NCBI RefSeq assembly: GCF_003966655.1
Contig: NZ_AP018795.1
Coordinates: 744,001 to 808,000, forward strand
DNA length: 64,000 bases
DNA from: Acidithiobacillus ferridurans
GTDB taxonomy: Bacteria; Pseudomonadota; Gammaproteobacteria; Acidithiobacillales; Acidithiobacillaceae
Direction: 5' to 3'
The notes under the pieces: generated by a model
What the model saw: the letters and a program-made list of their open reading frames with translations, nothing else
Databases searched by the model: none
Told to the model about the DNA's origin: nothing
Shown here: in pieces, positions 1 to 64,000 of the stretch
How positions within the stretch are numbered: position 1 is the first letter of the stretch
Layout: every line of letters begins with the position of its first letter
Translations under genes and position numbers: made by a program

Positions 1-243
1 ATGCTCCTGTGTAGCGATGTGCGACAAACCACGCACCATGCATTTCACAGTATAACCCATTCCTGGTCGCGCGTGCGGTAACATAAGCATAACCCCGTTT
101 GCTGCCCGGCCTGGGCATTTCCTGTTCCAACCAGCGAGAAAGCCCAACCCCCGGAGAAATTCTCTATGGGGCACCAACCCCGATTGTGCGGTCATGGGTT
201 CTTCTGTTGCGGACCGCTTAAAAGGACGCACAGTTCGTGCCAT
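1..243 (-). CDS. Transposase, IS1380-like, N-terminal part (runs off the left edge)
   Basis: A minus-strand frame is open from an ATG at 243 to the window edge (81 codons, no stop). The N-terminus contains RPFKRSATEEPMTAQSGL followed by HREFLRGLGF, resembling the opening of IS1380-family transposases (a T-x-x-P-(I/L/M)-T-x-x-x-G-L element, then an E-F-L-x-x-L-G-helix), with a later R-P-G-x-G-Y element. The DDE catalytic core would lie outside the window. An AGGAGG lies about 14 bases upstream of the ATG, longer than ideal. The right end of the element should lie between 243 and about 400, but I cannot fix its terminal repeat without the other end. The family call rests on pattern memory, so it is moderate; that this is a real partial CDS is likelier than the family name. 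Confidence 0.55.
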   Translation of the reverse strand, partial: MARTVRPFKRSATEEPMTAQSGLVPHREFLRGLGFLAGWNRKCPGRAANGVMLMLPHARPGMGYTVKCMVRGLSHIATQEH

Positions 244-406
244 TTTTGTCGTCGGGTCCTCCTGCAACTCTCCCTGTAGGTGAATCTTTTTTGTCGAGTC
301 CATTATACCGGAAAACCTTACAGGCTGGGCTCTTCATATTGTTTTTCCATCACATCATCGCGGAATTAGGGCTGGACGTTGTCCAGCATGACCGACTAAT
401 GATCGT

Positions 407-448
407 TTGACCGACATTGATAGTAAGGCGTTTATGCATTACTATGCA
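407..448 (+). promoter_or_regulatory. Putative promoter and operator of the AbrB/PIN module
   Basis: TTGACC at 407-412 is followed after 18 bases by TTTATG at 431-436, a weak sigma70-like pair. Overlapping its downstream edge is an inverted repeat, TGCAT (435-439) TACT ATGCA (444-448). AbrB/MazE-type antitoxins usually bind palindromes at their own promoter, so this is a reasonable autoregulatory operator. Inferred from sequence only. Confidence 0.35.
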
Positions 449-484
449 AGACATCAACCTACGTAACCGCGAGGGTAGACCACC

Positions 485-736
485 ATGACTACATTGACCG
501 TTACCGCACGGGGACAAGTGACGTTTCGCAAGGATGTACTGCAACACCTCGGCATCAAGCCGGGTGACAAGATCGAACTGGACTTGCTGCCAGATGGCCG
601 GGTGGCACTCAAGGCGGCACGGCCCACAGGGTCGATAGACAGCTTTGTCGGCCTGCTCGCAGGTAGAACGCAGAAGGTTGCTACCATCGAAGAAATCAAC
701 GAGGCGGCGGCGCAAGGCTGGGCAGGCAAGCAATGA
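485..736 (+). CDS. AbrB/MazE-family antitoxin
   Basis: An 83-residue protein with a SpoVT/AbrB swapped-hairpin domain at residues 1-48: the opening TLTVTARGQVTFRKDVLQHL and the following G-I-K-P-G-D-K-I element are diagnostic. The C-terminal tail (about 50-83) is polar and probably wraps the toxin. In this family the N-terminal domain binds the operator and the tail neutralises a PIN-domain ribonuclease. Its stop codon overlaps the start of the downstream PIN gene by four bases (ATGA), the usual layout of VapBC-type modules. Which RNA the partner cuts cannot be told from sequence. The palindrome just upstream fits autoregulation. Confidence 0.88.
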   Translation: MTTLTVTARGQVTFRKDVLQHLGIKPGDKIELDLLPDGRVALKAARPTGSIDSFVGLLAGRTQKVATIEEINEAAAQGWAGKQ

Positions 737-1128
737 AGATCGCCGTCGATACCAACGTCCTTGTGCGTGCGGTTGTGCGTGACGATCCCGCACAAGCGGA
801 CGTTGCCGCCGCAGTCTTGACCGATGCCGAGTTGATCGCGGTGGCTCTGCCGTGTCTATGCGAATTTGTTTGGGTGCTATTGCGCGTATATGAGTTCCAG
901 CAAACTGACGTGGCTGGCGCGATTCGAGCGCTACTTGCCGCCACCAACGTGGAAATGAACCGGCCCGCCGTGGAGGCTGGCTTGCTGATGCTCGACGCAG
1001 GCGGAGACTTTGCCGATGGCGTCATTGCCTACGAAGGCCACTGGCTTGGCGGGGAAACCTTCGTTTCCTTCGATAAGAAGGCAGTGGCACTCCTTACCGC
1101 GCAAGGGCAATCAACGCACCTTTTGTAG
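733..1128 (+). CDS. PIN-domain ribonuclease toxin (VapC-like)
   Basis: A 131-residue PIN-domain protein. It begins KIAVDTNVLVR, placing the first acidic metal ligand at Asp6, with further candidates at Glu44 (PCLCEFVW), Asp95 (GGDFADGVIAY) and Asp114 (FVSFDKKA): the four acidic positions expected of a Mg-dependent RNase of this fold, so the toxin looks intact. Start ATG overlaps the antitoxin stop by four bases, implying translational coupling. In VapBC-type systems the toxin cleaves tRNA or rRNA when the antitoxin is degraded; the target here is unknown. It sits between a transposase fragment and a decayed TPR gene, consistent with acquisition by transfer. Confidence 0.87.
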   Translation: MKIAVDTNVLVRAVVRDDPAQADVAAAVLTDAELIAVALPCLCEFVWVLLRVYEFQQTDVAGAIRALLAATNVEMNRPAVEAGLLMLDAGGDFADGVIAYEGHWLGGETFVSFDKKAVALLTAQGQSTHLL

Positions 1129-1144
1129 GGAAAACCGCCTATTT

Positions 1145-1291
1145 CTAATGCGAGTTAGAATAATACAGGGTAGCCAGGCTATTGAGGCTGACAGCGATAT
1201 CGGGATGTCCATCGGGCAGCAGGGTCTTGAGGCGGATATCCAGCGCTTCTAGGAAAAGTGGCTCCGCGTCTCCTCTGGTAGAGTTTCTATT
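1145..1291 (-). pseudogene. Relic of a kinesin-light-chain-type TPR protein
   Basis: In one minus-strand frame this stretch reads GDAEPLFLEALDIRLKTLLP and then DGHPDIAVSLNSLATLYYSN before a stop at 1145-1147. That is almost exactly one 42-residue TPR unit of the kinesin-light-chain type (A-E-P-L-x-x-x-A-L-x-I-R ... H-P-D-x-A-x-S-L-N-x-L-A-x-L-Y). There is no start codon, no further repeat unit and no continuation in frame on either side, so this is a fragment of a once larger gene. It marks rearrangement next to the toxin-antitoxin pair. Confidence 0.6.
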
Positions 1292-1376
1292 GAACAAGGA
1301 CTAGAAGTCTAGACGTATAATGTGACAATATGATGAAGTTTTGATGATAGAACGGTGACATAACCAAACAAGCGCC

Positions 1377-1416
1377 AAAAAAACCAAAGGCCCCGTCGGG
1401 AACCGGCGGGGCCTTT
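1377..1416 (-). terminator. Rho-independent terminator of the coiled-coil lipoprotein gene
   Basis: A perfect 10-bp stem, AAAGGCCCCG (1386-1395) pairing with CGGGGCCTTT (1407-1416), is followed in the minus direction by GG and a run of seven T residues (A residues 1377-1383 on the plus strand). It lies 24 bases past the stop of the lipoprotein gene. Confidence 0.9.
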
Positions 1417-1439
1417 GCACATCCACTACGACGATAAAA

Positions 1440-1745
1440 TTACTTCATCATCGACTTTTTGAACATCCGCTCCACCTTCGTGTTGGCTTCATCAGCCTTC
1501 TGATTGGCAGCGTTGGCGGTGCTCATCGCCTGATCAGCGGTGCTCTGCGCGGCGTTGGCTTTGCTCAGGGCATCGGTAGCGGTGCTCTGCGCGGCATTGG
1601 CCTTGGCCAGTGCTTCGTTGGCGGTGGACTGCGCGGCATCAGCCTTCGCAGAAACCTTGGCAAGGTCAGAACTGGTCGCACAACCGGCCAGGCCCAAGGG
1701 CAAAATCAGCGCAGTTACCTTCAAAGCGGTGGTGAACTTGCTCAT
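1440..1745 (-). CDS. Lpp-like coiled-coil outer-membrane lipoprotein
   Basis: A 101-residue lipoprotein. I start it at the ATG at 1745 because AAGGAG sits 6-7 bases upstream; an in-frame ATG 13 codons earlier lacks this. A signal peptide ends in the lipobox LAGC, with the acylated Cys at residue 22. The rest is an Ala-rich coiled coil made of near-identical 14-residue units (AQSTANEALAKANA type), ending in a basic tail FKKSMMK. The terminal Lys recalls Murein lipoprotein Lpp, whose C-terminal Lys is linked to peptidoglycan. Size, lipobox, heptads and terminal Lys all fit that role. It is monocistronic with its own strong terminator, as expected for an abundant structural protein. Confidence 0.8.
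   Translation of the reverse strand: MSKFTTALKVTALILPLGLAGCATSSDLAKVSAKADAAQSTANEALAKANAAQSTATDALSKANAAQSTADQAMSTANAANQKADEANTKVERMFKKSMMK
1536..1640 (-). repeat. 42-bp tandem repeat inside the coiled-coil lipoprotein gene
   Basis: The segment GCGGTGCTCTGCGCGGC recurs with a period of exactly 42 bases (copies starting at about 1537 and 1579, with a diverged third at 1621), encoding 14 residues, i.e. two heptads. Unit number may vary between strains by slippage, changing the length of the coiled coil. Confidence 0.7.
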
Positions 1746-2140
1746 AGCAGTCTCCTTTGTTGGGTTGGAAAAACGAGCAAACAAAGCATAGCTAAAAAAA
1801 CAACAACGCGCCAGTCTTTACACACATTTCTCCGGTGTGCCGCAATCCGGTACATTGGTCGCAAGAGCGACCGCCTGGCTCATCTTCACGGGCACTCCGC
1901 AAAAAATGTATCACCTCTTTTAAGCTGATCCAAGATCATCCAGCCGGCATGGTAACAGCGCATAAACCTCGGGCAGGGGGGCTGCCTCCTATCTCGTTGT
2001 TTACCAATAAATAAAATTATCTTCTTGACTTTTTTCATATTTTTTGTAAGATGCTGTTTCATTTCGTCTTTCGAGAAGTATGCCAGTGTCATTGCGACCG
2101 GGAGGGGTCGCCACAGACCAGCTTAGATAAGGAGATAGAC
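1746..2140. other. Intergenic region between divergent genes, AT-rich on the right
   Basis: This 395-base stretch separates the lipoprotein (minus) from the secreted protein (plus). The right third is strongly AT-rich and holds a good sigma70-like promoter at 2025-2052. I see no convincing coding sequence; the open frames here lack ribosome binding sites and family resemblance. Confidence 0.6.
2025..2052 (+). promoter_or_regulatory. Sigma70-like promoter for the 192-residue secreted protein
   Basis: TTGACT at 2025-2030 and TAAGAT at 2047-2052 are separated by a T-rich 16-base spacer. The start codon is about 90 bases downstream, leaving an untranslated leader that could be regulatory. Confidence 0.6.
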
Positions 2141-2719
2141 TTGATACGACGATTATCTGCCGGGATGAGTCTTGCCCTGTCGACGTTTTTTCTGCCCAAC
2201 GCCCTGGCGCCCAATCTGCCGGACTTGCCCGCACCATTCCTCGGCACACCCGTCGGCAGTATCGGCGACCCCCTGAAGCAGGGCGACAGCCTGGGTGATA
2301 TCACCGATGCCCAGACTGTTGCGGGCTTCACCCAGGCACAGGGGGTCAGTGACGGCACGCTGCTCATGCGCCACGGTTTTTTTTATTTGCGGCGCGTAAC
2401 CGCCTACAATGCGCTTGCTGACCAGACCAGCAGCACCCCGGATATTTCAGCCTGTGGCCCTAACCGGCCCGATCAGGTGGCGCTGTCGCAGGACCTGTTC
2501 TTCCGCAAAAACGGAGGCAACCGCTGTGGCGAACGCGTCAACATCATCCTACGCTCCGGGCGCGTCATTCATGGCGTAGTCTGGGATACCATGAACCCCC
2601 GCTACCACATGGCAGCCGATATACTTATGGGCAGCGTTCAACACGCCGTGGATTTTGGCGTCAAGCAGGCCAAACTGCGTTTCGTCCATTCCATGGTACC
2701 CGTCACCAACGGCATCTAA
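2141..2719 (+). CDS. Secreted protein of unknown function, possible double-psi beta-barrel fold
   Basis: I start this at TTG 2141, six bases after ATAAGGAGAT; the frame is open further upstream but only this start has a ribosome binding site and yields a signal peptide (IRRLSAGMSLALSTFFLPNA), with cleavage near residue 23. The mature part is about 170 residues with three Cys. The C-terminal half (GERVNIILRSGRVIHGVVWD, later a Phe-Gly-Val element and FVHSMVPV) vaguely resembles the six-stranded double-psi barrel of RlpA/expansin-type proteins, but the usual catalytic Asp and His signature is not clear. I do not recognise it with certainty. It is exported and monocistronic. Confidence 0.6.
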   Translation: MIRRLSAGMSLALSTFFLPNALAPNLPDLPAPFLGTPVGSIGDPLKQGDSLGDITDAQTVAGFTQAQGVSDGTLLMRHGFFYLRRVTAYNALADQTSSTPDISACGPNRPDQVALSQDLFFRKNGGNRCGERVNIILRSGRVIHGVVWDTMNPRYHMAADILMGSVQHAVDFGVKQAKLRFVHSMVPVTNGI

Positions 2720-2750
2720 GCGGGCAACACACACGGTTCGGGCGGTTTCG

Positions 2751-4091
2751 TCAGCCTTCCGCCCACCCTGCTGCCATCATGGCTTCGACCTCGGCAACCT
2801 CCTTGGGTACTCCGCTCGACAGAACATCCGGACCGCCGGTGGTCACCAGCACGTCGTCTTCGATGCGAACTCCGATACCGCGCCAACGCTCCGGTACCGA
2901 TGGATTATCTGGCGAGAAGTACAGGCCCGGCTCCACCGTCAGCACCATCCCTGCCTCCAGTTTCCGCCAGGACTGATCCGCACTGCGATAGTGGCCGACG
3001 TCATGAACGTCCATGCCCAGCCAGTGCCCCGTTCGATGCATATAGAAGGCCTTATAGCTGCCCTGCTCGATGACTGCGTCGCGACTGCCGGAAAGTATGT
3101 TCAGCTCCAACAAGCCGTCCACCAGCACCTTGACGGCCTCGTCATGATAATCGGTAACGGAGCGCCCTACCTGTACGGCGGCGATTGCCGCTTTCTGACT
3201 GGCCAGAACGACTTCGTAAACTTCCCGTTGTGCGGGACTGAAAACCCCGTTCACCGGCAAGGTCCTGGTAATGTCTCCGGCGTAGGCGCCAACCTCTGCG
3301 CCGGCGTCGATCAGCACCAGATCGCCATCGCGCAGTTCCGCATCATTTTCCGTGTAGTGCAGAATGCAACCATTGATTCCGCCGCCGACGATACTGGGAT
3401 ACGCCACGCTGGGCGACCCGAGGCGACGAAAAACATGCTCGATCTCGGCGGCCAATTCGTATTCCAGCATACCCGGACGACATTGGCGCATGCCATGGCG
3501 ATGCCCGGCACCGCTAATGCCCACCGCCGCCCGCAGGATTTCGATCTCTTCGGGGTCTTTGAACAACCGCATCTCATGGATCAGCTCAGCAACATCAACC
3601 ACTTCGAGCGGGTAGCGCATACCCTGGCGAATCTTGCTCTTGGCAACATTGCGCCAGTGCATGACCCGCGCGTCGAAATCCGTGGACTGACCCATGGGAT
3701 AAAACAGCAGTTCCCGATTTTCCAACAGTTGTGGAAAGACGTCGTTCAGGTCATGAATCGAGAGGCAACGATCTACCTGACATTGCTCAAGAGCACCCTC
3801 CAGCCCGGCGCGACGCCCATCCCAGGTTTCCCGCTCGGGGTCACGAGGACGGCAGAACAGGATCTCCTCCCCGTCAGCGTGTCCCGGTGCCAGCACCAGT
3901 ACAGCCTCCGGCTCTGTGAAACCGGTCAGATAGAGGAAATCACTGTCGCCGCGGAAGGGGTACTGTACATCGCTGTTACGGCTCTTGGGTGCGGCGGTGG
4001 GGATAATCGCAACACCGGCAGTGTGCATCTTCTGCATCAGCAGACGACGGCGGGCGGCATAATCGGGGCGGGGCAAATCAAGCTTGGGCAT
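2751..4091 (-). CDS. pepP: Xaa-Pro aminopeptidase P
   Basis: A 446-residue M24B metallopeptidase that removes the N-terminal residue from peptides with proline in the second position. Start chosen at 4091, preceded by AGGAGG at 7 bases. An N-terminal creatinase-like domain (about 1-170) is followed by the pita-bread catalytic domain with the five ligands of the dinuclear Mn site: Asp in VLIDAGAEVG and AGDITRT, His in HRTGHWLGMDVHD, Glu in LTVEPGLYF and Glu in GVRIEDD. Length matches the family. Cytosolic. It stands alone on the minus strand. Confidence 0.95.
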   Translation of the reverse strand: MPKLDLPRPDYAARRRLLMQKMHTAGVAIIPTAAPKSRNSDVQYPFRGDSDFLYLTGFTEPEAVLVLAPGHADGEEILFCRPRDPERETWDGRRAGLEGALEQCQVDRCLSIHDLNDVFPQLLENRELLFYPMGQSTDFDARVMHWRNVAKSKIRQGMRYPLEVVDVAELIHEMRLFKDPEEIEILRAAVGISGAGHRHGMRQCRPGMLEYELAAEIEHVFRRLGSPSVAYPSIVGGGINGCILHYTENDAELRDGDLVLIDAGAEVGAYAGDITRTLPVNGVFSPAQREVYEVVLASQKAAIAAVQVGRSVTDYHDEAVKVLVDGLLELNILSGSRDAVIEQGSYKAFYMHRTGHWLGMDVHDVGHYRSADQSWRKLEAGMVLTVEPGLYFSPDNPSVPERWRGIGVRIEDDVLVTTGGPDVLSSGVPKEVAEVEAMMAAGWAEG

Positions 4092-4212
4092 TGGCAGACC
4101 TCCTATATGCCCTATTATCACACAAAGCATAGATGCGGAGGAAAGGCCGAAAAAGCATAAGCCGGCACGCCGACGATCCCGGAAGGAAAGCGGCGCTAGC
4201 CAGGGTGGGTCG

Positions 4213-4653
4213 TTACCGCATATCTGACTCGACCTCTTTCGCGAAATCCGGATCGCTTTGGGTCTGCCTGAGCAGGCTGGAATATTGCTCTGCGGTCAGG
4301 TGATTTTTAGCGAGTATATCCTCCACCTTCGTCATATAGGATTTTTTCAACTCTTCCCGCTGGGTGGCGGTGATACCCTTCCGACTCAAGGCACTATGGA
4401 CCTGTTCATTGAGTGGCTTGATCTCCTGGACGGCTGCCGCGAAATTCTTTACTTCCGCAGGGCTTGCCGCTGCGCCCCCGGCTAGCGCGGTACGCATCAA
4501 CCCTGGTGCCGATGTCCCTACGCTCGACGCGAACGCCGTGCCGGCCCCAAGGCCCAACAGGCCGAAAGCCACCAAAACGCTCCCCGCCACACCTCTCCGC
4601 AGCGATGAATGAAATAGGCCCTGTGCAGCAGGGTAAACCGGTAACTTTTGCAT
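4213..4653 (-). CDS. DUF4168-domain exported protein
   Basis: A 146-residue protein preceded by an excellent ribosome binding site (AAGGAGGAG, 5 bases from the ATG). An N-terminal hydrophobic segment (about 21-42) ends in an Ala-rich AFA motif, a likely signal peptide. The C-terminal 80 residues are helical and charged, with the layout of DUF4168 (K-N-F-A-A-A-V-Q-E-I, then a second helix around LKKSYMTKVEDIL and a final SLLRQTQSDPDFAKEV). The family is found in envelopes of many Proteobacteria; its function is unknown. It is transcribed alone from a promoter at about 4720-4748. Confidence 0.75.
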   Translation of the reverse strand: MQKLPVYPAAQGLFHSSLRRGVAGSVLVAFGLLGLGAGTAFASSVGTSAPGLMRTALAGGAAASPAEVKNFAAAVQEIKPLNEQVHSALSRKGITATQREELKKSYMTKVEDILAKNHLTAEQYSSLLRQTQSDPDFAKEVESDMR

Positions 4654-4719
4654 AATACTCCTCCTTTCAGACGATCATAAAAACGCCGGACAGCTTCACA
4701 TATCAGAAAATTATGTGAT

Positions 4720-4748
4720 GTATTACCTATAGTTACAGACCACACTAA
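4720..4748 (-). promoter_or_regulatory. Putative promoter of the DUF4168 gene
   Basis: On the minus strand TTAGTG (4743-4748) and TAATAC (4720-4725) are separated by 17 bases, about 65 bases upstream of the start codon. Confidence 0.45.
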
Positions 4749-4821
4749 CCGCTCCGGAAAGATATTGCAAGGCGCCGACCATCCTGCCGGTAGTGCGTTG
4801 CGGCCATCAGCGCGTCAGGAT

Positions 4822-6180
4822 TCACCCTCCAGCAAAGGCGGCCTCCATTGCATCACCCAGGCGGGCCGCCGGGTGTAGTTTAAACGTGGCGGCAACCGAA
4901 ATCTTGTCGCCGCGCGGGAGAATGGCGCCGTTGAAACCGAGTTTGATGGCTTCACGAACCCGTGCCTCGGTGCCCGCCACCGGGCGCACCTCTCCTGCCA
5001 GACCCAATTCGCCAAAGACCACCCGACGGCCCTCCAGGGGTTTATTGCGAAAACTGCTGACCAAGGCGAGGGCCACGGCAAGGTCGGCGGCAGGTTCGTT
5101 GACTTTGATCCCCCCCGCGATATTCACGAAGACATCCTGATCAAAAAACATGCTGCCACCGTGACGATGTAGAATGGCCAGAAGGAGGGAGAGGCGGTTG
5201 GGATCCAGACCGATGGCAACCCTGCGCGGATTCGCCAGCGGACTCGGAGTCACCAGCGCCTGCACCTCCACCAGCAGCGGTCGGGTTCCTTCCTGCGTTG
5301 CCAGTACCACGCTCCCTGCCACGGGTCGCTCATGCTGCGACAGGAAAAGCTGCGAAGGATTGGCGACCTCGCTCAAGCCCTCTTCATGCATCTGGAAAAC
5401 ACCCAGTTCGTTGGCCGCCCCAAAGCGGTTCTTGATGGCGCGCACGATCCGGTACGGGCTACCCGCCTCCCCTTCAAAATAGAGCACGGTATCCACCATG
5501 TGCTCGAGCACACGTGGGCCAGCAATGGCCCCCTCCTTGGTCACATGGCCCACCAGCCACACCGTGGTGCCCGTCGCCTTGGCGAAACGCACCAGGCGTG
5601 CCGCACACTCCCGCACTTGGGCCACCGAACCTGGGGCCGATTGCAGCGTGTCGGTATAGACGGTCTGAATGGAATCCACCAATAACAGTGCGGGCTGTTC
5701 TCCCCGGAGCAGCCCCTCGATCGCTTCAAGATGGTTTTCGGCGACCACCCGTACAGGGCTCCGGCCCAGCCCCAGACGCTGCGCACGTAAGGCGACTTGT
5801 GCCGCCGACTCCTCCCCGGTGACATAAAGCACCTTACTGACCTGAGCGAGGTGATGGGCAGTCTGGAGCAGGAGGGTGGATTTTCCGATGCCCGGCTCCC
5901 CGCCCAGAAGAATGGCTGCCCCCGGCACCTGCCCGCCGCCCAGCACCCGGTCGAGTTCCGCCAAGCCCGTCGTGCTACGCCCCACATCCGTGATCGGCAC
6001 CGCATGCAGAAATTGCGGCGGGCTGGCCGTGGCATAGGTGGTTTGGGATTTGGCGACGGTCTTCTCCACGCGCTGTTCGACGAAGCTGTTCCATGCACCG
6101 CAATCTGGACAGCGTCCCAGCCATTTATTGCTGATACTGCCGCATTCCTGGCAAACGAAAAGGGTTTTGTCGCGACTCAT
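4822..6180 (-). CDS. radA: DNA repair protein RadA
   Basis: A 452-residue RecA-like branch-migration protein used in recombinational repair. A Cys4 zinc finger at the N-terminus (Cys10, Cys13, Cys24, Cys27) is followed by the ATPase core with Walker [11 protein letters not shown], Walker [11 protein letters not shown], the RadA-specific KNRFG motif, and a C-terminal Lon-like domain. Length is standard. Its ATG overlaps the alr stop by four bases (ATGA), making it the last gene of the rpsF-rpsR-DUF2232-rplI-dnaB-alr-radA operon. Confidence 0.97.
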
Positions 6181-7271
6181 GAAACCAACTGGCGCGGTAC
6201 CCGCGTCTGCATGCGGCAGCTCATTTCATAGGAGATGGTACCGAGTTCCGCTGCCAAGGATTCGAGAGGCGGTCCGCCAGCCCCCATGAGGACGACAGGA
6301 GCGCCGATGTCTGCCTGCACGGCCGTCAGGTCCACAAAAAGCATATCCATGCTGACCCGCGCCAAAGTGCAGGTAGTCTGCCCGGCTACCGTGACCGGCG
6401 CGCCACACCCTAGGTGACGGGGATAACCGTCGCCGTAACCCGCTGCCACCACCCCCACCCGACACGGCGCCGGGGCCTGCCAGGCTGCGCCATAACCCAG
6501 CCAGTCACCGGGGCCGAGTTCGCGGATGGCCACCACCGCACTGCGCCAGGAGAGCACGGGTTGCAAACCGATTTCGCTGCCGCGACGCCCGGCGAAGGGC
6601 GAAAGACCGTAAAGTATGAGCCCGGGCCGCACCCAGTGCTGGTGGGTAAAGGGCAGCGCCAGCACCCCCCCCGAGTTGGCGAGGCTGTGCTGACCTGCGG
6701 TGGCGTGGCCGACGTGCGCAATGGCAGCGGCAAAAACACCCGCCTGTTGACGATTGAAGGGGTCATTCGGCGTATCGGAGCGGGCGAGATGGCTCATCAG
6801 CCCCAACACCTCCCAGCGCGGGTGGCGTTGCAAAGCGGCAAACAGGGCGGACAATCGTTCCGGGGCAAAACCCAGCCGGTGCATGCCCGTATCCACCTTG
6901 ATAAACAGGCGCAACGCAGCATCCGCAGCATGGGTCTCCAGCCACTGCAACTGGCGTTGTTCGTGAATCACCAGCAGATAAGCGCGTTCTGCGGCGACGG
7001 ACACTTCGTCAGCGTCAAAAGGACCCCCCAGCAGACAGATGGGGCGCTCCAGCCGCAAGGCGTGAAGCGCTTCCGCCTCTTCCAGGGAAGCCACTGCAAA
7101 GGCGTCCACTCCAGCCTCGGCCAGCACCGGGGCGCAAAGGGTTACTTCATGCCCATAAGCATTCGCCTTTACCGCCGCCATGATCTGTGCGCGGGGTGCA
7201 TGTTCGCGCACCACCGCTACATTATGGCGCAGTGCGGCAGCGGAGATATCGGCAATAATCGGGCGGGTCAT
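6177..7271 (-). CDS. alr: Alanine racemase
   Basis: A 364-residue PLP enzyme interconverting L- and D-alanine for peptidoglycan. I start it at [10 protein letters not shown] (7271), five codons inside the longest frame, since this matches family N-termini. The PLP lysine is Lys35 in [11 protein letters not shown]; the C-terminal domain supplies the second base, probably Tyr in [12 protein letters not shown] barrel and a C-terminal beta domain fit the length. It lies between dnaB and radA, overlapping radA by four bases; the dnaB-alr-radA order is common in Proteobacteria. Confidence 0.97.
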
Positions 7272-7357
7272 GGGCCAATGATACACCCCAAGGCGCGAGA
7301 AAATCCCGTGAAAAAATACATGGACGGCACGCCGATGATCGGGCTTGGTGCAGGCAA

Positions 7358-8731
7358 CTAATGCCCGAAGCCATCCCCGGACGGCGCATAGTTCTCAAAA
7401 CGGGTATATTCACCGAAGAAACTCATCCGCACCGTCCCGATAGGTCCGTTGCGCTGTTTACCGATGATCACCTCGGCAATGCCTTTCACCTCTTCCTTGT
7501 CCTTGTAATACACCTCATCGCGATAGAGGAAGAGGATCAGGTCGGCATCCTGTTCAATGGCTCCGGATTCACGCAGATCGGACATCTGCGGACGCTTCTC
7601 GGTACGATTTTCCAGACTTCGGTTGAGCTGGGAGAGGGCAATCACGGGGATCGACAGCTCTTTGGCCAACGCCTTGAGCGAACGGCTGATCTCGGAAATC
7701 TCGGCGACCCGGTTATCACCCCGTCCCGGCACTTGCATGAGTTGCAGATAGTCCACCACGATCAAAGCCAAGCCATGCTCCCGCTTCAGCCGACGGGCCC
7801 GCGAGCGCAAATCCGTCGGGGTCAGCGCGGCAGAATCGTCGGCGAACAGGGGCGCGTTGCCGAGTTCACCGATGGCATGGGCGATGCGCGGCCAGTCGTC
7901 GTTACCCAGGCTGCCATTGCGCAGGCGGTGCTGATCTACCCGTCCCCGCGACGAGAGTGCGCGCAGGACGATCTCCTCGGTCGGCATTTCCATGCTGAAA
8001 ATCGCGACAGGCTTGCCTTCGATACAGGCGACATGCTCCGCGATATTCATGGCGAAAGAGGTTTTGCCCATACTCGGACGGCCCGCAACAATAACGAGCT
8101 GGCCGGGGTGGAGGCCGGAGGTTTTCTCGTCCAGATCGGCAAAGCCCGTGGACAGCCCCGTGACACCCTTCTTCTCACGGGCGATGGTCTCGATCCGGTC
8201 TATAACCGCCGGAAGTGCGTCCTTGAGTTGCTGGAAACCTTCGCCGGCTCGCTGCTGTCCTTCGGCGAGATGAAAGACCCGGCTTTCAGCCTCGTCCAAC
8301 AAGGCCTGAGCCGACCGCCCTTCCGGACGGTAGGCAAGCTCGGCGATTTCCCGACCGACCCGGATGAGGTCACGCAGGGTGGCCCGCTCCCGCACGATCC
8401 GCGCATAGGCGAGCACATTGGCCGCCGAGGGCGTCTCGTTGGCCAGCATGAGGAGATACTGCACCCCGCCCACATCGGCGAGCTGCTCATGATCTTGCAA
8501 CCATTCGGAGACCGTGATGGCGTCCACCGCCCGCCCGGCGCCCAGCATGGCGCTGATGGCCTGGAAAATCTGGCGGTGACGACGCTCATAAAATTCTTCG
8601 GCCGCCACCGCCTCAGTGACCTGCTCCGCCGTCTCGGGGTCGATCAGCAGGGCGCCGATGACGGATTGCTCCGCCTCGATAGAGTGCGGCGGGGCCTTGA
8701 CCCCGCCGCCGTAGTCCGCCGAATCAGACAC
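7358..8731 (-). CDS. dnaB: Replicative DNA helicase DnaB
   Basis: A 457-residue hexameric helicase that unwinds DNA at the replication fork. The N-terminal DnaB domain (about 13-115, starting [18 protein letters not shown]) is followed by the RecA-like domain with Walker [10 protein letters not shown] and Walker [11 protein letters not shown], then the arginine-finger region near the C-terminus. No intein is present. It follows rplI by 14 bases, the usual rpsF-rpsR-rplI-dnaB arrangement. Confidence 0.98.
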
Positions 8732-8745
8732 GCCCAGGCCTGGGA

Positions 8746-9192
8746 TCAGGCGCGCTCGACGAAGACTATCACATCCAGTTCGACCTCCGGGTGCAAATGC
8801 ACACGCGCCGGGAATTCGCCGATCCGTTTGATCGGCCCTCCCGCCAGACGGATTTCGGAATGAGCCACTTCGTGGCCCAGGGCCGCCAGGGCCGCACTGA
8901 TGTCATGCAGGCCCACCGAACCAAATAAACGACCATCCTCGCCCGCCTGCAGGGCAATCGTGACCACGGTATCGGCCAGCGCCGCGGCGCGCTGTTGCGC
9001 GGCTTGCAGGCGTTCTGCCTCCACCTGCTCCAGCGCCGCCTTACGGGCGGCAAAGTCTTCCAGATTGCGCTGGTTGGCCACTACGGCCTTGCCCTGCGGC
9101 ACCAGAAAATTGCGCCCATAACCCGGACGCACTTCGACCACATCGCCCAGACGCCCCAACTTGTTGATACGTTCCAGTAAAATCACTTTCAT
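8746..9192 (-). CDS. rplI: 50S ribosomal protein L9
   Basis: A 148-residue ribosomal protein binding 23S rRNA. The true start is the ATG at 9192 (MKVILLERINKLGRLGD), with a GGGAGGAAT element just upstream; the longer frame is not coding. The N-terminal domain has the conserved PGYGRNFLVPQGKAV, followed by a long connecting helix and the C-terminal domain with DGRLFGSVG. Standard length. Confidence 0.98.
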   Translation of the reverse strand: MKVILLERINKLGRLGDVVEVRPGYGRNFLVPQGKAVVANQRNLEDFAARKAALEQVEAERLQAAQQRAAALADTVVTIALQAGEDGRLFGSVGLHDISAALAALGHEVAHSEIRLAGGPIKRIGEFPARVHLHPEVELDVIVFVERA

Positions 9193-9229
9193 TTCAAATT
9201 CCTCCCAAAAATTCTCTGCAAAACCGCCA

Positions 9230-10144
9230 TCAGGACCGCGGCCCGGCAAGCCGTCGGCGCAGGTGAAAAACACGGTCCAGAATACCCAGCACACTGACCA
9301 CCAGCAGGAACTGTGAAAGCAGGATCAGTCCGATATAAAAAGCCGCCAGCGCGATCAGGGGCCAGCCTCTCGACGCGAACCACAGGTGCACCAAACTTAG
9401 TCCCTGCAGCAAGTACAGCCCAGCGACCAGAATGGCGAGGTTCTGTACCGGCCATGCGCTGCCATGTGGCAGGAAAAAGCCCAACCCCGTCACCACCGGC
9501 AACCAGATCAGCCACTCTGGCAGCACCCAATCGCGAAACACCCGTTGTGGCACCACAATACCCTGAAACCGTTCGCGCCAGCGACTGGCCATCACTGCCG
9601 CCAGCGCCCAGAGCAGTGCCATGACCGCAGCGAGGATCCCCGGCATCAGACGAACCATATCGCCCAGGACCTGACGCTGCGTCGCGCTGAGGTCCTTACG
9701 CGCCGGTGCCAGCAAGTGCTCCATCTGCGCCTGCCAGAAGCCTGGGCCCGTACCCTGCGGTATGGCCCAGAGCAGTAACGCCAGCGTCAGGAGTGACAAA
9801 CCGATGACCACCCAGACCACTCCGCCCCACCCCACGTCCCACTGCAACCCCTCTCCCAACAGCCGTCCCGGCAACCAGGCTACCAGCGCAAAGGCGACAC
9901 CATACCATGGGTTCAGCGTGAACAGCGCGGAGGCGATTCCGGCAATCACCAGCACTTCGAGGCTCTCCCTGCGTCCCGCCTGCAGAGTAACCAGCGCCAC
10001 CAGAGCGACGCAGTTGAGCAACAACGGTCCGGCAAGAAAAGGAATCAGGCCTGCCGCGCTGAACAATACAGCAATACTGACACCAGCTGGCCAGCGTCCG
10101 CTGAGAAACCAACGGAGGACCCCGCCTCCTGGCTGCACCGCCAC
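9230..10144 (-). CDS. DUF2232-like integral membrane protein
   Basis: A 304-residue, very hydrophobic protein with about eight predicted transmembrane helices. It sits between rpsR (15 bases) and rplI (37 bases), where several beta- and gammaproteobacteria carry a DUF2232/YybS-like membrane protein, and position plus topology suggest that family. Function unknown; the family has been compared to substrate-binding components of small-molecule transporters. The gene shares the transcript of the ribosomal genes, so it is probably expressed in step with growth. Confidence 0.7.
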   Translation of the reverse strand: MAVQPGGGVLRWFLSGRWPAGVSIAVLFSAAGLIPFLAGPLLLNCVALVALVTLQAGRRESLEVLVIAGIASALFTLNPWYGVAFALVAWLPGRLLGEGLQWDVGWGGVVWVVIGLSLLTLALLLWAIPQGTGPGFWQAQMEHLLAPARKDLSATQRQVLGDMVRLMPGILAAVMALLWALAAVMASRWRERFQGIVVPQRVFRDWVLPEWLIWLPVVTGLGFFLPHGSAWPVQNLAILVAGLYLLQGLSLVHLWFASRGWPLIALAAFYIGLILLSQFLLVVSVLGILDRVFHLRRRLAGPRS

Positions 10145-10159
10145 CGGAGCGCCGGCGCC

Positions 10160-10438
10160 TTAACGCACGACGTAGGGCAGTAACGCCAGAAAACGGGCGC
10201 GTTTGATCGCAGTGGTCAACTGCCGCTGATAGAGGTTGCTGGTTCCGGTAATCCGGCTGGGGACGATCTTACCCGTCTCGCCCACATAAGCCTGCAAGGT
10301 CTTCAGATCCTTGTAGTCGATTTCTTTGACACCTTCCGCCCGGAACCGGCAGAACTTGCGCCGGCGCGTAAAGTTGCTGCCGCCGCCACGCTTGTCGCCA
10401 TCACCACTATCCCGATCTCTGTCCCGATTAAATGCCAT
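10160..10438 (-). CDS. rpsR: 30S ribosomal protein S18
   Basis: A 92-residue protein of the small-subunit platform, binding next to S6. After a basic, Gly-rich N-terminal extension of about 20 residues the core is typical: [27 protein letters not shown] and the C-terminal [17 protein letters not shown]. It follows rpsF by 16 bases. With S6 it probably also acts as the repressor that binds the rpsF leader. Confidence 0.98.
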
Positions 10439-10454
10439 CTGAAATCTCCTTAGA

Positions 10455-10853
10455 TTAAGCCGTCACTACGGCTTCGTTAGCGCTGTGATCCGGTTCGCCT
10501 TCGGCGGTCTCTTCGCTGCGTTCCCGACGGTCCGTCTCATCGCGGGCCAGGAAGGAAGGGCTGGTGACGGCTTCATGGCGGGCCAGCGTCAGATGGCGCA
10601 ATACCGCGTCGTTGAAGCGGAAAGCGTCCTCCAGTTCAGCCAGCGCAACACCGCTGCACTCTATGTTCATCAGCACATAGTGTGCCTTGTGGGCCTTCTT
10701 GATGGGGTAGGCCAGTTGCCGGCGGCCCCAGTCTTCCAGGCGATGAAAATGCCCGCCGTCGCTCTCGATCATGCCGCGGTAGCGCTCGATCATCTGGGGG
10801 ACCTGTTCACTCTGGTCAGGATGGACCAGAAACACAATTTCATAATGACGCAA
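10455..10853 (-). CDS. rpsF: 30S ribosomal protein S6
   Basis: A 132-residue protein of the 30S platform. I place the start at TTG 10853, giving (M)[17 protein letters not shown] as in the family, six bases after AAGGAG (10860-10865). A GTG seven codons upstream is in frame but sits on the wrong side of that ribosome binding site. The ferredoxin-like core ends near residue 95, followed by a charged tail rich in Glu and Asp, a common feature of S6 and a substrate of glutamate ligase RimK in E. coli. First gene of the operon; a regulatory stem overlaps its ribosome binding site. Confidence 0.96.
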
Positions 10854-10859
10854 AAGTTG

Positions 10860-10909
10860 CTCCTTATGGTTCACTGCGGAGTCCGGACGCCCATCGCCCG
10901 AACAAGGAG
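10860..10909 (-). promoter_or_regulatory. rpsF leader stem masking the Shine-Dalgarno (candidate S6:S18 autoregulatory site)
   Basis: In the minus-strand transcript CUCCUU (10904-10909) pairs perfectly with the rpsF Shine-Dalgarno AAGGAG (10860-10865), and GUUC (10900-10903) with GAAC (10869-10872), leaving a 3-base bulge (10866-10868). The apical part holds the self-complementary GUCCGGAC (10881-10888) and other CCG-containing bases. In many bacteria the S6:S18 complex binds a structured rpsF leader carrying a bulged CCG. The stem here is seen directly; its identity with that family is inference. Confidence 0.6.
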
Positions 10910-10977
10910 TAAAAGGTGAGGGCGTATTCTAATACGCGACGCGGGAAAAACAAGGGGTTAACATTCTGGGCCGCGCA

Positions 10978-11997
10978 TCAGTCCGTGCATCCGGGGGCGA
11001 GCGCCCGTAACGCTTCGATCTGCTGCAGGCAGCGCACCCGGTCAGCCGCGGACAAGGCGGCCGTGGCGGCGTTACCGGCGAGACGCTCCAGGCGGTCACC
11101 GGTCGGGAGTACATCCCTGGACTGTAAATGCGCGATGGCTGTTTCCGCACCTTCCGGATCGTTACAGACCAGCAACAGGTCGGCGCCCGCCGTCAGCGCC
11201 GCATCCACCCGGGCAGCCATGCCGCCCGCAGCATGGGCACCCGCCATGCTGAGGTCGTCACTGACCACCACACCGGTGAAGCCCATCTCTTTACGGAGAA
11301 CATCCTGCAACCAGCGCGGCGAGAAGCCGGCAGGGTGTTCACCATCCACCCTGGGATAAAGACAATGCGCGGGCATGATCGCCGGAATTCCTGCGGCGAT
11401 CATGCCCGCAAAGGGCTGGAGGTCTTCCTGAATGGCGCTGAACGGACGATCATCCAGCGGCAAATCGAGATGAGAGTCCGCGGCCACCGCCCCGTGACCG
11501 GGGAAATGCTTGGCGACCCCCTGCAGGCCGGTCCGGGCCATGCCCTTCCAGAGTGCTGCCGCAATAGCGCCCACCCATACCGGATCGCGGTGGATGGCGC
11601 GATCGCCGATCACCGCAGAGATACCGCGATCCAGATCCACGCAGGGGGTAAAATCCAGATCAATGCCGAGATCCCGAAGTTCCGTACCGAGCAGCAAGCC
11701 CCAGTCTTCGGCCGCCACCCGCGCACTTTCCAGTCCGTCACGATCCGCCAGACGCCCCAGGGTCGCCATGGGCGGGAAACGCGTCACCCCCGCACGCAGA
11801 CGCTGCACCCGTCCGCCTTCCTGATCTATGCCGACAAGAAGGGGAGTGCTGCGCAAGGCATGCAATTCCGCGCACAGCTCACGCACCTGTCCGGCGTCGG
11901 CACAGTTGCGGGCAAAAAGGATGACACCGCCGACGGCAGGCTGGCGCAGCATGGCGCATTCGGCGGCCGTGGGCCGCAGGCCGGCGATATCGACCAT
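10978..11997 (-). CDS. nagZ: Beta-N-acetylhexosaminidase (muropeptide recycling)
   Basis: A 339-residue cytosolic GH3 enzyme that removes N-acetylglucosamine from anhydromuropeptides during cell-wall recycling. Start set at MVDIAGLRP (11997), leaving 28 bases after the upstream permease stop. Diagnostic motifs: LLVGIDQEGGRVQRL, KHFPGHG followed by the DSH of the His/Asp acid-base loop, and the nucleophile Asp in VVSDDLSMAGA. Single-domain length as in Gram-negative NagZ. It is the last gene of the eight-gene operon from cysM. Confidence 0.95.
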   Translation of the reverse strand: MVDIAGLRPTAAECAMLRQPAVGGVILFARNCADAGQVRELCAELHALRSTPLLVGIDQEGGRVQRLRAGVTRFPPMATLGRLADRDGLESARVAAEDWGLLLGTELRDLGIDLDFTPCVDLDRGISAVIGDRAIHRDPVWVGAIAAALWKGMARTGLQGVAKHFPGHGAVAADSHLDLPLDDRPFSAIQEDLQPFAGMIAAGIPAIMPAHCLYPRVDGEHPAGFSPRWLQDVLRKEMGFTGVVVSDDLSMAGAHAAGGMAARVDAALTAGADLLLVCNDPEGAETAIAHLQSRDVLPTGDRLERLAGNAATAALSAADRVRCLQQIEALRALAPGCTD

Positions 11998-12025
11998 CAG
12001 CGGGCCCCGTGCAGGGTGCCGCCGT

Positions 12026-14167
12026 TCATTCCGTACCAGCATGGGGGGCAGACTCCTGTATATCCGCTTGGGTGGTGGCCTGCGCCTTGGCTGCGGCGCG
12101 AACCCTGGCCTCTTCTTTTTTTACCTCTTCATTCTGCACCAGCTCCAGATCGGGCGACATGGAAATGGGCAGAACGATATTCGGCGGCTGGCTCGGGATA
12201 CCGCGCACATGCACGGGCACGATCATCATGCTGAAACCGTCATGCTGCAGGCGATCCTGGACGATGAAGCTGACTTCATCGTGCAGCAGCCCATGGAAAG
12301 GCCCCTGCGCAGACGTGTCGATCACCCGCCCGGCAAAAAAGATGCTCTGCGGAAAATAGCGAATGGCGACATTGGCCAGTTCCTCCATCGCCAGGATACG
12401 GTCGGTGGAGTAGGTGGCGAACCAGGTCGCCGCCATCCCCTCATTACGGCAAAAGGCCATATACTGGTTGGCCTCGGTTTCCACATATACCTTCAGGTCC
12501 TCCAGGGCCTTGATACCCTTGAACTCGCCCTGACCCACGATGCCCGCGAGCAGGAAAACATAGTTCTTGACGAAGCCGCCGACCATACGGTGCGCAGTCA
12601 GCAGGGTGTGCAGCCCCAATCCGTCAAAACGGCTGACAAAAAATACGGCGGTGGCGCCACGCGGATCGAGGGGCAGGTTCGGGCCGGACTCCAGATGCTC
12701 GGGCACCACGTCCAGCATGGTCTCATCCAGTTCGGCAGTGATTTTGCTGATACTCTTGTAATGGCGATAGATCAGGTACCCAAGGCTCACCACAATCGCG
12801 GTGACCAGCAGGGTGAACCAGCCGCCAGCATCGAATTTTTCGAAAATGGTGATGGCGAGAATGGAGGCCGTGACCACAAAGCCCAGCGCACTGACCGCAA
12901 GCCGGCCTCGCCAGAGTGGATCTTTGTCGCGCTGGGCAAACCAGTGCCGACTCAATCCCGCCATGGTCAGGGTAAAGGTGATGAAGACGTTGATACTGTA
13001 CAGCACCACCAGAATGCTGACGTGTCCCCCCGTCATCAGAAGGATAACCACGGCCGCGAAACCAATGAGCAACACGCCGTTACGCGACACGAAGCGATCC
13101 GACAGGTAGGAAAAACGCTCCGGCAGCCAACGATCGACGGCCATATTCGCCATGACGATGGGTGCCGTGATGATACCCGTATTGGCGGCGATGAAGAGGA
13201 GCAGCCCCTCGGTAATCAGGGTAAGCAGAGTCGCCGTCGGGCCGAAGGGGACTCCCCCCACCGTCCACCCCCGCGTAATCGCGCCATAAAGCACGGCATT
13301 CAGAGTTTGCCCCTGCTGGCTGTGCACCTGATACATCAGGTATAAAAAGATCAGGCTGCCGGCGACCAGAGACAGGGAGGTCGCCAGCAGGGTCATCGTG
13401 CGCTGGCCGGTCTGCACACGCGGCTCACGCATAATATGCACACCGTTGGCTACGGCCTCCAAACCCGTATAGGTGCCGCCTCCCAGGCTGAAGGCCCGCA
13501 ATATCAGCGCCACGATGAATATCCAGCCGTACTGCGTGCTATCCTGCCGAACACTCGCAACAGTGTTGTAGGCGATGTCCGGTACGGCGCCTACATGGCT
13601 CAGCAGGCCCCAGCCGAGCAGTATGGTGTGGGTCAGGATGAAGGCCATAAAGATGGGCAGCAGGATCTTGATGGATTCTTTCATGCCGCGCAGGTTGATG
13701 AAGATCAGGAACAGCAGTATCGCGACATCCAGGAGAAGCCGTTCGCTGTACCAGGAGACGGGCATGGTGCTCAACAGCGCCTCGGTACCCGATGCCACCG
13801 AAATCGCCGCCGTCAAGACATAGTCGACGATCAGCGCAGCGCCACTTACCAAGCCGGCCTTCGGCCCTAACAGTGTAGACGCGGTGTGATATCCGCCACC
13901 CCCGTCAGGGAACAGGGCAATGACCTGTTTGTAACCTGCCGAGATGACAAACACCGAAAGCGGGATGCCGATGGCCAGAAAAACGGCCAGATATTCATGG
14001 CCCTTCAAGGCATAATAGATTTCCGGTGGACCGTAAGCGGAGGAAGACAAGGCATCCGAACCCAGACCGACCCAGGCCAGAAAGGCCGCAAGCGAAAGGT
14101 TTTCGAACAACTTTGGATTGAACACGTTTACGGCGCGGCGGAAACGGGGCAAGCGGAAACGGGCCAT
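12026..14167 (-). CDS. APC-superfamily permease with large cytosolic C-terminal domain
   Basis: A 713-residue transporter, starting at MARFRLPRF (14167) after GAGGATG. About 12 transmembrane helices occupy residues 30-500, opening with the G-L-G-S-D-A-L-S-S-S-A-Y-G-P element typical of a bacterial APC branch (amino acid/polyamine or K+-type permeases). The last 200 residues are soluble, include the segment VVPEHLESGPNLPLDP and have a Rossmann-like feel. This architecture resembles uncharacterised APC transporters with a regulatory tail. The substrate cannot be named; amino acids or potassium are both possible. Confidence 0.82.
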   Translation of the reverse strand: MARFRLPRFRRAVNVFNPKLFENLSLAAFLAWVGLGSDALSSSAYGPPEIYYALKGHEYLAVFLAIGIPLSVFVISAGYKQVIALFPDGGGGYHTASTLLGPKAGLVSGAALIVDYVLTAAISVASGTEALLSTMPVSWYSERLLLDVAILLFLIFINLRGMKESIKILLPIFMAFILTHTILLGWGLLSHVGAVPDIAYNTVASVRQDSTQYGWIFIVALILRAFSLGGGTYTGLEAVANGVHIMREPRVQTGQRTMTLLATSLSLVAGSLIFLYLMYQVHSQQGQTLNAVLYGAITRGWTVGGVPFGPTATLLTLITEGLLLFIAANTGIITAPIVMANMAVDRWLPERFSYLSDRFVSRNGVLLIGFAAVVILLMTGGHVSILVVLYSINVFITFTLTMAGLSRHWFAQRDKDPLWRGRLAVSALGFVVTASILAITIFEKFDAGGWFTLLVTAIVVSLGYLIYRHYKSISKITAELDETMLDVVPEHLESGPNLPLDPRGATAVFFVSRFDGLGLHTLLTAHRMVGGFVKNYVFLLAGIVGQGEFKGIKALEDLKVYVETEANQYMAFCRNEGMAATWFATYSTDRILAMEELANVAIRYFPQSIFFAGRVIDTSAQGPFHGLLHDEVSFIVQDRLQHDGFSMMIVPVHVRGIPSQPPNIVLPISMSPDLELVQNEEVKKEEARVRAAAKAQATTQADIQESAPHAGTE

Positions 14168-14177
14168 TAGGACATCC

Positions 14178-14720
14178 TCAGCGGGGGAAGTGCAGCGGTG
14201 GCTGCAGTCCGACAAAAACGGGGGTATTCACGGCACATTCCGCAAAGAGGGCGCATACCGCATCGGGCGCCATCCGCACACAGCCCGCCGACACCGGTTG
14301 ACCGAGATGATCCACATCGGCGGTGCCATGGATGTAGATATAACGGCGGAAGGTATCCTGAAGGCCACCACGATTAAAACCCGTTTCACTGCCCGAGAGC
14401 CAGAGGATGCGCCCGAGAATCCAGTCCCGACGCGGCTGGCCGGCCGCCCACTCCGCACTGTAACAGGCACCGGTCCAGCGCCGGCCGCGCAGAATGGCCG
14501 TCGCGGGCAGGCCGGCGCCGATGCGCGCGCGCACTACATGCCAGCCGCGCGGCGTGCAACCGCTGTCGAACTCTTCGCCCAGCCCCTTACGGGCCGTGGA
14601 TACGACATACTCGGAGCGCGCTTCGGCGCCGTGCATTTCATACAGGCGTTGGGCGGAGACATCCACCCAGAGCCAGCGCGCGGGCCGCTCAGCGTTCGAA
14701 GAGGGCAATGGATTCGACAT
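14178..14720 (-). CDS. L,D-transpeptidase (YkuD domain)
   Basis: A 180-residue protein with a YkuD catalytic domain. The signature [20 protein letters not shown] contains the catalytic His and Cys in the expected H-G-T...S-x-G-C-x-R-M pattern. These enzymes form 3-3 cross-links in peptidoglycan or attach lipoproteins to it. I start it at MSNPLPSS (14720), overlapping the end of rlmD by 32 bases. No clear signal peptide follows this start, which is odd for a periplasmic enzyme; export could need a different start or it may act otherwise. Could in principle link the Lpp-like lipoprotein at 1440-1745. Confidence 0.85.
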
Positions 14721-16011
14721 GGGCAGTATGGGGAAACATGTTGACGACACCTGCCGCTCGCAAACGATAGCCGCGCTCATGTACCAGATACTCGGTGTCA
14801 CGGGCCAGGGTCGCCGGATTGCAGGAGACATACACCAGACGGCGGACGCCGGGGGTCAGACTGCGCAACACTTCGATGGCTCCACTGCGGGGCGGGTCGA
14901 TGAGCATTTTGTCGATGGCGCCCGCCGAAGCAAAATCTTCCATCCGGGCCTGGGTGAGATCGGCTACAGCATACCGGGCTTTATCCGCCAGGCCGTTGGC
15001 GGCGGCATTCTCCGCAGCCAGCGCAACCAACCGGGCATCTCCTTCAATGCCAAGCACCTGCGCTCCCAAGCGGGCGATGGGCAGGGTAAAATTCCCGAGC
15101 CCGCAGAAGAGGTCCAGAATGTGCTCTCCCGGTTGTGGTTGCAACAAGGCCATGGCGCGGCGCACCATCACCTGATTCGCCGCCTGATTGACCTGAGTAA
15201 AGACCAGGGGATCAAAACGCAGGCGCAACGCATAATCCGGCAGGTCGTAATGGAGCGGCTCCGGCTGCTCCGGCCACAAGGGATACAGGGTCTCGGGCCC
15301 GCGCGGTTGCAACCATATCTGCAGGTCGTGTTGCGCACCAAAAGCGCGCAGGTGCTGCAGATCACTTTCCGCCAGCGGCCGCATGTGACGAAACACCAGC
15401 GCGACGGCATCCGGCGTGGCCGCCACTTCGATCTGTGGGAAATCCTGGGGCGACTGCATCTGCGCGATCAGCGCCCGCAGGGGCAGAATGCGTTGCCCGA
15501 CGCGCGGGTCGAGGGTCAGACATTGCCCCATATCCACGACGTAACTGCTGTTGCGTTCACGAAAGCCCACCATCGCGCCCCGGGTTTTCGGCGTGCGCAC
15601 CGAGAGCCGCGCCTTGCTGCGATAGCCCAGGCTCGGGCCATGAATGGGTGGCAGGACGCGTTCGGGGCGGACCTTGCCGATGCGCCAGAGATGATCTTCC
15701 AGTTGTCTTTGCTTGATAGCCACCTGTGCCGCTGGCTCCAGATGCTGCAGGCTGCAGCCCCCGCAGACACCAAAGTGAGGACAAGGCGGCGACACCCGCA
15801 GGGAGGACGCCTTGACCACCTGCAGCAACTCGGCACGATCAAAGCTCTTGTGGTTCTGGGTACGCCGTGCCCAGACCCGCTCGCCGGGCAGCGCCCCATC
15901 GACAAACAGTACCTTGCCCTCCACACGGGCAATTCCGCGTCCCTCGGTATCCAGACTTTCAATAAACACCTGCTCAGGCTGAGCGTTATGAATGGGCTTG
16001 GGACGCGACAT
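14689..16011 (-). CDS. rlmD: 23S rRNA (uracil-1939-C5)-methyltransferase
   Basis: A 440-residue RNA methyltransferase of the RlmD/RumA group. From the start MSRPKPIHN (16011) it has an N-terminal TRAM domain (about 12-65), iron-sulfur ligands in [15 protein letters not shown], a Rossmann domain with [14 protein letters not shown], then DPPRSGA and the catalytic Cys in [12 protein letters not shown]. All key residues for a 4Fe-4S m5U methyltransferase are present. It overlaps both neighbours (32 bases with the L,D-transpeptidase, 26 with the exonuclease), so translation is coupled. Members of this group can also be RlmC/RlmD-like with other uridine targets. Confidence 0.93.
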
Positions 16012-16819
16012 GCAGATTCTCTGGCCACAGTGTGAGAAATTCCTGGACGTGGGCCTCGTCCCGGCTTTGCAGGTAAGACCGCAACCGGGTCTGGCAAACA
16101 TCATAAGCCGATCTGTCGAGATGCCCGCGAGTCAGTTCAAAACGCAGGTGGACCAGGGCCGTGTTGAGCACATCGACTTCGCAGTAGTGGCGAATGCCCG
16201 CCAGCTCCCCTGCCTGATAATGGGTCCAGACCTCCGCACCGCTCATTCCCAGCTTGCCGGGCAACCCCAGCAGCAACGCGATGTCCTGGAGGCGGGCGAC
16301 ATTGCGCGACTGATAGGCGGAGAGGACATCCATGAGATCGAGATGGCGCTCGTGGTAACGGCTGGTGTAATTGTTCCAGCGATAGTTCTGGTCCTGTTCG
16401 CCGTGCTCCCAGTAGCGGGCGGCAGGGATGCCGTGGAGCAGGGCACGGTAATGGAGCACCGGAAGGTCAAAGGCCGCGCCATTCCAGGATACCAGTTGCG
16501 GGGCATGGCGCTGAATGAACTGAAAAAAGGCCGTGACCAGAGCCACCTCGTCATCGTCCACTTTGCCGAAACTGCTGAGCTTGACCTGTCCGCCCTGCCA
16601 CCAAAGGGCGGAAATAGCGACTACCCGGTGCAGATAGGGGCGCAGAAACTCCGTTGCGCCCTGGGTTTCGATGCGACGCCGGTGCTCCAGCAATTCCGCC
16701 ACGCCCGCGTCGTCCGCCAGTTCAATGCCATGCACCCGTCGCCCGCCGGCAACGTCGGGCACCGTCTCGATGTCGAAAACCAGCACATTCTGCAAGGCAG
16801 TGGCTATTTCTTCTGCCAT
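15986..16819 (-). CDS. Predicted 3'-5' exonuclease related to the PolB proofreading domain
   Basis: A 277-residue DnaQ-fold nuclease. From MAEEIATAL (16819) the motifs run [10 protein letters not shown] (Exo I, Asp and Glu), [17 protein letters not shown] (Exo II) and [17 protein letters not shown] (Exo III, YCxxD type), the arrangement of the stand-alone PolB-like exonuclease family. Substrate and pathway are not known; DNA repair or RNA trimming are possible. It overlaps the upstream DUF1318 gene by 16 bases and rlmD by 26. Confidence 0.87.
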
Positions 16820-17529
16820 TGACCACTGGGCGACTGATACCAGTATCCCGCCGGTGCCTTGTTGATCCAAGCTTGGGCAAAAGTCTGCTGAATTTGACCC
16901 TCCCACTCGGGATGACCATTGGCATCAGCGATCTGCTGGTAGAGGTTGCTGAGTGCGCTGTTATTGCTGTTCACGAGACCATTCAGGGCCGCCCGCTGCT
17001 GCAGGGGCACGGCCGCGGCATCATGGATGGCAACCAGACCATTGGCGGTAAAACCCACGGCGCCGCTGACAAAATAAGGGCGCATCTGCGCCGCTATCGC
17101 CTCGAGCTGCGCCCTGGCCGATTGCACTCCGGGGCTGGACGCATCGAGGTTGGCGGCGGCCTCCGCCGTGCCGCTGATGGCGGAGAAGCCCATGGCGAGC
17201 AGGTAGCTGGCCGCATGGTAGGGGGATGCCATGCTCAGGGCATTGCTGGCGGAGGCTGCGGACCGTGTCGGGGCAGCCGGCGGCGCGGGTACCGATACGG
17301 CGGGCGCAACCGGCGGCGCAGGTACCGATGTGGCGGGCGCAACCGGAGCCAGCAGGGCGCCTTTGGCGGCGGCCTTATACACCTCGCCGACCACCTGATC
17401 CGCCAGCTTCTGTGCCGCCGCAGCCGGGAAGTAGATGTTGACGGTCACACAAGCGGACAGTGCCATAAGCAACCCCAGTACCAGCACACTGCGCCAGCCC
17501 TGCGTTTTCAGCCAATCCTGCCTCGTCAT
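16804..17529 (-). CDS. DUF1318 (YdbL-like) lipoprotein
   Basis: A 241-residue lipoprotein. After the start at 17529 a hydrophobic segment leads to the lipobox LSAC, then VTVNIYFPAAAAQKLADQV, characteristic of DUF1318 lipoproteins. A Pro/Ala/Val-rich linker (about 60-95) of repeated APPVAPA-type units follows, and the C-terminal half carries the YdbL-like domain ending [14 protein letters not shown]. In E. coli ydbH is followed by the small lipoprotein ynbE and by ydbL; here lipoprotein anchor and YdbL domain are on one polypeptide. It follows ydbH by four bases. Probable partner in envelope lipid transport. Confidence 0.8.
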   Translation of the reverse strand: MTRQDWLKTQGWRSVLVLGLLMALSACVTVNIYFPAAAAQKLADQVVGEVYKAAAKGALLAPVAPATSVPAPPVAPAVSVPAPPAAPTRSAASASNALSMASPYHAASYLLAMGFSAISGTAEAAANLDASSPGVQSARAQLEAIAAQMRPYFVSGAVGFTANGLVAIHDAAAVPLQQRAALNGLVNSNNSALSNLYQQIADANGHPEWEGQIQQTFAQAWINKAPAGYWYQSPSGQWQKK

Positions 17530-17533
17530 ATGC

Positions 17534-19591
17534 TTACTCTCCTGTCTGGACCTGGGCACCACCGTGCATGGCGGTTTGCAGGCGCGCCAGCAGTTCGTTC
17601 CAATTTACCCGGCGATTGTACCCCACTATATCCACCCTGGGCAGCCCTTGGCCCTGGAGGATCACAAAACCGGAATCTTCGGTCCCCACTCCGGATAATT
17701 CGGCAACACCATGCCTGAGCCGCACCCCCATCCCCAAATGCGCATAAGCAAAGGTTTTGAACATCCGCAGAAACAGGCCCTGAAAAAATCCGCCGATGCC
17801 GTCACCTCCACCCAGTCGGGTAAGGTTCTGGACCGCAGCATAACTGATTTCCTGACGTACGCCAGGAACGGGAACCGTATGGAACTGCGCGTCAAAGGCC
17901 TCCGGCGACCAGTTCAGCAGGGCGAGATTTTTTACGTGGCCGTCGAGTACGCCGCTAATGTACCCGAAGTGAAAAGCGTCAGTCAGAGGCTTCAGCCGCA
18001 CCCCGGAAATTTCGACGTTGCCGCGCAACAGGGGCAAAACGCCAAAGAAATTCTCAACGTGCAGGTCATTCACTCGCACGGTACCGCCAAACACCTGGGC
18101 GGAAAGTGCGCCGCTGGTGCTGAGGTCCCCCGCATGGTACTGCAGCTCCGGTATGGTCGCCGACACCGTTCCGGTAAACGGCGGCCAGCGCATGATCCTG
18201 GTCAGCTGAGCCATGCTAACCCCCCGCAGGTCGCCGCTCATGCTGAAACCCGATCGCGTCCCCGCCCAACGCGCCGCCAGTTGCCGGAAATGCAGCGCGC
18301 CCCCCAACATGGTCAGGGTAAAGGGCTGCTGCAGATGGAAGCCCTGGGGATTGACCACCAGATCCGCATGCAGCGGACCCACGGGGATACGATAGAGCGC
18401 CGCCGATTGCCAGCGGAGCGTGGCGGCGGAAATTTTACCGGTACGACTCCACGCGCCCCGGCTATTCACCCCGGTCACCGCAAGAAGCCTGTTCGAGCTG
18501 GAAACGGCCGCATTGCGCAGATCCCATCGCAGCGCGTTCAGCCCTCCTGCTCCCGCCACGGAAAACCGCACCTGCCCCGAGGCCTGCAACCCGGCCGCCA
18601 GACCTCCGGGAAGGGCCAGCGGTTTGATCCAGTTTGCATACAGCGGCGCCATGGCCACATTCATATCCCGAATCTGCCAGCGCAGCGCTCCACCCTGGGT
18701 CGGCCAGTACAGCGCAAAACCGCCCTGCCCGAGGCCGGGCCAGCGGATGCTTCCCTGGTCCAGTTGCCAGGCCTTGGCCGTCTGTTGCCAGCGGGTTTGC
18801 ATCCGCACCGGCGCGGCAGGGGCTGTCCAGTACCATGGACTCCAGAGGACACCACCCTGGGTCCAGCGCAGCCGAGCGCTGCCGTGCCACCGTCCGCTGT
18901 AGACCCCCGCCCCCTGGAGCCGCAATGCAACACCCTGGGCGCCCTGCAAACCGTCCGGGCTGCTGAACTGGAGCTGGCTGCCTTGCAGTTCAAAGGCCAT
19001 CTGACGGGCCTGTGCCCAGCTCGCACCCTGCGCCCGGACTTGCCACCGGGCCTGCCCCGAGGTCTGCCAGGCGGCAGGCAGCAGGCTGAAAGCATGCACC
19101 AGACCGGCAACCGGCAGGCTGCCCGCACCCGTCAGATGCCACTGTCCGGCGGCGGTACTTTGCACCTGCACCCGGGCGCTGCCGAATTGCACACCACGCA
19201 CCGCCAGCACGGCCTGCCCGCTGCCACCCAGCTGCCGCAACTGTACCTGCCCATCGCCATGCAGTGCGCCCCACGGGCTGCCGTCCACCACCAGGTGGCC
19301 CTGCGGACACGCCCAACCCTGCGTCGTCCGGAGCCCGCATTGCCACTGGGCGCGCCGCCAGAGCTTGCGTCTGCCCGCCTGCACGGCACCCACCACCAGA
19401 CGCAACTGGTCGCCCTGCGCCGATGTGGACAGCGTCACACGCGGGTGCTGCACCGTCCAGCCCGTTCCGCTGACGTCCGCGGCGCTGATTTCCAGAACCT
19501 GCGCCCCGGCGGCGTCACTGATCGCGAGTCCCAGGCCCGTCAACAGTAGCCACCGGGCGATTCTCGGCAACACCCCGCTGCGCCCGTGCAT
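17534..19591 (-). CDS. YdbH-like AsmA-superfamily envelope protein
   Basis: A large (685 residues from ATG 19591; an ATG 15 codons earlier is possible) secreted or anchored protein with an N-terminal hydrophobic segment and a long run of amphipathic beta strands, as in AsmA-like bridge proteins. The C-terminal part (FGGTVRVNDLHVENFFGVLP, then LKPLTDAFHFGYISGVLDGH) matches YdbH, one of the E. coli AsmA-like proteins (with TamB and YhdP) that move phospholipids to the outer membrane. It is shorter than the E. coli protein (near 880). Followed at four bases by its YdbL-like partner, which supports the assignment. Confidence 0.8.
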   Translation of the reverse strand: MHGRSGVLPRIARWLLLTGLGLAISDAAGAQVLEISAADVSGTGWTVQHPRVTLSTSAQGDQLRLVVGAVQAGRRKLWRRAQWQCGLRTTQGWACPQGHLVVDGSPWGALHGDGQVQLRQLGGSGQAVLAVRGVQFGSARVQVQSTAAGQWHLTGAGSLPVAGLVHAFSLLPAAWQTSGQARWQVRAQGASWAQARQMAFELQGSQLQFSSPDGLQGAQGVALRLQGAGVYSGRWHGSARLRWTQGGVLWSPWYWTAPAAPVRMQTRWQQTAKAWQLDQGSIRWPGLGQGGFALYWPTQGGALRWQIRDMNVAMAPLYANWIKPLALPGGLAAGLQASGQVRFSVAGAGGLNALRWDLRNAAVSSSNRLLAVTGVNSRGAWSRTGKISAATLRWQSAALYRIPVGPLHADLVVNPQGFHLQQPFTLTMLGGALHFRQLAARWAGTRSGFSMSGDLRGVSMAQLTRIMRWPPFTGTVSATIPELQYHAGDLSTSGALSAQVFGGTVRVNDLHVENFFGVLPLLRGNVEISGVRLKPLTDAFHFGYISGVLDGHVKNLALLNWSPEAFDAQFHTVPVPGVRQEISYAAVQNLTRLGGGDGIGGFFQGLFLRMFKTFAYAHLGMGVRLRHGVAELSGVGTEDSGFVILQGQGLPRVDIVGYNRRVNWNELLARLQTAMHGGAQVQTGE

Positions 19592-19598
19592 CGTTCCG

Positions 19599-20483
19599 TC
19601 AGGCCGGAAAAACGCCCGTAGAGAGGTAGCGGTCACCCCGGTCGCAGATGATGACGACGATCACGCCAACCTCCAGATGCTGCGCCACCCGTATCGCCGC
19701 CGCCAGCGCTCCGCCCGAAGAGATGCCCGCGAGCACTCCTTCTTCCCGCGCCAGGCGCCGGGTCATCTCCTCGGCTTCTTCCTGACTCACATCGACGATT
19801 CGGTCAACAGACTCGGGATGATAGATGCGCGGCAGATAGGCTTGCGGCCAACGGCGGATACCGGGAATTCTGGCCCCCTCCGTCGGCTGTACACCGATGA
19901 TCTGGATACCCGGCGAGACTTCCCGCAAATAGCGGGAGGTACCCATGATGGTCCCCGTCGTCCCCATGGACGATACGAAATGGGTCACGGCGCCGCGGGT
20001 ATCGCGCCAGATCTCCGGCCCGGTCCCGAGGTAATGTGCCTCGGGATTATCAGGGTTGGAAAACTGATCGAGCATGAAGCCCTCTCCCGCAGCGACCATC
20101 TGGTGCGCGAGATCGATGGAACCTTCAATACTCCGGGCCGCAGGGGTGAGAATCACCTCCGCACCGTAGGCACGCATCACCTGGCGCCTTTCGATGCTCA
20201 TATTGTCCGGCATGATCAGCGTCATGGACAATCCGCGTACCGATGCCGCCATGGCCAGGGCGATGCCCGTATTCCCGCTGGTTGGTTCGATCAGACGTGT
20301 AGCGGGGGTGATGGTGCCCCGCTCCAGCGCCCGACGAATCATGTTCACGGCGGGACGATCCTTGACTGAACCGGCGGGATTGTTCCCCTCCATCTTCCCG
20401 AAAATCCGCACCCCCGCATGGGGCGACAGGCGCCGCAACTCACACAAGGGGGTATTGCCCACCCAGTTCTCCAGACCACCCAT
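19599..20483 (-). CDS. cysM: Cysteine synthase B
   Basis: A 294-residue PLP enzyme making cysteine from O-acetylserine and sulfide or thiosulfate. The start at MGGLENWVGNTPL (20483) has AAGGAGG at 6 bases; the longer frame does not. The PLP lysine is in NPAGSVKDRPA and the phosphate loop in EPTSGNTGIALA. The sequence resembles the CysM branch, which can use thiosulfate, rather than CysK. First gene of the minus-strand operon that continues through ydbH to nagZ. For a sulfur oxidiser, thiosulfate use would suit, but this is inference. Confidence 0.9.
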   Translation of the reverse strand: MGGLENWVGNTPLCELRRLSPHAGVRIFGKMEGNNPAGSVKDRPAVNMIRRALERGTITPATRLIEPTSGNTGIALAMAASVRGLSMTLIMPDNMSIERRQVMRAYGAEVILTPAARSIEGSIDLAHQMVAAGEGFMLDQFSNPDNPEAHYLGTGPEIWRDTRGAVTHFVSSMGTTGTIMGTSRYLREVSPGIQIIGVQPTEGARIPGIRRWPQAYLPRIYHPESVDRIVDVSQEEAEEMTRRLAREEGVLAGISSGGALAAAIRVAQHLEVGVIVVIICDRGDRYLSTGVFPA

Positions 20484-20533
20484 CTCTGCCTCCTTCAGGG
20501 CAATATCCAATAAGCAGCATCATAGACCCAAGC

Positions 20534-20557
20534 TGCAAAGTGGGGCTATCCTTTGCA
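20534..20557. promoter_or_regulatory. Inverted repeat in the cysM/pgl divergent region
   Basis: TGCAAAG (20534-20540) and CTTTGCA (20551-20557) form a 7-bp inverted repeat with a 10-base spacer between the divergent starts of cysM and pgl. A 17-base centre-to-centre spacing suits a dimeric regulator; a transcript hairpin is also possible. Confidence 0.35.
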
Positions 20558-20588
20558 AAAGATCGGGAACACACGGGAGCACATCCGC

Positions 20589-21299
20589 ATGGAAACAGCT
20601 CGGCATCGCAATACCTGGCATATTCATCCCGATCCCGAAGCGCTCGCCCGGCGACTCGCGGCGGCTGTCGCCCGTATGGCGCGGGAGGCCATCACCGCCC
20701 GCGGCGCCTTCCATCTGGTGGTCGCCGGTGGCACCACCCCCCGCGCGGCTTACGCCCTGCTTCCGCAACTAGGCGGAGACTGGCAGTGCTGGCACCTCTA
20801 TCATGGGGATGAACGCTGTCTGCCGCCCCAGGACCCGGATCGCAACAGCCTGATGCTCGACACGGTCTGGCTGTCCCGGGTGCCCATCCCGGCACGGCAG
20901 ATTCATCACATCCCAGCGGAACGGGGCGCCGATGTGGCCGCCCGCGACTACGCTGCGGTTCTTCCACCCCACGCCTTCGACCTGGTCCTGCTGGGAGTAG
21001 GGGAGGACGGCCATACGGCCAGCCTGTTCCCCGACCACGACTGGGGCATGGAAAAGAACGGCCCCGCCACGATCGCCGTCCACGACGCCGCCAAGGCGCC
21101 ACCCCAAAGGGTGAGCCTGAGCGGCTGGCGCTTACAATACACGCGGGAAATGTTTTTTATGGCAGCCGGCGGCGGCAAGCGGTCGGCACTCACGGCCTGG
21201 TGGCGGGGCGAGCCCATTCCCGCCGCCATGGTAGGCGCAGCAGCGGATGTCTGGCTGGACAATGCAGCCTGGCCGGAAATAGTGCCCGGGACCATCTGA
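20589..21299 (+). CDS. pgl: 6-phosphogluconolactonase
   Basis: A 236-residue enzyme hydrolysing 6-phosphogluconolactone in the oxidative pentose-phosphate pathway. Start at METARHRN (20589). It has the DevB/Pgl motifs VAGGTTPRAAY, GDERCLPPQDPDRNS and LLGVGEDGHTASLFP, and the length is normal. Here it stands alone, separated from zwf and gnd, divergent from cysM and convergent with the stomatin-like gene. Confidence 0.92.
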   Translation: METARHRNTWHIHPDPEALARRLAAAVARMAREAITARGAFHLVVAGGTTPRAAYALLPQLGGDWQCWHLYHGDERCLPPQDPDRNSLMLDTVWLSRVPIPARQIHHIPAERGADVAARDYAAVLPPHAFDLVLLGVGEDGHTASLFPDHDWGMEKNGPATIAVHDAAKAPPQRVSLSGWRLQYTREMFFMAAGGGKRSALTAWWRGEPIPAAMVGAAADVWLDNAAWPEIVPGTI

Positions 21300-21382
21300 C
21301 CCCATGCCCCATGGCACCATCCTTCCTCCCCTTGTCCCCATGCCCCCGCGAATCCTGGTTTCTCAGACACCTCAGGCGGTGT

Positions 21383-22321
21383 TCAGGCTTTCGCTGCCCC
21401 ATTCTGCCCGCCCGACTGTTTGACCATGGCGAGCGCCGTACCCACCAGTGCACCGATATTGCCCAGATCCGCCGGGATCACCAGACTGGTGCCCACCTTG
21501 GCGAGGTTGCCCCATTTTTCGATATAGTCCTTGGCCAACTGCATCTGTAGGGCCTCGATACCGCCCGGGGCCTGCGCAGCATCGCCGATGACCCGGATGG
21601 CGGCCGCTGTGGCTTCTGCCACCAACTGGATGGCCGCCGCCTCACCCTGAGCGCGAAGCACTTCCGCCTGCTTGCGGCCATCGGCGACATTGATGTCCTG
21701 CTGCCGTTGCCCCTCGGAGGTGTTGATCTGTTGCTGCCGTTGCCCCTCGGACTTGGCGATCAGTGCCCGTTTTTCCCGCTCGGCCGTGATTTGCAGCTCC
21801 ATGGCGCGGATGATCTCCTGAGGCGGAGTAATGTCCTTGATCTCATAGCGCAGTACCTTGACGCCCCAGTTGACCGCCGCCTCATCCACCGATGCCGCGA
21901 CGGCAGTGTTCAGCAACTGCCGGGACGAGAGCGCCGCATCCAGATGCAGCTTGCCGATCTCGGAACGCATGGTGGTCTGCGCCAGCTGTATCACCGAGGT
22001 AAAGGGGTTGCTGGAGCCGTAGGCCGCCTTTACCGAATCCGTAATCTGCAGATAGAGCACGCCGTCCACGGTCATCGTGGTATTGTCCAGGGAAATACAC
22101 ACTTGCGCCGGCACCTCCATGGGCACCTCGCGCATATCAAAACGGAAAGCGATGCGGTCCAGAAAAGGGATGATAAAATTCAGCCCGGGCTCCAGCACTG
22201 CATGATATTTACCAAGGCGCTCCACCACCCAGGCGCGCTGTTGAGGCACGACCCGAATGGTGGTTCGCAGGATGAAGAAAGCCGCAACGACAACGATCAG
22301 GACGACGATGAGGGAGGACAT
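21383..22321 (-). CDS. SPFH/stomatin-family membrane protein (QmcA-like)
   Basis: A 312-residue protein with an N-terminal transmembrane helix (about 3-20), an SPFH/band-7 domain (RVVPQQRAWVVERLGKYH through about 200), a coiled coil rich in Gln and Glu (AKSEGQRQQQINTSEGQRQQ) and a C-terminal oligomerisation region. Such proteins form ring-shaped scaffolds in the inner membrane and often modulate FtsH-type proteolysis. The neighbouring NfeD gene lies upstream by 51 bases; NfeD and stomatin-like proteins are classic partners. Confidence 0.9.
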   Translation of the reverse strand: MSSLIVVLIVVVAAFFILRTTIRVVPQQRAWVVERLGKYHAVLEPGLNFIIPFLDRIAFRFDMREVPMEVPAQVCISLDNTTMTVDGVLYLQITDSVKAAYGSSNPFTSVIQLAQTTMRSEIGKLHLDAALSSRQLLNTAVAASVDEAAVNWGVKVLRYEIKDITPPQEIIRAMELQITAEREKRALIAKSEGQRQQQINTSEGQRQQDINVADGRKQAEVLRAQGEAAAIQLVAEATAAAIRVIGDAAQAPGGIEALQMQLAKDYIEKWGNLAKVGTSLVIPADLGNIGALVGTALAMVKQSGGQNGAAKA

Positions 22322-22372
22322 AGCGGCTCCTTGCCAGAATCTTGCTTGGGTAGCACTCCTAAATGTAGCAGA

Positions 22373-22765
22373 TTATCGGTCTTGGCGATGATAACGGCCC
22401 GATCCCCCGGATGGGGGGGGCGGGCCATCATCGACGACCGCCATCCACTCGGCGCCGCGATAACGCACACTGTATTGCTGATTGCTGTCCGGTCCGCTGA
22501 CGACATCCACCCCCTGCCCCAGATCGAAATCACCGAGGTCTCCGCTTTTGCCCGCCAGGCGATGCCGCAGCCACACTCCGGCGGGCAGCAGAACCAGACA
22601 GAATCCGAGAAAAACCCAGTGCAGCACCGCACCCGGCAGGAGCAGCCCGGTGATCGCGGTAAACAGCGCCGCCAGCGCCACCGCCGCCAGGTAGAACGTG
22701 CCCGTAAAAAGCTCCGCCAGCCCGGCGCCAAACGCAATGACGATATAAATGATCAACATCGCCAC
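22373..22765 (-). CDS. NfeD-like membrane protein
   Basis: A 130-residue protein with three or four hydrophobic helices in the first 75 residues (LIIYIVIAFGAGLAELFTG and following) and a small C-terminal OB-fold domain (DLGQGVDVVSG, VRYRGAEWMAV), the short NfeD1b-type layout. It pairs with the stomatin-like protein downstream. An ATG two codons later (22759) is an alternative start. The Pro/Gly-rich tail is unusual for the family. Follows glgB by nine bases, so glgB-nfeD-stomatin may be cotranscribed. Confidence 0.85.
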   Translation of the reverse strand: MAMLIIYIVIAFGAGLAELFTGTFYLAAVALAALFTAITGLLLPGAVLHWVFLGFCLVLLPAGVWLRHRLAGKSGDLGDFDLGQGVDVVSGPDSNQQYSVRYRGAEWMAVVDDGPPPPSGGSGRYHRQDR

Positions 22766-22774
22766 CCCCCGGGT

Positions 22775-24982
22775 TCAGCCTGCCCCGGCAAGCTGTAAAT
22801 AAATCGCGGCCAGGGGCGGCAGGACCAGTTCCAGCGAATGGGGCAGACCCATCCACGACTGGTCCTGGGCCTGCTGCGGCAGATTGCCCACATTGCTGCC
22901 ATGATAGGCGCCCGCGTCGCTGTTGAAGATCTCCCGGTACCGACCCGCAGCCGGCACCCCCAGACGATAATTGCGCCGAGGCACCGGCGTGAAATTGAAC
23001 ACCGCCAGCACGAAACCGCCGTCCCGGTCCCAGCGCAGAAAACTCAACACCGACTGATCGGCGTCATGGCAATCCACCCAGGAGAAGCCCTCGCCCTGAA
23101 AATCCTGCGCATGCAAGGCCGGAACAGCCCGGTAGAGATGAGCCAGATCCCGGCTCAACCGCTGCGTACCCTGATGCCAGTCCCAATGCAGTAGATCCCA
23201 GTCCAGGGCCCGCCCGCAATCCCACTCCCGTCCCTGGCCGAACTCGTTGCCCATAAAATTCAGTTTCTTGCCGGGATGCGCAAACTGGTAGCTGAAGAGC
23301 AGACGCAGGTTGGCAAAACGCTGCCAGGCATCCCCCGGCATTTTGTCCAGCAGTGAACGCTTGCCATGCACCACTTCGTCATGGGACAAGGGCAGCACGA
23401 AGTTTTCCGAATAAGCGTAAAGCTGGCTGAAGGTCAGGTCGTTCTGGTGAAAGCGCCGGTAGACCGGGTCCTGCTCCAGGTAGGCCAGGGTATCGTTCAT
23501 CCAGCCCATATTCCACTTCATGGAAAAACCCAGGCCGCCCACATAGGTGGGGCGGGAGACCATCGGCCAGGCCGTGGATTCTTCGGCAATGGTGAGGATG
23601 CCCGGATGACGCTCATTGAGGATCACATTCATCTCACGCAGGAAATCGATGGCCTCGAGATTTTCCCGGCCACCATACCGATTGGGAATCCACTCGCCCT
23701 CCTGGCGCGAATAATCGCGGTAGAGCAGGGACGCCACCGCATCCACGCGCAACCCGTCGATATGGAAGCTGTCCGCCCAGTAGCAGGCGTTGGCCAGCAA
23801 AAAACCACGCACCTCGTTGCGTCCGAAGTTGAAAATATAAGTGCCCCAGTCGCTGTGCTCCCCCTCGCGCGGGTCGGCATGTTCATACAACGGGGTACCA
23901 TCGAAGCGCGCCAGCCCCCAGTCATCCCGGGGGAAATGCCCCGGCACCCAGTCCAGGAGCACGCCGATGCCCGCCTGATGAAACTGATCCACAAAGGCGC
24001 GGAAGCCGTCGGGCGTACCGAAGCGGCTGGTGGGCGCAAAATAGCCGCTCACCTGATAGCCCCAGGATTCGTCCAGTGGGTGCTCCATCACCGGCATCAG
24101 TTCGATGTGGGTATAGCCCATGTCCTTGCAGTAGGGCACCAGGCTCTCCGCCAGCGCCGCGTAACTAAGGAAATGGCCCGCCGCGTCACGCTGCCAGGAA
24201 CCGAGATGCACTTCGTAGATGTTCATGGGGGCGTGCTGCCAGTCCTGCCCAGCCCGAGCCGCCACCCAGTCCTGATCCGCCCAGACGTGGTCATTTTCCA
24301 CCACGCGTGCCGCCGTACTCGGTCTGAGCTCAAAGGCATGGGCGTAGGGGTCGGTCTTGACAAATACCGCTCCGGAATCGCGGTGACGGATCTCGAATTT
24401 GTAGATTTCGCCAATGGCAAGGTCCGGGATGAACAGTTCCCAGATGCCACTCTGGCCGCGCGCGCGCATGGGGTGGGCGCGGCCGTCCCAATCATTGAAG
24501 TCACCGACGACACTGACCCGCCCGGCATTGGGCGCCCATACGGCGAATAACACCCCATCCACTCCCTCGTGATGGCGACGGTGCGCACCGAGGTGACGAT
24601 AGGCTTCATAGAGGCGCCCCTCGCTGAAGAGGTAAACCTCCACATCCCCCAGCACCGGACCGAAGACATAAGGGTCATGGCGTTCGTGGAATCCGTGCCG
24701 GTCCTCCCAGCGCAGGCGATAAGGCACCGGTATGACCTCGCCCTGACGGGTGAAAATGCCGGCAGGATGGCTCTGTTCCATGACCACCCATCCCGCTGGC
24801 GTCTGTATCTCCACGCCGTGGGCGCCGGGCAGAAAGACTCGCTGCACGGTCCGCCCACCAACCATATGCTGGCCCAGCCAGGCGAAGGGGTCGTGATGAC
24901 GCGCCTCACGGATGGCCAGGCCGTCTTCACTGTCGCCAGATGGACCGCTCACCGTACTGCCATGCTTTTGCATTGCCGCCAC
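22775..24982 (-). CDS. glgB: 1,4-alpha-glucan branching enzyme
   Basis: A 735-residue GH13 enzyme creating alpha-1,6 branches in glycogen. I choose GTG 24982 because AAGGAGG lies five bases upstream; ATG 24973 and an upstream ATG are alternatives. Domains: N-terminal extension and CBM48 (about 90-210, [18 protein letters not shown] onwards), then the catalytic barrel with GLRVDAVAS (nucleophile Asp), [10 protein letters not shown] (acid Glu) and [11 protein letters not shown] (transition-state Asp), and a C-terminal beta domain. Divergent from glgC. Confidence 0.96.
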
Positions 24983-25215
24983 CGCACCCTCCTTAACCCG
25001 CCATCCGAGGTGAAACCATTCCTGCTTCATCGTCATGCCAACACTTCTGAGCATAACACATCCGCAAAGCTGCGCCGCTCCAGCCGGAGCACGGCTTGTT
25101 CATGCACAGGCCCTTGCCGCCAACGGACAAGTTCAGTACCTTAAAGGCCAGCGCGCCGGCAATCTCACCTATACTCCAGGTAAGGTCGTATTCCGTGCCC
25201 GAAAAGGAGATGGTC

Positions 25216-26523
25216 ATGTCGGAAGAAGGCAGTCGCGGAGCAACCAACTCACCCCGCTTCGTCAGCAACCTGACCCAAAATACCCTGGCCCTGGTGCTCG
25301 CCGGGGGGAGAGGCAGCCGCCTCGGTCCGCTGACCGACTGGCGTGCCAAACCCGCCGTTCCCTTCGGCGGCAAATTCCGCATCATCGACTTCTGCCTCTC
25401 CAACTGTCTCAACTCCGGGATTCGTCGCATCGGTATCCTCACCCAGTACAAATCTCACAGTCTCATCCGCCATATCCAGCTTGGCTGGGGTTTTCTCCGC
25501 GGCGAGTTCAGCGAGTTCACCGAGATTCTCCCCGCCCAGCAGCGCATGAATACCGGCTGGTACAAGGGCACCGCCGACGCCATCTTCCAGAACATCGATA
25601 TCCTCCGTGCCCACCGCCCGCGTTTTGTGATCATCCTGGCGGGTGATCATATTTATAAAATGGATTACGGACAGATGCTTGCCGAGCACGTCCAAAGCCA
25701 GGCCGACATGAGTGTCGCCTGCATCGAGGTGCCGCTGGAAGAAGCCAGGTCCTTCGGCGTGATGTCCGTCAACAGTGAGGATCGCATCACCGCCTTTACC
25801 GAAAAGCCCCAAGATCCGATCCCCACCCCCGGCAATCCCGATCGCGCCCTGGCGAGCATGGGTATCTACGTATTCAACACCGACTTCCTCTATGAACAAC
25901 TCATTCGCGATTCTGACAGTCCCGATTCCACCCACGACTTCGGCAACGACCTCATCCCTTATATGATATCGCGCTACCGGGTGATCGCGCATCGCTTCCG
26001 CAATAGCTGCATTGCCAGTTCCGAGGGGACCAATAGCCGCTGTTACTGGCGGGATGTAGGCACGGTGGATGCCTACTGGGCCGCCAACATCGACCTCGTA
26101 CACGTCACTCCCGATCTCGACCTCTACGACAGCCGCTGGCCAGTCTGGACCTATCAGGAACAACTGCCGCCAGCCAAATTCGTATTTGACGACGAAGGCC
26201 GCCGAGGCATGGCGCTGGATAGTATCGTCTCGGGCGGATGCATCATCAGCGGCGCCACCGTCCGCCGCTCCCTGCTCTTCTCCAACGTGCGGGTCAATGA
26301 CGGTCATACCCTGATCGAAGACTCGGTCATCCTGCCCAACGTGCGCATGGGCGAAGGCGCCCGCCTGCGCAAGGTGGTCGTGGACAAGGGTACGATCATC
26401 CCGAACGGACTGGTGGTCGGCGAAGACCCTGACGAAGACGCCCGCCGTTTCCATCGTACGCCCAACGGGGTGACCCTGATCACCCCGGAGCTGCTGGGCC
26501 AGCAACTGCATTTCGTGAGGTAA
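25216..26523 (+). CDS. glgC: Glucose-1-phosphate adenylyltransferase
   Basis: A 435-residue enzyme making ADP-glucose, the committed step of bacterial glycogen synthesis. Start ATG 25216 follows AAGGAG by six bases. The N-terminal nucleotidyltransferase domain opens [20 protein letters not shown], with [15 protein letters not shown] next; the C-terminal left-handed beta helix is intact. The first gene of a plus-strand run, glgC-GH57-GH57-glucokinase-murI, with spacings of only a few bases or overlaps. Allosteric control by glycolytic intermediates is usual for the family. Confidence 0.97.
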
Positions 26524-26528
26524 TCCCC

Positions 26529-28235
26529 ATGCCCCCGGCGCGTGCGCTTCATGTCATTTTCTGCTGGCACATGCACCAGCCCGATTACCGCGATGCCGAT
26601 GGCTTCTACGCCCTGCCGTGGACCTACCTGCATGCCTGCAAGGACTACGCGGATATGGTGGCACATTATGAGGAGAACCCCCTCGCCCGGGGAGTGTTCA
26701 ACTTCGTGCCGATATTGATCGAGCAGTTGGAGGACTATACCGCGCAGTTCCGGAGTGGGCAGTTTCGCGATCCGCTACTGATTGCGCTAGCCACGGGAGA
26801 CCTCAAGACACTGCCCAACGAACGGCGGCATTTCCTTCTGGAGCAATGTTTTCGCCTCGACCACGAGCACATGCTCACCCCCTTCCCGCCCTATCGTCGC
26901 CTATATGAGATTTACCAGCTCATGCTGGAGGACGTTAAGGAGATGGCGGATTATCTCTCGGTACAATACATCGCGGACCTTCTGGTCTGGTACCACCTGG
27001 CCTGGACCGGGGAAACCGTGCGCCGCGGCAGTCCCTTTCTCCAGTCACTGTTCGCCAAAGGCCATGCTTTCAGCCAGGAAGACCGCCGGCAACTGGTGGC
27101 GTTTCTCGGCGAACTCATCGCCGGCCTGATTCCCCGCTATCGCGCCTTGGCGGAAGCGGGGCGTATCGAAATTTCCACCACCCCCTACTACCACCCCATC
27201 GGCCCCCTGCTGCTCGACTTTGCGGCAGCGCACGAGGCGGTGGCGGACGCGCCGTTGCCGGACTGTCCGGTCTACCCCGGCGGCGCCGAGCGTGCCCGCT
27301 GGCACATCGACCGGGCGCAGCATAGCCATCCCCGGCATTTCGGGGTACCGGCGCAGGGTATGTGGCCAGCAGAAGGAGGGGTCTCCGCCGCCTTTGTCGA
27401 AATGATGGGCAGCGCCGGCGTGCGCTGGACGGCCTCCGGTGAAGGCATATTGGCCCACAGCCTGCTGCTCGGCAACGACGACAACGGTCCCCGCGGCCGG
27501 GCGGAATACCTGTACCGCCCCTACCGACTGCAGGGGCAGGGTCCTGTGATCTTCTTCCGTGACGATGCCCTCTCCGACATCATTGGCTTCGATTACAAAA
27601 CCTGGTTCGGCCACGATGCGGTCACGGACTTCATCCACAAACTGGAGGCGATCTGGCGGCAGACGGAACATGAGGAAAACCCCGTTGTCAGCATCATTCT
27701 GGATGGCGAGAACGCCTGGGAATACTATCCCTACAATGGCTATTACTTTCTCTCCGAGCTTTATAAATCCCTGGCCAATCACCCCCACATCCAGATGTGC
27801 ACCTTCAGCGACTTCGTCAGCCACCATGCCGACGGTATCCAGAGCATACCCCATCTGGCGGCGGGGAGCTGGGTCTACGGCAGCTTCAGCACCTGGATCG
27901 GCGAGGCTGCCAAAAACCGTGCATGGGATCTGCTCTGCGCCGCCAAACAGGATGTGGATCAGCATATCGGGCAATTTCCTGCGGAGCAGCAGGCTCTCAT
28001 CCTCGAACAGCTCGGGCGCTGTGAGGGCTCCGACTGGTTCTGGTGGCTGGGTGATTACAATCCCTCGGACTCGGTCCGCGATTTCGATCATCTATACCGC
28101 CTCAACCTCCGCAAGCTCTACACCCTGATGCAAATCCCCGCCCCCGACAACCTCAGCGAGCCCATCAGCCACGGCGGCGGCGCGGCGGAGGCCGGTGGTA
28201 CCATGCGCCGTACCCACACCAAGGACCCCGAATGA
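26529..28235 (+). CDS. GH57 glycoside hydrolase (alpha-amylase type)
   Basis: A 568-residue enzyme of family GH57, starting LHVIFCWHMHQPDYRD (motif 1, H-x-H-Q-P). The probable nucleophile is Glu282 in GMWPAEGGVS and the acid Asp is one of those in FFRDDALSDIIGF (about 345-350). It acts on alpha-1,4-glucans inside the cell, since no signal peptide is present. It follows glgC by five bases and overlaps the next GH57 gene by four (ATGA), so the two are made together. Precise activity (amylase, transferase or debranching) cannot be fixed from sequence. Confidence 0.87.
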   Translation: MPPARALHVIFCWHMHQPDYRDADGFYALPWTYLHACKDYADMVAHYEENPLARGVFNFVPILIEQLEDYTAQFRSGQFRDPLLIALATGDLKTLPNERRHFLLEQCFRLDHEHMLTPFPPYRRLYEIYQLMLEDVKEMADYLSVQYIADLLVWYHLAWTGETVRRGSPFLQSLFAKGHAFSQEDRRQLVAFLGELIAGLIPRYRALAEAGRIEISTTPYYHPIGPLLLDFAAAHEAVADAPLPDCPVYPGGAERARWHIDRAQHSHPRHFGVPAQGMWPAEGGVSAAFVEMMGSAGVRWTASGEGILAHSLLLGNDDNGPRGRAEYLYRPYRLQGQGPVIFFRDDALSDIIGFDYKTWFGHDAVTDFIHKLEAIWRQTEHEENPVVSIILDGENAWEYYPYNGYYFLSELYKSLANHPHIQMCTFSDFVSHHADGIQSIPHLAAGSWVYGSFSTWIGEAAKNRAWDLLCAAKQDVDQHIGQFPAEQQALILEQLGRCEGSDWFWWLGDYNPSDSVRDFDHLYRLNLRKLYTLMQIPAPDNLSEPISHGGGAAEAGGTMRRTHTKDPE

Positions 28236-30250
28236 TCCACAGCACCCCGCTCCTCTTGGGCGTCCATGCCCACCAGCCGGTCGGCAACTTCCCCCATGTC
28301 ATCGACGATGCCGTGGTCCGCTGCTATCACCCGTTTTTAGAGACGATGCACCGCTTTCCCGACTTTCCCTTCGCCATCCACATCAGCGGCTGGCTGCTCT
28401 CCTATCTGCTGGACCGGCACCCCCGAACCATCGTCCTGCTACAGGAGATGGTCAGCCGTCAGCAGGCGGAACTGGTGGGGGCCGGCGATACGGAACCGGT
28501 GCTCGCCGCCATCCCCCACCTGGACCGCGTCGCGCAACTGGAGGCCATGGCCGGGCGTCTGGAGAAGCACTTCGGACAGCGGCCGGTCGGGGCATGGCTC
28601 ACGGAACGGGTCTGGGACCCCAGCGTCGTGCCGGCACTCCACGAAGCCGGAGTAAAATATGTCATGGTGGACGACTACCACTTCCTCTGCGCCGGCGCAG
28701 CAAGAGAGCAACTCGGTGGTTTCCACCGCACCGAGGAGAACGGCCAATGTATCGATGTCTTTCCGATTTCCGAAGATCTGCGTTATCGCCTGCCCTTTTC
28801 CGAAGCGGCCACCACCGTTGCCCACATAGAGGGCATCTCTGAACAGCATCCGGACAGCGCCGGCATTTACTTCGACGATATCGAAAAGTTTGGTCTCTGG
28901 CCGGAAACCTATAGCTGGGTCTATGAGAAGGGCTGGCTGGAACAGTTTCTGCGCGGCGTCCTCGATTCATCCCATATCCAGCCCATGCACTACCGGGATT
29001 ATCTCGCAGTAAACCGGCCTCGGGGTGTGATCTACCTGCCGACGGTGTCCTACAGCGAGATGAACGAATGGACGCTGGCTCCCAAGGCGGCCCGCTGCTA
29101 TGCCGCCTTCCTGGAGCAGGAAAAAACGGCGGGCCGACTCGACAACCGCAAGGCATTCATCCGCGGAGGCATCTGGAAGAACTTTCTGACCCGTTATCCG
29201 GAGTCCAACTGGATGCATAAACGCATGCTGCAGCTATCTCGGCGCTTCCATGCCCTGCCTGGGCGCCAGCAGAGCAAAGCCCTGCGCGCAGACCTACACG
29301 AAGCCCAGGCCAATGATGCCTACTGGCATGGCCTGTTTGGCGGTATCTACCTCCCGCATCTGCGCCGCGCGGTGTTTAACGCCATCGTGCGCCTGGAGGC
29401 TGGGCTCGATCAGCTCCAGCCCCGTCCGGAACTGGAGCGCATGGATCTGGATATGGATGGCAGCGATGAACTGCTCTATCACAATCACGCCCTGCAGATC
29501 ATCATCCGCCCCGAATCCGGCGCCGCCGTCACCGAGTGGGATTGCTACGGGTTGCAGCATAATCTGGGAGACACCCTTGCCCGCCGCGATGAAGCCTACT
29601 ACGACAAGATCCGCAACGGCGCCGTCAGCCCGAAACACACTGGTGAAGGCATCACTTCCGCCCATGACCGTGTCGCCTTCAAGGCAGAAATCGGCCCGGA
29701 CGATCTGACTCCGGATGCCTCTCCCTGCCACAGCTTTCAGGATTGGCTCGATGACGATGCCGTCAGCTACGGTGAGCACTCCCTGCAACAATCGCCCCAT
29801 TTTTCCGGAGGGGTCGCCGATGCCTGGGCGGTCAGCAAACGTTACACCCTGACAGACAACCGCCTCACCGTAAATTATCGCGTCGAGTCGGCCCGCAAGG
29901 GCGCGGAATCTCATCGTTTCAGCACCCGGCTCTTTCTGGCGATGCCCAGTTGTGACGGCCCGGCGGGACAGTTCTTTGCCAACGGCCGTTCTCAGGGCGG
30001 CTTTGGCAGCCCCATCGAGGGCGAAGCGACGAGTGAAATCGTGCTGGAGGATGCAGTCATGGGCGGCAAAATCGTTCTGCGGTTCCATCCGCCCGTGCGC
30101 TGGCAAGGTGCGCCCCACCTGACGGTATCGCAGTCGGAGGCAGGATTCGAAAAAATCATGCAGGCCTTGCGCCTGGATCTGGAATGGCCTGTGCAGATGG
30201 GCAAGGCCCATGTCATAGAGGTACAGACGGAGGTTGTTCCCCATGGCTGA
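28232..30250 (+). CDS. GH57 4-alpha-glucanotransferase/amylase
   Basis: A 672-residue GH57 protein of the Thermococcus litoralis 4-alpha-glucanotransferase type. The N-terminus LLLGVHAHQPVGNFPHV holds motif 1; the nucleophile is Glu125 in AWLTERVWDP and the acid is Asp215 or Asp216 in IYFDDIEKFG, close to positions 123 and 214 of the archaeal enzyme. The C-terminal 300 residues form the accessory beta domains of DUF1925/DUF1926 type. Cytosolic. Probably remodels maltodextrins released from glycogen. Its end overlaps the glucokinase start by eight bases. Confidence 0.88.
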   Translation: MIHSTPLLLGVHAHQPVGNFPHVIDDAVVRCYHPFLETMHRFPDFPFAIHISGWLLSYLLDRHPRTIVLLQEMVSRQQAELVGAGDTEPVLAAIPHLDRVAQLEAMAGRLEKHFGQRPVGAWLTERVWDPSVVPALHEAGVKYVMVDDYHFLCAGAAREQLGGFHRTEENGQCIDVFPISEDLRYRLPFSEAATTVAHIEGISEQHPDSAGIYFDDIEKFGLWPETYSWVYEKGWLEQFLRGVLDSSHIQPMHYRDYLAVNRPRGVIYLPTVSYSEMNEWTLAPKAARCYAAFLEQEKTAGRLDNRKAFIRGGIWKNFLTRYPESNWMHKRMLQLSRRFHALPGRQQSKALRADLHEAQANDAYWHGLFGGIYLPHLRRAVFNAIVRLEAGLDQLQPRPELERMDLDMDGSDELLYHNHALQIIIRPESGAAVTEWDCYGLQHNLGDTLARRDEAYYDKIRNGAVSPKHTGEGITSAHDRVAFKAEIGPDDLTPDASPCHSFQDWLDDDAVSYGEHSLQQSPHFSGGVADAWAVSKRYTLTDNRLTVNYRVESARKGAESHRFSTRLFLAMPSCDGPAGQFFANGRSQGGFGSPIEGEATSEIVLEDAVMGGKIVLRFHPPVRWQGAPHLTVSQSEAGFEKIMQALRLDLEWPVQMGKAHVIEVQTEVVPHG

Positions 30251-31190
30251 GGGCCTGACCATCGGCATCGATGTGGGCGGCACCAACCTGCGTTTCGGCG
30301 TCTTTCGCGGTAACGAACTGGTGGACTCCACCCGCAGTGAAGTGGATTTGCGCGAGAAGTGCCGCCAGGCGCCGGACCCGGAGGGCGCAGCAGCGCTGGT
30401 CACCACCCTCCTGACCGAAGGCATCGCCGACCTGCGTCGACATCATCCCGATATTGCGCGAGTCGGTATTGCTTTCCCGGGATTTATCAACGATGACGGC
30501 GTATTGCTGCAATCCCCCAACATTCCGCAACTGCTTCACTTCGATCTGCAAACCGCCATCGGCGCGTCCTGCCAACTCCCCGTCCTCGTCGAAAACGACG
30601 CCAACGCTGCGGGCTATGGTGAATTCTGGGAGGAGCGGCAGGAGCACCCGGAACTGCAAAATCTGCTCTACGTCGGCCTCGGCACGGGAGTCGGCGGCGG
30701 CTGGATTCATCAGAGCCGACCTTGGCGGGGGGACCACGGCAGCGCCATGGAAATCGGTCATATCATCGTGGTGCCCGGCGGGCGGCGCTGCGGTTGTGGC
30801 AATCAGGGCTGTCTGGAACAGTACGCCTCGGCGCGCGGGGTGCAATCCAGCTATGTGGAAATGACCGGCACAGCCCCGGACGCCATGGTCATTGCCCAGA
30901 TGGCGGGCGATGGCCACAGTGAAGCCGCCAGCGCCTTTCGGATGGCTGGTGGCTATCTGGGACAGGTGCTAGCCCATATCCTCAAGGTAACCGATGTCGC
31001 GGTGGTGCGGATCGGCGGCGGCATGAGCGCCGCATGGGACCGCTTCGCCCCGGACATGCTGCAACGACTCGACGCGGATATGATTCCCGCGTTGCGCGGT
31101 AACGTCGAAGTGAAACGTGGCAATGACGACGACCTCGCCGGCATGCGCGGGGCCGCGCTGCTCGCCGATCAAGAGCTTCTCCACAACTGA
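30243..31190 (+). CDS. ROK-family glucokinase
   Basis: A 315-residue sugar kinase. From MAEGLTIGIDVGGTNLRFG (phosphate-1 motif) it carries the ROK zinc-binding signature CGCGNQGCLEQYAS and the preceding His of GHIIVVPGG. Substrate is most likely glucose, given the glycogen-degrading neighbours; N-acetylmannosamine or fructose kinases share the fold. It would feed free glucose back to glucose-6-phosphate. Overlaps the GH57 gene upstream by eight bases and murI by one (TGATG). Confidence 0.9.
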   Translation: MAEGLTIGIDVGGTNLRFGVFRGNELVDSTRSEVDLREKCRQAPDPEGAAALVTTLLTEGIADLRRHHPDIARVGIAFPGFINDDGVLLQSPNIPQLLHFDLQTAIGASCQLPVLVENDANAAGYGEFWEERQEHPELQNLLYVGLGTGVGGGWIHQSRPWRGDHGSAMEIGHIIVVPGGRRCGCGNQGCLEQYASARGVQSSYVEMTGTAPDAMVIAQMAGDGHSEAASAFRMAGGYLGQVLAHILKVTDVAVVRIGGGMSAAWDRFAPDMLQRLDADMIPALRGNVEVKRGNDDDLAGMRGAALLADQELLHN

Positions 31191-31999
31191 TGCGCATCGG
31201 CATATTCGACTCGGGTATCGGCGGTCTCAGCACGCTGCTCAGTTGCCTGCGCTACCTGCCTGACGCGCATTATCTTTTCTATGGCGACAGCGCCCACGCG
31301 CCCTACGGCGACAAAAGCCCTGCGCAGGTGCGGGAGTGGACGGAGGCAGCCTATGCCTGGTTCATCGCCGCTGGCGTGGACGCGGTGGTGCTCGCCTGCA
31401 ATACCGCCACCAGCGCCGCCGTCGCACCGTTACGCGAGCGCGCCGACGTCCCCATCATCGGCATCGAACCCGCCATCAAGAAGGCGCTCGAAGATCACCC
31501 GCAGGGCGAAATATTACTCCTGGCCACCGCCGTTACCGTCAGCGGCGTCAAACTGCAAGAACTGTTGGGTCGTCTCGAAGGCGGCCCGGAGCGGGTCCGC
31601 CCCCTCGCCTGTTCCGGCCTCGCCGAAATTGTCGAAACACAGGATGCACAGTGGCGCGAACGCGCCAGCCGCTATCTGCAAGCGCAGGTCCGGCCAGCGC
31701 AACAACAGGATACACGGGCCGTTGTCCTGGGCTGTACCCATTACTGCTGGATCGACGACCTGATACGCGATGTTCTCGGCGGCGACATTGCGGTTGTCGA
31801 TGGCAATGATGGGGTGGCCCGTCAACTGTGTCACCGCCTGGACATCCCCACCGAGACGGGTGTAATGCCCCCACTACCAGGCCATGCGCGGATATCCCTG
31901 CACTTCACCAGCGACAACGACGTAAAAAGCCACCTGGCTCGCCAACTTTTGGCCGCCAGCGGGGTGCGCATGGATTCGCAGCCCGATTCGCCCCTCTGA
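31190..31999 (+). CDS. murI: Glutamate racemase
   Basis: A 269-residue cofactor-independent racemase supplying D-glutamate for peptidoglycan. The two catalytic Cys are in VVLACNTATSAAV and VVLGCTHYCW, and the N-terminal IGIFDSGIGGLSTL and FYGDSAHAPYG are typical. It is the last gene of the glgC run, an unusual partner for glycogen genes, and shares one base with the glucokinase stop. Convergent with the DUF445 gene 12 bases on. Confidence 0.95.
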   Translation: MRIGIFDSGIGGLSTLLSCLRYLPDAHYLFYGDSAHAPYGDKSPAQVREWTEAAYAWFIAAGVDAVVLACNTATSAAVAPLRERADVPIIGIEPAIKKALEDHPQGEILLLATAVTVSGVKLQELLGRLEGGPERVRPLACSGLAEIVETQDAQWRERASRYLQAQVRPAQQQDTRAVVLGCTHYCWIDDLIRDVLGGDIAVVDGNDGVARQLCHRLDIPTETGVMPPLPGHARISLHFTSDNDVKSHLARQLLAASGVRMDSQPDSPL

Positions 32000-32011
32000 C
32001 CCATAGGGAGG

Positions 32012-33304
32012 CTATATCAGCAACGGCACCACCAGAGCCAGGGCATGAATGGCAATACCGATCATTCCGCCCACCAGCGTCCCGTTGACGCGAATATACT
32101 GCAGATCCGTACCCACCCCTTCCTCCAGGAGGCGGACCATATCCTTATCCGGCCAGGCATGTATCGTCGCTTCGATATGCTGGGCCAGACCATCGCGCAG
32201 GGCAGGCGCCAAACGACGGGCGCTGTCCTCCAGGTAGCCATTGAGCGCATCCCGCAATGCCGGTTGCTCGCCCAGGAAAAGGCCCAGTTGCTGGGACAGA
32301 CGCTGCACCTGCCTCTGTAACCGGGAATCCGGGCGCTGCAGGTCCGTTTCCAGCCAGGAGCGCAGATCGCCGAGTAGGCCATCCACATAGGCCTGCGCCG
32401 CCGGATGAGTGATCAGACCATGCTGCCAGCGCTGCACCCGCGCCTGGAAGGCGGCATCTGTCTGCAAGCGCAGAATGGCATCCTGCATCCATCGGTCAAA
32501 AGCCAGGCGGCGCGGATGCTCCGGGTCATCCGCGATTTCCTGCAACAACTGATGCGCCGCCTTCACCAAATTGCGGGCCAGATTCTCACTTAGCGTGGCC
32601 GGGTCCATGACGGCCCCCATCCACGCGAACAGGGTCGGATAGGCGCGCTCGAGCATCGCCCCGATCTGATCCGCCAGCAGGCTTTGGGTATCTTCACCAT
32701 CCAGCCAGCGACGCAGGCGCTGAATGCCGTCGTCGAGCAGAGTCTGGTGGCGGTGGTCTTCGGTCAGCAGCGCCAGAATACTCCCCACCCAGCGCGCACC
32801 GTCCATGCCCTGCAGTTGCCGCCCCAACGCAGCACGCAGGGCGGTGCGCAATTCGCGGTCGTCACTGAGGGCCAACCCTTGTTGGAACAAGACCGTCATC
32901 TGCCGGGCCAGCAGCGCGCTGTTTCCGGCATCACTCAGCCACTGCGCCAGCCAGGTGGCCGGATCGGCGCGTCGCAACAGGCGCACAATGGCCTCGGCCT
33001 CCAGAAAGTGATCGCGGATGAACTCCGCCAGTCGGCGTGCCAGACGCGCCTTGTTCCGCGGCAGGATCGCCGTGTGCGGAATGGGCAATCCCAGGGGATG
33101 CCGAAAGAGTGCGACCACCGCAAACCAGTCCGCCAAGGCGCCCACCATGGCCGCCTCCGCAAAGGCCCCCACCCAGGCCCAGGGTCCGGCAAAGTCATGT
33201 GCTGCCGCCACCAGAAACAGCGCCAGCGCCCCCAGCAACAAACCCAGCGCCCAGCGGCGCAGCAAACGTAGTCTTCGAGTCCGATCTGGTTTAGCGGCGG
33301 TCAC
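32012..33304 (-). CDS. DUF445-family membrane protein
   Basis: A 430-residue protein. I start at GTG 33304 because AGGAG lies five bases upstream; the longer frame has no such signal. Two hydrophobic segments lie near the N-terminus (about 15-60) with WVGAFAEAAMVGALADWFAV and then FRHPLGLPIPHTAILPRNKA, the signature of DUF445 (YjiN-like). A long helical domain follows, and the C-terminus ends in a hydrophobic helix (GGMIGIAIHALALVVPLLI). Function unknown; some relatives are reported in envelope or stress contexts. Confidence 0.85.
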   Translation of the reverse strand: MTAAKPDRTRRLRLLRRWALGLLLGALALFLVAAAHDFAGPWAWVGAFAEAAMVGALADWFAVVALFRHPLGLPIPHTAILPRNKARLARRLAEFIRDHFLEAEAIVRLLRRADPATWLAQWLSDAGNSALLARQMTVLFQQGLALSDDRELRTALRAALGRQLQGMDGARWVGSILALLTEDHRHQTLLDDGIQRLRRWLDGEDTQSLLADQIGAMLERAYPTLFAWMGAVMDPATLSENLARNLVKAAHQLLQEIADDPEHPRRLAFDRWMQDAILRLQTDAAFQARVQRWQHGLITHPAAQAYVDGLLGDLRSWLETDLQRPDSRLQRQVQRLSQQLGLFLGEQPALRDALNGYLEDSARRLAPALRDGLAQHIEATIHAWPDKDMVRLLEEGVGTDLQYIRVNGTLVGGMIGIAIHALALVVPLLI

Positions 33305-33472
33305 GACAGCTCCTGTAGGTAAGGGCGGGCACGGGCGCATCCCCGGGATGTCTGGCCTGGAGTTTAGCAGAAGGCAGCGCATGCCCGGTAAAAGCGCGGC
33401 AAGGGCTTGAAGCGCGGACAGCGCCGGTCGTAGTATGGGCAGGCGACAAGAGAAGTCCTACGAGGGGAGCAC

Positions 33473-33661
33473 ATGCGTCTGTTTTTAGCTATTTTTCTGC
33501 CATTTCTGGTATTTTTCACCATTGGCCGCCCGATTGCGGGGATTATTTGCCTGATTTTGCAGATCACGCTGATCGGCTGGGTGCCCGCGGCCATCTGGGC
33601 GGTGTATGCGCTGAGTCAGTACAAGACGGACAAGAAAATTGAAAGGGCGTTGGGGAGGTAA
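33473..33661 (+). CDS. YqaE/Pmp3-family small membrane protein
   Basis: A 62-residue proteolipid with two transmembrane helices: LFLAIFLPFLVFFTIGRPIA and ICLILQITLIGWVPAAIWA, followed by a basic tail. The G-W-(I/V)-P-(A/G)-x-I-W-A element is the Pmp3 hallmark. Members help maintain membrane potential under salt or low pH in yeast and plants; in an acidophile that would matter, but this is inference. Ribosome binding site GAGGGGAG lies four bases before the ATG. It may be monocistronic. Confidence 0.88.
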   Translation: MRLFLAIFLPFLVFFTIGRPIAGIICLILQITLIGWVPAAIWAVYALSQYKTDKKIERALGR

Positions 33662-33748
33662 GATCCTGAGAAGACTCATAAGCCGCACACGTAGTCGTCA
33701 GGAATTCATTCGGCATCTTTCTCTGACAAGAGGACCACTCAGACGGCG

Positions 33749-33770
33749 AAGCCCGCAACTCGGCGGGCTT
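33749..33770. terminator. Hairpin between the Pmp3-like gene and ssb (possible shared terminator)
   Basis: A perfect 8-bp stem, AAGCCCGC (33749-33756) and GCGGGCTT (33763-33770), with a 6-base loop lies between the convergent ends of the Pmp3-like gene and ssb. No T tract follows on either strand, so factor-independent termination is uncertain. Confidence 0.45.
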
Positions 33771-33804
33771 GGCGTCCATCGCAACACCCTACTCCAGGTA
33801 AACT

Positions 33805-34278
33805 CTAGAACGGAATATCATCATCAAAATCCTCCGCTGGCGCGGGCGGCATCTCATTCTTCCTCGCGCCCCCGGCACTGCTGCTGCCGCCACTCGGCCG
33901 GGACGGATCTTCCTCATCGAAGCTGGCCGCACCGCCGCCACCGCCCCCACGCGCGCCCACCAGTTGCAGACGGTCTCCCACGATCTCCGTGGTGTAACGC
34001 TCCTGCCCTTCCTTGTCGGTCCACTTGCGCGTCTGCAAGCGGCCTTCCACATAGGCCATGCTGCCCTTGCGCAGATATTCGCCGGCGATTTCCGCGGTGC
34101 GTCCGAAGAGCACGACGCGATGCCATTCGGTGCGCTCCTGCTTGTTGCCTTCCTTGTCCTTGAAGGTCTCGGAAGTCGCGATGCTGAAGTTCGCAATGGC
34201 GCCGCCACTGGGCTGATAACGCATCTCCGGGTCCCGTCCCAGATGCCCCAACAATATGACCTTGTTCACTCCCGCCAT
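33805..34278 (-). CDS. ssb: Single-stranded DNA-binding protein
   Basis: A 157-residue SSB. The OB fold (about 1-110) opens [17 protein letters not shown] and includes the basic/aromatic DNA-binding positions; a Gly-rich linker (about 110-145) follows and the acidic tip DFDDDIPF recruits partner proteins. Standard bacterial length. It is divergent from uvrA across 86 bases, the arrangement found in E. coli, where the interval carries SOS operators. I see no clear LexA box here. Confidence 0.98.
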
Positions 34279-34364
34279 CGTCTGATCTCCTTATGGTCAA
34301 GGGGACGGGTGTCCCCGAAAGCTTTATACTAACCCATTGTCCTAAAAAAGAGCATGTCGGCTGC

Positions 34365-37169
34365 ATGGAACACATCCACATCCGGGGCGCCCGCACCCAC
34401 AACCTCAAGAACATTTCCCTTACCTTACCGCGCGACCGCCTCATCGTCATCACCGGGCTGTCCGGATCGGGCAAGTCGTCGCTGGCCTTCGACACCCTCT
34501 ACGCCGAGGGTCAGCGCCGCTATGTGGAAAGCCTCTCGGCCTATGCCCGCCAGTTTCTCTCCCTCATGGGCAAGCCCGATGTGGATGCGATTGAGGGGCT
34601 CTCCCCGGCCATCGCCATAGAGCAGAAATCCACCTCCCATAACCCTCGCTCCACCGTCGGCACCGTCACCGAGATTCACGACTATCTGCGCCTGCTCTAC
34701 GCCCGTGCGGGTACCCCCTGGTGCTGCGGCGCGCCCATTCAGAGTCAGACCATCAGCCAGATGGTCGATCAGCTTCTGGCCCTGCCCGAAGGCGAAAAGC
34801 TCATGATCCTGGCGCCGGTGCTGCGTGATCGCAAAGGCAGCCACGAGGACATCATCGGCAGCCTGCGTGCCCGTGGTCTGATCCGCGCCCGGGTGGATGG
34901 TCAACTCCTCGAACTGGACGAAATCCCCGCGCTGGACAAGAAGCGCAAGCATCGCATCGAGGCCGTCATCGACCGGCTGGTGCTGCGCGACGATAGCGGG
35001 CCGCGCCTGGCCGAATCGCTGGAAACCGCCCTCAGCCTCGCTGAAGATCAGGCCATCGTCGTTCTCATGGGGCCACAGCATGTGGAAGAGCGACTATTTT
35101 CCGCCCACCATGCCTGCCCCAGTTGCGGACGCTCCTTTCCGCCTTTGGAGCCGCGCCTGTTCTCTTTCAACAATCCCGCCGGGGCCTGTCCGCGCTGCGA
35201 CGGTCTGGGCGAAATCACCTTTTTCGATCCCGACCTCATCGTCCCCAATCCGGAACTGAGCCTGCGTGATGGGGCTATCGCCGCCTGGACCAAGCGCCAT
35301 CAGGAGCACTACGCGCCCCTGCTCACGGCGCTGGCCGAGCACTTTCATTTTTCCCTGGACACCGCCTGGCAGGACCTGCCTTTCGACATCCGCGACCATA
35401 TCCTTCACGGCAGTGCCGAACGCATCACCGTCCAGCAAGGGGCACGCAGCCACAGGCTGAGCTTCGAGGGCGTCATCGGCGGGCTGGAACGCCGCCTGCG
35501 GGAAACCCAGTCCAACCTCATCCGCGAAGAAATCATGCGCTATATGGGCCGTCTGCGTTGCCCCGCCTGTAATGGCAGCCGCCTGCGCGAAGAGGCGCGC
35601 ATGGTCAGGGTTGGCCCGCTGGCCATTCAGGAAGCCTCTGCCCTCTCCATCCGTGACGCCCTACAACACTTCACCCATCTGCAACTGGAAGGGCAGGAAG
35701 CCCTCATCGCCGAGCGCATCCTCAAGGAAATCGGCAGCCGTCTGACGTTTCTGGTGGATGTCGGCCTCGACTACCTCAGCCTCGACCGCTCCGCCGAAAC
35801 GCTCTCCGGTGGTGAAGCGCAGCGCATCCGTCTCGCCTCGCAGATCGGAGCCGGGCTGGTGGGCGTGATGTACGTCCTCGACGAACCCTCCATTGGCCTG
35901 CACCAGCGCGACAATGACCGGCTCCTCGGCACCCTCAAGCATCTGCGCGATCTCGGCAATACCGTCATCGTCGTCGAACACGATGAAGACGCTATCCGCG
36001 CCGCCGATTATGTGGTGGACATGGGTCCCGGCGCCGGCACCCACGGCGGCGAAGTCATCGCCCAAGGTACACCGGAAGAAATCTGCACCAATCCCAACTC
36101 CCTCACCGGCCGCTATCTGACCGGCGATCTGTGCATCGCCGTCCCCGGACGGCGTCGCACCAATATCAGCCAGCGCTGGCTGGAAGTGCAGGGCGCCACC
36201 GGCAACAATCTCCAGTCGGTGGACGTGCGCATTCCCATCGGCCTCTTCACCTGTATCACCGGGGTCAGCGGTTCCGGTAAATCGACCCTCATCAACGACA
36301 CCCTCTACCCCGCCTGCGCCCGCGTGCTCATGGGCAGCAGCCAGAGTCCTGCGCCCCACAGGCAGATACGCGGCCTGGAAGAACTGGACAAGGTCATCGC
36401 CATCGACCAGAGCCCCATCGGCCGCACCCCGCGCAGCAACCCGGCCACCTACACAGGCCTCTTCACCCCGATCCGCGAATTGTTCGCCGCGACCAGCGAA
36501 GCCCGTACCCGCGGCTACAATCCCGGCCGTTTCAGCTTCAACGTCAAGGGCGGGCGCTGTGAAGCCTGCGAGGGCGACGGCGTCATTCGGGTGGAAATGC
36601 ACTTTCTGCCGGATATTTATGTACCCTGCGACGTCTGCGGCGGCAAGCGCTACAAGCGCGAGACCCTGGATGTGCATTACAAGGGCAAAAGCATCCACGA
36701 CGTCCTGGAGATGACCGTGGAGGAGGCGCGGGCCTTTTTTGACCCCGTCCCCGCCATCGCCCGCAAATTGCAGACCCTGCTGGATGTGGGACTTGGTTAC
36801 CTGCGTCTGGGCCAGTCGGCCACCACCCTCTCCGGCGGCGAAGCGCAGCGCGTCAAGCTCTCCCGGGAACTCTCCCGTCGCGACACCGGACGGACCCTCT
36901 ACATCCTTGACGAACCCACCACCGGCCTGCACTTTCATGACATCGCCCTGCTCCTGGAGGTACTGCAGAAGCTGGCCGATGCGGGCAACACCATCGTCGT
37001 TATCGAACACAATCTGGACGTCATCAAGACGGCAGACTGGGTCATCGATCTCGGCCCCGAAGGCGGCTCGGGCGGCGGCCAGATCATCGCCACCGGCACA
37101 CCGGACGAAGTGGCGCACAATCCCCTGTCCCACACCGGGCATTATCTGGCGCGACATCTCGATCGTTGA
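34365..37169 (+). CDS. uvrA: UvrABC system protein A
   Basis: A 934-residue ATPase that recognises DNA damage for nucleotide excision repair. Start at [16 protein letters not shown] (34365). Two ABC modules: Walker [17 protein letters not shown] and [17 protein letters not shown], with signatures [16 protein letters not shown] and [16 protein letters not shown]. Zinc-finger pairs are CPSC...CPRC (first module) and CEAC...CDVC (second). Length and all motifs are normal. Divergent from ssb. Confidence 0.98.
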
Positions 37170-37234
37170 GCTTTTTTGCACACCCGCAGCCAATATCGCA
37201 AAATAACCGGCAACCATTGACTGGAGTTCACCGC

Positions 37235-37788
37235 ATGCCCGTCCTCCCCGAACGCCGAGAGCAGATCCGCAGCGCCCACGCGGCGCTCATCCTGCAAGTC
37301 GTCGCCGCCTGCCAGAATGTCCATCTCCGGGCGCCGCTGGAAGAAAGCCTGCGCGTAGCGGCCGCCAACGGCTGGGGAGATCTGGTCACCGTCATCCGCC
37401 ACATACTGGCCGGGCAGCGGGAGCCAGGCCTGCTCCAAGGGCTGGACGAAGAAGACGGCACCATCATCGAATCCATTCTCATGGGCTTGCAAAATCCCGA
37501 AACCTTGCCCAAGGCAAGTGATCAGGCCGACCCCACACTTGCCGCCCCTGGCCTCGCCAGCGTCATCCTCGCCACCCGCCGCGGTGAGCCGGAAGCCTTG
37601 GCGTGGCTGGGCCGTATGGCCACCCAAATGCAGCGGGCCGGTGGTGACATGGCACGCATGGGCGCGGCCCTTGGCCCCCTTTCCCGGGCCAGTACGATCG
37701 CCGCAAACTGGAACGCGGCATGGGCCCCCTCGGGCGTAGCCTGCTCCAGGCCGTGCTGGACGCCTTGGCTAAAGCGGAACAGCAATAA
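37235..37788 (+). pseudogene. Unknown conserved-looking gene with an apparent single-base frameshift
   Basis: From ATG 37235 (GGAG upstream) a helical, Leu/Ala-rich protein runs about 150 residues, MPVLPERREQIRSAH through ARMGAALGPL. After that the same frame turns into Trp/Cys/Arg-rich text ending at 37849, whereas the -1 frame continues sensibly as GQYDRRKLERGMGPLGRSLL and AVLDALAKAEQQ, stopping at 37788. The switch lies in the C/T-rich run 37674-37688. Either a base was lost in the strain, or the sequence has an error, or the ribosome slips. I do not recognise the family. It lies 65 bases after uvrA, perhaps in its transcript. Confidence 0.6.
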
Positions 37789-37903
37789 CCGCCCTGGAAG
37801 CCGGCCGCGCCTTGAAAATGCCCGGTTTCGACCATACCTGAAACGGTAAAGGAAGGCGGTACGGTCCTATCCTCTTCTTCACCTCTTCTTCTCAGGAGTT
37901 TGC

Positions 37904-38773
37904 ATGGCCGTCAGTGAACACGTTCTCGAAGTGAATCTCGATAATTTTCAGGAAGCCGTCGTAGGGCTGTCCCGGAAGGTGCTGGTACTGGTCGACTTCT
38001 GGGCGCCCTGGTGCGCGCCCTGCCGCGCTCTGGGTCCGGTCCTCGAAAAACTGGCGGAGGAGATGGGCGGCGCCTTCGTGCTCGCCAAGGTCAACTCTGA
38101 CGAGAACGCCGACCTGTCGCGCCAGTATCAGGTGCGTGGCATCCCCGCCGTCAAGGCCTTCAAGGATGGCAAAGTCGTCGACGAATTCACCGGGGCGCTG
38201 CCCGAATCCGCCGTGCGTCGCTTCATCGAAAAAAACCTGCCGTTGCCAGGTGACAACCTGCGTGTGCAGGCGCTCGACGCCATCGCCAAGGGCAAGGCGG
38301 CGGAGGCCGAAGCATTGCTGGAACAGGCCATCAGCATCCACCCTGGGAACGATCCTGCGCGCCTGGCGCTGGCGCACCTGGCCATCCAGCAGGGCCGCCA
38401 TGCCGACGCCCAGGCCCAGATCGACGCCATGTCCCCTACCTTCCAGATGGAAACCGAAGTCGAAGGACTGAAAGCCCTGCTGGAATTCACCGAGGTCGCC
38501 CGCAGTGCGCCGTCCATGACCGCACTGGAGGCCACCATCGCCAGCGAAAAGGGCGATCTCCGTGCGCAGGCCATGTATCAGCGGTCCTTGCTCCTTCTCT
38601 TGCAAGGGCAGGAAGAAGCAGCCCTGGACCAGCTCATCGAGATGGTGGAACGCCACAAAAACTACCAGGACGGTCTGGCCCGCAAAACCGTACTGAAGAT
38701 ATTCGCTTTGCAGGGTAACCGAGGGCCTCTGGTGGAACGCTACCGGTCCCGTCTGTCCCGCGCTTTGCACTGA
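37904..38773 (+). CDS. Thioredoxin-TPR protein (CnoX/YbbN-like)
   Basis: A 289-residue protein: a thioredoxin domain at 1-110 with an active site WCAPC (Cys37, Cys40), then a TPR-like helical region (about 115-285). This is the YbbN/CnoX architecture, a chaperone-redox protein that passes substrates to GroEL and guards against oxidation. The E. coli member has an altered active site, while this one keeps a true C-x-x-C, so it may act as a reductase as well as a holdase. Cytosolic, no signal peptide. Preceded by AGGAG. Confidence 0.9.
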   Translation: MAVSEHVLEVNLDNFQEAVVGLSRKVLVLVDFWAPWCAPCRALGPVLEKLAEEMGGAFVLAKVNSDENADLSRQYQVRGIPAVKAFKDGKVVDEFTGALPESAVRRFIEKNLPLPGDNLRVQALDAIAKGKAAEAEALLEQAISIHPGNDPARLALAHLAIQQGRHADAQAQIDAMSPTFQMETEVEGLKALLEFTEVARSAPSMTALEATIASEKGDLRAQAMYQRSLLLLLQGQEEAALDQLIEMVERHKNYQDGLARKTVLKIFALQGNRGPLVERYRSRLSRALH

Positions 38774-38830
38774 GGGCGTTGCTAGCCATATCGTCTCTCA
38801 TTGAGGTTTTATATGTTATGTTGTGATGGC

Positions 38831-38851
38831 TGGCCGGAACCACGGCCTTTT
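38831..38851 (+). terminator. Weak terminator or attenuator upstream of the Do protease
   Basis: GGCCG (38832-38836) and CGGCC (38843-38847) form a 5-bp stem with a 6-base loop followed by TTTT (38848-38851). It could end the thioredoxin-TPR transcript, or attenuate entry into the protease gene 59 bases on. Confidence 0.35.
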
Positions 38852-38909
38852 CCCGGAGTCCAAGCTGGAACGTACCAAGCTGCAAGACAAAATCCCGAAG
38901 GAGAGTCCT

Positions 38910-40430
38910 ATGGCGAATGATCGCCCGAGTGTAATGTTGAAGCGCCCCAAACTGGTAATCACTGCCGTCGTGGCGGCATGTTTTGGTTTTTCACTGGGTG
39001 CAGCGGAGTGGGCGCAAGCCGACGCCCCCGCAGCCCCGGCCCTTGCCATCTCGACCGACACCGTTCCCCAGAAGGCGCTGGTCGCCTTGCCGGATTTCAC
39101 CCCGATTATCGACCGTTATGGTCCCGCGGTGGTCAACATCAGCAGCACCACCAACAAGGTCATTCACCAGCAAGCCAATCCCTTTCCGCCAAACTCGCCT
39201 TTTTACCAATTTTTCCATCACTTCATGGCGCCCGGACAGGGTGGTGGTTCCGGACCACAGCAGCATGAAAAAATCCAATCTCTCGGTTCCGGCTTCATCA
39301 TCAGTCCCGACGGCTATATCGTCACCGCCGGTCACGTCGTTCGCGGCGCTAACCATATCGTCGTTACCCTCACCACCCACCATGCCTATCCGGCCAAACT
39401 GATCGGCCTGTCGGTGCGTTACGATACGGCACTGCTCAAAATCGACGCCAAGAACCTGCCCACTGTGCCCATCGGCAATTCCGACGATCTGAAGGTCGGC
39501 CAGTGGCTGCTCGCCGTCGGCGCGCCGTTCGGTTTCTATAATACGGTGACCCAGGGTGTAGTCAGCGCCATGAACCGCCCGCTACCCGATGATGAATACA
39601 TCCCCTTCATCCAGAGCGATGTACCCATCAATCCCGGCAACTCGGGCGGGCCACTCTTCAATATGAATGGCCAGGTGGTCGGCATCAACGACCAGATCTA
39701 TACCAACAGCGGTGGCTATATGGGTCTGTCGTTCTCCATCCCCATCAATACCGTGATGCGGGTGGTGCAGGACTTCAAAAATCACAAGGCAATCCAGTTT
39801 GGCTATCTGGGGGTCGAGGTACAGGATGTCACGCCGCAAATGGCGCAGGCGCTGCACCTCCAGGAACCCGTCGGCGCCCTCATCGCATCCGTGGAACCCG
39901 GCAGCCCGGCGGCCAAGGCAGGCATCAGGCCCGGTGACGTCATCGTCACCTATGATAACAAGCCGGTGTACAATGTCGGACAGTTGCCACCTATGGTAGG
40001 CAACACCCTGCCGGGCACCCACGCCAAGGTCGGCATCCTCCACCGCGGAGAAGCGGAAACCAAAGATGTCCTGATTGCCGCCCTGCCCAAAAACATGGAA
40101 GGGCCTTCCGGCAACCAGGAGCCCTCCACGGCCGCCAAAGTAGGCAAGATCTCCCGTATGGGCATCCATGTCCAGTCGCTGACTCCCAATATGGAGAAGC
40201 AGTTGGACGTACATCATGGCGTCGTGGTGGTCGGTGTTAGTGAAGGCGCGGCAGCGGAGGCAGGGATCATGCCGGGTATGATCATCCAGCAGATCGATCA
40301 GCAGGACGTCAACAGTCCCGCCGAGTTGGAGCATATCGTTGCCGGTCTGCCGGCCGGTCAGCCCATCCCGCTGCTGGTGCGGCAAGGCAAGGCCAGCATC
40401 TACGTGGTGGTGACGCTACCCAAGAAGTAG
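38910..40430 (+). CDS. Do-type periplasmic serine protease (DegP/DegQ/MucD family)
   Basis: A 506-residue secreted protease and chaperone. Start ATG 38910 lies six bases after AAGGAG. Signal peptide with hydrophobic core VITAVVAACFGFSLGAAEWA. Catalytic triad: His in IVTAGHVV, Asp in VRYDTALLKID, Ser in NPGNSGGPLFN. Two PDZ domains follow (about 300-400 and 415-500; VGALIASVEPGSPAAKAGIR and later GVSEGAAAEAGIMPG). It degrades or refolds damaged periplasmic proteins. An extended loop with HHFMAPGQGGG precedes the protease core. Which subfamily (DegP, DegQ, MucD) is not decided. Confidence 0.93.
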   Translation: MANDRPSVMLKRPKLVITAVVAACFGFSLGAAEWAQADAPAAPALAISTDTVPQKALVALPDFTPIIDRYGPAVVNISSTTNKVIHQQANPFPPNSPFYQFFHHFMAPGQGGGSGPQQHEKIQSLGSGFIISPDGYIVTAGHVVRGANHIVVTLTTHHAYPAKLIGLSVRYDTALLKIDAKNLPTVPIGNSDDLKVGQWLLAVGAPFGFYNTVTQGVVSAMNRPLPDDEYIPFIQSDVPINPGNSGGPLFNMNGQVVGINDQIYTNSGGYMGLSFSIPINTVMRVVQDFKNHKAIQFGYLGVEVQDVTPQMAQALHLQEPVGALIASVEPGSPAAKAGIRPGDVIVTYDNKPVYNVGQLPPMVGNTLPGTHAKVGILHRGEAETKDVLIAALPKNMEGPSGNQEPSTAAKVGKISRMGIHVQSLTPNMEKQLDVHHGVVVVGVSEGAAAEAGIMPGMIIQQIDQQDVNSPAELEHIVAGLPAGQPIPLLVRQGKASIYVVVTLPKK

Positions 40431-40446
40431 AGACGCGACAATACAG

Positions 40447-40468
40447 GCATCACCCGCGCGGGTGATGC
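40447..40468. terminator. Perfect 22-base palindrome at the convergent ends of the protease and recombinase genes
   Basis: GCATCACCCGC (40447-40457) is immediately followed by its reverse complement (40458-40468), with no loop bases. It overlaps the stop codon of the recombinase (40450-40452) and lies 17 bases after the protease stop. As RNA it would form an 8-9 bp hairpin in both directions; neither side has a T tract. A bidirectional terminator is the simplest reading. Confidence 0.5.
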
Positions 40469-41358
40469 TTCGCGTGCAGCGCCTTGAGCCGCGCCTGCGC
40501 CACATGGGTATATATCTCCGTGGTGGACAGGGCGGCATGTCCCAGCATCAACTGCACACTGCGCAGGTCCGCGCCGTGGTTCAGCAGGTGGGTGGCAAAG
40601 GCGTGGCGCAGGCTGTGCGGCGATACGGTCTGGGTGATTCCGGCAGACCGGGCGTAACGTTCAATGTTTTGCCAGAAACGCTGTCGCGTCATGGCAGTCC
40701 CCCGCCCGGTCACAAAAAGGAAGGCACTGATGCGCTGACCCAGTATCTGCGGACGACCCATCTGCAGATACTGGGTCACGCGGCTGGACGCCACTTCTCC
40801 CATGGGCACCAGGCGTTCCTTGCGACCCTTGCCAAAGACCACCACCATATCGGCGCCGAGGTCCACCTGGCGCGTCTCCAGATTCACCAGTTCCGATACC
40901 CGCAAACCGCAGGCGTACATCAGTTCCAGCATGGCTGCGTCACGCAGGCCCAGTGGGTGGGTACAATCAGGGGCCGCCAGCAAGGACTCTGTTTCCGTTT
41001 CGCTGAGAACATGGGGTAGTACGCGGCCGATACGAGGACTCTGCAGGTTGCGACTGGGGTCACGGGATACCCAGCCCTCCCGCTCCGCGTAGCCATAAAA
41101 ACGACGCACACTGGAGAGCAGGCGGACTACGGAGCGCAGGGCGGCCCCGGCCTGTAACCTCTGTCCCAGTATGCGCGCCAAGGCGCCGTCGTCAGCGGTA
41201 GTCAGGGTCAGACCCAGCTCCGCGAGCGCGGCGGCCACCTGCAGCAAATCCTGACGATAAGCCGTCAGGGTATTTTCACCGAGGTTTTTTTCCAGCCACA
41301 GGGCGTCAAGAAAGGTGTCGATCCGCTGCCGTTCGGCAGACAGACCGGCGCTAGGCAT
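40450..41358 (-). CDS. xerD: XerD-like tyrosine recombinase
   Basis: A 302-residue site-specific recombinase of the kind that, with XerC, resolves chromosome dimers at dif. An N-terminal SAM-like DNA-binding domain (about 8-95) precedes the catalytic domain with Arg in YACGLRVSELVNLE, Lys in FGKGRKERLVPMG, the H-x-x-R of SPHSLRHAFATHLLNHG, His in LMLGHAALSTTEIYTH and the nucleophile Tyr in that last motif. XerD rather than XerC is a judgement from overall resemblance. It stands apart from mobile-element features. Confidence 0.9.
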   Translation of the reverse strand: MPSAGLSAERQRIDTFLDALWLEKNLGENTLTAYRQDLLQVAAALAELGLTLTTADDGALARILGQRLQAGAALRSVVRLLSSVRRFYGYAEREGWVSRDPSRNLQSPRIGRVLPHVLSETETESLLAAPDCTHPLGLRDAAMLELMYACGLRVSELVNLETRQVDLGADMVVVFGKGRKERLVPMGEVASSRVTQYLQMGRPQILGQRISAFLFVTGRGTAMTRQRFWQNIERYARSAGITQTVSPHSLRHAFATHLLNHGADLRSVQLMLGHAALSTTEIYTHVAQARLKALHAKHHPRG

Positions 41359-41471
41359 CGAATCCCCCCGCCGGATTATCGTGACACCAAGCGTCCGGGC
41401 GCCGCCGGGTCAACCCGGAAACAAGCGTATGATCACCAAAGGATGAATCCATGCCAACGCCGCTCCTCCCG

Positions 41472-42644
41472 TCAGGGAACCAGCACGCCGCGCCGTGCGC
41501 CACAAGGACCAGAAGCCGGGCAAGCCCGTCTGTGCCACACCGCGCTCTGCCATCTGTAACCACCACTGGGGACCGGAGCCCGACGCCGCAGCGTATAGAG
41601 CCCCTGCCAGCTAAAAGGTTCCGGCACCGGCTCGATGGCGGCCCGTTCACGATAAGCGGCCAGCATACTGAAGTGCGGCCAGTCTTCCTGACGCTGCCAT
41701 CCGGCAAAACCAAAAGTGGTGGCTGCGGCACTGAACAGCACTTTCCGCGCCTGCCGCAAGCTGCGGTGGGGTAATGCCAGCAAACTGCCGAGCCAGACGT
41801 AAAGACGCAGCAGCGGCAGGGGTTCCTGGCCGCCGCCGCCCTCGATGATCATCAGGGTAACCGTCAGGAAGAGCTGACGGATGGCATCTAAAGGCTGATC
41901 GCCGAGCGCGCGGATACGCCCCATGAAGGCAGGCAGATCGCGCTCCCGCAGGGCATGGAGCAGGGGCTTGTCTACCGCCGGATCACGACTGGCCCGCCCT
42001 TCGGGGACGACCACCGCCACTCCGGAAGGCAGTTGCCAGTGACTCTGCAACAGCGCCAGAGCCCCCAGCGAAAAAGGCCGGGCTGGCAAATCAGCCGCAG
42101 CACCCTGCCACTGCCCGTAGAGGATTGTACGCAGGCCCTGGGCGTGGTTATCATCGGCAAGACGCTGGGCCAGACGATGGAGGACAACCCGCCGGGCATT
42201 ATCGTCCTCCGCCATACTGAACAGTAGCGGCGCCAGTGTCTCCAGATCACGGTCCTCGATCGCCTTGGCAAAGGTATCCGCCTCCATGTCCAGGGGCATG
42301 GGGTTGGCGGCCTTGGACATCAGCGCCGCCGGCAGCATGGCTGCCGGCTTCACCAGCGACGTCTCCTGCACCTGTAGGGCAGCCGCCAACAGTGCCGGGG
42401 GCAAAGACTCCGCCTCGGCGAGAAGAGCCTGGGTATCCGCCACAACCTGTAGTGCCTGCGCGTCTGCGGCGGCGGCCCACCAATGCGGCAACAAACTCTG
42501 CTGCCAAGCAGCGCGCAAGGCCAACCGTCGGGCGGAGTCGGCCCAGAGCATTTCCCACTCCGGGACAGAAGCGGAGCGCCAGTGTTCGAGGATCTTCCGC
42601 GAACCCGGCGTCAGCACTCCTGCCCCCAAGCCGAACCCGGCCAT
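41472..42644 (-). CDS. Unknown 390-residue protein appended to the rpsP-rimM-trmD-rplS operon
   Basis: I do not recognise this protein. It is Ala/Leu-rich and mostly helical, without clear signal peptide; a hydrophobic stretch, IRQLFLTVTLMIIEGGGG, and another near PLPLLRLYVWLGSLLALPH could be buried helices or membrane-associated. Many Trp residues. It begins 14 bases after rplS, so it is probably cotranscribed with the tRNA- and ribosome-modification genes. The first ATG has no good ribosome binding site, so the start is uncertain. The last 40 residues are Arg/Cys-rich and may reflect a shifted end. Confidence 0.6.
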   Translation of the reverse strand: MAGFGLGAGVLTPGSRKILEHWRSASVPEWEMLWADSARRLALRAAWQQSLLPHWWAAAADAQALQVVADTQALLAEAESLPPALLAAALQVQETSLVKPAAMLPAALMSKAANPMPLDMEADTFAKAIEDRDLETLAPLLFSMAEDDNARRVVLHRLAQRLADDNHAQGLRTILYGQWQGAAADLPARPFSLGALALLQSHWQLPSGVAVVVPEGRASRDPAVDKPLLHALRERDLPAFMGRIRALGDQPLDAIRQLFLTVTLMIIEGGGGQEPLPLLRLYVWLGSLLALPHRSLRQARKVLFSAAATTFGFAGWQRQEDWPHFSMLAAYRERAAIEPVPEPFSWQGLYTLRRRAPVPSGGYRWQSAVWHRRACPASGPCGARRGVLVP

Positions 42645-42658
42645 GGCCGAGTGCCGCG

Positions 42659-43003
42659 TCAGCCCAGCTTTTCTTTAATGCGCGCAGCCTTGCCCGAAAG
42701 ATCACGCAGGTAATAAAGCTTGGCGCGACGCACATCGCCACGGCGCTTTACTTCAACCTTGGTCACCAGCGGGGAATAGGACGGAAAAACGCGCTCCACC
42801 CCTTCACCGTTGGAGATCTTGCGGACCGTAAAGGCAGAGTGCAGGCCGCGGTTACGGCGGGCAATGCAGATACCTTCAAAAATCTGGACACGCTCGCGGT
42901 CACCTTCCTTCACTTTCACGTGAACGGCCACCGTATCCCCCGCACCGAAAGCCGGCAGTACCGACTGCATTTGTTCCTGATTGATTTCGTCAATGATGTT
43001 CAT
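42659..43003 (-). CDS. rplS: 50S ribosomal protein L19
   Basis: A 114-residue ribosomal protein at the 30S-50S interface. The true start is [12 protein letters not shown] (43003); the upstream open frame is a shadow of trmD. Conserved segments: [40 protein letters not shown], and [10 protein letters not shown] at the end. Order rpsP-rimM-trmD-rplS is the classic operon. Confidence 0.98.
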
Positions 43004-43025
43004 GCCCAACTCCTTAAGCCTGGTA

Positions 43026-43769
43026 TTACTGCACTTCGCCGCGCTGACGGCGATACTCTTCCAACAATATTTGCTCATCTGCCCGCAGCCCTCGCTGCTC
43101 CAGCAAATCCGGGCGCCGCTCAGCGGTGCGTCCCAACGACTGCTGCAGACGCCAGCGCCGGATGCGTCCATGGTCCCCGGAAAGCAGCACCTCCGGGACA
43201 CCTTCCCCGGCCACCACCTCGGGCCGGGTATAATGCGGGCAATCCAGCAGGCCAGACGCCGCGAAACTGTCTTCTGCTGCGGAATCCGCATGACCCAGCA
43301 GACCCGGCAACTGCCGCGCCACGGCCTCCATCAGTACCAGCGCCGGCAATTCTCCGCCCGCCAGCACGTAGTCGCCGATGGACCATTCCGCATCCACTGC
43401 CGCCAGCACCCGCTCATCAATACCTTCATAACGACCTGCCAGCAAAATCAGGCCCGGCGCCGCTGCAAAATCCTGCACCGCCCGCTGCTGCAAGCGCCGC
43501 CCCTGGGGCGACAAGTAAATCACCGGTGCCCCGGGATTGGCCTGCCGCGCCGCCGCAATGGCCGCCAGCAAGGGCGGAGCCATCATCAGCATACCCGGCC
43601 CACCACCGAAGGGGCGGTCATCCACCCGCCGGTAAGCGCTGTCACTGAAATCCCGAGGGTTCCAGGTATGCACCTCGATCAGCCCGCGGGTCAGCGCGCG
43701 TCCGACAATGCCTTCCTGCAAGTAGCCGTGGATCAGCCCAGGGAAGATGGTGAGGACGTCAAAACGCAT
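43026..43769 (-). CDS. trmD: tRNA (guanine-37-N1)-methyltransferase
   Basis: A 247-residue SPOUT methyltransferase producing m1G37 and preventing frameshifts. It starts [17 protein letters not shown] (43769), sharing one base with the rimM stop (TGATG). Knot motifs [15 protein letters not shown] and [20 protein letters not shown] bind S-adenosylmethionine. C-terminal domain intact. Length is standard. Confidence 0.98.
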
Positions 43770-44284
43770 CACCAGTCGGCTTGCCAGTCCACGACAATCT
43801 GCCCGGCGGGCAAATCCACACCCGCAGAGGCTTCCGCCGACCATGGGATGAGCAGTTCACCACCCTTGCCATCGTCGACCACCATCACATCATTCGCGCC
43901 GGTCTCCAGGAAAGCGGACACGGTGCCGAGAACGATGCCTTCCCGGTTCAGCACCCGAAGCCCGGTCAGCGTGCTCCAGTAAAACTCACCGGCAGCCAAC
44001 TCGGGCAAATTAGCCCTGATCACGGCGATCTCCTGCCCGATAAGGGCACGCGCCTGCTCACGGTCCTCTACCTGCGCCAGTTTGGCCACCACACCCTCGC
44101 CCTGCATACGTCCATCTTCCAGCACCCAGGGGCGCCGGTCAGGCCCGAGGTACCAGGGCGAGTAGTCGAGGATACTGTCACGCGACTCAGTGAAAGAAAA
44201 AACTTTCACCATACCGCGCACACCGTAGATGCCGGAGACACGTCCCAGCACCACCCACTCCTCGGCTTCAGACGCTGGCAACAC
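43769..44284 (-). CDS. rimM: Ribosome maturation factor RimM
   Basis: A 171-residue 30S assembly factor that binds S19. The N-terminal RimM barrel reads [22 protein letters not shown]; the C-terminal PRC-barrel includes [20 protein letters not shown] and [23 protein letters not shown] (first part quoted only). The frame begins with GTG 44284 and a TTG follows directly; either could be the start, and both overlap the end of rpsP by about 15 bases, coupling their translation. Confidence 0.96.
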
Positions 44285-44528
44285 CCGTCTTGCTCACGCC
44301 TTCTTTCTTCAGAAAGCCGGCGACGGTATCGGACGGCTGGGCGCCCTGGCTCAACCAGTAAGCGGCGCGTTCCTTATCGATCCGCAACTCCGCTACCGCG
44401 CCAACGGGATTGTAAAAACCCAGACGCTCAATGAAACGGCCATCCCGACGGCTACGGCTATCGGCCACCACAATGTGATAAAAAGGCCGCTTCTTGGCGC
44501 CGCCCCGGGCCATACGAATGACTACCAT
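44268..44528 (-). CDS. rpsP: 30S ribosomal protein S16
   Basis: An 86-residue ribosomal protein, opening [20 protein letters not shown] as in the family, with [20 protein letters not shown] next. GAGAAC lies shortly before the ATG. First gene of the rpsP-rimM-trmD-rplS run, 70 bases after ffh. Confidence 0.98.
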
Positions 44529-44598
44529 GTGTTCTCCTTAACCATGATCCTCTCCCACTGTGCGGAAGAAAGGCGCGTATCGTAACTAAAAACAAGCT

Positions 44599-45975
44599 CT
44601 AACGGAAGGGTAAACTGCCCTTCAACATGGATTTGGGATTCATCCCCAGCAAACGGCTGAGCCCCCGGCCCCCTTTACCCATTTTTTTGAACATCTTTTG
44701 CATCATTTCGAACTGTTTTAGGAGTTTGTTCACTTCGGTCACGGTCGTCCCGGAACCCGCGGCAATCCGCCGCCGCCGCGAGGCCTTGATGATGTCCGGA
44801 TGACGCCTTTCGCCGGGCGTCATGGAGTTGATGATCGCTTCCAGGCGGCGCATGGGCTTGCCATCCTGCATCGCGCTCTGCGCCTCGGCGGGCAACTCGC
44901 CCATACCCGGCAGCTTATCCATGATGCTGGCCATACCGCCCATGCGCTCGAGCTGACGCAACTGCTCACGGAAGTCTTCCAGATCGAAGCCCTTGCCGCT
45001 GCGCAACTTCTCGGTCATTTTCCGGGCCTGATCCTCGTCCACATCCTGCTGGACCTGTTCCACCAAACTGACGATGTCACCCATCCCCAGAATGCGCGAG
45101 GCCATGCGCTCGGGATAAAACGGTTCCAGACCCTTGCGGATTTTCTCACCGATACCGATAAACTTGATGGGCTTGCCGGTAATGGCTCGCACCGACAGGG
45201 CCGCGCCACCGCGGGCGTCACCGTCCGCCTTGGTGAGAATCACGCCGGTCAGCGGCAGAGCGTCGTTAAAGGCCTTGGCGGTATTCACCGCGTCCTGACC
45301 GGTCATGGCATCCACCACAAAGAGCAGTTCCACCGGCTTGACCGCCGCCGTCAGTGCCTGCGCCTCGGCCATCATCTCGCCGTCCACGTGCAGACGCCCC
45401 GCCGTATCGACGATGAGCACGTCATAGACGCCGCGCTGCGCCGCCTCCACCGCATCCTGGGCGATACGCACCGGCTGCTGGCCGGGGCTGGAGGGAAATA
45501 CATCCACCTCGATGTCCTTACCCAGATGCGCCAACTGTTCCATGGCGGCAGGACGATAGACGTCGGTACTGACCATCAGCACGCGCTTCTTTTCCTTGTC
45601 CTTGAGCCACAGGCCGAGCTTGGCGCTCGTGGTAGTCTTACCCGAACCCTGCAAACCCGCGAGGAGAATCACAGCCGGAGGGCGGGCGCTGAGGTCGAGG
45701 CTGTCGTTATGCGCGCCCATCAGCTTCACCAATTCGTCATGGACGATCTTGACGAAGACCTGCCCCGGCGTAAGGCTTTTGACCACGGCTTCGCCCATGG
45801 CCGATTCGCGCACGTTGTTGATAAAGTCCTTGACCACCGGCAGGGCAACATCCGCCTCCAGCAGCGCCAGGCGCACGTCGCGCAGGGCGTCACGGATGTT
45901 GTCCTCGCTCAGCCGTCCCTGGCCGCGCAGATTCTTGAAAGTCTGGGTCAGTTTCTGGGTCAGATTGTCAAACAT
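44599..45975 (-). CDS. ffh: Signal recognition particle protein Ffh
   Basis: A 458-residue GTPase that targets nascent membrane proteins to SecYEG with 4.5S RNA. N domain (1-90), G domain with LAGLQGSGKTTTSAKLG (G1), DTAGRLHVDGEMM (G3) and TKADGDARGGAALS (G4), and a Met-rich M domain with the RNA-binding SGTTVTEVNKLLKQFEMMQK. GAGGGGG lies four bases before the ATG. The short truncated arsH frame upstream overlaps its start by 16 bases. Confidence 0.98.
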   Translation of the reverse strand: MFDNLTQKLTQTFKNLRGQGRLSEDNIRDALRDVRLALLEADVALPVVKDFINNVRESAMGEAVVKSLTPGQVFVKIVHDELVKLMGAHNDSLDLSARPPAVILLAGLQGSGKTTTSAKLGLWLKDKEKKRVLMVSTDVYRPAAMEQLAHLGKDIEVDVFPSSPGQQPVRIAQDAVEAAQRGVYDVLIVDTAGRLHVDGEMMAEAQALTAAVKPVELLFVVDAMTGQDAVNTAKAFNDALPLTGVILTKADGDARGGAALSVRAITGKPIKFIGIGEKIRKGLEPFYPERMASRILGMGDIVSLVEQVQQDVDEDQARKMTEKLRSGKGFDLEDFREQLRQLERMGGMASIMDKLPGMGELPAEAQSAMQDGKPMRRLEAIINSMTPGERRHPDIIKASRRRRIAAGSGTTVTEVNKLLKQFEMMQKMFKKMGKGGRGLSRLLGMNPKSMLKGSLPFR

Positions 45976-46319
45976 GGGTCCCCCTCGTGTAGCGGTGGAT
46001 TTTGGACTGTATGGAGCAGTCGCGCAATGCGTCCGCTGGCACTTGCGTAGCCCTGCAATTCTACCACTTTGGGATGTGTCACCGGGGCATCATCGGGCAG
46101 GGGTAGTCCCGACGGGTGAAAGACGTGGGTTTCCGCGCCAAAGTATCGCAGCAGACGTTCCGCCTCCAGCGTCAACAGGCGACTGTAGGAACATTCCCGG
46201 TTGGAGCCATACAGCAGCAAGATGCGCGGCGGGTGATCCGTTTCGGCGGCACTCCGCAAACACCGGACATCCGGCACCTGCAGCAGCACATCGTCGGTAT
46301 TGGGCAAATTTCCAGACAT
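45960..46319 (-). pseudogene. arsH: arsH remnant, truncated after the N-terminal third
   Basis: From ATG 46319 (GGAGG nine bases upstream) the frame encodes a recognisable ArsH beginning: HPPRILLLYGSNRECSYSRL is the flavodoxin-like FMN-phosphate loop, followed by LGAET-like FGAETHVFHPSGLPLPDDAP and THPKVVELQ. There the resemblance stops; 25 unrelated residues follow and the frame ends inside ffh. Intact ArsH is about 230-250 residues, so roughly two thirds is missing, including the W-S-x-x-x-x-x-x-x-P-E-x-x-G region. It lies 14 bases after arsB in the same direction. ArsH is an NADPH-FMN reductase; this fragment should be inactive. Confidence 0.8.
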
Positions 46320-46333
46320 GATGACCATCCTCC

Positions 46334-47644
46334 TCAAGCCAGCGGCAACCACCAGGCCAGGGCCAGCAGGGTGACCAACAATACCGGCGGGGTAATGAGC
46401 AGACCCGTTCTCATGTACTGTCCCCAAGTCACGGTCATACCTTTGCGACTCAGCACATGCAGCCAGAGCAGGGTCGCCAGGCTGCCGATCGGGGTAAACT
46501 TGGGGCCGAGATCACAGCCGATAACATTGGCGTAGACCATGATCTCTCGGAGCATGGGGTCTGTTGCTACCGACGACAGTTGATGGATAGCCAGCGCTCC
46601 CACCAATACCGCTGGCATATTGTTCATGATGGAAGACAGCAGGGCCGCGAGAAACCCCGTGCCCAGCGCCGCGGCCACGGTCCCGTGACCGGCAAACCAG
46701 TGCAGGGCCATGGCCACATAACTGGTGAGTCCGGCATTGCGTAATCCATAAACCACCAGATACATACCCAAACTGAAAACCACAATCGCCCAAGGGGCTT
46801 CCTGCAGCACTTTGCGCACGGGAATCCGCGCGCCGCGCCCGCCCTGTGGCCAGCGCCCGGCCAGCGCCAACAGGATCAACGCACCGGTTCCGGTCACCAC
46901 GGAGACCGGAATCTGCCATTGCGCAGTGACAAAATAGGCCACCAACAACAGAATCAACACCGGAAAACTGGCCCGAAAAACCACGTGATCCTTGATGACT
47001 GAAGCCGGCTCGGGCAGGTCACTGGTCAGATATCGGCGTGGCACCACCCGCCGGAAATAGAGCCAGAGCACTCCCAGCGTCGCGGCCAAGGCCACCAGAT
47101 CCACCGGCACCATCACCATTGCATAACGATCAAAAGAGATATCGAAGTAGTTCGCACTGACGATGTTCACCAGATTGGAAATCATCAGCGGCAGGCTGGT
47201 GGTGTCGGCCACGAAACCCGTCGCAATGACAAAGGCAAAAGTGGCCGCCGGGGTAAAATCCAGGCGCAGCAATATGGCCATGACGATCGGGGTGAGCAAC
47301 AACGCCGCGCCGTCGTTGGCGAACACCGCAGCAATCATGGCCCCCAGCACGACGATCAAAGGAAAGAGCAGGCGCCCGCGACCACCACCCCAGCGAACCA
47401 CATGCAGGGCCGCCCAGTGAAAAAATCCTGCCTCATCGAGAATCAGCGAGATAATGATCAAGGCCACAAAGGTAAAGGTGGCATCCCAGACAATGTGCCA
47501 GACGATGGGAATGTCGCCCCAGGTGATGACGCCGGTGGCCAGCGCCGCGACAGCGCCACCCATGGCGCTCCAGCCGATGCTGAGGCCCTTGGGTTGCCAG
47601 ATGACGAGAATCAGGGTGACGAGAAATATGGCGACGGCCAGCAT
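46334..47644 (-). CDS. arsB: Arsenite efflux permease ArsB
   Basis: A 436-residue inner-membrane transporter with about 12 helices that expels arsenite and antimonite. Starts at [18 protein letters not shown] (47644). Family motifs include [41 protein letters not shown] and the C-terminal [16 protein letters not shown] with [19 protein letters not shown]. ArsA is absent here, so it probably works on the proton motive force. It is divergent from arsR-arsC across about 90 bases and is followed by the arsH remnant. At low pH, acidophiles often rely on such pumps. Confidence 0.96.
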
Positions 47645-47679
47645 GCTTGGAGGAACTCCGGAAGTAAAACACAGCGCCA

Positions 47680-47712
47680 AGTCTTGACGAGCGCCACGGT
47701 CTTGTCAATACT
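47680..47712. promoter_or_regulatory. Overlapping divergent promoters of arsB and arsRC
   Basis: Plus strand: TTGACG (47684-47689), 17 bases, AATACT (47707-47712), leading to arsR. Minus strand: TTGACA (47703-47708), 17 bases, AAGACT (47680-47685), leading to arsB. The two promoters occupy almost the same 33 bases face to face, so one ArsR dimer could shut both. Confidence 0.55.
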
Positions 47713-47737
47713 GCAAGAAATATTCGTGGATAATACG

Positions 47738-48097
47738 ATGGAATCACTACAAGACCCTGCACAAATCGTCGCCCGCCTGGAGGCCCTGGCCTCGCCGGTG
47801 CGCCTGGAGATCTTTCGCCTGCTGGTAGAACAGGAGCCGACGGGTCTGGTATCCGGCGATATTGCCGAGCATCTGGGGCAACCGCACAACGGCATTTCCT
47901 TTCATCTGAAAAACCTCCAGCACGCCGGGCTGGTCACCGTGCAGCGCGAAGGACGCTATCAGCGCTACCGGGCAGCCATGCCGGTGGTGCGCGCGCTGGT
48001 CGCGTATCTCACCGAAAACTGTTGTCGCGGTACCCAGGATTGCGCTTTACCCCGTGCAACCATCCCTTCTTCGGTCCGCCAAGGAAACCAGCGATGA
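47738..48097 (+). CDS. arsR: Arsenic-responsive repressor ArsR
   Basis: A 119-residue ArsR/SmtB winged-helix repressor. The usual metal motif ELCVCDL is absent from the recognition-helix region (IAEHLGQPHNGISFHLKNLQ); instead three Cys lie near the C-terminus at 95, 96 and 102 (TENCCRGTQDC). These positions are exactly those reported for A. ferrooxidans ArsR, where they bind As(III) in a site that evolved independently. Start ATG 47738; the frame upstream is a shadow of arsB. Its stop overlaps the arsC start by four bases (ATGA). It probably represses both divergent transcripts. Confidence 0.95.
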   Translation: MESLQDPAQIVARLEALASPVRLEIFRLLVEQEPTGLVSGDIAEHLGQPHNGISFHLKNLQHAGLVTVQREGRYQRYRAAMPVVRALVAYLTENCCRGTQDCALPRATIPSSVRQGNQR

Positions 48098-48585
48098 AAA
48101 CCCCGGAAATCCTTTTTCTCTGCACCGGCAACTCCTGCCGTTCCATTCTCGCCGAAGTCACCTTCAATGCGCTGGCCGGACCGGGCATGCATGCCAGCAG
48201 CGCCGGTAGCCATCCTGCAGGGTACGTCCACCCTCGTTCCATAAGCCTGCTAAAGCGTGAGGGCTTTCCTACGGAAGGTCTGCGCAGCAAATCCTGGGAG
48301 GACCTGAAAGAGACTCCGGACATCGTCATCACCGTCTGCGCCAGTGCCGCCGGCGAAACCTGCCCCGCCTATCTGGGACCAGCCATCCGTGCCCACTGGG
48401 GTGTGGACGATCCGGCCAAAGCGACCGGTACGGAAGCGCAGATCGAAGCGGCTTTCGATACTGCCTACCATATCCTGCGCCACCGTATCGAAGCCTTGCT
48501 GCAGTTACCAGTGGTAGAACTGCTGGAGAAAGATCCGGCAAAGCTGCGGCAGGAACTGGAGCACATCGGCACTTTGCTGCCTTAA
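48094..48585 (+). CDS. arsC: Arsenate reductase (low-molecular-weight phosphatase type)
   Basis: A 163-residue enzyme reducing arsenate to arsenite for export by ArsB. The phosphatase loop ILFLCTGNSCRS contains Cys10 (nucleophile) and Cys15; the redox pair is Cys82 and Cys90 in VITVCASAAGETCPAY. This is the thioredoxin-type class known from Staphylococcus and Bacillus, not the glutaredoxin type. Starts in the four-base overlap with arsR. The 3' end has a long extension after the core. A 7-bp inverted repeat follows the stop at 48588-48616. Confidence 0.94.
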   Translation: MKTPEILFLCTGNSCRSILAEVTFNALAGPGMHASSAGSHPAGYVHPRSISLLKREGFPTEGLRSKSWEDLKETPDIVITVCASAAGETCPAYLGPAIRAHWGVDDPAKATGTEAQIEAAFDTAYHILRHRIEALLQLPVVELLEKDPAKLRQELEHIGTLLP

Positions 48586-48732
48586 TCTACCCATCAAGGC
48601 GCACGGCGCATGGGTACGATGATCATGCAAAGCAACGGCTTGGCGAACACCCCCGTCACTTGATGCGTTTCTCCGAATCCAGACCATCCTCCCCCACTCA
48701 CGGGCAGCGCGGCACGACCGCATCTGGAATCC

Positions 48733-48750
48733 GTCAATATCCTGTCAATA
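48733..48750 (+). promoter_or_regulatory. Direct repeat upstream of the ABC exporter operon
   Basis: GTCAATA occurs twice (48733-48739 and 48744-48750), 11 bases apart, i.e. on the same DNA face. A weak promoter, CTGTCA (48742-48747) with TAACAT 18 bases on, overlaps the second copy. This looks like a regulator site, but no regulator gene is adjacent. Confidence 0.35.
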
Positions 48751-48797
48751 GGGCGCGAAGCGTTCTAACATAACGCGCGTAACCATCGGAGATAAAT

Positions 48798-49835
48798 ATG
48801 GCCATTTCCCGCAAAAAACGCGCACTGGCACTGGTAGTAGTGCTTATCGTTGCTGGTGCGGTCGCCTATTATTTTCTGAGCCGCAATCACGCCCCAGAAA
48901 AAACCGTCACCATCTACGGCAATATCGACATTCGCCAGGTGCAAGCCGCCTTTGACGACAATGGCCGGCTTCTCGGTCTTCGGGTACAGGAGGGCGACCG
49001 GGTAAAAAAGGGACAATTGCTGGCCGATCTGGACCCCGTACGCTTCCAGGACGCTGTAGATAAAGATGCCGCAGGCATGGCCGCACAGGAGCAGGTGCTA
49101 GCTCGCCTGCTGGCGGGTTCCCGTCCGGAAGAAATCGCCGAAGCCCGGGCCGAAGCCGCTGCCGCTCAAGCGACCCTGAGCAATGCCGAGATCACCTGGC
49201 AACGCCAGCAGTCCCTGGCCGCCGAGCAATACGTGCCCAAGCAAAGCCTCGACAACGCCGCCGCCGCCCTGAAGACCGCCCGCGCCAATCTCGATCACGC
49301 CCAGCAGGCACTGACCCTGGCTATCAAGGGGCCGCGCAAAGAAGATATTGCGGCGGCGCGGCAGCAGCTGCAAGCCGATAAGGCAGGTCTGTCTCTGGCG
49401 CGCCGCGAACTCACGGACACCCGTCTTTATGCGCCAGAAGACGGCGTCGTTCAGGACCGTATTCTGGAGCCGGGCGACATGGTTTCCCCGCAGACCCCGG
49501 TGTTCACTCTGGCATTGGATAATCCGGTCTGGGTGCGCGCCTATCTGCCGGAAAAGGCGTTGGGGCAGGTGCGACTGGGCATGAAGGCGACGATCGATAG
49601 TGATTCCTTCCCGGGCAAATCTTTCTCGGGCTGGGTGGGTTTCATTTCGCCCACTGCGGAATTCACGCCCAAGACCGTGCAAACCACGGAGTTGCGTACG
49701 GAGTTGGTGTACCGGGTGCGGGTCTATGCCTGCAATCCGCAGCATCGCCTGCGCCTGGGTATGCCCGTCACCGTTCATATTCCGCTGATAGACAACCAGC
49801 CGCAAAAGCTTTCTGCGCATCCTTGCGGAAACTGA
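48798..49835 (+). CDS. HlyD-type membrane fusion protein of an ABC exporter (YbhG-like)
   Basis: A 345-residue periplasmic adaptor. An N-terminal hydrophobic helix (ALALVVVLIVAGAVAYYFL) anchors it; the biotinyl-lipoyl-like and beta-barrel domains (GNIDIRQVQAAF, GRLLGLRVQEGDRVKKGQLL; later APEDGVVQDRILEPGDMVSP) flank a coiled-coil hairpin at about 85-190. Start ATG 48798 follows GGAGATAA. First gene of an operon matching E. coli ybhG-ybhF-ybhS-ybhR in order. Links the inner-membrane exporter to an outer-membrane channel, which is not in this window. Confidence 0.9.
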   Translation: MAISRKKRALALVVVLIVAGAVAYYFLSRNHAPEKTVTIYGNIDIRQVQAAFDDNGRLLGLRVQEGDRVKKGQLLADLDPVRFQDAVDKDAAGMAAQEQVLARLLAGSRPEEIAEARAEAAAAQATLSNAEITWQRQQSLAAEQYVPKQSLDNAAAALKTARANLDHAQQALTLAIKGPRKEDIAAARQQLQADKAGLSLARRELTDTRLYAPEDGVVQDRILEPGDMVSPQTPVFTLALDNPVWVRAYLPEKALGQVRLGMKATIDSDSFPGKSFSGWVGFISPTAEFTPKTVQTTELRTELVYRVRVYACNPQHRLRLGMPVTVHIPLIDNQPQKLSAHPCGN

Positions 49836-49838
49836 GCC

Positions 49839-51617
49839 GTGGCTGAGGCTGATACCCCGCTGCGTTTTACCGAGGTCAGCAAGGGCTTCGCCCGCGGCCG
49901 AGCCCGGGTGCAGGCGCTGGACCGACTGGAAATTGCGCTGCAGGCAGGCACCGTCACCGGCCTGCTGGGTCCCGATGGTGCCGGCAAAACAACGTTGATG
50001 CGTTTGGCGACGGGCCTGCTCCTGCCAGATACCGGAACGGTGACGGTCCTGGGCGCAGACACTCGCAGCCAGGCCAATACCATTCAGCGCGAAATCGGCT
50101 ACATGCCCCAGCGCTTCGGCCTTTACGAAGACCTCACGGTACAAGAGAACCTGGATCTCTATGCCGACCTGCAGGGACTCGGCCGGGAAGATGCCCGCGC
50201 CCGCCAGCAGGACCTGCTCAAGCTGACAGCCCTGGGTCCCTTCGGTGCGCGGCGTTCCGGAGCCCTTTCCGGCGGCATGAAGCAAAAGCTCGGCCTCGCC
50301 TGTGCGCTGTTACGCGCGCCGCAATTGCTGCTGCTCGACGAACCTACCGTTGGTGTCGACCCCATCGCGCGCCGCGAGCTCTGGGACATCGTTCAGGGAC
50401 TGCGGGACAAGGGCGTGACGGTCCTCATGAGTACGGCCTATTTTGATGAGGCGGAGCGCTGCGACGAAATCATCCTGCTCCATCAGGGCAGACTGCTCAA
50501 GAAAGACACCCCCAAGGCCTTCGGCGCGCCCCTACAAGGACGCTGCTTGCTGGTGACCAACAACCATGCCACCAGCAAGCGGCATCTACGCGAGGCGTTA
50601 CAAGCCCGTCTGGGTGTTCAGGATGCCCGCATTCTGGCGGAGGGAGTGCGGGTGCTCTGCCGGACCACCGCGCAACCCGCTGCGGCGGAGGGCGAACAAT
50701 GGCAACCCGTCGATCCGGTCTTTGAAGATGCGTTTGTGGATTTGCTGGGCGTGCCGGTGACCGCTACAGCCGCCAGCGCGGCGACCACTGCTCCTGCGAC
50801 CGGCACCGCACCCCAGGCGTCGGCCAGCGCACCGCCGGGACAGGAATCCGCAGTGGAAACCGTCATCGAAGTACGCGATCTCTGCAAATTCTTCGGTCAC
50901 TTCGAGGCCGTCAAGGGCAACACCTTCCGTGTGCAGAAAGGGCAGATTTTTGGCCTGCTGGGCGCCAACGGCGCTGGCAAGACCACGACTTTCCGCATGC
51001 TCTGTGGCCTGTTACCGGCGTCCTCCGGCACCTTGCGCGTCGCCGGGGTCGACATGCGCCACGCCAGCGGCCGGGCGCGGGCACGCATCGGTTACGTCTC
51101 TCAGAAGTTTGCGCTCTACGGCAACCTCAGTTGCGATCAGAATCTCGCCTTTTTCTCGGCGGCTTATGGCTTGCGCGGTACCCAGCGGCAGGATCGCCTG
51201 AACTGGGCGCGTCAGGAATTTCAGTTGCGCGACTACCGCGACGTCAACGCCGATGATCTACCTTTGGGTATCAAGCAGCGTCTCGCCCTGGCCTGCGCGC
51301 TGCTACACGAACCGCCCATCCTCTTCCTCGACGAACCCACCTCTGGTGTCGATCCTCTGGCGCGCCGGGAATTCTGGCAGCGGGTCAATGCCCTTGCAGA
51401 GTCGGGTGTCACCGTAATGATCACCACCCACTTTATGGATGAAGCCGAATACTGCGACAACCTGGTGTTGATGTCCCTCGGCGAAGTGCTCGCCCAGGGC
51501 AGCCCCGAGCAGGTGCGGGCCCAGGCCAAGGATGCAGAGCATCCCGACCCCAGCATGGAAGACGCCTTCATTCTCCTGATCCAGGCCCACGAAAGCCGGA
51601 TCCGGAGGGCGTCATGA
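49839..51617 (+). CDS. ABC exporter ATPase with two nucleotide-binding domains (YbhF-like)
   Basis: A 592-residue protein starting at GTG 49839, three bases after the adaptor gene. Two ATPase domains: the first with Walker A LLGPDGAGKTTLMR and signature LSGGMKQKLGLA, the second (from about 345) with LLGANGAGKTTTFR and a divergent signature LPLGIKQRLALACALL. The altered second signature is also seen in E. coli YbhF. A flexible Ala/Thr/Pro linker (about 310-340) joins them. Cytosolic; energises export of hydrophobic compounds or drugs. Overlaps the permease gene by four bases. Confidence 0.92.
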   Translation: MAEADTPLRFTEVSKGFARGRARVQALDRLEIALQAGTVTGLLGPDGAGKTTLMRLATGLLLPDTGTVTVLGADTRSQANTIQREIGYMPQRFGLYEDLTVQENLDLYADLQGLGREDARARQQDLLKLTALGPFGARRSGALSGGMKQKLGLACALLRAPQLLLLDEPTVGVDPIARRELWDIVQGLRDKGVTVLMSTAYFDEAERCDEIILLHQGRLLKKDTPKAFGAPLQGRCLLVTNNHATSKRHLREALQARLGVQDARILAEGVRVLCRTTAQPAAAEGEQWQPVDPVFEDAFVDLLGVPVTATAASAATTAPATGTAPQASASAPPGQESAVETVIEVRDLCKFFGHFEAVKGNTFRVQKGQIFGLLGANGAGKTTTFRMLCGLLPASSGTLRVAGVDMRHASGRARARIGYVSQKFALYGNLSCDQNLAFFSAAYGLRGTQRQDRLNWARQEFQLRDYRDVNADDLPLGIKQRLALACALLHEPPILFLDEPTSGVDPLARREFWQRVNALAESGVTVMITTHFMDEAEYCDNLVLMSLGEVLAQGSPEQVRAQAKDAEHPDPSMEDAFILLIQAHESRIRRAS

Positions 51618-52729
51618 ATCTGCAACGCCTGCGCGGACTGATCCGCAAGGAATTCGTCCAGATCCTGCGCGACCCTTCCGCCATCGCCATCGCCTTTTTC
51701 ATGCCGGTGTTTTTGCTGTTTCTGTTTGGCTACGGTGTGTCTCTGGATGCCAAGCATGTGCCGGTCGCCGTCGTAGTGGATCAACCAACGGCGGAAACCA
51801 GTGCCTTCGTGGGCGGCTTGCAACAGTCCCCCTATTTCGAGCCACAGATATACACCAGCATGCACAGTGCCCGGCAGGCACTGATGGCACGCAAGGCCGA
51901 TGGCATCCTCTGGCTGCGCGAGGACTTCAGCCGCCAGATACTACGGGGAAATACCGCCTCCATCGGCGTTCTGATCAACGGGGTAGATGCCAACAATGCG
52001 CGCATTCTGGAGGGCTATCTGCAGGGCATCTGGCAGAACTGGCTGCAACAGCGCGCGCTCAATGCCGGAGCCCCGCTGATCATCCCGGTGAACGGCGAAG
52101 ACCGCATCTGGTTCAATCCCGCCCTGCGCAGCAGGGACTATCTGGTACCGGGTCTGATCGCGGTGATCATGACCCTCATTGGCGCCTTGCTGACCGCCTT
52201 GGTGGTGGCCCGTGAGTGGGAACGCGGCACCATGGAGGCCCTCATGGCCACTCCGGTCACCATGAGTGAGATTCTGCTGGGCAAACTGATTCCGTATTTT
52301 ATCATGGGCATGGGCGGTATGCTGCTCTCCGTGGCACTGGCCGTCTGGCTTTTCGCCGTCCCCCTGGTCGGCAGTTTCTGGGTGCTGCTCGCCTGCTCGG
52401 CGCTCTTTCTGCTGACGGCGCTGGGCATGGGGTTGCTGATTTCCAGTGTCGCCCGTAATCAGTTTGTGGCCGGGCAGATCGCCATCATCGTCACCTTTCT
52501 GCCCGCCTTTATTCTTTCGGGCTTCATCTTCGATATCCAGTCGATGCCGGCGGCCATCCGCATCATCACCCATATTGTCGCGGCCCGCTATTTCGTGAGT
52601 ATCCTGCAGACCATCTTCCTCGCCGGGGATGTCTGGCCCATCATTCTCTGGAACAGTCTGGCGCTGCTGCTGATGGCGGCGTTTTTCCTCGGCGTCACCT
52701 TGCGTCGTTCCCACAAGAGGCTGGACTGA
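51614..52729 (+). CDS. ABC-2 type permease (YbhS-like)
   Basis: A 371-residue permease: one N-terminal helix (IAFFMPVFLLFLFGYGVSLD), a large periplasmic domain (about 50-175), and five C-terminal helices from YLVPGLIAVIMTLIGALLTA, followed by the conserved LVVAREWERGTMEALMATPV. This is the ABC-2 exporter layout. It is coupled to the ATPase (ATGA overlap) and to the second permease (TGATG). Confidence 0.93.
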   Translation: MNLQRLRGLIRKEFVQILRDPSAIAIAFFMPVFLLFLFGYGVSLDAKHVPVAVVVDQPTAETSAFVGGLQQSPYFEPQIYTSMHSARQALMARKADGILWLREDFSRQILRGNTASIGVLINGVDANNARILEGYLQGIWQNWLQQRALNAGAPLIIPVNGEDRIWFNPALRSRDYLVPGLIAVIMTLIGALLTALVVAREWERGTMEALMATPVTMSEILLGKLIPYFIMGMGGMLLSVALAVWLFAVPLVGSFWVLLACSALFLLTALGMGLLISSVARNQFVAGQIAIIVTFLPAFILSGFIFDIQSMPAAIRIITHIVAARYFVSILQTIFLAGDVWPIILWNSLALLLMAAFFLGVTLRRSHKRLD

Positions 52730-53837
52730 TGCTAGCACGGGTCTGGGCCTTGGTCATCAAGGAATTCCTCGCGCTTTTGCGGGACAAGAAAAGCCGTTTC
52801 GTGCTCATCGGTCCACCCCTCATTCAGTTACTGGTCTTCGGCTATGCCGCCACTTTTGACCTGAGCCACATCCCCTATGCCGTCTACAACCAGGACACCG
52901 GATTTGCCTCCCGGAAACTGCTGGGGGATTTTCAAGGCTCTCCGGCTTTTCAGCAGGTGGCGACCATTACAAACGAGGGGCAGATAGCCCCGCTCATCGA
53001 TAACGAAAAGGCCCTGCTCGTCTTGCAGATCGGCCCCCACTTCACTCGCGACCTGCTGCTGCATCGGCCGGCTCCCGTGCAGGTGATCATGAATGGCCGC
53101 AACTCCAACACGGCCACTTTGGCCCTGAATTACGTCAATACGGTGCTGCTGTCCTTTGATACCCGTTGGGCCGCGGACCATCATTGGGGTCGGCCGCCGG
53201 CACAACTGGTGGTCCGTTCCTGGTTCAATCCCAATCTGCTGTCCCGCTGGTTTATTGTGCCGGGCATTGTGGCCCTGCTCATGCTGGTGGTAACGCTCCT
53301 GGTGACCGGCCTGTCGGTGGCGCGCGAGCGGGAGCAAGGAACCTTTGACCAGCTCCTGGTGACCCCCATGGATCCGGTGGAGATACTGGTGGGGAAAGCC
53401 CTGCCCGGGTTCATCATCGGGGGCTGGAAGGCAGCTTCATCGCCCTGGTGGCGGTGCTCTGGTTTCACGTGCCTTTTGTGGGCAGCATACTCGCACTACT
53501 GGTGGGTATGGCCCTGTTCCTGCTGGCGGCGGTAGGCATCGGCCTGATGATCTCCTCACTGGCGGTGACCCAGCAGCAAGGACTGCTGGGCGTGTTCCTC
53601 TTTCTGGTACCCGCCATTATCCTCTCGGGATTCGCCACCCCTATCGCGAATATGCCGGAACTGGTACAGGATCTGACCTATATCAACCCCATGCGCTATT
53701 TTCTGGTGATCGTGCGCGGGGTGTTTCTGGAGGGAGACAACATGTCCATGCTCTGGTCGCAATACTGGCCCCTGGCGCTCATCGCGATTTTCTCCATGAG
53801 CGCTGCCGCCTGGCTCTTCCGGCACAGGATGCAATGA
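52729..53837 (+). pseudogene. ABC-2 type permease (YbhR-like), frameshifted near 53422
   Basis: The first 230 residues (from ATG 52729) match the second permease of YbhGFSR exporters, through REREQGTFDQLLVTPMDPVE and ALPGFIIGG. Then the frame becomes Trp/Cys-rich and stops at 53535, while the -1 frame continues properly as GSFIALVAVLWFHVPFVGSI to an end at 53837 with LSGFATPIANMPELVQDL, the expected C-terminus. One missing base in the run GGGGGC (53419-53424) would join them (GGL-E-GSF). It could be a loss-of-function mutation or a homopolymer sequencing error; with the second permease broken the exporter would not work. Confidence 0.85.
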
Positions 53838-53877
53838 TGCGCCCATTCTCTCAACACGCTTCCCCGAGGAATTGAAA

Positions 53878-54198
53878 ATGCTGCGTATCCTGTTGATCGA
53901 GTGTTTGTTCAGCGCACTGCTCGGCGCGATCATTTTTCGTCTGGCTTACGCCTTCCTGCAAAAACGCTGCTGCGCCTGGGCGGTTGCACTACTGACCGCC
54001 TTGCTGCTGGGGATCGGCGTCAGCGGTGTGCTGCATCCTTACCTGGTGAGGGATTTCGCGGAAGCATCGAACAGGCTGATTCCGCCTCTATGGTTTTCGC
54101 AACTCTCCCGGTCTCTCTGCTATCTCGCCGGAGCCTGGCTGGCCGATCATGTCGTACGCAGACGGGAGCGTCTGGGTTTTGGTCAGAAGAAGATCTGA
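53878..54198 (+). CDS. Small membrane protein, function unknown
   Basis: A 106-residue protein from ATG 53878 (GAGGA seven bases upstream). Two or three hydrophobic segments: RILLIECLFSALLGAIIFRL, WAVALLTALLLGIGVSGVL and a weaker one near LCYLAGAWLADHVV, then a basic tail. I do not recognise a family. It follows the exporter genes by 40 bases and may be in their operon. Confidence 0.55.
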   Translation: MLRILLIECLFSALLGAIIFRLAYAFLQKRCCAWAVALLTALLLGIGVSGVLHPYLVRDFAEASNRLIPPLWFSQLSRSLCYLAGAWLADHVVRRRERLGFGQKKI

Positions 54199-54292
54199 GC
54201 CCGTTCCAGAACCGCGGCCAAACGCCACCACCATAGGGCCTTGCCGGTTGCACACGCATCCCGCCGACCATCACGAAGCGGACACATTGTGA

Positions 54293-54328
54293 AAAGAATG
54301 GGGCCGGGACGACAGCGTCCCCAGCCCC
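54293..54328 (-). terminator. Terminator of the small Cys-rich protein gene
   Basis: GGGGC (54300-54304) pairs with GCCCC (54324-54328) and inside it GGGACG (54306-54311) with CGTCCC (54316-54321), around a 4-base loop. On the minus strand the stem is followed by the T-rich CATTCTTTTC. It lies 20 bases past the stop of the 93-residue gene. Confidence 0.6.
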
Positions 54329-54347
54329 GCCCTTGGGTCACCGTTCC

Positions 54348-54629
54348 TCAGAGCGTTTTCGTGGAACGTGCCATGGCTGCAGTGATTTCTTCCGGACTCA
54401 GGTCTCCCGCAATATGGATTTGGGTGCCGTCCTCTCCCTGAACCACCTCCATACCCGTCACCTTGGCTTTGGTTTCAGCGCTCATGCAGTTGCATTGCCC
54501 GGTCTGGCAGTTTTCCACGATGGCAAAGACCTTTTTGGCCTCTACCGAGTTATCGACGTGTACGGCTACACCCTCGGCCGTTTTTTGTACGGTGCTGACA
54601 TCTTTGATGGTGCGATCACAGCAGGACAT
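54348..54629 (-). CDS. Small Cys-rich protein, possible metal binder
   Basis: A 93-residue soluble protein with five Cys in two groups: Cys3-Cys4 at the N-terminus and Cys41, Cys46, Cys48 in NCQTGQCNCMS. The rest is an alpha/beta mix (GVAVHVDNSVEAKKVFAIV; LSPEEITAAMARSTKTL). No known family comes to mind. A copper, iron or arsenic ligand role would fit the Cys arrangement and the metal-resistance neighbourhood, but that is only inference. AAGGAG lies seven bases before the ATG; own terminator downstream. Confidence 0.6.
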   Translation of the reverse strand: MSCCDRTIKDVSTVQKTAEGVAVHVDNSVEAKKVFAIVENCQTGQCNCMSAETKAKVTGMEVVQGEDGTQIHIAGDLSPEEITAAMARSTKTL

Positions 54630-54843
54630 GGCAATGCTCCTTTTCGGTCAAAGAAATAAGGTATCCCGAGCCAATGCCGGGCTTACCCTGCTTCCTTCAT
54701 GAGATTAATAATACTTGTACAATATACGTACTTTCGTTGACTCATTGCAATAGCGCACTTCATGGAACGATGTCACTTTCTCATCGCCGAGGCCTTCACT
54801 GCGGTCAACACCCTCGGCGCCCTGCTGCCAAGCACGGCAGGCT

Positions 54844-55086
54844 TCAGGCGCCGAGCAATTTCAAAACGTCACCTAACGGCTGAACGCCCACAGCTTTCAA
54901 GGTGCCATCCACCACCACCGCAGGAACGGTTTTGATGCGCAGTCGGCTGACGACCTCGCGACCATCCCGTTCAGCGACATCCAGAATCTGCAGGTCCATG
55001 GGTAATTTTTGTGCCGCTTCTGTCCAGATTCTTTCTGCCTGTGGGCAGGTGGGGCACCATTTCGACACCAATAGTTGCACTTTCAT
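54844..55086 (-). CDS. Thioredoxin/glutaredoxin-like small protein
   Basis: An 80-residue thioredoxin-fold protein starting MKVQLLVSKWCPTCPQAERI (55086). The active site C-P-T-C is intact and the cis-Pro loop is KTVPAVVVDG. Size and pattern resemble the small two-Cys thioredoxins (TrxA-like/redox-active disulfide family) found beside metal and sulfur genes. Ribosome binding site AGAGAGG lies six bases upstream. Divergent from the hemerythrin gene. Confidence 0.8.
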   Translation of the reverse strand: MKVQLLVSKWCPTCPQAERIWTEAAQKLPMDLQILDVAERDGREVVSRLRIKTVPAVVVDGTLKAVGVQPLGDVLKLLGA

Positions 55087-55169
55087 TTCCGACCTCTCTG
55101 GCGACATTGGGCTATGATTGCAGGAGCGGTAACCGTTTTACCCGCTCCACACTCAAAAAGGAGAGTACC

Positions 55170-55631
55170 GTGGGTAGCATAGATCAGATCATGCAACACG
55201 ACCATGAACGGCTGGACGCGCTTCTGGAAGCCTGCGCTACCGCCGTGCAGGAGAGTCGATGGCAAGATGCTGCCGGGCTTTTGGAACAGTTTCGTCGCGG
55301 CATCGTGGAGGGACATATGTTCGTGGAGGAAACGATGCTGTTTCCCGCATTCGAAGCGCTGGAGGGTGGCGACGAGCATTCCCTGACGGCCTTGCTGCGC
55401 AAAGGGCATCAGGACCTGCAGGTGTTCTTTCAAGAGATGGCCGAGGCCATAGAGGCGCAGGATGCCGAGGAGTTCAACGACTTCCTGAGCACGGTGCAGA
55501 CCATTCTCAAGCAGCATGACGCCAGGGAGGAGGCGGAACTCTATCCCCATCTGGCGGACGCCCTGCCGGATCACGGCGCCGCCGCAGCGCAGCGCATAGC
55601 AGATGGACCAAGGGAGAAAGGGAATGAGTGA
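55170..55631 (+). CDS. Hemerythrin HHE-domain protein
   Basis: A 153-residue four-helix protein starting at GTG 55170, seven bases after AAGGAG. Diiron ligands appear as His10/His12 (QHDHERL), His49 and Glu53 (EGHMFVEET), His80 (KGHQDL) and His115 with Glu119 nearby (KQHDAREEAELYP). Bacterial HHE proteins sense or store oxygen or nitric oxide, or repair iron-sulfur centres (YtfE/RIC-like). It overlaps the start of the GcvH-like gene by eight bases, so the two are probably made together. Confidence 0.88.
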   Translation: MGSIDQIMQHDHERLDALLEACATAVQESRWQDAAGLLEQFRRGIVEGHMFVEETMLFPAFEALEGGDEHSLTALLRKGHQDLQVFFQEMAEAIEAQDAEEFNDFLSTVQTILKQHDAREEAELYPHLADALPDHGAAAAQRIADGPREKGNE

Positions 55632-56070
55632 GTTTCAAGGCTGCCAGTTGCCGGAAGACCTCCATTATGATCTGGACTATGTCTGGGCACGTCCCGAGGA
55701 GGATGGCACCTTCACCATCGGCGTCACCGATCCGGCCCAGACAATGTCGGGGCGCTTGCAAAAGGCCCGCATCAAAAAGGTGGGCACCCACCTGGAGGCC
55801 GGTCGACACGTGGCCACCCTGGAGAGTGGCAAATGGGCCGGCGGCGTCCCGGTGCCTTTTGCCGGGACGGTGATAGCGCGCAACGACACGTTGCTGGAAA
55901 ATCCCCATTTCATCAACATCGACCCCTACGGCGATGCCTGGATCGCACGGGTGCAGCCTGACGATCCGGCCACGGCCCTGGAGCGCCTCCATACCGGCCC
56001 GGATGCCGTCGCGGCACTCCAGGCCTGGATCAAGCGCTATGACGTGCAATGCATGCGCTGTTCCGACTAA
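55624..56070 (+). CDS. GcvH-like lipoyl-domain protein
   Basis: A 148-residue protein with the GcvH fold: DLDYVWARPEEDGTFTIGVT at the N-terminus and a lipoyl-lysine hairpin where LESGKWAGG replaces the usual LESVKA, so Lys70 is the likely lipoylation site. The C-terminus ends YDVQCMRCSD with two Cys, absent from true GcvH. No other glycine-cleavage gene is present. In sulfur oxidisers, GcvH-like lipoate-binding proteins (LbpA) serve the sHdr sulfur-oxidation pathway, which may be the better comparison. Coupled to the hemerythrin gene. Confidence 0.82.
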   Translation: MSEFQGCQLPEDLHYDLDYVWARPEEDGTFTIGVTDPAQTMSGRLQKARIKKVGTHLEAGRHVATLESGKWAGGVPVPFAGTVIARNDTLLENPHFINIDPYGDAWIARVQPDDPATALERLHTGPDAVAALQAWIKRYDVQCMRCSD

Positions 56071-56160
56071 GGCGCCGACGCTCGTTCGTTGGCTGGTTTT
56101 CTGCAAACACTCCCGTCCGACGATATGCGGAAGCTTACGAACCGGCTGCCCGGAATAACC

Positions 56161-56670
56161 TCATGGAGATATGCCGTTGCGGTGCCGACGCGGCCAATGA
56201 TCGATGATGCTGAACGCCAGATGCAGTATCCACAACAACAACAGAAAGGCGGCCAGTGTGCGGTGCCAGGGCAGGAGATCTCCCGCTCCCCGCCACAGCA
56301 GGATACCCAGGATCACGGTCACGCTCGCCAGGAGCAGAAAGACCCCCGCCACAGCGGCGTCCAGCCCCTCGCGCAGGAGGGTGCCGTCGCGCCCCAAATG
56401 GCGCCACTGGCGAACGACCCGCCGCCGTGTCGTCGCCGAAAGTAGAAAGATCCGCGCCGCACTCCGCCGACCTGCCCCAGAGCCAAGGAGCCAGGACCAT
56501 TCACCGGCAAGGAAAAGCGCGGCAACCAGGCCGTCGATGATGTGGAAGGGCAGAAGCCAGATCCAGCCCAAGGCCAGGAGCAAACCCGAGGCGAGTTGCA
56601 GGGTCACCGTCAACACCACGCCGAGGAGCAGGAATATGGCCCAGGTCGGCCGACGCTCATCCCTCGCCAT
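56161..56670 (-). CDS. Membrane protein with helix-borne His residues, function unknown
   Basis: A 169-residue protein from MARDERRPTW (56670). Four hydrophobic segments: TWAIFLLLGVVLTVTLQLAS, GWIWLLPFHIIDGLVAALFL, AVAGVFLLLASVTVILGILL and LAAFLLLLWILHLAFSIIDH. His residues fall within helices 2 and 4 and before helix 4 (LLPWHRTL), as in b-type haem proteins, but I cannot assign it to the cytochrome b561/ferric reductase families. It lies at the end of the minus-strand tad run. A longer in-frame extension exists without better signals. Confidence 0.55.
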   Translation of the reverse strand: MARDERRPTWAIFLLLGVVLTVTLQLASGLLLALGWIWLLPFHIIDGLVAALFLAGEWSWLLGSGAGRRSAARIFLLSATTRRRVVRQWRHLGRDGTLLREGLDAAVAGVFLLLASVTVILGILLWRGAGDLLPWHRTLAAFLLLLWILHLAFSIIDHWPRRHRNGISP

Positions 56671-56811
56671 TGCGCCAGATCCTGCCCGAGCGGCGCCCGG
56701 CGTCAACCAAAAGGCTTTCGGCCACGGGGAACGCATCGGCACGCAGGCATTGGTGTAAGACGGCATACATGGCACAGGTCCCCAGTCCAGCGACCGTCTT
56801 CTTCCAATCAG

Positions 56812-57174
56812 TCAAGGACGCAATGATGCAACCCGCCACGTAAAACACTGTCCCGAAACCACTCCATGACGTTCAACACCGCCTGCCGCCACCTCCAGCG
56901 TCACGCGGGCGCCCCGGCAGGATTTAAGCCGCCATGGCCTGACACGCGAATGGCACGCCAACACCTTCAGATCGGCATCCAGGAAAACGATATCGATGGG
57001 GAAACGCATACCCGCGGTGTGTACACTCCCGCAAGCAGTCAGCAACAACCCCTGCTGATCAGCGAGCCCGGCCTTGCCCAGCAAACCCTGCAAACGGTCG
57101 AGAAAACTGTCCGCCATCTGCACCTCAGACCAGAGCACCTGATCACCCCGACAAACTACGCCTTGTTGTGTCAA
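56812..57174 (-). CDS. DUF192-family protein
   Basis: A 120-residue protein with the DUF192 core: FLDRLQGLLGKAGLADQQGL, then SVHTAGMRFPIDIVFLDADL and a hydrophobic C-terminal strand region ending VERHGVVSGQCFTW. The family folds as a beta barrel of unknown role and often sits next to pilus or export genes. Its ATG overlaps the tadC stop by four bases (ATGA), so it belongs to the tadB-tadC transcript. Confidence 0.85.
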   Translation of the reverse strand: MTQQGVVCRGDQVLWSEVQMADSFLDRLQGLLGKAGLADQQGLLLTACGSVHTAGMRFPIDIVFLDADLKVLACHSRVRPWRLKSCRGARVTLEVAAGGVERHGVVSGQCFTWRVASLRP

Positions 57175-58052
57175 AAGCCGCCTTCCTGAAGAAACTTCAT
57201 GTAGATGACAAAAGCTAGCATCAAAAAGGTGATGGGAAAAATGAAGACGAGCAGTGGCGCCAGCAACTTGACCGGGGCCTCCAGCGCCATTTTTTCGGCG
57301 CGCAGGAAACGCTCTTCGCGCCGCTGTTCCGCCTGCGCCCGCAACGCTGGCCCCAGATCACCACCCCGATCTTCCGACTGAATCAGCGCACTGACCAGAC
57401 TCCGGACCTCCGGCAACGGAACTCGCTCGCCAAAGCGCCGGAAAATGTCTGTCTTCGATGTCCCCGCGCGCAAATCGCGGATCATGACACCGAACTCATT
57501 ACGCAACGGACCCGGAGGCCCCTTATCCACCGCCACTTGCATGGCGCCGGTCAAATTCAGCCCGCCCTCGATCATCAGAGTGATAAAATCGAGATAAACG
57601 GGCAGATCCTTGAGAATCAGCCGCCCCCGCCGCCGGGATTGCTCAACAAGCCACAGATCGGGATAAAAACTGCCGATAAACACGGCCAGCAGGCTCAGCC
57701 AGAGATTAAAAACTCCTAGCGCCATGTAGAGTAAAAAGATAAAAATCAATGGAGCCAGAGTGCCGACCCATTTGAGCGCCACGAACTCTCGAGCATTGAG
57801 CATATAATGAACGCCCGCTCGCTGTAATCGCTGGTGGATGCGCAGCAGAAGGCGGTCCGGAATAAAAATAATCACCGTGGACCGGATGAATTGCACAAGG
57901 GGCCAGAACAGGCGTAACTCCTTTGGCAGGGGGTCCATATAATCCCGCAGTGAAGGCTCCATCTGCCGCACCAGCACCCCCAGCGCATAGACCAAAAGCC
58001 CGACGGAAATCCCGGTGACGAGGGCTACTGACAGTGTCCATGGCGTACTCAT
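57171..58052 (-). CDS. tadC: TadC-like pilus assembly inner-membrane protein
   Basis: A 293-residue T2SF-domain protein. Four predicted helices (near the N-terminus, around LIFIFLLYMALGVFNLWL, and LAPLLVFIFPITFLMLAFV near the end) flank the cytosolic T2SF core (DLPVYLDFITLMIEGGLNLT, then FGERVPLPEVRSLVSALIQS). Together with TadB it forms the platform of type IVc (Flp) pili. Overlaps tadB by four bases and the DUF192 gene by four. Confidence 0.9.
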   Translation of the reverse strand: MSTPWTLSVALVTGISVGLLVYALGVLVRQMEPSLRDYMDPLPKELRLFWPLVQFIRSTVIIFIPDRLLLRIHQRLQRAGVHYMLNAREFVALKWVGTLAPLIFIFLLYMALGVFNLWLSLLAVFIGSFYPDLWLVEQSRRRGRLILKDLPVYLDFITLMIEGGLNLTGAMQVAVDKGPPGPLRNEFGVMIRDLRAGTSKTDIFRRFGERVPLPEVRSLVSALIQSEDRGGDLGPALRAQAEQRREERFLRAEKMALEAPVKLLAPLLVFIFPITFLMLAFVIYMKFLQEGGF

Positions 58053-58900
58053 ACCTCAATGCTCACGATTTTTCGAATCCAGAAATAGCCGAGCACCTCA
58101 AACAGGATGGCGATGGCAAGCACTGCCCAGCCCCGTATGGTATTGAACAGCGCACCCATGGCCTGTGGCTCGATCTGCAGGAGCGCAAAAACAACCAAAG
58201 CCGGTAATATGGTCATCACCATACCCTGAAGGCGGCCTTGTGCCGTCAATGCTTGAATCTTCTGCTCCATCATCAATCGTTTGCGGATGGTATGTCCCAG
58301 TCGCGCCACCGTTTCGGCAAGATTGCCCCCCACCTCTCGACTGATGCGCAGCGCCGAGGATACCAGTTGCACATCCTGCGACGGTACCCGTCGCGCCAGA
58401 TGGTCTATGGCGTCCTCGAAGGCAACCCCCAGACGTTGCTCCCGCACCACCAGCGCTAGCTCTTGGCTGATGGGTGGGCTCAGATCACGGGAAAGCCCCT
58501 CCATGGCTTGCTGCAGGTTGGCGCCACCGCGCAAGCTGCCAGCCAGCATCATAAGAGCATCCGGCAGTTGGACATGCAGACGATCCAAACGCCGCTTCCG
58601 CAACCAGCGCAACGCAAAACGCGGCAGCAATGCGGCGAGGGTAGCCGCTGCAATGACCAACACCGGCGAACCCAGCAACAGCCAGGCCGTGAGCGGTAAA
58701 ATCAGCACCAGCGCCACATTTAGCTTCCACAACAGATCAGGGTCCGCAAAGATGAACAACTCTGACAACCTGACCTGCCCATCGCGAGCGAAGGTCGCCC
58801 GCCCCTTCACCAAAGCCTGCCGGGTTGCCTCCAGAGCCACCAAAACAAATCCGGCCACCGCAGCGAACACCAGAATACCCAGTATATTTTGGTCTACCAT
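58049..58900 (-). CDS. tadB: TadB-like pilus assembly inner-membrane protein
   Basis: A 283-residue T2SF-domain protein starting MVDQNILGILVF (58900) after GGAGGAG. Helices at the N-terminus, near the middle (LLGSPVLVIAAATLAALLPR) and C-terminus (GWAVLAIAILFEVLGYFWI) surround a cytosolic domain with LPDALMMLAGSLRGGANLQQ and EVGGNLAETVARLGHTIRKR. First gene of the minus-strand run tadB-tadC-DUF192; the ATPase tadA and secretin rcpA are not in the window. Confidence 0.9.
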   Translation of the reverse strand: MVDQNILGILVFAAVAGFVLVALEATRQALVKGRATFARDGQVRLSELFIFADPDLLWKLNVALVLILPLTAWLLLGSPVLVIAAATLAALLPRFALRWLRKRRLDRLHVQLPDALMMLAGSLRGGANLQQAMEGLSRDLSPPISQELALVVREQRLGVAFEDAIDHLARRVPSQDVQLVSSALRISREVGGNLAETVARLGHTIRKRLMMEQKIQALTAQGRLQGMVMTILPALVVFALLQIEPQAMGALFNTIRGWAVLAIAILFEVLGYFWIRKIVSIEV

Positions 58901-59230
58901 CCGCTCCTCCACCCATTTTTCGATCCGATTACCGATTCCCGACGAATCGCACCAATACCCCGTATGTGACGTCAGCTTCCACCCATTACCTCTGGCGCCG
59001 ACATGTTTTCTGCATTAAAACACAATCCACAGATCAGAAACAGATATTCTATAATCACGCACTATAAATTGTATTTCACTGTATTTGTTTGTTATTTTAA
59101 CATCAACTCAAAAATAATAGCTTTACAATAGCCATTATAGTGAGCCGCTTTGGTACATATTGACATCGGCACCAAGGGCGGTACTATCGCATCATAGTAT
59201 AAATTAATCTCCATATCGGAGGGAGCGAAT
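58901..59230. other. AT-rich divergent intergenic region between tadB and the regulator gene
   Basis: These 330 bases are far more AT-rich than their surroundings, especially 59010-59220. They carry a good plus-strand promoter (59160-59187) and probably a minus-strand promoter for tadB that I cannot place with confidence. No coding sequence is supported. Confidence 0.6.
59160..59187 (+). promoter_or_regulatory. Sigma70-like promoter of the LuxR/OmpA transcript
   Basis: TTGACA (59160-59165), a 16-base spacer and TACTAT (59182-59187) lie 44 bases upstream of the regulator start. Confidence 0.6.
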
Positions 59231-59920
59231 ATGTGGCTGAACCTACTGGCCCAACCCGCGGCGTGCGGCGCGGGTCCTGCACTGAAATGCTATGCATTGG
59301 GAAGATCCCCCACGGAAATCGCCAAAGGATGGCGAGAGCAGGGCTGGTTCCGACAAATCAAAGTCTATCGCCTGCACCGTCATTGCAAAGGCTGGCAGAC
59401 GACTTCCTGGTGGCGCTACCCCGCCGGACGCTGGCCTGCCCTGCCCCGGGAGCTGATCGTCCGGGCGCAGCGCGAGGCCACAGCCGGGAATCCACACCCC
59501 TACTGCATCACAACGTCCTCGCAACTCGCGATGAGTATCCTCTGCAACCTCGCGCCCATGCAGATCGCGTTATGCCACCTGGAGATCACCAGGCAACTAA
59601 GCCATACGGAACTTAGGGATATCCAGGCAGAGTTATTAATTCTCTACACTTCCCTCGAAACCAAAGAACCTTTCCATCCCGAACTCACCCCGACGGACTT
59701 ACGTATTGCCCAAATGCTGGTAGAGGGAATCGGCCAGAATGAGATTGCGGCTCAGATTGGCCAAAGTGAAAGCACCATTCGCTCCCGGATCGCCGTCATG
59801 TGCAGACGGCACGGGGTACCCAACCGCAGGATGCTCTTGGCCCGCCTACTCAAAACCATCGAAAACAAGGGATCTGGGAGTAAACGATCGTTTCCGAACC
59901 AATTGTCACAATCGGAGTGA
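59231..59920 (+). CDS. LuxR-type transcriptional regulator
   Basis: A 229-residue protein; start ATG 59231 follows GGAGGGAG by five bases. The C-terminal helix-turn-helix (about 150-205) reads LTPTDLRIAQMLVEGIGQNE and then SESTIRSRIAVMCRRHGVPN, as in LuxR/FixJ output domains. The N-terminal 140 residues (rich in Trp and Arg) match no sensor domain I know; no phosphoacceptor Asp pattern or autoinducer pocket is obvious. It lies head-to-head with tadB and just before the OmpA-like and pilin genes, so it probably controls pilus expression. It overlaps a GTG of the next gene by four bases. Confidence 0.85.
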   Translation: MWLNLLAQPAACGAGPALKCYALGRSPTEIAKGWREQGWFRQIKVYRLHRHCKGWQTTSWWRYPAGRWPALPRELIVRAQREATAGNPHPYCITTSSQLAMSILCNLAPMQIALCHLEITRQLSHTELRDIQAELLILYTSLETKEPFHPELTPTDLRIAQMLVEGIGQNEIAAQIGQSESTIRSRIAVMCRRHGVPNRRMLLARLLKTIENKGSGSKRSFPNQLSQSE

Positions 59921-59925
59921 AAAGC

Positions 59926-61068
59926 ATGCGCACGTTTATCCTGCGACTCAGCCTGGTACCGCTTTTATTCACCGGCCCTGCTCTTGCACTGGACGAACCT
60001 GGACAGGACTTGCCCTATCTAGGACGTTACCCTGGCAGCGTCATTGACGGGTACAAAACCACCCATTATGACCAGATCACCGTGCCTCTCGGCCCGTTGG
60101 GCAAAAATGGTTTGACCCGTTCTGAGACCGTAGCGGGTCAGGTGACGTACATTCGTTACAACGTACCCGAAGACCGCTCCCCCTTGGAATTCATCCTCAA
60201 CTACCAACAGGCCCTGCAGCACGCAGGATTTCACATCCTATGGCAATGTGCCAACCTTGGCTGTAGAGTCAACAACGACGCCCCAGTAAACACTCTCCTA
60301 TGGCGCGGCGCGCCAACCAATTACCAGGGGAATGTAGAGAACTTTTTATTTGAGAACGGTCGGATGTTGACCGCCGAGCATCACGCCACCGATGGCGTAC
60401 GTACCCTGATTTTCATTAATGATAACACGTTGTTTGGACACTCCCAGATCGCTTCAGTGTATTCGGTGCAAACCAAACCCATGCAAGGCGGTTTAGTCAG
60501 CAGCGATGCCGGACACTTGACCAGTGCGGGCATGGCCGATGCCCTGGCTCAGCACGGCCGCTTCACCATGCACCTGCCCTTCGATTTCAACCAGGCGACC
60601 TTACGCGCGGATGCCCAATCCAGCATCATGGCGTTATTTCAGCTTATGCAGCAGCATCCTCCCCTGCGGGTACGCCTAGACGGGCATACCGATCCGGTAG
60701 GCACCGCCACCTATAACCAGAAGCTGTCGCTGAACCGCGCTCTAGCCGTAAAATCAGCGTTGACAGCGCAAGGTATAGATGGTCGGCGTATTGAGGTCAC
60801 CGGGTACGGAGCCTCACGTCCGATAGCATCTAACAGTACCGACGACGGCCGGGCAAAAAATCGTAGGGTCGAAGTGGTCGCCCTCACTCCCGGCGCCACC
60901 GCCGGACTCCGGCCCGCAAGCGTGCCACCACCCACCATAGCATCTGCCCCAACCGAAATCCCCGGTGCTGCACTGGCGGCCAATGTCTTGGACACTGCCC
61001 GCAGCGAAACCAACTATCAGATACAGCAGGGCGTACGCAACCTGATTCAGGGCGTATTTGGAAACTGA
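59926..61068 (+). CDS. OmpA-family outer-membrane/peptidoglycan-anchoring protein
   Basis: A 380-residue protein starting MRTFILRLSLVPLLFTGPAL (59926), eight bases after CGGAG; GTG 59917 is an alternative. Signal peptide with cleavage after ALA. A middle domain (about 25-190, DUF4892-like in feel) is followed by the OmpA C-terminal domain: FDFNQATLRADAQSSIMALF, DGHTDPVGTATYNQKLSLNR and IEVTGYGASRPIASNSTDDG with RAKNRRVEV. The tail is Pro/Ala-rich. In tad loci such a protein (TadF/RcpB-like neighbour or CpaD companion) may hold the secretin to peptidoglycan. Terminator follows. Confidence 0.87.
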   Translation: MRTFILRLSLVPLLFTGPALALDEPGQDLPYLGRYPGSVIDGYKTTHYDQITVPLGPLGKNGLTRSETVAGQVTYIRYNVPEDRSPLEFILNYQQALQHAGFHILWQCANLGCRVNNDAPVNTLLWRGAPTNYQGNVENFLFENGRMLTAEHHATDGVRTLIFINDNTLFGHSQIASVYSVQTKPMQGGLVSSDAGHLTSAGMADALAQHGRFTMHLPFDFNQATLRADAQSSIMALFQLMQQHPPLRVRLDGHTDPVGTATYNQKLSLNRALAVKSALTAQGIDGRRIEVTGYGASRPIASNSTDDGRAKNRRVEVVALTPGATAGLRPASVPPPTIASAPTEIPGAALAANVLDTARSETNYQIQQGVRNLIQGVFGN

Positions 61069-61099
61069 CTACATACACCTTCCGGACCACCATCACCAG

Positions 61100-61131
61100 A
61101 AGCGCCGAAACTTTTCTCCGGCGCTTTTTTT
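61100..61131 (+). terminator. Rho-independent terminator after the OmpA-like gene
   Basis: AAGCGCCG (61100-61107) and CGGCGCTT (61119-61126) form a perfect 8-bp stem with an 11-base loop, followed by a T run to 61131. It separates the regulator/OmpA transcript from the pilin transcript. Confidence 0.9.
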
Positions 61132-61352
61132 ATGTCGTAACACCAGGCAATTTTAGCACCACCATAAAGTTACACAATGGCATACAGGCACGTTTACACT
61201 AATGTTACATATCGTCGCCCAATTTGACTATTACTAATATCTATTCGTGTTGTTCACGCTCAGAGTACCATGGTTTCAACCCACCTCACAGCTCCGGATT
61301 CACACCATTTTTTATAACGATATGGGAGTACCACTGATAATCATTGTATTCA

Positions 61353-61358
61353 TATAAT
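61353..61358 (+). promoter_or_regulatory. Candidate -10 element for the pilin gene
   Basis: A consensus TATAAT with no good -35 at 17 bases; activation by a regulator, perhaps the adjacent LuxR-type protein, would explain that. Weak on its own. Confidence 0.35.
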
Positions 61359-61455
61359 TACAAAATATGTTCAGTGATTACCGACCATATTGCGCGACTA
61401 ATTTACCTATGCTTGAATGAGGTCGTGGTAGTCATCAATCCTTTCAGGAGAACCC

Positions 61456-61734
61456 ATGAAACCAAACTTCGCCACTCCAATATTTCAGGCAGAACGCGGA
61501 CAAGGCATGACAGAATATCTGATTATCGTCGCTCTTATCGCTATCACTGGTATTGCCGTATATTCGTTCTTCGGTCAGACCTTGCGTCATCAGATGGCAG
61601 GAATATCCCAGGAATTATCTGGTAAAAAGGCAGACTCTGAGATTGGATTAGCCCAAGGTACCGCCGGAGAGGCGACGAACAACGCGGGCAAGCAGAAGAA
61701 CATGAGCGATTACAAATCGGATATGGGTAAGTAA
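61456..61734 (+). CDS. Flp-like pilin subunit
   Basis: A 92-residue protein; AGGAG lies five bases before ATG 61456. A short basic leader ends in RGQGMTEYLIIVALIAITGI, the Flp/type IVb processing site (cleavage after the Gly before Met-Thr-Glu-Tyr) and hydrophobic helix. The usual Flp pilin is about 55-70 residues; here a polar C-terminal tail of about 50 residues (AGISQELSGKKADSEIGLAQ, with many Asn, Gly, Lys) extends it. It should polymerise as the pilus fibre after a TadV-type peptidase trims it; that peptidase is not in the window. Confidence 0.82.
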   Translation: MKPNFATPIFQAERGQGMTEYLIIVALIAITGIAVYSFFGQTLRHQMAGISQELSGKKADSEIGLAQGTAGEATNNAGKQKNMSDYKSDMGK

Positions 61735-61828
61735 TTTTCTCTTCGCAGGACGGGGCATACCCCGTCCGTAATCTGCGGCTATACCTCCCGGTATGCCGTG
61801 ACTATAACATATATTTTGGGGAGATGCA

Positions 61829-63439
61829 GTGTTTCCTATTCCTCGATCACGAGACGACTCTCCTGTCGCGGTAAGGCATGTAGAATCCGGACAGGCCGCG
61901 TTATTCTCTGCCCTTCTGATTCCCGTAGTGTTATTGGCGGCACTCTTCGTATTCAACACCGGACAACTATCCGCCATCAAACTGAAAACCCAGAATGCCG
62001 CCGATGCGGCCGCTTTCTCCGCTATGCAAATGGAAGCACGAGAACTCAATTTCATCTCCTACACCAACCGTGCAATGGTTGCCAATCAGGTGGCTATCGG
62101 GCAAACCATCAGCCTGGTTTCGTGGGCACATTATGTAAAAAGTCTTGGCCTGAACATTCAGAGAGCCGGCACAATTGCTTCTTTCATACCCTACGTTGGT
62201 CAAGCAATAATGATGATTACCAATGGTATTGCCAAAGCCGCAACCTTGCTGGATCAAAGCGTTTCCAACGCTGCCAAGGTGGCTCTTCCCGCTCTGGATA
62301 TCGCCGATGCCGCACTTAGCGGTGCGCAAGAAATCTATCATCTATCCAACGGCGCTTTTGATCCCGGAACAGACAACAGCAAAGCAGGAGGCGCGATGAC
62401 CGCAGTGGCTGAGCAGGTAATCAAAATCCATGATCCGGATGCCCGATTAAACGCCATTCTTTTAGCAAGCAATCTTGGGCAGTATTTCAAAAATCGTAGC
62501 GACCTTATCCAGCGTTGGGGAGGAGATAAGAATAGAGCGCAGGCACGCATGGCTTATATGATCAATGCCTCACGGGATGGGTTTACGGCGGCTCGGAATG
62601 ATTTGCCGACACCGTTGCGTTTCTTTAGCTCACCAAATTTGTGGAGTTTTGGATGGGAATTTCGCCGTGCGGGCGGAACGCAGTTGGCCCCCAACCGAGA
62701 TGGTCGTTATGTCTGGTCTGGGATGGATACACTGTCTTTCCACTACTGGCAGAGGAAAGCGGCACTTTTTGGCGGAAAGAAATGGTCTGAAATACCTTTA
62801 GGTTACGGTGCCTCGCAGACCGGTAATGGTAACAATTTTTCATACCCCAGCAACTACACCGAAACCCGGGCACAACCGCAAATGCATTTCCCCGCCGATG
62901 ACCGCAACGCGCTTTTACCGGCCTATCAAAATTCCTGGAATGCCAATTCCGGCGCCTCTCGCATCGCCGCCAGTCTGCACCCGGAGGACCAGAACGGCAT
63001 GGGCAGCACAGCACTTAAACGCCCCGGCGGCGATAGTAGTCGCGCGACGGCGGGTGGGATTACCCGTTACTGGGACTTCAATCGTCGCAACCAAAAACTC
63101 GTGGACGCCAACGGCGATCCATCAGACATCATGCCATTTTACACGGTGGTCGTGGAGCATGCACGGGGAAGTGTTCGGGATGCAGCAAACGCCCTGCGCA
63201 TCCATCAAATGGCATCTCGCCAGGATATCAACTTGGTATTGCCGCAAAAGGCGCTAGAAGGTCAGGTACGCGCCGTTGCAAAAGCACAGGCCTACTTCCG
63301 TCATCCTGCGCCCATCTGGCAACGGAACGATAGATTCTATGAAAGAGGCAACCTGTTCAGCCCCTTCTGGGAAGCCCGTCTCGTCGACTTAGACGCGACT
63401 GACCGTATGCAATACGCCGCCATGCTCGGTCTGCACTAA
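61829..63439 (+). CDS. TadE/TadG-like pilus-associated protein
   Basis: A 536-residue protein starting at GTG 61829, six bases after GGGGAG. The N-terminus RHVESGQAALFSALLIPVVL and the next segment AALFVFNTGQLSAIKLKTQN, then ADAAAFSAMQMEARELNFIS, are the hydrophobic-helix and helical region of TadE/TadG-like (Flp pilus assembly) minor pseudopilins. A transmembrane helix is followed by a large periplasmic domain rich in Asn, Arg and aromatic residues (RRAGGTQLAPNRDGRYVWSG; LGYGASQTGNGNNFSYPSNY). It is far larger than TadE (about 170). May act as a tip or anchor protein. Confidence 0.8.
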   Translation: MFPIPRSRDDSPVAVRHVESGQAALFSALLIPVVLLAALFVFNTGQLSAIKLKTQNAADAAAFSAMQMEARELNFISYTNRAMVANQVAIGQTISLVSWAHYVKSLGLNIQRAGTIASFIPYVGQAIMMITNGIAKAATLLDQSVSNAAKVALPALDIADAALSGAQEIYHLSNGAFDPGTDNSKAGGAMTAVAEQVIKIHDPDARLNAILLASNLGQYFKNRSDLIQRWGGDKNRAQARMAYMINASRDGFTAARNDLPTPLRFFSSPNLWSFGWEFRRAGGTQLAPNRDGRYVWSGMDTLSFHYWQRKAALFGGKKWSEIPLGYGASQTGNGNNFSYPSNYTETRAQPQMHFPADDRNALLPAYQNSWNANSGASRIAASLHPEDQNGMGSTALKRPGGDSSRATAGGITRYWDFNRRNQKLVDANGDPSDIMPFYTVVVEHARGSVRDAANALRIHQMASRQDINLVLPQKALEGQVRAVAKAQAYFRHPAPIWQRNDRFYERGNLFSPFWEARLVDLDATDRMQYAAMLGLH

Positions 63440-63453
63440 CCTGAGGACAATCC

Positions 63454-64000
63454 ATGATCAAAGATAGAAATGTAATTCGCATCGGTCTGCAAATCAGCAT
63501 GGCAGTTGCCTGCCTCACCCTCACCACCTATGCCGATGCGGAAAAAGTGACGGAACCGGTCCCCGATTCTCCCCATGCAAACCCGGCGTTACGCGCGAAG
63601 ATTCGCTCTGGCCAGATCGGTAGCACTTTGGAAGAAAAATTAAAAACATTGCGTGAAGCGAGGGACTACACCAATGCGCCGGGCGACTTCACGAAAAATG
63701 GAGACGTTCCTGAGTACGATGTTATCGTTGCCGGCTTGAACCATTTCAAAAAATTCATTACCAACTATACAAACCCATCAATAACGGACTGGGACCGTGA
63801 TTTAAAGTTGCCAGAAGGATGCCGATGGATTCCCAATCCTCCGGCACTCGCTCCTGTCATCATCAGGAGTGCTTCAGTGAATGCCCCAACCCATACCAGC
63901 AAATGGCACATTATCTCCTGTGTGGCGAAGGTCCAGTCCGGCAAAAAGATGAAATCTGTGACATATTTTTACCGTCTTTATGCCAGCATCACTAGCGGTT
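63454..64000 (+). CDS. Secreted protein downstream of the TadG-like gene (runs off the right edge)
   Basis: An open frame of 182 codons from ATG 63454, preceded by TGAGGA seven bases upstream, with no stop before the window ends. An N-terminal signal peptide (IGLQISMAVACLTLTTYADA) is predicted to be cleaved after ADA. The mature part is hydrophilic with two Cys around positions 132 and 157 (LPEGCRWIPNPP and IISCVAKVQ) that could form a disulfide. No family recognised. It is 14 bases after the TadG-like gene, so it is part of the same operon. Confidence 0.75.
   Translation, partial: MIKDRNVIRIGLQISMAVACLTLTTYADAEKVTEPVPDSPHANPALRAKIRSGQIGSTLEEKLKTLREARDYTNAPGDFTKNGDVPEYDVIVAGLNHFKKFITNYTNPSITDWDRDLKLPEGCRWIPNPPALAPVIIRSASVNAPTHTSKWHIISCVAKVQSGKKMKSVTYFYRLYASITSG

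Follow-up and report, generated by a model that had tools for sequence, protein, structure and literature searches.

The closest described relatives of the locus analysed here are the lipoate-binding proteins of the sHdr pathway and a predicted nitric oxide (NO) detoxification operon. LbpA1 and LbpA2 belong to the sHdr pathway, whose genes are given in the available part of one description in the order hdrC1B1A-hyp-hdrC2B2-lbpA1-dsrE-lbpA2 (PMC6382920). According to the accessible text of another, a Cys near each end of the protein marks LbpA as against GcvH, where these residues are absent, and a few shdr clusters carry three lbpA genes (PMC6067878). A study of 2005 predicted that the cgb-COG0543-COG0446 operon of A. 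ferrooxidans has a DNR site and detoxifies NO; its accessible sections also describe the box type as common to DNR and FNR (PMC1274295).

With these systems we compare a set of small genes of Acidithiobacillus ferridurans. The window, i.e. the whole stretch of DNA that was analysed, is 64,000 nucleotides long and covers positions 744,001-808,000 in a genome of 2.92 Mb that consists of one contig; the features of the set are numbered from its first base. All four adjacent small ORFs that an earlier note had grouped into a possible redox/iron-sulfur module are present where that note placed them.

The lipoyl protein and its family

The gene at 55624..56070 (forward strand) encodes a lipoyl carrier of 148 aa with a match to the Pfam family GCV_H (E 1.8e-32). 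The earlier note had called it GcvH-like, and membership of the family stands, but GcvH is not the best name, as the protein scores too low for either of the GcvH models in NCBIfam (79.7 bits against a cut-off of 115.85, and 109.9 against 117) and groups with LbpA. It is a third, dispersed branch of LbpA and not a glycine-cleavage GcvH. We refer to it as LbpA3, a label coined in the present analysis, and file it as a dispersed relative rather than as LbpA1 or LbpA2 because it is encoded away from the shdr cluster, at a distance of about 285 kb in the window's genome.

Four residues of LbpA3, namely Cys7, Lys70 (codon 55831-55833), Cys143 (56050-56052) and Cys146 (56059-56061), are invariant in 69 of 69 sequences (68 loci plus the window); the last two make up a C-terminal CxxC, and in the window sequence Lys70 is contained in the motif ESGKWAGG. 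Both marks of an LbpA are thus found in every sequence, i.e. the Cys near the ends (C7, C143 and C146) and the lipoate-site lysine (K70) in a GcvH-like domain. The fold agrees: the AlphaFold2 model has a pLDDT of 92.3, and its best PDB match is the lipoylated H protein of E. coli.

The window's genome encodes four GCV_H proteins, which are LbpA3, a copy at 2.122 Mb that clusters with GcvH in the tree, and a pair at 513.5-514.7 kb. The two members of the pair flank a DsrE-like gene in an shdr-like cluster, close to ORFs that we take to be ligase-like and radical-SAM-like; the ORFs of this cluster were named by eye, following the published gene order. LbpA3 resembles the LbpA pair in having the motif ESGKW, an N-terminal GC as well as a C-terminal Cys. 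The tree comprises 87 rows, and the 79 of LbpA type are separated from GcvH at 100/99. Within them, 49 LbpA3-type rows (a count that leaves out three GcvH rows) form one group with support of 92/93, which is below the star of the program. This group joins the LbpA1-type rows at 98/96, at a place where the program warns of long branches meeting, in a tree whose root is for drawing only.

Occurrence and gene neighbourhood

LbpA3 is present in 23 of the 29 genomes of the window's bacterial family at an identity of at least 77%, and three further genomes of the family have matches of 19-21 residues only. Scanning of contigs yielded 69 LbpA3 loci, many of them from metagenome-assembled genomes, with titles that include Acidithiobacillus, Sulfuriferula, Thiobacillus, Sideroxydans, Thioalkalivibrio, Acidihalobacter, Rhodobacteraceae and Defluviimonas. 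One locus (L161, a match of 21 residues at a contig end) was dropped, leaving 68, which are not independent, as much of the set comes from Acidithiobacillus and Thioalkalivibrio and near-identical relatives inflate its counts.

LbpA3 is nearly confined to organisms that carry the sHdr pathway. Among 369 genomes of the class, LbpA3 scores are bimodal, with 18 genomes at E 3.9e-63 or better and the next best at 1.1e-40. sHdrB1 (E 1e-60 or better) occurs in 22 of the 369, and these include 17 of the 18 LbpA3 carriers, the exception (G364) being a genome that is 75% complete; LbpA3 is absent from five of the 22. Among 38 carrier genomes of unstated completeness reached via the loci, at least three of which also belong to the class set (identical hit positions), sHdrB1 is found at E 1e-130 or better in 31, at weaker scores only in four and not at all in three. 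Neither the kinship with LbpA nor the co-occurrence with sHdr had been noticed in the earlier note.

In the window, the lipoyl gene overlaps by eight bases with the gene upstream of it, an overlap noted before. The upstream gene (55170..55631, forward strand) starts at a GTG picked by eye and encodes a hemerythrin-domain protein of 153 aa; its Pfam score (Hemerythrin, E 1.1e-14) comes from a 152-aa version starting at 55173. Divergent from it, across an intergenic stretch of 62 bases (55108..55169), lies the gene for the two-Cys thioredoxin-like protein (54844..55107, reverse strand), which was recognised as such from the start and carries CPTC in a Thioredoxin_3 domain (E 5e-12).

Counts of these neighbours in relatives are taken from tblastn, since ORF-based gene calling is noisy in GC-rich loci. 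Of the 33 full-length copies in the family, 32 have the hemerythrin gene immediately before the lipoyl gene (the exception is L038, and the remnants L068 and L069 are left out of the count). The pair, for which a neighbourhood survey had been proposed, is therefore conserved, and the objection that the two genes are never conserved together does not apply. In 64 of the 68 loci, a relative of the thioredoxin is encoded no more than 2 kb from the lipoyl gene; it is absent at that distance from L094, L098, L101 and L106, and a match farther than 2 kb is seen in one locus only. Hemerythrin is found within 2.5 kb in 52 loci and is absent at that distance in 16, a 4-helix COX1/NnrS-like protein is found within 1.5 kb in 33, and every one of the 68 has one or the other. 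Less frequent are a CRP/FNR regulator within 4 kb (31 loci), a reductase within 2.5 kb (17) and a globin within 3 kb (16).

Two arrangements can be distinguished. In arrangement A, thioredoxin (on either strand), hemerythrin and LbpA3 are often preceded by globin and reductase genes; in many relatives from the family the three follow a single-domain globin and a 2Fe-2S/FAD/NAD reductase, with LbpA3 often last. In arrangement B, LbpA3 comes after a 4-helix protein that is about 131 aa long and is itself followed by a thioredoxin to which a second 4-helix segment is fused, and hemerythrin is found within 2.5 kb in 17 of 33 loci. The 4-helix proteins match COX1 (1.8e-6) and NnrS (6.6e-4 and 0.004) in Pfam, in all cases under the cut-off; in these distant loci they reach 19.6 and 17.0 bits against NnrS PF05940, for which the cut-off is 28. 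As these matches lie below the cut-off, we can only infer that the proteins may be a kind of half-NnrS. A Pfam search of three flanking ORFs (from L117, L138 and L123) returned nothing.

Of the proposed four-protein module, the set of thioredoxin, hemerythrin and lipoyl protein survives; it is conserved, and its recurrence (64/68 and 32/33) is beyond chance. Membership of the Cys-rich protein is not supported. Its ORF (54348-54629, reverse strand) has no family above cut-off in Pfam or NCBIfam, and it was rejected as a core member, with an occurrence in only 6 of the 29 family genomes, in four of which (G000, G006, G007 and G011) it adjoins the thioredoxin gene. A possible accessory is a cytochrome b561-like membrane protein of 204 aa (56161..56775, reverse strand; Ni_hydr_CYTB, E 0.0093, below cut-off), a relative of which lies within 5.5 kb of the lipoyl gene in 7 of the 68 loci. 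Identification of the hemerythrin with the repair proteins RIC, DnrN or YtfE was considered and rejected, as it scores far under both cut-offs, with 21.4 of 204.7 bits for RIC (TIGR03652) and 19.9 of 300 for DnrN (NF041614). Compared with solved structures, its sequence has no relative at E 0.01.

DNR/FNR-type boxes, regulators and plasmid copies

Boxes of the form TTGAT-N4-ATCAA were counted as sites when at least 9 of the 10 bases matched, a threshold chosen after a first look. The sample consisted of 45 loci outside the named family records (L115-L160 without L122, same family), from which L143 and L154 were dropped for too little upstream sequence. In the remaining 43 loci, 34 sites fall in the region 330-720 bases before LbpA3 (16,770 bp in total), compared with 30 in the other 553,644 bp of the loci. 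The box is present in 33 of the 43, with L135 and L136 counted via a site inside the 4-helix gene, and no box of at least 9 is present in the other 10. Globin genes give a similar picture: one plasmid stretch and 46 family loci together contain 35 such genes with 200 bases upstream, 30 of them preceded by a box with 9-10 of 10 matches and the other five by one with 8 of 10, at -76 to -140. As DNR and FNR share this box, its presence alone fits either NO or oxygen lack as the signal.

Among the CRP/FNR neighbours, those of one cluster all (24 of 24) contain an ExxSR helix, with 0-4 Cys each; FNR needs four set Cys. Compared with NCBIfam, two of the CRP/FNR neighbours score best with FtrB, with Fnr behind and none over the cut-off.

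In the window itself, the three-gene set stands apart from the globin operon and is without a box. No site of at least 9 of 10 is found near it, including the intergenic stretch 55108..55169, or in locus L035; a box is present at the place matching this stretch in L123, L126, L127, L129 and L138. Elsewhere in the window's genome, an operon of the cgb kind, with globin, reductase, Pyr_redox_2 protein, DUF488 and regulator genes, occupies 2.026-2.030 Mb and has its box at 2,030,344, and a further box at 2,360,629 precedes an hcp match by about 65 bases. The exact pattern TTGAY-N4-RTCAA occurs at 13 places in this genome.

LbpA3 is also plasmid-borne. Plasmid p1 of A. ferrooxidans YNTRS-40 (47 kb) encodes, in this order and with other genes in between, globin, reductase, thioredoxin, hemerythrin, “GcvH”, DUF2249, a second hemerythrin, an Hdr-type protein, DUF488, a carboxymuconolactone-decarboxylase-family protein, a Crp/Fnr regulator, hcp, a second reductase and NnrS. 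A 28 kb stretch of p1 carries four sites of at least 9, before globin, before DUF2249, before hcp and within NnrS. Over 446 aa, the Hdr-type protein shares 88% identity with an sHdrB2-like protein of the window's genome, which favours a role in sulfur metabolism. LbpA3 is found at 81.8% identity on two more A. ferrooxidans plasmid records, and the 36 other matches in the plasmid collection are below 60%; the plasmid LbpA3 is annotated as “glycine cleavage system protein H”. Canonical NnrS occurs in 11 of 18 LbpA3 carriers versus two of five sHdr genomes without LbpA3, and hcp in two of 18 versus one of five, and on these counts canonical NnrS and hcp do not track LbpA3.

Possible function and relation to known systems

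We propose, with about even confidence, that thioredoxin, hemerythrin and lipoyl protein are a nitrosative/low-oxygen stress module of sHdr sulfur oxidisers that works as a lipoyl-dithiol relay; the neighbours, and in part the control, are fixed by the evidence better than the chemistry, which is inferred. Among the stresses named in the earlier note, NO (or low oxygen, given the same box type) is the best supported, on the basis of the boxes, the precedent of the predicted NO operon and the plasmid context. A thiol relay is suggested by the presence together of a lipoyl arm, two CxxC sites and a hemerythrin under an NO/anoxia-type box, combined with the chemistry described in the available parts of two papers, where reactive nitrogen species modify lipoyl arms and lipoate helps make HNO from NO (PMC9974485, PMC10444860). 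In such a relay, Lys70 would be lipoylated by the machinery of the sHdr cluster, which for LbpA proteins means sLpl(AB) with LipS1/LipS2, and the neighbouring CRP/FNR regulator would be a DNR-type NO sensor. The reduced lipoyl arm might then react with NO-derived thiol adducts (S-nitrosothiols, HSNO or persulfide adducts), and the resulting disulfide would be handed to the CxxC tail of LbpA3 and reset by thioredoxin. The hemerythrin may capture NO or O2, or supply iron to damaged clusters, while free NO would be removed by globin and reductase. Several observations count against a stress role: the window pair is without a box, the box is absent from 10 of 43 loci, NnrS and hcp do not track LbpA3 and the hemerythrin is unlike RIC/DnrN. 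To these may be added, from sequence comparison, the failure of the regulators to reach any NCBIfam cut-off and the apparent sHdrB2-like paralogue on p1.

A narrower proposal, which we consider unlikely, is that this third, NO-induced LbpA is a nitroso-/persulfide-thiol reductase. Its dihydrolipoyl arm would take NO from thiols (or HSNO formed from sulfide and NO), the CxxC tail would give the disulfide on to a thioredoxin, and NO/HNO would be disposed of by the diiron or haem-type membrane protein next to it, so that sulfur metabolism is shielded. If true, lipoate would have a role beyond 2-oxoacid complexes, glycine cleavage and sHdr.

LbpA3 could instead be a spare sulfur carrier, replacing LbpA1/LbpA2 as the sHdr sulfane-sulfur carrier at low oxygen or with nitrate as acceptor; thioredoxin and the membrane haem-type protein would route electrons, and the NO genes would adjoin because nitrate-dependent growth brings both. 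The near-exclusive co-occurrence with sHdrB1, the sister position to the LbpA1 type in the tree and the sHdrB2-like paralogue on the plasmid all fit this explanation, as do a rhodanese gene downstream in Thioalkalivibrio (L140) and the narH-like and DsrE-like genes that adjoin copies in L052, L053 and L065. It is possible but rather unlikely, considering the roughly 285 kb that separate LbpA3 from the shdr cluster in the window's genome, the five of 22 sHdr genomes without LbpA3, and the hemerythrin, globin and NnrS-like partners, which fall outside the published sHdr clusters as far as the available part of PMC6067878 describes them. That a hemerythrin domain adjoins a sulfur-capable carrier would also suit repair of iron-sulfur clusters, an option raised in the earlier note, in which hemerythrin gives iron and the lipoyl arm gives sulfane sulfur to clusters damaged by NO or O2, with thioredoxin as reductant. 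The sHdr clusters would be the natural client, as supplied by the co-occurrence, and DnrN belongs to NO regulons in the accessible sections of PMC1274295. However, the hemerythrin scores far below the RIC and DnrN cut-offs, and the 16 of 68 loci with no hemerythrin within 2.5 kb speak against repair as well, making it quite improbable. It is scarcely credible that the protein is simply a GcvH paralogue serving glycine cleavage and that its neighbours are unrelated: the GCV_H family, the fold and the plasmid annotation would agree with it, but both GcvH cut-offs are missed, another GcvH is encoded at 2.122 Mb, the LbpA types split from GcvH at 100/99 and the neighbours recur across lineages.

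What is new here is a third branch of a known kind of protein, LbpA, in a new gene setting. Among open-licence papers, we found no description that joins a lipoate-binding protein with hemerythrin or with bacterial NO defence, and the available parts of PMC6067878, PMC10332631, PMC1274295, PMC6382920, PMC6335251, PMC10531304 and PMC12423496 contain no third LbpA outside shdr. Few roles are known for lipoate, and an LbpA branch outside the sulfur pathway, linked in two arrangements to thioredoxin, diiron and NO-type genes and also plasmid-borne, points to a further, testable one. This suggests that a cofactor of sulfur oxidation also serves in defence, and that some genes of sulfur oxidisers annotated as “glycine cleavage system protein H” are misnamed.

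With GcvH of glycine cleavage, LbpA3 shares the fold and the Pfam family; it differs in failing both NCBIfam cut-offs, in its branch of the tree and in having a separate GcvH beside it in the same genome. The NnrS and RIC/DnrN/YtfE-type proteins of NO regulons have the hemerythrin domain in common with the set, although the window hemerythrin is far below the cut-offs for RIC and DnrN, and the 4-helix partners, while weakly similar to NnrS, are small and below its cut-off. The cgb operon of A. ferrooxidans has the same globin/reductase head and the same box type as the operons in relatives. Thioredoxin, hemerythrin and lipoyl protein are not mentioned in the accessible sections of that prediction, whereas in many relatives they follow the reductase; the NO-defence operon predicted in 2005 gains neighbours (PMC1274295). 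Closest of all are LbpA1 and LbpA2 of the sHdr pathway, which, as portrayed in the available text of PMC6067878 and PMC10332631, resemble LbpA3 in the GcvH-like fold, the lipoyl-site lysine and ESGKW. One Cys near each end and hosts that nearly all have sHdr are further points of likeness. LbpA3 differs from both in being encoded away from shdr on its own branch of the tree, in its C-terminal CxxC, present in all 69 sequences, and in its linkage to thioredoxin, hemerythrin, and NnrS-like or globin genes.

Open reading frames flanking the set

The Cys-rich protein encoded at positions 54348-54629 of the window is 93 aa long and belongs to no known family. It is present in six of the 29 genomes of the bacterial family that includes Acidithiobacillus, and in four of those six it adjoins the thioredoxin gene. 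An ABC-type permease gene at 52729-53837 appears as two ORFs of 268 and 129 aa; L036 and L037, both close relatives, have a single ORF of 369 aa there, and the window copy is probably a broken gene. The membrane protein at 56161-56775 is cytochrome b561-like, and in some other loci, too, relatives of it are encoded close to the lipoyl gene.

Copies and remnants of the lipoyl gene

Genome G016 carries four copies of the LbpA-type lipoyl carrier (L050, L051, L052 and L053), identical at 145-147 of 148 residues. ORFs named by eye as ParA-like and ParB-like lie near one of them, a setting that resembles that of a mobile element. Lipoyl protein matches are only 19-21 residues long in G019, G001 and G005 (loci L068 and L069 among them). 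Globin and reductase genes still stand beside the short match in G001 (L069), the arrangement that loss of the tail genes would leave behind.

Neighbours in Thioalkalivibrio and on the plasmid

Near the lipoyl gene of Thioalkalivibrio, a single protein (L139:5167-5874) carries a hemerythrin domain and DUF2249, which we take to be COG4309, the DUF2249 score being slightly under the cut-off. On the A. ferrooxidans plasmid, DUF2249 and hemerythrin are encoded by separate adjoining genes. PMC1274295 links COG4309 to NO reductase genes.

The stretch of plasmid p1 of A. ferrooxidans YNTRS-40 (L190) also encodes an sHdrB2-like paralogue (L190:16364-17704), 88% identical to the chromosomal type, and a carboxymuconolactone decarboxylase family protein (L190:18449-18907). 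The latter shares the motif CxxCxxxH with AhpD, which is reducible by lipoyl proteins.
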